A DNA stretch of 34,783 nt from Cellulomonas sp. ACRRI (GTDB lineage Bacteria > Actinomycetota > Actinomycetes > Actinomycetales > Cellulomonadaceae): the NCBI RefSeq assembly GCF_022346185.1, contig NZ_JAKRMS010000031.1, positions 1 through 34,783 on the forward strand, given 5' to 3'. Positions within the stretch are counted from its first letter, which is position 1. Each line of letters opens with the position of its first letter. Below the pieces are notes generated by a model that worked only from the letters and a program-made list of their open reading frames with translations, had not been told where the DNA came from and ran no database searches. Shown one piece after another: positions 1-34,783 of the stretch. A program made the translations under genes and the position numbers.

Positions 1-1658
<1,658 letters not shown>

Positions 1659-1684
1659 TGTTAAAGGAATGCTCGTTCCCCGGC

Positions 1685-1690
1685 ACCTTA
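1685..1690 (-). promoter_or_regulatory. candidate -10 element for pyrR-pyrB
   Basis: TAAGGT on the minus strand fits the loose actinobacterial TANNNT -10. It would start transcription near 1678, giving a leader of about 50 bases that contains the PyrR loop. No convincing -35 is visible, so this is only a candidate. Confidence 0.3.
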
Positions 1691-1787
1691 CACACGGCGG
1701 CCCGGTCCGGCGCTGCGCGTCCACGCCGCGGGCCGCGTGACCCGTGCCACTGCCCCGGTCGATCTCGCCCCGCCGCCGCGTCACGTC

Positions 1788-1853
1788 CGCCGAGATGGCA
1801 ACTCTCGGCTGTGTCGGGCCGCCCGCGCACAGCCGAGAGTTGCCATCTCGGCG
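1788..1853. repeat. 26-bp perfect inverted repeat with nested palindromes
   Basis: Arms at 1788-1813 and 1828-1853 are exact reverse complements, separated by 14 bases. Each arm also contains its own 7-bp inverted repeat (GCCGAGA / TCTCGGC around TGGCAAC), so the element is a palindrome of palindromes. It lies between the nusB terminator hairpin and the pyrR leader, outside any gene. It could act as a second terminator, a protein site or a dispersed intergenic element; the sequence does not decide. Confidence 0.85.
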
Positions 1854-1873
1854 CACCGCGCCCGGGACGCAGG

Positions 1874-1907
1874 ACGGCCCCCGCGCCCAGAGGGCGGCGG
1901 GGGCCGT
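1874..1907 (-). terminator. hairpin terminator downstream of nusB
   Basis: An 11-bp stem (1874-1884 with 1897-1907) continues, past one bulged base, into a further 4-bp stem closed by an AGAG loop. It begins 16 bases after the nusB stop. There is no U-tract, as is common for actinobacterial terminators. It should separate efp-nusB from pyrR-pyrB. Confidence 0.6.
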
Positions 1908-1922
1908 GCGTGCGGCGTGCTG

Positions 1923-2339
1923 TCAGGCCAGGAGGGTCGGCTTCAGGTCGACCAGGCGGCCCAGGAGGCCGTTGACGAAGCCCGGGGACTCGTCGGTCGA
2001 CAGGCTGCGGGCCAGCTCGACGGCCTCGTCCACGGCGACCGCGTCCGGCACGTCGTCGTTGAACAGGATCTCCCACGTGCCGATCCGCAGCAGCTCGCGG
2101 TCGACCGCGGGCATGCGCTCGATCGTCCAGCCGTGCGAGTGCGTCGCGATGACCTCGTCGATCCGGGCGCGCTGCGCCTGCACGCCCTCGACCAGCTCGA
2201 CCGAGTACTGCGGCAGGGCCGCCTCGGTGCCGGGCTGCGCGATGCGGTCCGCGAGCACGGTCAGCGGGTCGAGCCGGCGCTGCTCGGCCTCGAAGAGGAC
2301 GTCGAGAGCCCGCTTGCGGGCCTTGGTACGAGCTCCCAC
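1923..2339 (-). CDS. nusB: transcription antitermination factor NusB
   Basis: A 138-residue all-helical protein that binds boxA RNA with NusE (S10) for rRNA antitermination. Family features are the N-terminal GARTKARKRALDVLFEAEQR helix, the ERMPAVDRELLRIGTWEIL segment, and the ELARSLSTDESPGFVNGLLGRL segment near the C terminus. It starts with GTG one base after the efp stop, so the two are almost certainly co-transcribed and translationally coupled. The size is typical. A strong hairpin follows within 16 bases. The efp-nusB-pyrR order is common in actinobacteria. Confidence 0.95.
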   Translation of the reverse strand: MGARTKARKRALDVLFEAEQRRLDPLTVLADRIAQPGTEAALPQYSVELVEGVQAQRARIDEVIATHSHGWTIERMPAVDRELLRIGTWEILFNDDVPDAVAVDEAVELARSLSTDESPGFVNGLLGRLVDLKPTLLA

Positions 2340-2340
2340 C

Positions 2341-2904
2341 TCAGTCGTTCACGCGACCCAGGTAGCTGCCGTCGCGGGTGTCGACCTTGACCTTGGTGTC
2401 CGACTCCAGGAACAGCGGGACCTGGATCTGGTAGCCGGTCTCGAGCGTCGCGGGCTTGGTGCCGGCCGACGAGCGGTCGCCCTGCAGGCCCGGCTCCGTG
2501 TAGGTGACCATGAGGGTCACCGACGGCGGGAGCTCGACGTACAGCGGCACGCCCTCGTTGGTGGCCACCATCGCGTTGGTGCTCTCGAGCATGAAGTTCG
2601 CGGCGTCGCCGACGGTCGCGGCCGGGACGGTGATCTGGTCGTAGGTGTCCGTGTCCATGAACACGAAGTCCTCGCCGTCCTTGTACAGGTACTGCATGTC
2701 GCGCTTGTCGACGTTCGCGGTCTCGACCTTCAGGCCGGCGTTGAACGTGCGGTCGACGACCTTGCCCGAGAGGACGTTCTTGAGCTTGGTCCGGACGAAC
2801 GCGCCGCCCTTGCCGGGCTTCACGTGCTGGAACTCGATGACCGTCCAGAGCTGGCCGTCGATCTTCAGCACGGTGCCGTTCTTCAGGTCGTTCGTCGTCG
2901 CCAC
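2341..2904 (-). CDS. efp: elongation factor P
   Basis: A 187-residue, three-beta-barrel translation factor that relieves stalling at polyproline stretches by binding between the ribosomal P and E sites. The N-terminal KOW-like domain carries the tip loop VKPGKGGAF with the conserved lysine at residue 32. The C terminus ends in the family signature [12 protein letters not shown]. The start is GTG at 2904. No lysine-modifying enzyme gene (epmA, epmB, ymfI) is seen in the window. Many actinobacterial EF-Ps are thought to work unmodified with a PGKGP tip; here the tip is PGKGG. The gene pairs with nusB. Confidence 0.96.
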
Positions 2905-2987
2905 GTGTCGCTGCTTCCTGTCCTGGGTGCGTCTGCCGGGGCCGCCACGCGCGCCCGCGGGTCGCGGGCGGGGCTGGGCCGCCGACC

Positions 2988-2993
2988 ATCGTA
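2988..2993 (-). promoter_or_regulatory. candidate -10 element for efp-nusB
   Basis: TACGAT on the minus strand fits TANNNT and would give a leader of about 75 bases before the efp GTG. A perfect 8-bp hairpin (2952-2959 with 2963-2970, 3-base loop) lies inside that leader. No clear -35 is visible. Confidence 0.3.
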
Positions 2994-3027
2994 CCGTGCC
3001 GACGGCGCCCCGGCGGATGGGCCGGCG

Positions 3028-3555
3028 TCAGCGCGTCAGTAGCCAGCGCCCGAGCACACCGACGCCCGCCGCCCACACGAAGGAGGCCAGCGTGCCGATC
3101 ACGAACCGCTCGGACACCGCCGGGTCGTCGCCCGCGCGCAGCTCGGGGTACCGGCCGAGGCCCTTGACCGCGACGACCACCGCGACCCCACCCGGCTCCC
3201 CGGCGAGCAGCGTGCCGGTGATCGCCAGCCGCTCCAGCACGCCGATCCAGGTGCCGCCCCGCAACCTGGCCCGGGCGCGGTCGCTGTCGGGCCCGTCGCC
3301 GAGCGCGCGCGCGTTCGCGTCCCCGTCCGCGCCGGGGTTGACCCGGCCCTTGCGGTAGTCGCGGGGGTGGTCGTTGGCGGGGCCGGCGGGCGGCGCGGCG
3401 CCCGCGCCGGTACGGGTGCCCCGGGCGTCGCCCGCGCCCGACCGCCGTCCGCCGCGGTCGGCCAGCCGGAGCACGCCGGCGGCGGCGACCCAGCCGAGGC
3501 CCACGCTGACCGCCAGGGCGCCCACGACCAGCACGGTCCCCCACAGCGTCGTCAC
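3028..3555 (-). CDS. small membrane protein resembling the C-terminal part of DUF3307 proteins
   Basis: A 175-residue protein starting with GTG inside a GTGA overlap with the SatD-like gene, preceded by a GGGAGGGG ribosome binding site. Residues 5-30 form one membrane helix. A polar Gly/Arg/Asp-rich linker follows, then a segment with GGTWIGVLERLAITG, AVKGLGRYPEL, and SERFVIGTLASFVWA near the C terminus. From memory this resembles the tail of DUF3307 proteins, which often sit next to SatD-family genes (inference). At least two further hydrophobic segments are present. Function is unknown; the neighbour suggests a membrane partner or target of the SatD-like regulator. Confidence 0.75.
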   Translation of the reverse strand: MTTLWGTVLVVGALAVSVGLGWVAAAGVLRLADRGGRRSGAGDARGTRTGAGAAPPAGPANDHPRDYRKGRVNPGADGDANARALGDGPDSDRARARLRGGTWIGVLERLAITGTLLAGEPGGVAVVVAVKGLGRYPELRAGDDPAVSERFVIGTLASFVWAAGVGVLGRWLLTR

Positions 3556-4223
3556 GCGCGCCCCTCCCGGTCGTCGGCGGACCCATGGTGACCGGACCCG
3601 CCCGCGAGCCGCAGCAGGCGCGCCGCGGCGGGGCGGGCCGCGACCTCCTCGGCCCACAGCGCGGCCCGCAGCCGGGCGCTCACCGCCTGCTGGCTGATGC
3701 CGAGCGCGGCGGCGACGTCCTCCTGCCGGGCCGCGACGCCGCCCGCAGCGGGGGCGACCCGGTCGACGACCGCCCAACCGGCGGCGGTGCGCCGCGCGAC
3801 GACGGAGCCCAGCAGCGTGAGCACGCCCTCCGCCTCGGCGGCCAGGTCCGGGTCCGGACCGCGCACGGCGAGCGGCACGCTCCGCAGCCGGGACTTCGCC
3901 GCCTCGACGGCCTCCCGCGCGTGGATGAAGGCGGTGCCGGACCCCGCGCGGGACGACACCGGCAGCGGGGTGTCGACGACACCCGCACCGATCCCGACGC
4001 TCCACCCACCCGTGCGGACCAGGTGCAGGGTCAGCGCGACGACCAGATCCGCGTCGGCGAGGACCGCCTGGACCTCGTCACCGACCGTGCGCTCGAACGG
4101 CAGCACGACCGCCCCGGCATCCGCACCGACGAGCGGCGACGCGGCCGCGAGGTCGGCGAGCAGCGCGTCGACGCGGTCGCCGACCCGCCGGCTGCCCTCC
4201 TGGTCCACCGTCAGGGTCCACAT
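3552..4223 (-). CDS. SatD-family protein with C-terminal helix-turn-helix
   Basis: A 223-residue protein. The N terminus MWTLTVDQEGSRR resembles SatD-family starts, so I prefer the ATG at 4223 over the in-frame GTG at 4232; neither has a strong ribosome binding site. A mid-region with VDTPLPVSSRAGSGTAF and AREAVEAAKSR is followed near residues 165-195 by VAAALGISQQAVSARLRAALW, a plausible helix-turn-helix. This points to a cytoplasmic DNA-binding regulator, possibly of itself and the overlapping membrane gene. Two inverted repeats lie just upstream. SatD was named for acid tolerance in streptococci; a role here is not shown. Confidence 0.7.
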   Translation of the reverse strand: MWTLTVDQEGSRRVGDRVDALLADLAAASPLVGADAGAVVLPFERTVGDEVQAVLADADLVVALTLHLVRTGGWSVGIGAGVVDTPLPVSSRAGSGTAFIHAREAVEAAKSRLRSVPLAVRGPDPDLAAEAEGVLTLLGSVVARRTAAGWAVVDRVAPAAGGVAARQEDVAAALGISQQAVSARLRAALWAEEVAARPAAARLLRLAGGSGHHGSADDREGRA

Positions 4224-4254
4224 GGCACCCACGGTACGAGGTAGTACCGTCGCT

Positions 4255-4303
4255 TACAACTCCACCAGGTTGTAGCCGGAGCAACAACCCTGTGGCATTG
4301 TTG
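4255..4303 (-). promoter_or_regulatory. paired inverted repeats, candidate operator of the SatD-like gene
   Basis: The 73-84 base gap after aroB is much more AT-rich than its surroundings. It holds TACAAC (4255-4260) / GTTGTA (4269-4274) and CAACAA (4282-4287) / TTGTTG (4298-4303), four related half-sites. The position directly upstream of a predicted HTH protein suggests autoregulation. The distal pair could instead act as a weak aroB terminator. Confidence 0.45.
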
Positions 4304-4306
4304 TCA

Positions 4307-7166
<2,860 letters not shown>

Positions 7167-7199
7167 GGACGGGATCTTCCCACGTCGCCGGGACACGAC

Positions 7200-7232
7200 C
7201 GCGCCCCGGTCCACGTCGTGGGCCGGGGCGCG
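7200..7232 (-). terminator. strong hairpin between pilO and aroC
   Basis: Arms at 7200-7214 and 7218-7232 pair over 15 bp (one T-G wobble) around a GTC triloop. It lies 20 bases after the pilO stop and 33 bases before aroC. It has no U-tract. It probably ends the pilM-N-O transcript, or attenuates entry into aroC-K-B. Confidence 0.6.
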
Positions 7233-7252
7233 GGCGTGGGTGCGGAGAAGGG

Positions 7253-8050
7253 TCAGCTGCCGGAACCGAGCGAGCCGGACGTGTCGCCCTGCGGAAGCGT
7301 CTCGTCCGTGGTGCCGGTGTCCGCCGGTGCTGTCGGATCAGTCAACACGTAGAGGTAGCCACCGATCGTGAGCTCGATGTCGCCCTCCTGCGTGGCAGGC
7401 CGGCCGCCGGACGCCTCGGCGTCGCCCTGACCGGTGCCCACGAGCGACGTCACGAGGAGCAGCCGGCCGTCCGGGGCCTGGACGGAGTCCAGGAAGGACA
7501 GAGCCGACGGGAACGTGCCGACGACCGTCACCGTCATCGGCATCGCGTAGAAGCCATCGAATGCGGCGGTCGCGGGCGCCGCGGCCGCCGTGGACGGGTC
7601 GGCGACCGCAGCGTCAGCTGACGTCGTCGCCTCGGCGGTCGGCGCTGCGCTCGGGTCGGTCCCGGTCGCCGCAGCGACGTCGGCCGACGTCAGGGTGGGA
7701 CCCGGCACGACCTCCGCGGCGCCTGGCGTCAGCTTGGTGATCGTCAACCCGGCCTGCTGCGCGCGCGCGTCCAGCTCGCGCACGTAGTCCGAGAGCGCAG
7801 GTCCCGTCGGGATCCCGACTCGCAGGTCGGCGAGATCGGTCTGGTACTGCGGAAGGTTCACGAAGTCGGCCCGGAGCTGGTCGACCTGCTGGCGGAGCAC
7901 GTCGTTCTGGTCGCGCGTGATCTCCGTCTGCTCCTGCGCCTCCGCGGCGCGGGACAAGGTCGGCTGCACCGCGAGGAAGAAGGTCCCACCCATCAGGACA
8001 GCGGCCAGGGCAGCCGTGCCGCCGACCCACGTGCTGGTCTTCGCGGTCAT
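7253..8050 (-). CDS. pilO: type IV pilus alignment-complex protein PilO-like
   Basis: A 265-residue bitopic protein: short cytoplasmic N terminus, one membrane helix at about residues 8-28, a coiled-coil-prone stretch ([27 protein letters not shown]), then an extracytoplasmic domain and an Asp/Thr/Gly/Ser-rich tail. This is the PilO plan. PilO pairs with PilN to link cytoplasmic PilM to the envelope part of the machine. An Ala/Thr/Ser-rich low-complexity insert near residues 120-160 is unusual in the Gram-negative family. The start codon ATG (8048-8050) overlaps the pilN stop (8050-8052) by one base. Position after pilM-pilN strengthens the call. Confidence 0.82.
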
Positions 8051-8745
8051 CAACCCTCCTCGTTCTCGGCGCTGTACTGGCCGGTGAACGCGGCCTCGGT
8101 CACCTGCGCGCTGATGGTGACGCGGTAGAACTGCGCGCCCCCGTCCTCCTGCGCCATCTCGCTGGTCGCCACCCGCACGTCGTCGAGCCCGGGCAGTGCG
8201 TCGAGCCGATCCATCCAGTCGGCGGTGTCGGGCAGCACCGGCATGCGGGCGACGAGCTCGAACCGTCCGACGCTCGTGGGCTGCAGCGGGTCCGCCTGGG
8301 CCGCGCTTCCGTCGACGGGGCTGCTCATGTTCTCCGTGATCTGCTCGATCTTCGCCTCGGCGGGCAGCACCGTGGCGATCGCGACGACATACGACGTCCA
8401 GTCGACGTCCGGCGACATCCCGTAGGCGCGGGCGGTCCGGTTCCTGTCGAGCTCGGCGCGGACGCGGGGGAGCTCCTGGAACTCCGCAGCGTCGCTCTGC
8501 AGCTGCGTCGTGACGTTCTGCTCGTCCACCAGGGCGTCGTCCATCGCGCTCTCCCGCAGCACGGCGAACAGGTAGCCCAGCGCGCACAGGACGAGCACGC
8601 CCACGACGACGAGCGCGAGTACGCGCTTGACCCCGTTGAGACGCCGGGCGTCACGCACTTCGGGCGGCAGCAGGTTGACCTGCGGGGGCTGAGCGACGAA
8701 CGCGGCCGGCGCCTCGCTCTTCGGTCGGCGTTCGGTGATGGTCAC
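8050..8745 (-). CDS. pilN: type IV pilus alignment-complex protein PilN-like
   Basis: A 231-residue bitopic inner-membrane protein. The cytoplasmic N terminus carries VNLLPPE at residues 23-29, equivalent to the INLLP motif that docks in the PilM groove. A membrane helix follows (about 42-62), then a coiled-coil-like stretch and a ferredoxin-like extracytoplasmic region. GTG start at 8745 lies in a GTGA overlap with pilM, and its stop overlaps pilO. Together with pilM and pilO it forms the alignment subcomplex. No PilP/PilQ partners appear here, as expected for a Gram-positive envelope without an outer membrane. Confidence 0.87.
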   Translation of the reverse strand: MTITERRPKSEAPAAFVAQPPQVNLLPPEVRDARRLNGVKRVLALVVVGVLVLCALGYLFAVLRESAMDDALVDEQNVTTQLQSDAAEFQELPRVRAELDRNRTARAYGMSPDVDWTSYVVAIATVLPAEAKIEQITENMSSPVDGSAAQADPLQPTSVGRFELVARMPVLPDTADWMDRLDALPGLDDVRVATSEMAQEDGGAQFYRVTISAQVTEAAFTGQYSAENEEG

Positions 8746-9794
8746 GCGGCGACCCCCTGTGCGAGTCCGACCGAGAGGGCGACCAGCGAGCCGGCACCCT
8801 CCCGCACCTCCGGGCGGACGGACTTGGCGAGGCTCAGACCCCCGACGGCGTTCCCGAAGGCGACAGGCAGCCGGCTCGCGCTCGCGAGGTACTGACCCAG
8901 ACCCGGCAGGTGTGCACCGCCACCGGTCAGGAGCACGCCCTCGATGAGCGCTCCCGGGTGGTTGCCGGCGTAGTAGACGAAGGTGTTCCGCACGGCTTCG
9001 ACCAGGCCGCGGGTGACCGAACCGATCGCCTCCGCCGCGGCCGCGTGCTCCGCGGGCACGCTGAAGCCGACGCCCAGCTCCCGCTTGATCTTCTCGGCCT
9101 CGGCGCTTGAGACCCCAAGGGCTCCGGCTACCGCGCTCGTGACGTTCTGCCCGCCGGCGGGGATGGTCCTCACGAGGCGCGGCACGCCGTGGTCGGCGAC
9201 CACCACGTGCGTCACCGTCGCGCCGATCTCCACGACCGCCACGACGCTGTCCCGGTGCGCCGCCCCCACGAGGGCGCGCTGGAGCGCGAACCCGTTCAGG
9301 TCCACCTGCACGGGCCGAAGCCCGGCTGTCTGCACCGCGCGCACGTTCGCCGTGACGGTGTCGCGCTGAGCAGCCACGAGCATGCCGTGCACCATCCGTC
9401 CCTGCGGTCCGACGCTCTCGCCGTTCGCGTGGAAGTCCAGGAGGGCCTCCTCGATCGGCATCGGCAGCAGCTCCTGCACCTGGAACGGCAGGGACTGCCG
9501 CAGCTGTGCGGGCGGCAGCCACGGCACGTCCAGGTCGCGGACGATCACCCGCTGGTTGCCGACCCCGATCACGACGTCGCGCGTCGTGAACTTCTCCTGC
9601 GACCAGAGCTGCCGCAAGGCCGTGGCCACGGTCTCCGGATCGACGACCTCGCCGTCCCGGACCGCACCGGCGGGCAGAGGCACCGAGCCGAAGCGCTCGA
9701 GCGTCCCGCCCTTTCCGTTCCGTCCCGGCGAGAGCTCGGCTGCCCGCACACCGGTGCTCCCGATGTCGAGGCCGATCACGCGTGAGCTGGCCAC
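8742..9794 (-). CDS. pilM: type IV pilus assembly ATPase-fold protein PilM
   Basis: A 350-residue actin-like (FtsA-fold) cytoplasmic protein. Phosphate-1 motif VIGLDIGSTGVRAAEL is at the N terminus. A PilM-type inserted domain with PWLPPAQLRQSLPFQVQE follows, then phosphate-2 VVEIGATVTHVVVAD and adenosine motif LLTGGGAHLPGL. PilM binds the PilN tail and relays motor action to the pilus base. GTG start at 9794 follows GGAAGGA. A sigma-28-like promoter lies 34-61 bases upstream, making pilM-N-O a separate unit from pilD. Family assignment is secure. Confidence 0.93.
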   Translation of the reverse strand: MASSRVIGLDIGSTGVRAAELSPGRNGKGGTLERFGSVPLPAGAVRDGEVVDPETVATALRQLWSQEKFTTRDVVIGVGNQRVIVRDLDVPWLPPAQLRQSLPFQVQELLPMPIEEALLDFHANGESVGPQGRMVHGMLVAAQRDTVTANVRAVQTAGLRPVQVDLNGFALQRALVGAAHRDSVVAVVEIGATVTHVVVADHGVPRLVRTIPAGGQNVTSAVAGALGVSSAEAEKIKRELGVGFSVPAEHAAAAEAIGSVTRGLVEAVRNTFVYYAGNHPGALIEGVLLTGGGAHLPGLGQYLASASRLPVAFGNAVGGLSLAKSVRPEVREGAGSLVALSVGLAQGVAA

Positions 9795-9827
9795 TGGCCG
9801 TCCTTCCGTGAGGCTGGTCTTGAGGTC

Positions 9828-9855
9828 CTATCGGCGGGTTGAGTCGCCACTTGAG
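9828..9855 (-). promoter_or_regulatory. sigma-28 (FliA)-like promoter upstream of pilM
   Basis: Minus strand: CTCAAGT (9849-9855), 13 bases, GCCGATAG (9828-9835). Aligned as TCAAGTGG-N11-GCCGATAG it matches the enterobacterial FliA architecture TAAAGTTT-N11-GCCGATAA in spacing and at most positions. Predicted start near 9820, about 25 bases before pilM. It is the best match of the four such sites in the locus. Confidence 0.65.
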
Positions 9856-9878
9856 GGGGTGCTGCTCGGCGCACCCGG

Positions 9879-10667
9879 TCAGCCGAGCAGCCCGATGTAC
9901 CAGGAGGCGAGCGGCGCGCCCACGACGAGTCCGACCGCCGCGCCCAGCAGCATCCAGGGTCCGAACGGGATGCCAGACCCGCGCGCGGCACGTCCGGTCG
10001 CGAGCAGCCCGATCGAGTAGATGCCGCCGAGCAGGAACGCCTAGAACCACCCGACGACCAGGGCCGGCCAGCCCGCCCAACCCAGGAACAGCCCGATCAG
10101 ACCCGCGAGCTTGACGTCTCCCAGACCCATCCCGCGGGGGTAGATCAGGAGGAGGACGAAGTAGACGAGGAACATCGCGGCGCCGCCCAGGAGCGCCCTG
10201 ACGAGCGCGGGCCAGTCGGAGGTGCCCCCCGGGGACCAGCTGGCGAGCACGAGCAGGACGGCGGCTGCGGGGTAGGCGGGGAGAACGATCGCGTCGGGCA
10301 ACCGGTGCACATCGAGATCGATGAGTGTCAGCGCGACGGCGACGGACGCCAGGAGCAGGTACGCCGGGGTCGACCAGTCGGGCCCGGACCACCACACCGC
10401 CAGGGCGAACAGCATGGCGGTACCCGCCTCGACGAGCGGGTAGCGACGCGAGATCGGCTCGCCGCAGTCTCGACACCGCCCGCGGAGCAGGACCCAGGAC
10501 AGCACCGGCACGTTGTCCCGGGGACGGACGGGTCGGCCGCACGCCGGGCACGCGCTCGGCGGCGAGACCACAGAGTCTCCACGTGGGACCCGCCAGACGA
10601 CGACGTTGAGGAACGACCCGATCGCGAGCCCGAGCAGCGCACCGGCCGTGATCGCGAACCACGTCAC
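9879..10667 (-). pseudogene. pilD: prepilin peptidase PilD with in-frame amber codon
   Basis: A membrane aspartic peptidase that cleaves and N-methylates prepilins. GTG at 10667 lies in a GTGA overlap with the PilX-like gene. Present are the GSFLNVVVWR segment, a zinc-type four-cysteine domain (C40, C43, C65, C68), and both catalytic aspartates: D117 in IDLDVHRLPD and D184 in GLGDVK. Codon 209 is TAG (10041-10043). The same frame then runs 53 codons to a TGA at 9879-9881 and encodes FLLGGIYS and IPFGPWMLLGA, the normal PilD ending with one or two membrane helices. The translated stub is 208 residues; full length would be 262. One base change would restore it. It may be a nonsense allele, readthrough or a sequence error. 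The stub could retain activity, since both aspartates precede the stop. Confidence 0.88.
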
Positions 10668-12280
10668 GGCGTCCGGACCTCCCGCTTGTACACCACGTCG
10701 ACCCGGTAGCCCGAGGAGGCGGTCGGGTTGGTCGTCGGGAAGGTCACGCCGGGGATGCCGATCGGCACGTACCGCATCGTCATGCTGTTGCGGAGCTCGA
10801 CGTTGCCCCCGTACAGCTGTCCGTAGAACGTCATCGTGTTGTTGGTCTCGATGGTGCACGGCGTGTACACGAAGATCGTCACCGGGGAGATCGCGAGGCT
10901 GCCCGAGTCGAACTTGATGCTCCCGGACTTCTTGCCCGCAACCGTCTTGCCGCACTCCGCGACGCCGTTCGAGGCGCTCGGCGAGTCGGGATCCGGAACG
11001 ATGATCCAGACCTGGTGCGGCTGCCCGTCGGCCGAGGTGATCTTGAAGTCACCGGTCCCGTAGAACTCGTTCGCGAAGATCACGAGGTCGGCGCGGAGCC
11101 TGATGTTCACGCCGCCCTGCATCGTCGTCTTCGCGCAGTGCCGGGTGTCGAAGAGGGTCGGCACCGCCGGGCCGAGGAGCGCCCCGTTGATGCTGTAGTC
11201 CGCGCCCGCGATAGTGCACTGGTCCTTCGCGGGGTTGCGGGCGTCGGACCAGGTCGGGGCGTTGTTCGCCACGGCGTTCTCGTTCACCCACGTGCGATAC
11301 GCCAGCTGCCGGTCGCCGGCGGTGACGAAGCCGGTCCAGTCGGACGGGTCGTACACCACCTCGGGCAGGCCCACGGGCACGTACTGCGGGATCGCCGCGC
11401 TGCCAACGCCAGTCTTGAGCGTGCCGCCGACGACAGGACCGCCACCCCACGTACTCATCGAGCCTGCGATGATCAGGTCACGGCCGTACTTGGAGCCGCC
11501 GGCGATCGTCGCGTTCGCCGACACGTACGTGTCCTGGCCCACCGTCGCGAGGCCCGCGACCTGCGCCTGGTGGACCGAGAGCTGCTTCGAGCTCCAGAGG
11601 TTCTGGGTGACGCGGCACCCGTTCGAGATGTCCGTCGTGCCGTTCACGACGATCAGGTTGCCGTCGATCTTGACGTTCGAGTTGCAGTTCACGTTGCCGG
11701 TGTCGACCCACACATCCACCGGTGTGTCGGGCAGCGACGTCTCGAGGGTGAAGCCGTTCGTCGTCATGATCTGGTTCGCGGCGAAGATGGCGGCGCCGCG
11801 GCCCGGGACGGACATCGGTGTCAGCTCGACCTTCGACTGCACCGTGCGGGTGCTGCCGCCGCCCAGGTCGGCGTCACCCGACGTGGTCGCCGTCGCGGTG
11901 ATGACCGCCTGGGTCGCGTCACCCGACACGACCCCGGCACTGCAACTGAGCGCAGTGCCCGCGTCGTCGAAGTACGCGACGGTCGCCGTCACCGAGGTCC
12001 GGGACGGCGCGGAGCCTGAGACGGCGGCGCCGGACGCGGGCCACGAGCACAGCGTGCTCTGCTCGAGCTCGGCGTACACCGCGTCGACCGCACCCTCCGC
12101 CGAGTGAACCTCGGTGGTGAGTGCGCGGTCGTCGCCCGACTGGTCGGATACCTGGATCGCGTTGGCGAGCACGACCAGCCCCAGGGCGAGGCACACCATC
12201 GAGATCGCGACGGCCGCGACCAGCGCGCTGCCGCGCTCAGGGTGGTCGTGGTGGAGCCTGCGGCGCACGGCAGCGAACAT
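10664..12280 (-). CDS. large PilX-like minor pilus protein
   Basis: A 538-residue exported protein; ATG at 12280 follows GGAGGACT. The N terminus (ERGSALVAAVAISMVCLALG) is prepilin-like. It has S rather than F after the glycine and lacks the glutamate five residues in, as in PilX/GspK-type minor subunits. The long C-terminal region is beta-rich, with repeating short NG/GT/GN turns (LIVVNGTTDISNG, SANATIAGGSKYGRD) that look like a beta-helix. Nine cysteines are present: one in the helix and eight outside. It follows the PilW-like gene by 50 bases and overlaps pilD. A role in priming or capping the pilus is inferred from position; it is much longer than proteobacterial PilX (about 200). Confidence 0.75.
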   Translation of the reverse strand: MFAAVRRRLHHDHPERGSALVAAVAISMVCLALGLVVLANAIQVSDQSGDDRALTTEVHSAEGAVDAVYAELEQSTLCSWPASGAAVSGSAPSRTSVTATVAYFDDAGTALSCSAGVVSGDATQAVITATATTSGDADLGGGSTRTVQSKVELTPMSVPGRGAAIFAANQIMTTNGFTLETSLPDTPVDVWVDTGNVNCNSNVKIDGNLIVVNGTTDISNGCRVTQNLWSSKQLSVHQAQVAGLATVGQDTYVSANATIAGGSKYGRDLIIAGSMSTWGGGPVVGGTLKTGVGSAAIPQYVPVGLPEVVYDPSDWTGFVTAGDRQLAYRTWVNENAVANNAPTWSDARNPAKDQCTIAGADYSINGALLGPAVPTLFDTRHCAKTTMQGGVNIRLRADLVIFANEFYGTGDFKITSADGQPHQVWIIVPDPDSPSASNGVAECGKTVAGKKSGSIKFDSGSLAISPVTIFVYTPCTIETNNTMTFYGQLYGGNVELRNSMTMRYVPIGIPGVTFPTTNPTASSGYRVDVVYKREVRTP

Positions 12281-12330
12281 GAGTCCTCCGGGACGTTCGG
12301 TGGAGCGGGCTCGAGGGCGGGTCGGGAAGG

Positions 12331-13032
12331 TCACGGCGCCGGCACCGCCGCGCACGCGTCGGACGGGTAGCCGTAGACGGTGTTGCGTCCAGTGAGCACC
12401 GACGTCACCGTCGCCGGCTTGGACTGCTCTCGCTGCTCGGGGTCCTTGATGCGGAGCGTCACCCTGACCGTCTGCGCGGTGGACGACGCCTCCGCCGGTG
12501 ACGTGCTGTCGACGTAGAACGGCGGCCAGGTGCTCGGGTCGCCGGCCACGGGCGTCGCCGAGCTCGGCCGCACGATGTCCCGCGCCACGACGCTCCAGTC
12601 GTCCACGCCGCCCGTCACCTGCCAGCTCGGCTGCCACGACCGGTACTGCAGCTCGCCGTACGACGAGCCGGCCGGATACACCACCCGCCACTGCACACAC
12701 TGGAAGACGCCGTCGGTCTGGGTGTAGACCCGCAGGGAGTAGTAGGGCGCGACCCCCGAGCTCGAGATCGTCTCGGCAGCCGGGTCCGAGATCACGTTGC
12801 CCGAACGCACCTGCCGGTCGATCTGTCGCAGTCCGAGCTGAGCCTGGTCGACCGCCCGCGTCCGCGCGAGGTTGTCGCGGGTCTGGTACGAGACCGTGAC
12901 CAGGATCGACGTCACGATCGCGATGAGGCCCAGGAAGATGGTCATGGCCACCAGCAGCTCAGGCAACGTCCAACCGCGCTCGGCGCCGTCGTGCCGCGCT
13001 TGTCGCAGCCGTCGGCGCAGGACCTCACGCAA
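12331..13032 (-). CDS. PilW-like minor prepilin
   Basis: A 233-residue prepilin. The class III signal is RG|WTLPELLVAMTIFLG: cleavage after G20, mature residue 1 is W, and mature residue 5 is E. A single N-terminal helix and a beta-rich head follow, with two cysteines (FQCVQW and DACAAV) that could form a disulfide. The only workable start is TTG at 13032, preceded by AAGGCGG and overlapping the upstream stop by eight bases; no ATG or GTG in frame gives a sensible leader. It probably joins the pilus-tip minor subunits encoded on either side. Confidence 0.8.
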   Translation of the reverse strand: MREVLRRRLRQARHDGAERGWTLPELLVAMTIFLGLIAIVTSILVTVSYQTRDNLARTRAVDQAQLGLRQIDRQVRSGNVISDPAAETISSSGVAPYYSLRVYTQTDGVFQCVQWRVVYPAGSSYGELQYRSWQPSWQVTGGVDDWSVVARDIVRPSSATPVAGDPSTWPPFYVDSTSPAEASSTAQTVRVTLRIKDPEQREQSKPATVTSVLTGRNTVYGYPSDACAAVPAP

Positions 13033-14800
13033 GGGGTGCCGCCTTGTACGCCGCGCTCGCCCGCGCGGACCCGAGGTCGGTCGCGACGGACAACGCGTAC
13101 TGCGTCGCACCCTGGGCCACGACGTAGGTCGCCGTGACGACGATCGTGCCGGAGTCGGAGTCCAGCGTGCAGCCGTCACCGGTGCAGCCGGTGGGATCGG
13201 CCGCCACGGGGAGGTCGCCACCCTTGGTGACGGTGACCGTGGCCGTGGCCGTGACGGTCCGTGTCCCGTCCGTCCACGTGACGGCCGGCACCGTCAGCGT
13301 CTGGTCGGTGCTGCGCGACACCGACAGGCTGGAGTAGCCGGTGCCGTTCCAGTAGGCGATCGTCGCGCTGCGCGACGCGGCTGCTCCAGTCGACGGCTGC
13401 CCCGCACCGCGCTGGACGAGCACCGAGTCGCTGTAGCCGGTGACCTTGACGAGGCCGGCGGTCGCGCCGGTCCACGGGCCAGCGCCGATGATCGTCGTAC
13501 CCACCGTGTGGGATGCGCCTCCTGAGCCGCACCCGGCACCGCTGAGGCTCGTGCAGCCGACACCTGCTGTCCCGGCGGCGCTGCTGAACCGGGCCGAGAA
13601 CGCCTTCGACGCGCCGCCAGCCGCGATGGACGCTGCCACGAAGTCGGTGGATCCTGCGCGGATCACGACGGACGAGGGCGTGCCGCCCGTCAAGTCGCCG
13701 CGGGCGCAAGGCTGACCGGCAGGGATCCCCGTCCGGCAGGAGCTGGTCGTCGAGGCCCCCGCGACACCAGCTGCGCCCGACCCCGCGGTCAGTGTCAGGC
13801 TCACGTCCGTGCCTGCGACGACCACTGCGGAGCTCGACCCGGAACCCACGACGTCCGGCGGCGACGACGGCGCTGCTCCTGCCGATCCCACATCGTTGGA
13901 GGCCGCGTTCGCGAGCTTCGACCCGCCGCTCGCCGTCTCGGGAAGGTCGGGGTCGACACGTGTCACCGCGGACCGGGCGTGCTGGACCGCGGCGTCGACG
14001 GAGCTGGACTGCTGCGCGTTCATCGTGGCGCCAACCGAGCCGCCGGACAGCGTCGCGACGGAGTAGTCGGTCCCGGGCAGGAGCGATGCCGGCGCGGGCT
14101 GCCCTGCTCCCGGTGCCACGGCGGAGACGACCACGCTCGGACCGGTGACACCACCGGACCCGGAGAAGAGCGCCTGGCACGCACCCAGGAAGGGCTGGTT
14201 CGACGCGTCACCGCAGCCACCGGCGGGCGCGTACGCCTGCGAGCGCAGCATCACGTACGCATTGCGGGCGTTGCTCTTCGCGGGCCAGGTCGTGATGACG
14301 GTAAGCGTGAGGACGCCCGTGGGGGCGGACGGCGCACTCGTGACGTACACACGCGTGGTGAACGTGGTTCCGGTGCCGCCGGGGTCGCTCGAGATGGTCT
14401 TGTTGGTCCCCGCGGCCCCGGAGAGCGGCGGCATCGAGGTCACCTGGGTGGAGCTGGTCACGAGCGGCTCGTTCAGAGGCCCGCCGACGGCCGGCTGAAG
14501 CCGCCCGCTGGACACGTTCGCGTCACCACCGGACGCGGCGACGAAGTTCGTGTGCATGCCCTTGCTGAGCGTCAGCCACGGCAGCGCGCGGAGCTGCTCC
14601 ATGGTCTGGTTCGCGACCGCCGCCGCCTGCGTCCGCTGACGCGCCTGGGCCCCCGTGACGAGCGCCGAGGTCTGGGCCGCCATCAGCCCGAGCAGGACGA
14701 GCGAGATCACGAGCATCGCGACGACCAGCTCGATGAGGGTGAAGCCCTCGTCGTCGCCACGGCGACCGGCGAGCCGACTCAGCACCTGGTGACGCGGCAC
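13025..14800 (-). CDS. very large PilV-like minor prepilin, possible tip adhesin
   Basis: A 591-residue protein starting with GTG at 14800 behind AGGAGGT. The signal EG|FTLIELVVAMLVISLVLLG gives a 19-residue leader and mature E5. A PilV-like helix is followed by an exceptionally long Ser/Thr/Gly/Ala-rich, beta-strand-type region of about 530 residues. Eight cysteines fall in four close pairs spaced 11, 9, 7 and 4 residues apart, suggesting small disulfide loops in the exported part. Usual PilV is 150-200 residues. It is the first gene after the pilA hairpin and overlaps the PilW-like gene. An adhesive tip subunit is a reasonable inference, not a demonstrated function. Confidence 0.78.
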   Translation of the reverse strand: MPRHQVLSRLAGRRGDDEGFTLIELVVAMLVISLVLLGLMAAQTSALVTGAQARQRTQAAAVANQTMEQLRALPWLTLSKGMHTNFVAASGGDANVSSGRLQPAVGGPLNEPLVTSSTQVTSMPPLSGAAGTNKTISSDPGGTGTTFTTRVYVTSAPSAPTGVLTLTVITTWPAKSNARNAYVMLRSQAYAPAGGCGDASNQPFLGACQALFSGSGGVTGPSVVVSAVAPGAGQPAPASLLPGTDYSVATLSGGSVGATMNAQQSSSVDAAVQHARSAVTRVDPDLPETASGGSKLANAASNDVGSAGAAPSSPPDVVGSGSSSAVVVAGTDVSLTLTAGSGAAGVAGASTTSSCRTGIPAGQPCARGDLTGGTPSSVVIRAGSTDFVAASIAAGGASKAFSARFSSAAGTAGVGCTSLSGAGCGSGGASHTVGTTIIGAGPWTGATAGLVKVTGYSDSVLVQRGAGQPSTGAAASRSATIAYWNGTGYSSLSVSRSTDQTLTVPAVTWTDGTRTVTATATVTVTKGGDLPVAADPTGCTGDGCTLDSDSGTIVVTATYVVAQGATQYALSVATDLGSARASAAYKAAPLA

Positions 14801-14861
14801 GGAGCACCTCCTGGGGGACGCGGCGGTTGTCGAGGGGTTCGATGCGCCCCGGGGGGACGCG

Positions 14862-14899
14862 CCACGGCAGCGGCACCCGAGCGGGTGCCGCTGCCGCTG
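14862..14899 (-). terminator. hairpin immediately downstream of pilA
   Basis: A perfect 14-bp stem (14865-14878 with 14883-14896) has a GAGC loop and three more base pairs past a bulge. It starts about 10 bases after the pilA stop. Lying between the major pilin and the minor prepilins, it probably terminates most transcripts or protects the pilA 3' end, so that pilin is made in excess. Confidence 0.6.
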
Positions 14900-14909
14900 G
14901 TTCATGCGA

Positions 14910-15347
14910 TCAGCAGGCGGTCTTCGAGAGACCGGTCTCCGAGTAGTACCAGGTGGCAGCACCGGCGACGCTGGCGTTCGGGTTGACGCTGACGCAGAAG
15001 TCGTCCCGGCTGGTGGCCGAGCCCGTGGCGGTGTTCTTGCCCGAGAGCTTGCCGGCCGAGACGGGCGCGCCACCGGCGCCGGCCTCCGCGAGCGACCAGT
15101 CGGCGCTGCCGGCGGCGTTGGTCAGCGTCAGGCCGGCCGTGCCGTCGACGTAGTACGCGAGGATCTCCTTGCCGATGACCGTGACGTCCGACTTGGCGGC
15201 CGTCTCGGCCGCCTTCTTCCGCTGGTTCAGGTACACCGGCACGGCCACTGCGGCGAGGATGCCGATGATGATCATGACGACGAGGAGCTCGACGAGGGTG
15301 AAGCCCTTGTCCTTCTCCTCGATGGACTTGCGAATGCGAGCGATCAC
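14910..15347 (-). CDS. pilA: major type IV pilin PilA
   Basis: A 145-residue prepilin. The leader ends DKG|FTLVELLVVMIIIGILAAVAVPVY: cleavage after G15, mature F1 and E5, and a canonical hydrophobic helix. The mature protein is about 130 residues and has two cysteines, one in DDFCVSV and one at the very C terminus, framing a D-loop as in many type IVa pilins. GTG start at 15347 is preceded by GAGGGAG. It is the only gene here with major-pilin size. Its own sigma-28-like promoter upstream and a strong hairpin downstream fit high, independent expression. It needs PilD for processing, and the pilD gene here is interrupted. Confidence 0.92.
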   Translation of the reverse strand: MIARIRKSIEEKDKGFTLVELLVVMIIIGILAAVAVPVYLNQRKKAAETAAKSDVTVIGKEILAYYVDGTAGLTLTNAAGSADWSLAEAGAGGAPVSAGKLSGKNTATGSATSRDDFCVSVNPNASVAGAATWYYSETGLSKTAC

Positions 15348-15433
15348 GCTGCTCTCCCTCAGGTCGTCGGCATGGGTAGCCGCAGGACTTTCGAATGGAT
15401 TCCGGCGGGGCCGGTTCAGGTCGAACAGCCGGT

Positions 15434-15462
15434 ACATCGTCCGGCGCGGGCTGCAACTTGAG
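15434..15462 (-). promoter_or_regulatory. sigma-28 (FliA)-like promoter upstream of pilA
   Basis: Minus strand: CTCAAGT (15456-15462), 14 bases, GACGATGT (15434-15441). The -35 extended as TCAAGTTG matches TAAAGTTT at six of eight positions. The -10 matches GCCGAT at five of six positions. Predicted start near 15426, giving a leader of about 80 bases. Confidence 0.55.
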
Positions 15463-15473
15463 TCGGGCGGAGA

Positions 15474-15509
15474 ACTTCGCGGCAATTCACCCGTGCGGGT
15501 GAGCGAAGT
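15474..15509 (-). terminator. hairpin between pilC and pilA
   Basis: ACTTCGC (15474-15480) pairs with GCGAAGT (15503-15509), and inner TCACCC pairs with GGGTGA around a GTGC loop. The two stems are separated by six unpaired bases on one side. It begins 12 bases after the pilC stop and ends just before the pilA -35, so it probably closes the pilT-pilC transcript. Confidence 0.5.
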
Positions 15510-15521
15510 GTCCGATTCGCC

Positions 15522-16748
15522 CTAGTTGATCAGATTGAAGACGCCGAAGATCGGCATGTAGAGGGCCACGACCATGGCGCCGATGATCGATCCGATGAAG
15601 ACGATCATCAGGGGCTCGATCAGCGACGTGAGCTGCTCCGTGGTCGCCTCGACCTCCTGGTCGTAGAAGTCGGCGACCTTGTCGAGCATCACGTCCAGGG
15701 CGCCGGTGTCCTCGCCGACGGCGATCATCTGCACCACCATCGGCGGGAAGACCGGGTGCAGGGCCAGGGGCCCTGCCAGCGACTCTCCGCGCCGCACCGA
15801 CTCTTGGACGTCGCGCGCTGCCCGCTCGATCACCACGTTGCCGCTCGTGGAGCCGACGATGTCCAGCGCCTGGAGAATCGGCACGCCCGCGTGGATCATC
15901 GTGCCGAAGTTCCGGGTGAAGCGCGCGACCGCCAGCTTCTTGGCAATGGTGCCGAAGACTGGCGCCTTCAGCTTCAGCGGATCGACTCGCTCCCGCACAC
16001 CGGGATCATTCTTGTGCTTCGACCACCAATAGATCCCGATACCCAGCAGCGCCGTGAGCGGGATGATCGACCATTTCATTGCGGTAGACAGCCACACGAG
16101 GATCCGGGTCGGCAACGGCAGGGTCCCGCCGAGCGACTCGAACATCCCCGAGAAGACGGGCACGATGAACAGGAGCATGCCGACCATCGCGAGGATCGCG
16201 ATGACGAAGACGATGACGGGGTAGGTCATCGCGGACTTCACCTTGCCGCGCAGCTTGACGTCCGCCTCGAAGTTCTCGGCGACCGACACCAGTACCTCGT
16301 CGAGGAATCCGCCGACCTCGCCGGCGCGCACCATGTTGATCATCAGCGGCGGGAACACCTGGGGGTGCTTCCCCAGCGCCACCGAGAACGCCGTGCCGGT
16401 CTCGACATCCGTCCGCACGGCCTGGATGACCTTGGTGAGTGCCTTGTTCTCGGTCTGCTCGGAGAGGATCGACAGTGCCCGGATCAGGGCAAGCCCCGCG
16501 GAGACCATCGTCGCCAGCTGCCGCGCCATGATCGCCAGATCCTTGAGCGCGATCCGGTCGCTCAAGCCCGGGATCGTGATCTCACGCTGCAGGCCCGTGG
16601 TCTGCACCTCGGACACCGAGAGGGCAGCCAGGCCCATCGTCCGCAGGCGGTTCGCGACCGCCGCCTGGTTGGGCGCCTCGATCCGGCCCTTGACGACCTT
16701 GCCGGACTTGTCGCGGACCGCGTACTCGAACGTCTTGCTCTCGGGCAT
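15522..16748 (-). CDS. pilC: type IV pilus platform protein PilC
   Basis: A 408-residue polytopic inner-membrane protein of the GspF/PilC family, on which the PilB and PilT motors act. The N-terminal FEYAVRDKSGKVVKGRIEA segment is followed by two repeated GspF cytoplasmic domains (ARQLATMVSAGLALIRAL, and later FTRNFGTMIHAGVPILQALD) and three membrane helices near residues 170-195, 215-235 and 380-402. ATG at 16748 overlaps the pilT stop by one base (TGATG), so it is translated with pilT. It ends in TAG, the only intact gene in the window to do so. Confidence 0.95.
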   Translation of the reverse strand: MPESKTFEYAVRDKSGKVVKGRIEAPNQAAVANRLRTMGLAALSVSEVQTTGLQREITIPGLSDRIALKDLAIMARQLATMVSAGLALIRALSILSEQTENKALTKVIQAVRTDVETGTAFSVALGKHPQVFPPLMINMVRAGEVGGFLDEVLVSVAENFEADVKLRGKVKSAMTYPVIVFVIAILAMVGMLLFIVPVFSGMFESLGGTLPLPTRILVWLSTAMKWSIIPLTALLGIGIYWWSKHKNDPGVRERVDPLKLKAPVFGTIAKKLAVARFTRNFGTMIHAGVPILQALDIVGSTSGNVVIERAARDVQESVRRGESLAGPLALHPVFPPMVVQMIAVGEDTGALDVMLDKVADFYDQEVEATTEQLTSLIEPLMIVFIGSIIGAMVVALYMPIFGVFNLIN

Positions 16749-18319
16749 CAGTGTGCGCCTCCCTGCGTCGCGGCGGCGTACGGCGAGCCCCCGGGCGGGA
16801 CCTGGTCGTACTGAGCCGCCTGGCCGGCGACCGCGCCCGGCGCCATTGCCGCCCCGGAGGAGAAGCGACCGGTGAGCCGGTTGAAGTCCTCGGCGTGGTG
16901 CGACTTCTCCAGGCCGGTCTCGTAGCTGATCCGGCCCGTCTTGACGAGCTCGGCCAGGTGCTGGTCCAGCGTGTGCATGCCCTGCTGCGCCCCGGCCTGC
17001 ATCGCGGAGTAGATCTGGTGGGTCTTGCCCTCGCGAATCAAGTTGCGCACGGCTGCCGTCGCAACCATGACCTCGGTGGCGACCACGCGGCCCGGCGCGT
17101 CGGAGCGCTTGCACAGCGTCTGGCAGACCACGCCCTGGATCGCGCCCGCCAGCTGCGTGCGCACCTGCGCCTGCTGGTGGGACGGGAAGACGTCGATCAT
17201 GCGGTCGATCGTCTGGGCGGCGTCCTGCGTGTGCAGGGTCGCGAAGACGAGGTGGCCGGTCTCGGCTGCGGTCAGCGCGACCGAGATCGTCTCCAGGTCG
17301 CGGAGCTCGCCCACCAGGATGATGTCGGGGTCCTGACGCAGCACGTGCTTCAGCGCGTTCGCGAACGAGTGGGTGTCCTCCCCCACCTCGCGCTGGTTGA
17401 CGAGCGCCTTCTTGTGCCGGTGCAGGAACTCGATCGGGTCCTCGACCGTCATGATGTGGTCGGCTCGCGTGCGGTTCGCCAGATCCACGATCGCGGCGAG
17501 CGTCGTCGACTTGCCCGACCCGGTCGGACCGGTCACGAGGACCATCCCGCGCGGCAGGCCCGCGAAGTTCGCCACGACGGGCGGCACGCCCAGCTGCTCC
17601 AGCGGTTTGATCTCGTACGGGATCAGGCGGAATGCGGCCCCGATCGACTCGCGCTGCTGGTAGAGGTTCAGGCGGAACCGCGCGAGACCCCGCACCGAGT
17701 ACGACAGGTCGAGCTCGAGGTTCGCCTCGAACTTCTCGCGCTGCTTCTGGGTGAGCACGGCGTACAGCGCCCGGCGCAGCCCCTCGCCCTCGAGGGGCGC
17801 GAACCCCTCCAGAGGGCGCAGCTCGCCGGCGAGGCGCACGGTGGGCGGGGCGCCGGTCGTGAGGTGCAGGTCGGACGCGCCGGCCTGGACCATCGCGGCG
17901 AGGGCCTCGTCCAGCTCGAGATCGCCCTCCTGGCGCTGCAGCCCCATGCCGGGGCGCGCCGAGCCGGCGCGCATCGCAGCACGGGTCCCCGCGGGAGCGG
18001 CTGCGCGCCCGGCCTGCGGGGCACCCGGCGGCGGACCGGCAGGGGCCGGAGCACCCGGAACCGTCCCGGCGGGACCCGGTGCGCCTGCCGGGTACGCCTG
18101 CGGCAGCCCGACCGACGGGGCCGCCGGTGCGCCGGCGTACGGCTGCGCCGCGGTCACGGGCTGGGCGGGCGGGGCGAGGACGGGCGCGAGCGCCGGCGGC
18201 GCCTGCGTCGGCAGCCCCCCGCCGGACGGCGCGCCGGCGACGGGCGGCGCGAGCGGCGGGATGTACGGCGGCAGTCCCGCCGCGGGCGTCGGTCCAGCAC
18301 CGGGGTAGGGCTCGGTCAC
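16748..18319 (-). CDS. pilT: pilus retraction ATPase PilT
   Basis: A 523-residue hexameric ATPase that depolymerises pili and powers twitching. The C-terminal 370 residues are standard PilT: Walker A GPTGSGKS (from residue 264), VEDPIEFLH, a Walker B region with ILVGELRDLETI, the His box ETGHLVFATLHT, and the PilT-specific NLIREGKTHQI. The first 150 or so residues are a Pro/Ala/Gly-rich, probably disordered extension not found in classical PilT (about 345 residues). GTG at 18319 behind GAGAGGTGG starts it. The extension is in frame and has the same base composition, so I keep it. A sigma-28-like promoter precedes it and pilC is coupled behind it. Confidence 0.94.
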   Translation of the reverse strand: MTEPYPGAGPTPAAGLPPYIPPLAPPVAGAPSGGGLPTQAPPALAPVLAPPAQPVTAAQPYAGAPAAPSVGLPQAYPAGAPGPAGTVPGAPAPAGPPPGAPQAGRAAAPAGTRAAMRAGSARPGMGLQRQEGDLELDEALAAMVQAGASDLHLTTGAPPTVRLAGELRPLEGFAPLEGEGLRRALYAVLTQKQREKFEANLELDLSYSVRGLARFRLNLYQQRESIGAAFRLIPYEIKPLEQLGVPPVVANFAGLPRGMVLVTGPTGSGKSTTLAAIVDLANRTRADHIMTVEDPIEFLHRHKKALVNQREVGEDTHSFANALKHVLRQDPDIILVGELRDLETISVALTAAETGHLVFATLHTQDAAQTIDRMIDVFPSHQQAQVRTQLAGAIQGVVCQTLCKRSDAPGRVVATEVMVATAAVRNLIREGKTHQIYSAMQAGAQQGMHTLDQHLAELVKTGRISYETGLEKSHHAEDFNRLTGRFSSGAAMAPGAVAGQAAQYDQVPPGGSPYAAATQGGAH

Positions 18320-18373
18320 CGTGCCACCTCTCCGATCGTGTCGCGGCGCGCCTCGGCGCCGCCCTGCCCGGTC

Positions 18374-18402
18374 CCATCGGCCGAGGTGAGCCCGTTCTTG
18401 AG
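18374..18402 (-). promoter_or_regulatory. sigma-28 (FliA)-like promoter upstream of pilT-pilC
   Basis: Minus strand: CTCAAGA (18396-18402), 14 bases, GCCGATGG (18374-18381). It sits in the 106-base gap after the pilB stop. Predicted start near 18366, about 47 bases before the pilT GTG. It is a close match to the pilM and pilA sites, which argues against chance. Confidence 0.6.
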
Positions 18403-18425
18403 CGATCGGCCCGCGGACCACCCGG

Positions 18426-20105
18426 TCACGCGACGACCCGCAGGATCTCCTCCACCGACGTCTGCCCCAGCACGACCTTCTGCCACCCGTCGTCGCGGAG
18501 CGTGATCATCCCCTGCGACCGCGCGGTCGCCCCGATCTCGGCCGCCGAGGCGCGCGCGACGGCGAGGCGCTCGATGTCCTCGGTCACCCGCATCACCTCG
18601 TGCAGGGCGACGCGCCCGCGGTACCCGGTGCGGGAGCAGGCGACGCAGCCGACCGGGCGGAACAGCTCGGGCAGCGGCTCGCCCGGCACCCAGGGGAACC
18701 GGGCGCCGATGAGCTCGGTCTCGGTCGGGGTGTAGGGCTCGCAGCACTTGGCGCACAGCCGCCGGGCGAGCCGCTGGGCGACCACGGCGTCCAGCGCGGA
18801 GCCGACGAGGAACGGCTCGATGCCCATCTCGGTGAGCCGGGTGACCGCTGAGGGGGCGTCGTTGGTGTGCAGGGTCGAGAGCACGAGGTGGCCGGTGAGC
18901 GCCGCCTCGATGGCGATCTGCGCGGTCTCGTGGTCGCGGATCTCGCCGAGGAGGACGACGTCGGGGTCGGACCGCAGGATGGAGCGCAGCGCGCCGGCGA
19001 AGGTGAGGCCGGCCTTGGGGTTGACCTGGACCTGGTTGATGCCGGCGAGCCGGTACTCGACCGGGTCCTCGACGGTGATGACGTTGATCTCCGGCTTGGA
19101 GACGGCGTTCAGGGTCGCGTAGAGGGTGGTCGACTTGCCGGAGCCGGTGGGGCCGGTGACCAGGATCATGCCGTAGGGCTTGGTGTACGCCTCGCGGTAC
19201 GTCTCGTAGTTGTGGTCGAGGAACGCGAGGTCCCGCAGGTCGAGCGAGGCGGTGGAGTTGTCGAGGATCCGCATGACGATCTTCTCGCCCCACACGGTCG
19301 GCAGCGTGGCGACGCGGAGGTCGATCTTGCGGCCGTTGTGCGTGACCGACATGCGGCCGTCCTGGGGCTTGCGGCGCTCGGCGATGTCGATGTCCGACAT
19401 GATCTTGACGCGCGAGATGACACCGCCCTGGATCTGCTTGGGCGAGCGCTGCATCTCGTGCAGCACGCCGTCGATCCGGTACCGCACGCGCAGGTCGTGC
19501 TCGGTGGGCTCGATGTGGATGTCGGAGGCCCGGTCCGAGATCGCCTGGGTCACCAGCAGGTTGACGTAGCGGACGATCGGGGCGTCGTCCTCGACGGCGT
19601 TGCCGATGTTCGACAGGTCGACCTCGGCCTGCTGGGACTGGTGCTCCTCCTCGAACGCGGAGGACAGGTCCTCCATCTCGCCGTCGGCGCGGCAGAACCG
19701 CTCGATCGCGCGGCTGAGGTTCTCGTAGGTCGCGACGATCGGCAGGACCGCCATGCCCGAGACGGTGCGGACGTCGTCGACCGCGACGACGTTGCCGGGG
19801 TCGGCGGTGGCGAGCACGAGCGCCCCGTCCTGGAACCCGACGGGCAGCACCGTGTACCGCCGGCAGAGCGCGGCCGGCACCATCGACACCGCGGCCCGGT
19901 CGACCTGGTACTCGTCCAGGTCGACGAACGCCATCCCGACCTGGCGGGCCAGTGCGGCGACGAGCTGCCCCTCGGTGAGGACGCCGATCTCGACCAGCGT
20001 GCGGCCGAGGGACTGCCCCCGGGCCATCTGCTCGTCCAGCGCCGCCATGAGCTGCGCCTCGCTGACCAGGCCCTCGTCCAGCAGGATCTCGCCGAGCTGC
20101 TTCAC
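18426..20105 (-). CDS. pilB: pilus extension ATPase PilB with N-terminal MshEN-like domain
   Basis: A 559-residue assembly motor. Residues 1-55 contain two successive LGxxL...G(L/V)...L..AL..Q repeats, the layout of the MshEN domain that binds cyclic di-GMP in MshE; the leading arginine of that motif is K or Q here. The ATPase core has a DIHIEPTEHDLRVRYRIDG segment, Walker A GPTGSGKS (318-325), VITVEDPVEYR, a Walker B region with VVLLGEIRDHETA, the His box LTGHLVLSTLHTND, and a C-terminal zinc-type tetracysteine (CAKC, CVAC). GTG at 20105 follows GAAAGGG. It has its own promoter-like site and is the first gene of the pilus locus after aroE. Confidence 0.95.
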   Translation of the reverse strand: MKQLGEILLDEGLVSEAQLMAALDEQMARGQSLGRTLVEIGVLTEGQLVAALARQVGMAFVDLDEYQVDRAAVSMVPAALCRRYTVLPVGFQDGALVLATADPGNVVAVDDVRTVSGMAVLPIVATYENLSRAIERFCRADGEMEDLSSAFEEEHQSQQAEVDLSNIGNAVEDDAPIVRYVNLLVTQAISDRASDIHIEPTEHDLRVRYRIDGVLHEMQRSPKQIQGGVISRVKIMSDIDIAERRKPQDGRMSVTHNGRKIDLRVATLPTVWGEKIVMRILDNSTASLDLRDLAFLDHNYETYREAYTKPYGMILVTGPTGSGKSTTLYATLNAVSKPEINVITVEDPVEYRLAGINQVQVNPKAGLTFAGALRSILRSDPDVVLLGEIRDHETAQIAIEAALTGHLVLSTLHTNDAPSAVTRLTEMGIEPFLVGSALDAVVAQRLARRLCAKCCEPYTPTETELIGARFPWVPGEPLPELFRPVGCVACSRTGYRGRVALHEVMRVTEDIERLAVARASAAEIGATARSQGMITLRDDGWQKVVLGQTSVEEILRVVA

Positions 20106-20154
20106 CCCGTTGCCCTTTCGTCCGGGGCAGGCAGGTGCACCGGCCCCGTAGGGC

Positions 20155-20183
20155 CCATCGGCAGGTCGGCGCGGGGAGATGAG
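20155..20183 (-). promoter_or_regulatory. weaker sigma-28-like promoter upstream of pilB
   Basis: Minus strand: CTCATCT (20177-20183), 14 bases, GCCGATGG (20155-20162), the same -10 and spacing as the pilT site. The -35 matches CTCAAGT at five of seven positions. Predicted start about 42 bases before pilB. The 134-base gap after aroE (20106-20239) holds no other feature I can support. Confidence 0.45.
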
Positions 20184-20239
20184 GCCCCGGCGGGCACCGG
20201 TCCGGCGGCCGACCGTCGTGGCGCGGGTGAAACCCCCGG

Positions 20240-21169
20240 TCAGCGGGCGGCGGCCCCCGCCGGCGAGCCGTCCGCCGAGCCGTCCAGCGCCGCGCCGAGC
20301 GCCGCGTCCATCGCCGCGAGCGGGCCGGGCCGCCCGGTCATGAGCCGCACCTGCTCGGCGGCCTGGTGCAGCAGCATCCGCTCCCCCGGCACGGCGACGC
20401 CGCCGGCGCCGAGCCACGCGGTGTGCAGCGCGGTGGGCCGCGGGTCGTAGGCGACGTCGAGCAGCACGGCGCCCGGCCGGGGGGCGCGCGCGGCCACGGC
20501 GAGCCCGGCCGCCAGGTCGTCCGCCGCGCGCGGCGGCAGGGTCGAGACGACCAGGTCGGCGCCGGCCATCGCGTCGAGCGCGCCGTCGAGCGACCGGAAC
20601 ACCGGCTCGACGCCCATGCGGTGCGCGGCGCGCGCGAGCGCACCGGTCCGGCCCAGGGAGCGGGCGAGGACGACGGGCGCGGGGCAGCCGAGCTCGGCCA
20701 GCGCGGCGAGGGCGGAGGCGGCGGTGGCGCCGGCGCCGAGGACGACGGCGCTCCGCGCGGGCGGCCGCTCCCCCGGCGCCGCGCCGCCGCCGGCGGCCGC
20801 GAGGCCCTCCGACAGCGCCGCCACGATCCCGTGCACGTCGGTGTTGGCGCCGGTCAGCACCGGACGACCGGACCCGCCGGCCTGCACCAGCACGGTGTTC
20901 ACCGCGCCGACGACGGCCGCGAGCGGCTCGACGTGGTCGAGGAGCGGCAGCACGGTCTGCTTCAGCGGCATGGTCAGGCTGAGCCCGGCCCACGTGGCGT
21001 CGAGGTCGCCGACGAACGCCGGCAGCTGCTCCTCGGTCACGTCGACCGCGTCGTACGACCAGCCGTCGAGCCCGAGCGCCCGGTAGGCGGCCCGGTGCAG
21101 GACCGGCGACAGGGAGTGCCCGATCGGGTGGCCGAGGACGGCCGCCCGACGCGCCGAGCCCGCCGTCAC
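20240..21169 (-). CDS. aroE: shikimate dehydrogenase family protein
   Basis: A 309-residue NADP-type enzyme reducing 3-dehydroshikimate to shikimate. The N-terminal substrate domain has GHPIGHSLSPVLHRAAY and GLSLTMPLK, whose lysine corresponds to the catalytic K, plus TGANTDVHG. The Rossmann motif GAGATAASAL follows, and GERMLLHQAAEQ near the C terminus carries the substrate glutamine. The SLTMPLK form differs from the classic NVTxPxK but keeps the lysine. GTG start at 21169 overlaps the mltG stop (GTGA). The tail is Ala/Gly/Asp-rich. It is the upstream member of the shikimate genes, cut off from aroC-K-B by the pilus locus. Confidence 0.9.
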   Translation of the reverse strand: MTAGSARRAAVLGHPIGHSLSPVLHRAAYRALGLDGWSYDAVDVTEEQLPAFVGDLDATWAGLSLTMPLKQTVLPLLDHVEPLAAVVGAVNTVLVQAGGSGRPVLTGANTDVHGIVAALSEGLAAAGGGAAPGERPPARSAVVLGAGATAASALAALAELGCPAPVVLARSLGRTGALARAAHRMGVEPVFRSLDGALDAMAGADLVVSTLPPRAADDLAAGLAVAARAPRPGAVLLDVAYDPRPTALHTAWLGAGGVAVPGERMLLHQAAEQVRLMTGRPGPLAAMDAALGAALDGSADGSPAGAAAR

Positions 21170-22320
21170 TGGTGCGCTTCCTCCCACGCCCGGAGCTCGT
21201 TCACGTAGGTCTGGTGCTCGTCGTAGGTCTCGGCGAACTTGGTCTCGCCGGTGTCGGGGTTGACCGTGACCCAGAACAGCCACGGGCCGTCCGCGGGTGT
21301 GATGACCGCGTCGATCGACGCCTCGCCCGGGTTGGCGATCGGGGTGGGCGGCAGGCCGGTCGTCTTGTACGAGTTGTACGGGTTCGACGCGTCGTCGAGC
21401 TCCGCGCGGGTGGGCGAACGACCGGTCACGCCGACCCCGTAGAGCACGGTGGCGTCGACCTGCAGGGGCATCTGGATCTCGAGGCGGTTGTCGATCGCCC
21501 GCGCGATCTTCGGCCGGTCCTCGTCGAGCTTGCCCTCGCGCTCCACGATCGACGCCTTGTTCAGCACGGTCTCCCACTGGTCCTGCGCGACGCCCTTGCT
21601 CGTGAGCAGCGCCGTCGTGCGGGCGACCATCTGCGAGAGCACGCTGGCGGCGCTCGACCCGGGCTCGACCTCGTAGGTCATGGGGAACAGCCAGCCCTCG
21701 ACGTTCCCGCCGGCCTCGGCCGGGAGCCCGATCGCGGCGGGGTCGGCCGCGGCGGCCTGCAGGTCCTCGACGGTGATGCCGGTGACCTCGTAGACGCGCT
21801 GGTAGATCTGCTGGGCGGTGTAGCCCTCCGGGATGGTGACCCGGTTCGAGACGCGGTTGGCGGGGTCGAGCAGCGCGTTGACCGCGTCGCTGGCCTTCAT
21901 CTCGAGCTGGAGCGTGTAGGTGCCGGGCTGGATGCCGGTCGCGGCGGGGTTGGCCGCGTACGCGCTCGTGAACGCCTTGGTCGTGGCGACGACACCCGCG
22001 TCGACCAGCGTCTGGCCGATGGCGCCGCCGGTGTCGCCGGACGCGACGACCACCTGGACCTCGCCGCTGCCGGGTCCGGGGTAGTCCTGGACGGTCTCCT
22101 CGCCGCCGGAGCCGGAGAACAGCCCGCCGAACACGCTCCACACGACGAAGCCGGCGCCGCCGACCAGGACGAGCGCGAGCAGCAGCACGACGAACGTGCG
22201 CCGGCGGCGGTGCTTGCGCTGCTTGATCCGCTGCTCGTGCGAGTCGCGGCGCGAGCGGCGCGAGGGCGGGGGCGCCTCGTGGTGCTCCTGCTGCGGAGCA
22301 CCGAGGAACAGGTCGCTCAC
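21166..22320 (-). CDS. mltG: endolytic murein transglycosylase MltG
   Basis: A 384-residue bitopic membrane enzyme that cuts nascent peptidoglycan strands and limits their length. The cytoplasmic N terminus is charged (RRSRRDSHEQRIKQRKHRRRR), followed by a helix at residues 43-65, a LysM-like segment, and the YceG domain with IPEGYTAQQIYQRV, EGWLFPMTYEV, KASIVEREGKL with the catalytic glutamate, and NPYNSYKTTGLPPTPIANPG. GTG at 22320 lies in a GTGA overlap with ruvX. Order ruvX-mltG-aroE is conserved in actinobacteria. Size and motifs match well. Confidence 0.94.
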   Translation of the reverse strand: MSDLFLGAPQQEHHEAPPPSRRSRRDSHEQRIKQRKHRRRRTFVVLLLALVLVGGAGFVVWSVFGGLFSGSGGEETVQDYPGPGSGEVQVVVASGDTGGAIGQTLVDAGVVATTKAFTSAYAANPAATGIQPGTYTLQLEMKASDAVNALLDPANRVSNRVTIPEGYTAQQIYQRVYEVTGITVEDLQAAAADPAAIGLPAEAGGNVEGWLFPMTYEVEPGSSAASVLSQMVARTTALLTSKGVAQDQWETVLNKASIVEREGKLDEDRPKIARAIDNRLEIQMPLQVDATVLYGVGVTGRSPTRAELDDASNPYNSYKTTGLPPTPIANPGEASIDAVITPADGPWLFWVTVNPDTGETKFAETYDEHQTYVNELRAWEEAHQ

Positions 22321-22934
22321 TCGGTCGTCCCTTCGGTGTGTCCTGCTCGTCCGTCCTCCTGCGGACCCCCCGGGCGCTCCCCCTCGGGGCGCTCCGGGCG
22401 GGTCGCCGTGACCCGCTCGCCGGGCCTGCGGCCCGAGGAGCGCTCCGCGTCGAGCGCGGTCTGCAGGATCACCACCGCGGCCGCCTGGTCGACGACCGCC
22501 CGGTGACGACGCCCGGACCTGCCGGACGCGTGCAGCGCCTGATGGGCGGACACCGTGCTCATCCGCTCGTCGACCAGCCGCACCGGAACCGGTGCGACGG
22601 CCTGCGCCAGCGCACCAGCGTACGCGCGTGCGGCCTGTGCTGCCGAGCCCTCGGTCCCGGAGAGGTGCTTCGGGAGGCCGACGTACACCGCCGCGGCGAA
22701 CCGGTCGGCCACCTCGGCGACGATCGTGGCGACGTCCGACGGGAGCGCGCCCGGCGCCGGCGGGCGGGTGTCGCGGGGCAGCGTGTCGACCGGGGTGGCC
22801 ACCAGGCCGTCCGGGTCGCTGGCCGCGAGGCCGACCCGGACGGAGCCGACGTCGACGGCGAGCCGGGCCCCGCGCACCACGGCGTCGGGGTCCGGCGCAC
22901 CGGGCGCGTCGGCCGTGCCCGGGGTGCCGGCCAC
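22317..22934 (-). CDS. ruvX: Holliday junction resolvase-like / pre-16S rRNA nuclease YqgF (RuvX)
   Basis: A 205-residue RNase H-fold nuclease involved in 16S rRNA 5'-end maturation. Motifs are LAVDVGSVRVGLAASD with the first catalytic aspartate, VYVGLPKHLSGTEG, RLVDERMSTVSA with the glutamate, and VDQAAAVVILQTALD with the last aspartate. The core is about 140 residues. Here there is a short N-terminal extension (start GTG at 22934; a pair of GTGs further in is possible) and an Arg/Glu/Gly-rich tail of about 40 residues. It follows alaS after 5 bases and overlaps mltG. Confidence 0.9.
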   Translation of the reverse strand: MAGTPGTADAPGAPDPDAVVRGARLAVDVGSVRVGLAASDPDGLVATPVDTLPRDTRPPAPGALPSDVATIVAEVADRFAAAVYVGLPKHLSGTEGSAAQAARAYAGALAQAVAPVPVRLVDERMSTVSAHQALHASGRSGRRHRAVVDQAAAVVILQTALDAERSSGRRPGERVTATRPERPEGERPGGPQEDGRAGHTEGTTE

Positions 22935-22939
22935 CCGGC

Positions 22940-25645
22940 TCAGGCCCCCGCCCCGATCGCCTCGCGGATGCCGGCGAGCGCCTCCGGCAGCCGGGCGGCG
23001 TCGGCTCCACCGCCCTGCGCCAGGTCGTCCTTGCCGCCGCCACCGCCGCCGAGCAGGCCGGACGCGGTCTTGACGAGGGAGCCCGCGCGGACGCCCTTCT
23101 CGCGCGCCGCGGCGTTGGTCGCGACGACCACCACCGGGCGGCCCTTGGTCACGCCGCCGACCGCGACGACCGCCGGGGCGGACTCGCCGAGCCGGGCGCG
23201 GACGTCGAGCACGAGGGTGCGCAGGTCGTCCGCCGCGCCGACCTCGCCGGCGTCGTGCGTGACCACGCGCGTGCCGCCGATCTCGGCGGCGGAGGACGCG
23301 AGCGTGCCGGCGACCGCGAGGACCTGCGCCGCGCGCAGCGACGCCAGCTCCTTCTCGGACTCCTTGAGCCGGGTCATCAGCGCCGAGACGCGGTCCGCCA
23401 GGTCGTCGGGCCGGGCGCCGAGGAGGCCGGAGATCTGACCGACCAGCGCGCGCTCCTTGGCGTGGAAGCCGTACGCCCCGTCGCCGACCAGCGCGTCGAC
23501 CCGGCGGACGCCGGAGCCGATCGACGACTCGCCGAGCAGCGTGACCAGGCCCAGCTCGCCGGACTGCCGCACGTGCGTGCCGCCGCAGAGCTCGCGGGAC
23601 CAGTCGCCGCCGATCGACACGACGCGCACCTGGTCGCCGTACTTCTCGCCGAACAGCGCCATCGCGCCGAGCGCGCGCGCCTCGGCGATCGGCATGACCG
23701 CGTCGGTGACCTCGAGGTTCTCCTGCAGGCGGGTGTTGACCCGCTCCTCGACCTCGGACAGCACGCCCTGCGGGACCGCCTGGCCGGCGCGGAAGTCGAA
23801 CCGCACGCGGCTGGGCGCGTTCTCGGAGCCCGCCTGCGTCGCCGACGGGCCGAGCGACTCCTGGATCGCCTTGTGCACCATGTGCGTCGCGGTGTGCGCG
23901 CGGCTGATCGCGATGCGGCGGGCCGTGTCGATCGACGCGACGCCCGGCTCGTCCAGCGTGACGGTGCCCTCGACCAGGCGGCCGCGGTGCACCGGCAGGC
24001 CCTTGACCGGCGCCTGCACGTCGTCGATCTCGATGGTCGCGCCGCCGTCGAGCACGATCGAGCCGTGGTCGGCCAGCTGGCCGCCCATCTCGGCGTAGAA
24101 GGGCGTGACGTCGAGGACGACCTCGACGTCCGCGGGGGCGGTCGCCGCCGGGGCGGGCACGCCGTCGACCAGCAGGCCGACGACGCGCGAGCGCGACGTG
24201 GTGCGGTCGTAGCCGACGAACTCGACCGGCTTCGCCCCCGAGCCGCTGAGCGTGGCGTGCAGGTCCTGGTACGCCGCGGTGTCGGTGCGGCCCGCGCGCT
24301 TGGCGAGGGCGTCCGCCCGGGCGCGGTCGCGCTGCGCCTGCATGAGCGTGCGGAACGCCTTCTCGTCGACGGACACGCCCTGCTCGGCCGCCATCTCGAG
24401 CGTGAGGTCGATCGGGAAGCCGTACGTGTCGTGCAGCTGGAACGCCTTCTCGCCCGAGAGCAGCGGCGCCGCGGTCGGCGTGCCGGTGCCCGCGGACTTC
24501 GCCTCGGAGACCGCCAGGTCGAGGATCGAGGTGCCCGCGGTCAAGGTGCGCAGGAACGCCTCCTCCTCCGCGTACGCGACCTTGGCGATCCGGTCGAAGT
24601 CGCGCGCCAGCTCCGGGTACGACGGCGACATGGCGTCGCGGGACACCGGGAGCAGGGTCGGCAGCGCGGGGGTCTCGACGCCGAGCAGCCGCATCGCGCG
24701 GACCGCGCGGCGCAGCAGGCGGCGCAGCACGTAGCCGCGGCCCTCGTTCGAGGGCACCACGCCGTCGCCCATGAGCATCAGGCCCGAGCGCACGTGGTCC
24801 GCGACCACGCGCATCCGCACGTCGTCCTCGTGGTCCGCGCCGTACCGGCGGCCGGACAGCTGCTGCGCGGCCTCGATGACGGGGAAGACCTCGTCGATCT
24901 CGTACATGTTGTCGACGCCCTGGAGCAGGAACGCGACGCGCTCCAGCCCCATGCCGGTGTCGATGTTCTTCTGCTTGAGCTCGCCGAGGATCGGGAAGTT
25001 CTCCTTGCCGCCCCCGTCGCCGCGCTCGTACTGCATGAACACGAGGTTCCAGATCTCGATGTACCGGTCCTCGTCGACGACCGGGCCGCCCTCGGCGCCG
25101 TACTCCGGGCCGCGGTCGACGTAGATCTCCGAGCACGGGCCCGCCGGGCCGCGGGCGCCGGTCGACCAGTAGTTGTCCTTCATGCCGCGGCGCTGGATGC
25201 GCTCGTCCGGCAGGCCGGCGATCCGCTTCCAGAGCTCGGCCGCCTCGTCGTCGGTCTCGTAGACCGTGACCCAGATCTTCTCCGGGTCGAAGCCGTAGCC
25301 GCCCCGGTCCTGCGGAGTGGTGATCAGCTCCCACGCGTGGGTGATCGCCCCCTCCTTGAAGTAGTCGCCGAAGGAGAAGTTGCCGTTCATCTGGAAGAAC
25401 GTGCCGTGCCGCGTGGTCTTGCCGACCTCCTCGATGTCGAGGGTGCGCACGCACTTCTGCACGCTCGTCGCGCGCGGCCACGGGGCCGTCTGCTCGCCGA
25501 GCATGTACGGGATGAACGGCACCATGCCCGCGATGACGAACAGCGTCGACGGGTCGGGCGAGATCAGCGGGGCGGAGGGCACCACGGCGTGGCCGCGGGC
25601 CTCGAAGAAGTCGAGCCAACGCTGGCGGATCTCGGCGGTGCGCAT
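22940..25645 (-). CDS. alaS: alanyl-tRNA synthetase
   Basis: A 901-residue class II synthetase that charges tRNA-Ala. In order: the catalytic domain with [19 protein letters not shown], the [14 protein letters not shown] segment, [21 protein letters not shown] and [15 protein letters not shown]; the tRNA-recognition region; the editing domain with [12 protein letters not shown] (near 582) and CGGTHV (near 686), which supply zinc ligands; and the C-Ala domain ending in a glycine run (GGGGGGKDD). ATG at 25645. It follows the DUF6167 gene after 128 bases. That gap has a TAGGCT possible -10 (25750-25755) and a 14-base palindrome (25706-25719), but no T-box-like structure that I can see. Confidence 0.97.
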
Positions 25646-25773
25646 GGTGTCCTCGTCTGGGTCGGGTGGCGGGGGTCGCGGGCCCCTGCCCGTTCTCGTG
25701 GTTCAGCGTCGCGCGACGCGGGTGTGTTCCCGCCCCGGCGACCGGGTGCAGCCTAGGGGCCGCGGCCCGGGTC

Positions 25774-26286
25774 TCAGTAGAAGGAGTACGGCAGGTCGCC
25801 GTCGCCGTCGGCCGGGTCGTCCGTGGGCTCGTCGGCCCAGCCCTTCCGGGCGCGGGCGGCGCGGGCCGCCTCGCGGGCCTCGGGGTCCCGGTGCCAGGCA
25901 GGCGGGACGGCGCCGCCGGCGTCGTGCTCGGCCTCCCGGCCGGCCGCCCGGTGCGCGGCGCGCTCGGTGCGGATCGCGTCCACGTCCACGTCGCCGACCA
26001 GGTCGTGCCGCAGCTGGGCCTCGCGCTCGGCCATCCCGGCACGGAACTCGCGGCGGGCGTCCGACAGCGAGCGCACGGCGCCGGCGGTGGTCGCGCCCGC
26101 GCGGAACGCGGTCCGCACGGCGCGGGCGGCCGTGGTGGCGGTGGCCCGGGCGGTCCCGGCCGCGTCGCCGTCGGCGTGCGCCCCGTGCCCGGCGGGGGCG
26201 CCGGTCAGGTCGTCCAGCAGGCCGAGCCGCTTGGCGCCCGCGACCGCCGCCGCGGCGCCCACCGCGACCCAGAGCAGCCGGCTCAT
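25774..26286 (-). CDS. DUF6167 family small membrane-anchored protein
   Basis: A 170-residue protein with an N-terminal hydrophobic segment (residues 3-18, LLWVAVGAAAAVAGA) and then a long Ala/Arg/Glu-rich, probably helical cytoplasmic region ending in an acidic tail and YSFY. Its position between DUF948 and alaS, and the MSRLLWVAVGAAAAV start, are the usual setting and beginning of DUF6167 proteins in actinobacteria (from memory). ATG overlaps the DUF948 stop (ATGA), so the two are made together and may act as a pair at the membrane. Function is unknown. Confidence 0.75.
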   Translation of the reverse strand: MSRLLWVAVGAAAAVAGAKRLGLLDDLTGAPAGHGAHADGDAAGTARATATTAARAVRTAFRAGATTAGAVRSLSDARREFRAGMAEREAQLRHDLVGDVDVDAIRTERAAHRAAGREAEHDAGGAVPPAWHRDPEAREAARAARARKGWADEPTDDPADGDGDLPYSFY

Positions 26287-26645
26287 CGCCCGGACCGCCC
26301 GCGGCCCAGGCCGGACAGGGCGCGCCGCACGCCGTAGCTGAAGGCGGCGACCTTGATCATCGGCCCGCCGACGGTGGCCGCGAACAGCGACGTCAGCGCC
26401 GACGCGTTCTGCGTGATCTGGGCGGCCGACGTGGTGATCGCGTCGACCCGCTCGAGCTGGGTGTTGGTGGACGACACCGTGGTGGCGGCCTCGTCGAGGA
26501 TCGGCACCGTGTGCTCGGTGATCTCCTTGACCGAGGTCCGGGTCTCGTCCAGCACGCGGCCGAGCTTCACCAGCGGCACGGCGAGCGCACCCACCAGCAG
26601 CACGAAGGCGATGGCCGCGATGAGCCCCGCGATGTCTCCCAGCAT
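26283..26645 (-). CDS. DUF948 domain-containing membrane protein
   Basis: A 120-residue protein: N-terminal membrane helix (about residues 7-27), then an amphipathic helical region with KLGRVLDETRTSVKEITEHTVPILDEAATT, the DUF948 signature, and a basic C terminus. The domain resembles the coiled region of methyl-accepting proteins but has no signalling module. It begins the DUF948-DUF6167 pair, probably continuing into alaS. A TAGGGT -10-like site lies upstream. Function is unknown in general; the position between rpsD and alaS is conserved in Micrococcales. Confidence 0.85.
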   Translation of the reverse strand: MLGDIAGLIAAIAFVLLVGALAVPLVKLGRVLDETRTSVKEITEHTVPILDEAATTVSSTNTQLERVDAITTSAAQITQNASALTSLFAATVGGPMIKVAAFSYGVRRALSGLGRGRSGR

Positions 26646-26691
26646 GGCCAGCCCTTCTGCGTCGTCCGCGACGTCGTCCGACGTCGGGTGA

Positions 26692-26697
26692 ACCCTA
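26692..26697 (-). promoter_or_regulatory. candidate -10 element for the DUF948-DUF6167 unit
   Basis: TAGGGT on the minus strand, about 47 bases before the DUF948 ATG, in the gap behind the rpsD terminator. No good -35. Related TAG-type hexamers occur before rpsD, rarA and aspS, consistent with a housekeeping actinobacterial -10. Confidence 0.3.
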
Positions 26698-26750
26698 CCC
26701 GGCGGACGGTGCCGCGCCGGGTGCCCGGCCGCGCCTGCGGGCCGGGAACG

Positions 26751-26801
26751 CCGCGACGCCCCGGCGCCGGCCCGGTGACGGGCGGTGCGGGGGCGTCGCG
26801 G
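26751..26801 (-). terminator. terminator hairpin downstream of rpsD
   Basis: A perfect 12-bp stem (26751-26762 with 26790-26801) encloses a second GCCCG/CGGGC stem with a GTGA loop. It begins 18 bases after the rpsD stop. A smaller 7-bp hairpin follows (26724-26746). No U-tract. Confidence 0.6.
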
Positions 26802-26819
26802 ACGTGCGAGCCGGGTGGC

Positions 26820-27446
26820 TCAGCGGGCGTAGTACTCGACGACCAGCTGGACGTCGCAGGTCACGGGGACCTCGGCGCGCTTCGGGCGGCGGACCAGCAC
26901 GGCCGACAGCTTCTCGAGCTGGACGTCCAGGTAGCCCGGGACGGCCGGCAGCACGTCGCGGTGGGCGCCGGCGGCGGCGACCTGGAACGGCACGGTGGTC
27001 TGCGACTTGGGCTTGATCTGCAGGGTCTGGCCCTCCTTCACCCGGAAGGACGGACGGTCCACGATCTTGCCGTCGACCAGGACGTGGCGGTGGGTCACGA
27101 CCTGGCGCGCCTGCAGGATGGTGCGGGCGAAGCCGGCGCGGAGCACCAGCGCGTCGAGACGGGTCTCGAGGTCCTCGACCAGGGCCTCACCGGTCAGGCC
27201 CGGGGCCTTGCGGGCGTCCTCGTACGCACGGGCGAGCTGCTTCTCGCGCAGCGCGTACTGGGCGCGCAGACGCTGCTTCTCGCGCAGACGCACCGCGTAG
27301 TCCGACTCGGTGCGGCGGCGGGCGCGGCCGTGCTCGCCGGGCGGGTAGGGGCGCTTCTCGAAGTGCTTGACGGCCTTCGGGGTGAGCGCGAGGCCGAGGG
27401 CGCGCGAGAGGCGCACCTGGCGACGCGCACGCGTCACGTTGCTCAT
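26820..27446 (-). CDS. rpsD: 30S ribosomal protein S4
   Basis: A 208-residue primary 16S rRNA-binding protein that nucleates 30S assembly. The start ATG at 27446 ([18 protein letters not shown]) with AGGAAG upstream gives standard length; an in-frame extension to 27479 is unlikely. Motifs are [34 protein letters not shown], the S4 RNA-binding domain from about residue 95 with [29 protein letters not shown], and a C terminus ending VVEYYAR. The N terminus lacks the zinc-binding cysteines (C-minus form). It is a stand-alone gene rather than part of the alpha operon, as in related actinobacteria. Confidence 0.97.
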
Positions 27447-27609
27447 GTGGTTCTTCCTGTCGTTTCTCGTACGGCACACCCGTGCCCGGTTGCTCCCGGG
27501 CGGGGCGTGGGGCCGACCTCCGTGCGTCCGTACGAGGCGGACGCGGCTAGGACCCCAGGCGGTCGTCCGGCTGACCCACGGGGCGGACCCGGGTGCGGAC
27601 GACCGTGCA

Positions 27610-27639
27610 ACTCTACCGGGTGCGCGTCGCTGGGCCTAA
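27610..27639 (-). promoter_or_regulatory. candidate sigma-70-type promoter for rpsD
   Basis: Minus strand: TTAGGC (27634-27639), 18 bases, TAGAGT (27610-27615). Predicted start near 27603 gives a leader of about 155 bases (27447-27602), long enough for S4 autoregulatory structure, though I could not identify one. The site lies just past the rarA 3' end. Confidence 0.45.
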
Positions 27640-27679
27640 TGCGGCCCCGCGCGGCGCGCGGGCGCGGTGCCGGCGCGGG

Positions 27680-29104
27680 TCACGTGTCCGCCGGCGGCGG
27701 CGCCTGGTCCAGCACCGACCGGATCCGGCCGAGCCGCTCGCCGACCTGGCGCTCGTAGCCGTTCTCCGTGGGGCTGTAGTACCGCGTGCCCACCAGGTCG
27801 TCGGGCAGGTACTGCTGCGCGGCGATCCCGTGCGGGTGGTCGTGCGCGTACAGGTAGCCCTTCCCGTGCCCCAGCTGCTTGGCGCCGGCGTAGTGCGCGT
27901 CCCGCAGGTGCGCGGGCACCGAGCCGAGCCGGCCCGCCTGCACGTCGGCGAGCGCGGCGTTGATGCCGTTGTAGGCGGCGTTCGACTTCGGCGCCGTCGC
28001 GAGGTGCACGACGGCCTCGGCCAGGATGATCCGCGCCTCGGGCATGCCGATGAGCTGCACGGCCTGCGCGGCGGCGACCGCCGTCTGCAGGGCGCTCGGG
28101 TCGGCCATCCCCACGTCCTCCGAGGCCGAGATGACGATGCGCCGGGCGATGAACCGGGGGTCCTCCCCCGCCGCGATCATCCGGGCCAGGTAGTGCAGCG
28201 ACGCGTCGACGTCGGAGCCCCGCACCGACTTGATGAACGCGCTGATCACGTCGTAGTGCTGGTCGCCGTCGCGGTCGTACCGGACGGCGGCGACGTCGAT
28301 CGCGCGCTCGGTGGTCGCGAGGTCGACGACCGCCGGGGCGTCCGCGTCGGCGCCGAGGTCGACGTCCGGGTCCGCCAGCCGCGCCTCGCGGTCGGCGAGC
28401 GCGGCGCCCGCGGCGGCCTCGAGGATCGTCAGGGCCTTGCGCGCGTCGCCGCCGGAGAGTCGCAGCAGGTGCTCCTCGGCGTCGTCGGTGAGCACGACCG
28501 CCCCGCCGAGGCCGCGCTCGTCCTCGACGGCCCGCCGGATCAGCGCCCGGACGTCGTCCGTCTCGAGCGGCTTGAGCGTCAGGAGAAGCGACCGGGACAG
28601 CAGCGGCGAGTTCACCGAGAAGCTCGGGTTCTCCGTCGTCGCCGCGACCAGCGTCACCCAGCGGTTCTCGACGCTCGGCAGCAGCGCGTCCTGCTGGGCC
28701 TTGGTGAACCGGTGCACCTCGTCGATGAACAGCACCGTCTCCGAGCCGTCGGACGCCAGCCGGCGCCGGGCGTCGTCCACGACCTGCCGCACGTCCTTCA
28801 CGCCCGCGGTGACGGCCGACAGCTCGACGAACCGGCGGCCCGACGTCGTGGCGACCAGGTACGCGAGCGTCGTCTTGCCCGTGCCGGGCGGGCCCCAGAG
28901 CACGACGGACGACGGGGCCGCGCGGCGCGCCGTCGCGTCACCGGGCTCGACCAGCCGCCGGAGCGGCGAGCCCGGCACCAGCAGGTGCTCCTGCCCGGCG
29001 ACCTCCGCCAGGCTGCGCGGGCGCATGCGCACCGCCAGCGGCGCCCCGGCCGACGGGGCGGGCGTGCCCTGCGCCGTCGAGGTCACCGCGTCGAACAGAT
29101 CCAT
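27680..29104 (-). CDS. rarA: replication-associated recombination protein A (RarA/MgsA), AAA+ ATPase
   Basis: A 474-residue clamp-loader-related AAA+ protein acting at stalled replication forks. After an N-terminal [19 protein letters not shown] box come Walker [25 protein letters not shown], Walker B FIDEVHRF, sensor [17 protein letters not shown], and the C-terminal domain with [15 protein letters not shown], a [12 protein letters not shown] segment, and [17 protein letters not shown] at 29104. TAGGCT at 29112-29117 ends 8 bases before the ATG, suggesting a leaderless transcript. It is divergent from the MMPL gene with a 99-base gap. Confidence 0.95.
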
Positions 29105-29111
29105 GCCCACG

Positions 29112-29117
29112 AGCCTA
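29112..29117 (-). promoter_or_regulatory. candidate -10 for a leaderless rarA transcript
   Basis: TAGGCT on the minus strand is separated from the rarA ATG by seven bases, so transcription would begin at or next to the start codon. No ribosome binding site is visible before this ATG, which fits leaderless translation, a common arrangement in actinobacteria. Confidence 0.4.
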
Positions 29118-29203
29118 CGGGCGCGGTCCCACACGCCGCGCCGTCGGGCCGGGACGGGTGGGGCGCGCGGGGCCGGTGGTGCGCGAGAGGCGTCCGGCCT
29201 GCG

Positions 29204-31453
29204 ATGCTGGCCCGCGTGTTCGAGAGCCTCGGCCGCCTGGTCGCCCGCCACCCCCGCCTCACGGTGCTCGTGTGGGCCGTCGTCGCCGCGGGCTGCTTCG
29301 CGGTGGCGCTCGTCGGGGTCGGCGGGCAGAACCTGTTCGACCGGCTGAGCACCGGCGAGCCGGTCGTCCCGGGCTCGGACAGCGCGACCGCGAGCGAGCT
29401 GCTCGCCTCGACCAGCACGTCGGGCGCGTCGCTCAGCCTCGTCGTGCAGGGCGCGGACCCGACGACCGAGGGGCTGGCGGAGGCGCTGGCGCCCGCCCGC
29501 GAGGACGTCGCCGCGGTCGACGGCGTGGTGTCGGTGATCGACCCGTTCGTGCTCCCCCAGGGCCCCGCGAACCCGGCCGCCGCGCCGCTGCTCGCGCAGG
29601 ACGGCGACGGGTTCCTCGTGGTCGCCGAGCTGGACCCCGAGCTGTCGGACGACACGGAGCAGGCGGCGCTGCGCGACCTGCGCGACCGGCTCGAGGCGGT
29701 GCCCGACGCGCTGCACGACGTCGCCCCGGACGCGACGGGCCTGGTCGGCGGCACCTCGCTGATCGTCTCGGCGATCACCGACCAGGTGGAGCGGGACCTC
29801 ACGACGGGCGAGGCCATCGCCCTGCCGGTCGCCCTGCTCATCATGGTGCTGGTCTTCGGGGGGTTCCTCGCCGCCGCGATGCCGCTGGCGGGTGCGATCG
29901 CGTCGATCGCGGGCGGCCTCGGGGCGCTCGTCGGGCTGTCGTACGTCATGGACGACCTGGAGTCGTCCGTGGTGAACGTCGTGACCGTGCTCGGCCTCGG
30001 CCTGTCGATCGACTACGGCCTGCTCATCGTGTCCCGGTTCCGCGAGGAGCTCGGCAAGACCCTCGGCGACGACGAGGGCCGCTCCGCCCGGCGCCGTCGC
30101 GGCGACGGGGCCGTGGTCGGCGCGCTCCTGACCACCATGTCGACGGCGGGCCGCACCGTCGCGTTCTCCGCGCTCACCGTGGCGATCTCGATCGCTGGCC
30201 TGCTGGTGTTCCGGCAGGACATCCTCCGGGCGTTCGGCGCGGGTTCCGTGGCCGTCATCGTGTTCGCCGTCGCCACCGCGCTGACCCTGGTGCCCGCGCT
30301 GCTCGTGCTCGCCGGACGCCGGCTCGCCCGGCCGAGCGTGCTGTCCCGCGTCCCCGGGGTGCGCGCCGTGCTGGCCCGCACCGCCGACGTCGAGCGCGAG
30401 GAGGGCGTGTTCTCCCGGCTCGCCGCGCGCGTGCAGCGGCGCCCCTGGTGGGTGATGGGCGGCTCGCTGGCGGTGCTGCTGGTGCTCGCGGCCCCGCTGC
30501 TGCACCTGGAGCTGCGCAACTCCACCACCGAGCTGCTGCCCCGGTCCAGCCCGCAGCGCGAGTACGTGCAGGTGCTCGCCGAGCAGTACCCCGCGTCCAC
30601 CTCGGCCGCGGTGCCGGTGGTCGCGCGGACGTCCGTCGCGGAGGCCCAGGCCGTCGTGCCCGACCTGGAGGCCCTGGACGGCGTGGCGTCCGTGGACGCG
30701 CCGGTCGCCCGCGGGTCGGTGGTCGTCATCGGCGTGCGCCCCGACACCGACGACCCCGGCGGCGCCGACGCGCAGGCGGTCGTGCACGAGCTCCGGGGCC
30801 TGGACCTGCCGTTCGAGGCCTACGTGGGCGGTCAGGCCGCCAACCAGATCGACTTCACCGACGCGCTGGTGGACCGCGCACCGTGGGCGCTCGGCATCGT
30901 CGCGGTCGCGACCCTGGTGCTGCTGTTCCTCATGACCGGCTCGGTGCTGGTGCCGATCAAGGCGCTGCTCACCAACATCGTGTCGCTGTGCGCGTCCCTC
31001 GGCGTGCTGGTCTGGGTGTTCCAGGACGGCCACCTGTCCGGGCTGCTGGCGTTCGACCCCACCGGCGGCATCGAGACCTACGTGCTGGCGCTCGTCATCG
31101 CGTTCGCCTTCGGGCTCGCGATGGACTACGAGGTGTTCCTGCTGTCCCGGATCAAGGAGCTCCACGACGCGGGGGCGCCGAACGACGTGGCGGTCCGGCT
31201 CGGGCTCCAGCGGTCCGGCCGGGTCATCACGTCCGCGGCGGCGATCATCATCGCGGTGTTCGCCGGGTTCGTCGCCGGCGAGCTGCTGGTGATCAAGGAG
31301 GTCGGCTTCTCGCTGGCCGTCGCGGTGCTGATCGACGCGACCCTGGTCCGGCTGCTGCTGGTGCCCGCCACGATGACCGTGCTGGGCGACCTGAACTGGT
31401 GGGCCCCGGCGCCCCTGCGCCGGCTGCACGCCCGCCTGGCGATCACGCACTGA
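29204..31453 (+). CDS. MMPL family RND-type transporter
   Basis: A 749-residue membrane protein, the only clear plus-strand gene. Start ATG at 29204 gives a short basic N terminus before the first helix ([16 protein letters not shown]); a weak AGAGG precedes it, and a GTG four codons later is possible. Layout: helix 1, an extracytoplasmic domain, a five-helix bundle with [17 protein letters not shown], then the same plan repeated, with [14 protein letters not shown] in the second half. The paired Asp-Tyr motifs are the proton-relay signature of MmpL proteins. Substrate is unknown; lipids or hydrophobic compounds are usual. It is shorter than mycolic-acid MmpL3. It stands alone, divergent from rarA and convergent with the GNAT gene. 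Confidence 0.9.
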
Positions 31454-31463
31454 CCCCGCCGCG

Positions 31464-31513
31464 CCGCGCCCGGCCGCTGCGCCCCGCGCCCGGCCGCTGC
31501 GCCCCGCGCCCGC
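31464..31513. repeat. 20-bp tandem repeat, about 2.5 copies
   Basis: Two exact copies of a 20-base unit lie head to tail at 31471-31490 and 31491-31510, with a partial copy before (31464-31470). They start 10 bases after the MMPL stop. Copy number may vary between strains through slippage. Confidence 0.8.
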
Positions 31514-31537
31514 GCCGCGCGCGGCGAGGGGGCAGCC

Positions 31538-31580
31538 GACACGTCGAGCGAGCATCCGGCGACTACTCGCTCGACGTGTC
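31538..31580. repeat. 15-bp perfect inverted repeat between convergent genes
   Basis: Arms at 31538-31552 and 31566-31580 are exact reverse complements with a 13-base loop. It lies between the 3' ends of the MMPL and GNAT genes, so it can serve as a bidirectional terminator. No T-tract on either side. The sequence is unrelated to the 26-bp element at 1788-1853. Confidence 0.7.
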
Positions 31581-31658
31581 CGTTGCACGCTCGGCGAGCA
31601 ACGGGGCGCGCGGGCGCGGCCGGCGCGGTGGGCCCGGCGCGGTGCGCCCGGCGCCGGG

Positions 31659-32642
31659 TCAGGCGCCGCGGGCGCGGAGGGTCGTCAGGCGGTGCACCGT
31701 GCGCAGGCCGAGGCGGTGGTAGATCCGCCGGGCGCCGTGGTTGTCGTCCCACATGCCCAGCGACACCCAGTCGGCGCCGTCGGCGAGCAGCGCCCGCACG
31801 GCGCCGGCGGTCAGCGCCGCGCCGAGCCCCTGCCCGCGCTCCCCGGGCCGGACGCCCAGGCCGTGCAGGTGCGCTGACCCGCGACCGCCCACCCGGCCGG
31901 CGCGCGGGCCGGCGCCGATGACGCCGCCCAGGCGGCCGGCGGCGTCGAGGGCGCCCCACCAGCGCTCGCCCGCGCCCTCCGGGTCCGCGTCCGTCGTCGG
32001 GTTCGCGTCGGCGAGGCAGGCGCGGATGGCGGCGGCGTCGGCGCGCGGGTCGAGCTCGCGCACCCTCGACTCGGCGGCGACCGGCGCGGGCGCGGCGTCG
32101 GTGACCAGCCACTCCCACCCGGTGCGGTTCGGGGCGAGCCCGAGCGCCGCGACCTCGTCGGCGCGCAGCAGCCCGAGCGCGTCGGTGTCCACCCAGGCGA
32201 ACCGGTGGCCGCGCCGGGCGTGCGCGCGCAGCAGCGCCACGAGGGGCTCCGCCGGGCCGAGCGCGAGCAGCATCGTCGCGCCGCCGCGGGCCGGGTCGCC
32301 CGCCGGGACGTCCTCGGCGGCACCCGCGGGCTCGACCGCGCGCTGCACGAGCAGCATCGCGTCGCCCTCGGCGTGCACCTCGGCGGGTCGCCACCAGCGC
32401 CGCTCGTCGAGCAGGAACGGGTCCTGGGCCCACCGCGCGGGCAGCGCGGTCCCTCCGGACCGCGATCCCGGCCACGAGCCGGCGTGCTCTCGCTGCGCCG
32501 CGCCCCGCCGGTCGCCCGGCGCCGCACCGTCCCGGCCACCCGCGGCTCGCCCGTGCGCGGCCGACGGCCCCGGCGCGGTGCGCGCGCCGGGGCCGTCGGG
32601 GTGCTGCGGGGTGCCGTCGGCCGGGTCGCCGACGCGGGTCAC
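31659..32642 (-). CDS. GNAT family N-acetyltransferase
   Basis: A 327-residue protein if it starts at the GTG (32642) that overlaps the aspS stop in GTGA; the many similar overlaps here support this. The first 65 or so residues are Gly/Ala/Arg/Pro-rich, so a later start is possible. The C-terminal half is a clear GNAT domain: motif [17 protein letters not shown] for acetyl-CoA, then [22 protein letters not shown]. The N-terminal half ([29 protein letters not shown]) may be a degenerate second GNAT domain. Substrate is unknown. Coupling to aspS suggests co-expression, not necessarily shared function. Confidence 0.75.
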
Positions 32643-34465
32643 CGCTGGGCGGGGGCAGCCGCGTCCGCGACCGGGGTCTCCGCCGGCGTGCCCTGCGGGG
32701 CGAGGTCGGACGCCTTCGGCTTCGCGTCGACGCCCGCCTCCTTGCGCTGCTGCGGCGTGATCGGGGCCGGCGCGCCGGTGAGCGGGTCGTAGCCGCCGCC
32801 CGACTTCGGGAACGCGATGACGTCGCGGATGGACTCCGAGCCGGTCAGCAGCGCCACGACGCGGTCCCAGCCGAGGGCGATGCCGCCGTGCGGCGGGGCG
32901 CCGAACTGGAAGGCGTCGAGCAGCCAGCCGAACTTCTCGCGGGCCTCCTCCTCGCCGATGCCCATGACCGCGAACACCCGCTCCTGGACGTCCCGGCGGT
33001 GGATACGGATCGAGCCGCCGCCGATCTCGTTGCCGTTGCAGACGATGTCGTAGGCGTAGGCCAGGGCCTCGCCCGGGGACTCCTCGAAGCGGTCGATCCA
33101 CTCGGGAGTCGGCGACGTGAAGGCGTGGTGCACGGCGGTCCACGCGCCCTCGCCGACGGCCACGTCGTCGTCCTCGCCGGTCGGCTTGAACAGCGGCGCG
33201 TCGACCACCCAGACGAACGACCAGGCCGACTCGTCGATCAGCTCGGCGCGGCGGCCGATCTCCAGGCGGGCGGCACCCAGCAGGGCACGCGCCTCGGCGG
33301 GCTTGCCGGCCGCGAAGAACACCGCGTCGCCCGGCTGCGCACCGACGGCGGCCGCGAGGCCCTCGCGCTCGGCGTCGGTGATGTTCTTGGCGACGGGGCC
33401 GCCGAGCGTGCCGTCCTCGCCGACGGTGACGTACGCGAGGCCCTTGGCCCCCCGCTGCTTGGCCCACTCCTGCCAGGCGTCGAACCCGCGCCGGGGCGTC
33501 GAGGCGCCGCCCGGCTGGACGACCGCGCCGACGTACGGCGCCTGGAACACCCGGAACGGCGTCTCGGCGAAGTACTCGGTGAGCTCGACGAGCTCCAGGC
33601 CGAACCGCAGGTCCGGCTTGTCGGTGCCGTACTTCGCCATCGCGTCGGCGTAGGTCATGCGGGCGATCGGGGTCGGGATCTCGTAGTCGATGAGGCCCCA
33701 CAGCGCGACGAGGATCTGCTCGCCGAGGGCGATCACGTCCTCCTGGTCGACGAACGACATCTCGACGTCGAGCTGGGTGAACTCCGGCTGCCGGTCGGCG
33801 CGGAAGTCCTCGTCCCGGTAGCAGCGGGCGATCTGGTAGTACCGCTCCATGCCGCCGACCATCAGCAGCTGCTTGAACAGCTGCGGCGACTGCGGCAGGG
33901 CGTACCAGGAGCCCGGCGCCAGGCGGGCCGGCACCAGGAAGTCGCGCGCGCCCTCGGGGGTCGAGTGGGTCAGCGTCGGGGTCTCGACCTCGACGAACTC
34001 GTGGGCCTCCAGCACGCGGCGCGCCGCCTGGCTGGCACGGGACCGCATCCGCAGGGCCTTGGCGGGGGCGGGCCGGCGCAGGTCGAGGTAGCGGTAGCGC
34101 AGGCGCGCCTCCTCGCCCACCGGCTCGTCGAGCGAGGAGGACACCTGGAACGGCAGCGGCGCGGACTCGTTGAGGACGACCACCTCCTCGGCGGTCACCT
34201 CGACCTCGCCCGTCGCGAGGTGCGCGTTCTCGTTGCCCTCCGGGCGGCGACCGACCGTGCCGGTCACCTGGAGCACGTACTCGGCGCGCAGGCCGTGCGC
34301 GACGGCCTCGTCCCGGATGACGACCTGGGCGATGCCCGAGGCGTCCCGGAGGTCCACGAAGGCCACCCCACCGTGATCGCGCCGGCGATCCACCCACCCG
34401 GTCAGGGTGACGGTGGTGCCGATGTGCTCGGCCCGCAGCGAGCCGGCGGTGTGGGTGCGCAGCAC
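32639..34465 (-). CDS. aspS: aspartyl-tRNA synthetase, probably non-discriminating
   Basis: A 608-residue class IIb synthetase. An N-terminal OB-fold anticodon-binding domain ([20 protein letters not shown]) is followed by the catalytic core with [49 protein letters not shown], the bacterial GAD insertion, and [13 protein letters not shown]. Histidine 31 in RRRDHGG is the residue found in non-discriminating enzymes of Pseudomonas and mycobacteria (leucine in E. coli), so it probably also makes Asp-tRNA-Asn for GatCAB. GTG at 34465 follows GAGAGGA. It ends with a Pro/Ala-rich tail. The gap upstream has a TAGACT -10. Confidence 0.96.
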
Positions 34466-34514
34466 GAGGAGTCCTCTCCGGTGTCGGGGTGCTGCCCGTC
34501 CGAGCAGCCCGGCG

Positions 34515-34520
34515 AGTCTA
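34515..34520 (-). promoter_or_regulatory. candidate -10 element for aspS
   Basis: TAGACT on the minus strand, 49 bases before the aspS GTG. The short leader holds a GCTGC/GCAGC hairpin. No clear -35. The rest of 34466-34783 contains the long inverted repeat below and nothing else I can support. Confidence 0.4.
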
Positions 34521-34691
34521 CTGCCGACCGGCCCGCCGCCGTCGCGGGGATACCCGCGCCGCGGGTCGCCCCGAGGCCGGTCGCGTGCCGCGCCACCCGC
34601 GCCGGACGCGCGCCCCGGCCGTCAGAACAGCGCGGGCTGCACCGCCCCCGTCAGCGCGCCCGCGAGCGCGCCCTCGGGCGTCTCCGCCGCC

Positions 34692-34783
34692 GCCCGGTCC
34701 GGTCGCACCCGCCACGGCGACGGCGGGGCCGCGCTCCCCCGGCCGGCGCCGCCGTCGCCGTGGCGGGTGCGACCGGACCGGGC
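34692..34783. repeat. 35-bp perfect inverted repeat at the window edge
   Basis: Arms at 34692-34726 and 34749-34783 are exact reverse complements separated by 22 GC-rich bases. The right arm ends exactly at the window end, so the repeat may extend further. It is the longest perfect palindrome in the window. It is too long for an ordinary terminator and may be a dispersed intergenic element. Whether it lies in a gene cannot be told from here. Confidence 0.8.

What the first reader, a model, noticed from the sequence alone, without database searches (positions are those of the whole stretch)
9828..20183. Four sigma-28 (FliA/WhiG-type) promoter-like sites partition the pilus locus
Upstream of pilM (9828-9855), pilA (15434-15462), pilT (18374-18402) and, more weakly, pilB (20155-20183), the minus strand carries a CTCAAGT-like -35, 13 or 14 bases, and a GCCGATGG-like -10. 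The pilM site aligns as TCAAGTGG-N11-GCCGATAG with the established FliA consensus TAAAGTTT-N11-GCCGATAA. All four lie outside the annotated genes and 25-80 bases before a pil start. The inference is that a motility sigma factor co-controls type IV pili, perhaps with flagella, in this actinobacterium.
Basis: partly seen in the sequence, partly recalled or inferred. Interest (0 to 1): 0.85.

Follow-up and report, generated by a model that had tools for sequence, protein, structure and literature searches.

The report
WhiG-type promoters on pilus operons
Four predicted gene groups for type IV pili in this Cellulomonas-like bacterium each carry a flagellar-type promoter-like sequence, conserved in dozens of relatives including ones without flagellin genes, so the pili are likely switched on by WhiG, a cousin of the swimming regulator, rather than by the swimming regulator itself.

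Summary
A CTCA-N16/17-GCCGAT element lies between genes on the minus strand, 35-88 bases before the pilB, pilT, pilA and pilM starts. With at most 1 mismatch in 10 it recurs at 242 of 276 homologous pil upstream regions from the window plus 80 related loci, against 9 of 276 on the opposite strand, 1 of 68 upstream of aroE and 51 of 1493 random windows. Spacers are nearly unconserved. The genome encodes a WhiG orthologue beside rpsB and a divergent FliA-type sigma factor beside flagellin genes. The same element precedes flagellar, chemotaxis and c-di-GMP genes. The 13 of 49 relatives that lack flagellin lack the FliA-type factor; all 13 keep the WhiG type, and 12 keep at least one pil site. Pil sites mostly use a 17-base spacer and flagellar sites a 16-base spacer. 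My best reading is that WhiG drives the pilus operons and the FliA-type factor drives flagella. RsiG and FlgM were not found in this genome. Sigma-28-family control of type IV pili is published for Rubrobacter and Actinoplanes, so this is a new variant. No transcription start or sigma dependence was measured.

The parts
20157..20183 (-). pilB promoter-like site: CTCA (20183-20180), N17, GCCGAT (20162-20157)
   Evidence: sequence; at most 1 mismatch at 63 of 73 homologous positions
18426..20105 (-). pilB, extension ATPase with MshEN domain
   Evidence: T2SSE 465 bits, MshEN 72 bits
18376..18402 (-). pilT promoter-like site: CTCAAG...GCCGAT, N17 after CTCA
   Evidence: sequence; 63 of 72
16748..18319 (-). 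pilT, retraction ATPase
   Evidence: T2SSE 157 bits
15522..16748 (-). pilC, in the same predicted unit as pilT
   Evidence: T2SSF 224 bits for 15525-16742; start chosen by eye
15436..15462 (-). pilA promoter-like site: CTCAAG...GACGAT, N17 (weakest -10)
   Evidence: sequence; 56 of 69
14910..15347 (-). pilA, major pilin
   Evidence: N_methyl domain 37.8 bits
9879..10667 (-). pilD, prepilin peptidase, with an in-frame TAG at 10041-10043
   Evidence: A24_N_bact and Peptidase_A24 domains in the piece 10044-10823; stop; start chosen by eye
9830..9855 (-). pilM promoter-like site: CTCAAG...GCCGAT, N16 in this genome, N17 in most relatives
   Evidence: sequence; 60 of 62
8742..9794 (-). pilM, first gene of the predicted pilM-N-O unit
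   Evidence: PilM_2 153 bits; pilN and pilO by position and sequence only

Best explanation
The four sites are conserved sigma-28-family promoter-like sequences that likely let RNA polymerase carrying the WhiG-type sigma factor transcribe the type IV pilus genes as four predicted units (pilB; pilT-pilC; pilA to pilD; pilM-N-O). Shown: the elements, their conservation, a WhiG orthologue in the genome, and the presence of both in relatives without flagellin. The divergent FliA-type factor beside the flagellins is then predicted to read the flagellar and chemotaxis promoters, which mostly have a 16-base instead of a 17-base spacer. WhiG's restraint is unknown, because neither RsiG nor FlgM was found here.
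For: Conservation at 242/276 homologous regions against 9/276 on the opposite strand, with information mainly in CTCA(AG) and NCCGAT and spacer identity 33-40%. WhiG-type sigma over the family cut-off in 47 of 49 relatives. The window genome's own is 311.7 bits to the solved chain 6pfj_A, and rpsB lies beside it here and in 25 of 30 fetched loci. All 13 flagellin-less genomes lack the FliA type and have the WhiG type; pil sites are present at 35/46 of their regions, or 29/31 without Demequina. Spacers among sites with at most 1 mismatch: flagellin N16 22/23; pil N17 207/243. A 78 kb flagellar region of one relative has 12 N16 and 0 N17 exact sites; the 80 pil loci have 125 N17 and 21 N16. Genome-wide N16 counts are lower without flagellin (23.1 against 14.2, p 1.4e-4), N17 counts are not (15.0 against 15.5).
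Against: No transcript or binding data. G010 (Cellulomonas sp. B6) has good pil sites but no WhiG-type match was listed (draft genome, gap not excluded). Demequina, with WhiG only, has weak pil sites and N16 or N15 at pilT, and the window's own pilM site is N16, so the spacer rule is a tendency. The -35 differs from the published TAAA. Relatives are not independent samples. The N16 difference per megabase is weaker (p 0.019), and no frame-matched background was counted in the relatives.
Confidence: 0.72

Rival explanations
1. The flagellar FliA-type sigma factor, alone or together with WhiG, drives both flagella and pili.
For: The same two hexamers precede flagellar and pilus genes. 33 of 243 pil sites, and the window's pilM, have the 16-base spacer. 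G010 has a FliA type but no listed WhiG type, yet keeps good pil sites.
Against: 13 of 49 relatives lack the FliA type and flagellin; pil sites are present at 29 of 31 regions in the 8 of them that are not Demequina.
Confidence: 0.18
2. The elements are the binding site of another regulator, or the promoter of an unrelated sigma factor, that only resembles the sigma-28 consensus.
For: The -35 is CTCA(AG), not TAAA; pilB mostly lacks the AG but has a conserved T before GCCGAT.
Against: The -10 GCCGAT, the near-fixed 16-17 base spacing, the place upstream of start codons, the little-conserved spacer, and enrichment for motility genes: about 10 of 33 (7 of 30 without the pil sites) against 0 of 29 control sites.
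Confidence: 0.07
3. The four sites are chance resemblances in G+C-rich intergenic DNA.
For: Counting in the one genome gives only a modest excess over frame-matched spacers.
Against: 242 of 276 homologous regions against 51 of 1493 random windows.
Confidence: 0.01

Closest known systems
WhiG-RsiG-c-di-GMP switch on type IV pili in Rubrobacter radiotolerans (Schumacher, Gallagher et al. 2021, PMC8325347; abstract, passages and section 14 read)
   Same: WhiG-family sigma, GCCGAT -10, several promoters inside a pil cluster (three there, with mapped starts), c-di-GMP genes in the predicted regulon.
   Different: No RsiG found in the window's genome; -35 CTCA(AG); a second FliA-type factor and flagellar genes coexist; spacer differs between pilus and flagellar sites.
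Type IV pili and flagella of Actinoplanes missouriensis zoospores, directed by FliA/WhiG-like sigma factors (Kimura 2019 is not held; Jang 2016 and Hashiguchi 2020 not opened; seen only as described in passages of PMC8325347 and PMC13293333)
   Same: Flagella and pili in one actinobacterium under sigma-28-family control; WhiG present without RsiG, as PMC8325347 states.
   Different: Sporangium and zoospore development there. I could not compare promoter spacing or which sigma serves the pili.
FliA-FlgM of E. coli and SigD-FlgM of B. subtilis
   Same: Promoter class, with -10 GCCGAT.
   Different: FlgM found in 0 of 50 genomes. Chater and Chandra 2013 (PMC4255298, passages read) already reported no FlgM in WhiG-bearing actinobacteria.

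Membership tests
sigma-28 (FliA/WhiG) promoter | -10 GCCGAT(AA) | tested here: met
   GCCGAT at pilM, pilT, pilB; GACGAT at pilA. CCGAT conserved, its first base G less so at pilA and pilM. The trailing AA is not kept.
sigma-28 (FliA/WhiG) promoter | -35 TAAA | tested here: not met
   CTCA(AG), i.e. TCAA at pilM/pilT/pilA and TCAT at pilB. Under the Rubrobacter rule (at most 2 mismatches to TAAA and GCCGATAA) only pilM would pass. I therefore call them promoter-like sequences of this general class with a lineage-specific -35.
sigma-28 (FliA/WhiG) promoter | transcription start at the right distance and sigma dependence | not testable with these tools
   needs 5'-end mapping and mutants
WhiG orthologue (C260 gene) | closest to WhiG, conserved place beside rpsB | tested here: met
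   311.7 bits to 6pfj_A, listed as 'RNA polymerase sigma factor' (that it is Streptomyces WhiG is recalled), against 162.3 bits to 6pmi_F, listed as FliA; rpsB nearby here and in 25 of 30 loci. No tree was built.
WhiG-RsiG-c-di-GMP switch | an RsiG protein | tested here: not met
   PF22802: no match in the window's genome. 31 of 50 genomes have some match at E 0.001 or better, but only 3 (L119, L123, L126) a strong one with two stretches in one frame (best 61.9-74.4 bits); 2 more just reach the cut-off (27.6 and 27 bits), inconclusive; 26 are below it
FliA-FlgM system | FlgM anti-sigma factor | tested here: not met
   0 of 50 genomes; controls E. coli, B. subtilis and T. maritima match
type IV pilus cluster | PilB, PilT, PilC, N-methyl pilin, PilD and PilM together | tested here: met
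   Pfam matches

The most novel reading that the evidence does not exclude
Two sigma-28-family factors divide swimming from surface life in these bacteria by one base of promoter spacing. The FliA-type factor reads 16-base spacers on flagella and chemotaxis genes. WhiG reads 17-base spacers on type IV pili, a LuxR-type regulator, a second PilT and a camelysin-like surface protein, without RsiG or FlgM, and it persists without flagella as a dedicated surface-appendage sigma factor.
Probability: 0.45. Interest if true: 0.76.

Novelty: new variant of a known kind. Interest (0 to 1): 0.62.

Why it matters
[quoted passage not shown] This gives a testable answer: WhiG would run surface pili in Cellulomonas and relatives, with the flagellar factor separate. 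It would extend the Rubrobacter link to genomes without a detectable RsiG, so WhiG would be restrained some other way or not at all. It also suggests how two sigma factors reading nearly the same hexamers could be kept apart by one base of spacing.

Tried and rejected
Counting the motif in one genome alone was not convincing: the tool's backward-pattern control is biased (it contains TAG), and coding-frame periodicity lifts N16, so I used spacer- and frame-matched controls and then conservation.

A strict N17 = WhiG, N16 = FliA rule was considered and rejected as absolute: Demequina pilT and the window's own pilM are N16, and 33 of 243 pil sites are N16.

Control by RsiG/c-di-GMP was tested and not supported in this genome. 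FlgM was tested and not found.

The broader genome-wide set is noisy. In the window's genome the N17 places also include two genes with weak metallopeptidase matches, an Excalibur protein and a NIT-domain sensor, and many N16 places look unrelated to motility.

The motility count of about 10 of 33 test genes (3 MCP, 2 T2SSE, PilM, FliM, GGDEF; EAL; flagellar rod protein at 20.4 bits, just under its cut-off) against 0 of 29 control genes rests on the first 25 Pfam families shown in each. Three of the 10 are the pil sites of the finding itself; without them it is 7 of 30 against 0 of 29 (Fisher p 0.011). The controls come from 40 stretches around the earlier part of the 94 control places; 44 places were found in them and 29 distinct genes were scanned.

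Not run: structure prediction, protein database search, a sigma-factor tree.

Full report
What is there. The window lies on contig C210 of a 4.49 Mb, 285-contig assembly. The 80 pilT relatives kept (of 313) from a scan of named genomes are Cellulomonas, Cellulosimicrobium, Actinotalea, Sanguibacter, Demequina, Kineosporia, Kineococcus and others; PilB is 99% identical to that of Cellulomonas hominis strain CS1 and of a strain named Cellulosimicrobium cellulans. The cluster runs on the minus strand between an aroE-like gene and an aroC-like gene (both named by sequence only): pilB, pilT, pilC, pilA, further pilin-like genes, pilD, pilM and two genes taken as pilN and pilO.

The four sites are real. 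Written with CTCA as the -35 core: pilB CTCA-N17-GCCGAT, pilT CTCAAG with N17 and GCCGAT, pilA CTCAAG with N17 and GACGAT, pilM CTCAAG with N16 and GCCGAT. They lie between genes, with 51, 56, 88 and 35 bases to the start codon.

Chance. In the one genome, CTCA-N15..18-GCCGAT has 34 matches (N15 0, N16 22, N17 8, N18 4). Spacers of 19-34 give 94, with strong three-base periodicity; frame-matched spacers give 6-13 for the N16 frame and 2-5 for the N17 frame. The excess is real but modest. Of the 34 places, 33 had a usable downstream reading frame. The 33 genes include 3 MCPs, PilB, PilT, PilM, FliM and a GGDEF protein, an EAL-HDOD protein, a flagellar rod protein just under the Pfam cut-off and a glycosyltransferase in the flagellar cluster. 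None of these kinds was among the families shown for 29 genes after control places (25 of 34 families shown). About 10 of 33 against 0 of 29 gives a Fisher p of 0.001; without the three pil sites it is 7 of 30, p 0.011.

Conservation settles it. I located pilB, pilT, pilA, pilM and, as a control, aroE in the window and the 80 loci by tblastn and scored the upstream DNA. At most 1 mismatch in 10 occurs at 63/73, 63/72, 56/69 and 60/62; on the opposite strand at 1/73, 2/72, 4/69 and 2/62; upstream of aroE at 1/68. In all that is 242/276; 79 of 81 loci have at least one site, 72 at least two; random 200-base windows of the same loci score 51/1493. Aligned on the motif (N17 sites only), information sits mainly in CTCA(AG) and NCCGAT; the spacer carries little and its pairwise identity is 33-40%, the exceptions being a T just before the -10 at pilB and the base just after the -10 at pilM. 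Two sub-types appear among sites with at most 1 mismatch: CTCAAG with a looser -10 at pilT (60/63 with AG), pilA (49/56) and pilM (56/60), and CTCA mostly without AG (6/64 with it) but with a T before the -10 (59/64) at pilB.

Which sigma factor. The genome has two sigma-28-family genes; a third match (113.6 bits) recurs at that score in most relatives and looks like the primary sigma factor, which I did not test. One (C260) scores 270.8 bits, over the TIGR02479 cut-off, is 311.7 bits to the solved chain 6pfj_A (that this is Streptomyces WhiG is recalled) and lies near rpsB, tsf, pyrH and frr (named by sequence); rpsB is also seen in 25 of 30 fetched relatives, several of the rest lying at contig ends. 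The other (C275, 168.5 bits) lies between flagellin-family genes. Of 49 relatives searched (50 asked, one not held), 47 have a WhiG-type match over the cut-off, one (G006) a fragment at a contig end, and one (G010) none listed. A flagellin-family match is present in 36 of 49; 35 of these have a full FliA-type match and one (G038) a fragment; none of the 13 without flagellin has one listed. All 13 have the WhiG type. Their pil regions have the site at 35/46, or 29/31 without the five Demequina; 12 of the 13 have at least one; in flagellated relatives it is 115/127. So the pilus sites do not need the flagellar sigma factor for their maintenance, and WhiG is the best candidate reader. This is inference from genomes; no sigma dependence was measured.

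Spacing. Upstream of flagellin, 23 of 29 scored genes (28 of 30 fetched loci with a recognised start, plus the window genome's own) have a site with at most 1 mismatch, and 22 of these 23 have N16; pil sites are N17 at pilB 51/64, pilT 57/63, pilA 46/56 and pilM 53/60. In 78 kb around one relative's flagellar genes there are 12 exact N16 and 0 N17 sites; in the 80 pil loci 125 N17 and 21 N16, with 34 at N13, unexplained. Genome-wide, N16 counts are 23.1 in the 37 flagellated genomes (the window's included) and 14.2 in the 13 others (p 1.4e-4; per megabase p 0.019); N17 counts are 15.0 and 15.5. I counted no frame-matched background in these relatives. Against a strict rule: the window's pilM and Demequina pilT are N16. 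The Fisher test ignores relatedness and I do not lean on it.

Beyond pili. From the partial list of N17 places in relatives I chose and fetched 12 with CTCAAG. Seven precede what looks like one LuxR-type regulator, two of them in flagellin-less genomes; one precedes a second PilT-like gene; one a camelysin-family protein; three precede other genes (one of the seven, the PilT-like and the camelysin protein checked with Pfam). The window's genome has a related site (CTCA-N17-TCCGAT, with CTCAAG) before a camelysin-like gene on C118 that is 42% identical to the relative's. This hints at a surface-life regulon but is a small, chosen sample.

Restraint. RsiG (PF22802) has no match in the window's genome and a clear one in only 3 of 50 (L119 Kineosporia, L123 and L126 Kineococcus); 28 others have weak partial matches, two of them just at the cut-off. 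FlgM is found in 0 of 50. What holds WhiG back, if anything, is open.

Known work. PMC8325347 (abstract, passages and section 14 read) found predicted WhiG promoters with mapped starts in the pil cluster of Rubrobacter radiotolerans and states that Actinoplanes pili and flagella are directed by WhiG-like sigma factors. PMC4255298 (passages read) notes that whiG keeps some local synteny, that no FlgM is encoded, and that WhiG's role in motile simple actinobacteria was unstudied. Searches for WhiG with type IV pil (11 papers), WhiG with Cellulomonas (2 papers) and WhiG with FliA, flagell, promoter and spac (12 of 270 listed) showed, in their listings, no paper on WhiG and pili in this family or on the spacer difference; only open-licence papers are searched.

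Noticed in passing
window 10041-10043, minus strand: pilD carries an in-frame TAG about 50 codons before the end of its frame (which runs on to 9879); the aligned DNA of the relative L049 has no stop there. Real lesion or assembly error is unknown.
   Followed up: partly
window 18426-20105: PilB carries an MshEN domain, a family known (recalled) to bind c-di-GMP, so c-di-GMP could act on the extension motor although no RsiG was found.
   Followed up: no
L208, L209, L210, L214, L215, L216, L217: What looks like one LuxR-type regulator has a CTCAAG-type N17 site just upstream in seven relatives, two of them without flagellin; a candidate conserved WhiG target.
   Followed up: partly
L224 (G000:C118) and L212 (G003:C23): Camelysin-family (PF12389) surface-protein-like genes have a 17-base-spacer site upstream in both genomes; the proteins are 42% identical.
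   Followed up: partly
80 pil loci, L048-L127: CTCA-N13-GCCGAT occurs 34 times across the loci, more than other off-target spacers; perhaps a conserved coding position.
   Followed up: no
L001/L009, G000:C260: whiG lies near rpsB-tsf-pyrH-frr, and no exact CTCA-N15..18-GCCGAT site was listed on that contig, so no sign of self-control by this motif.
   Followed up: partly
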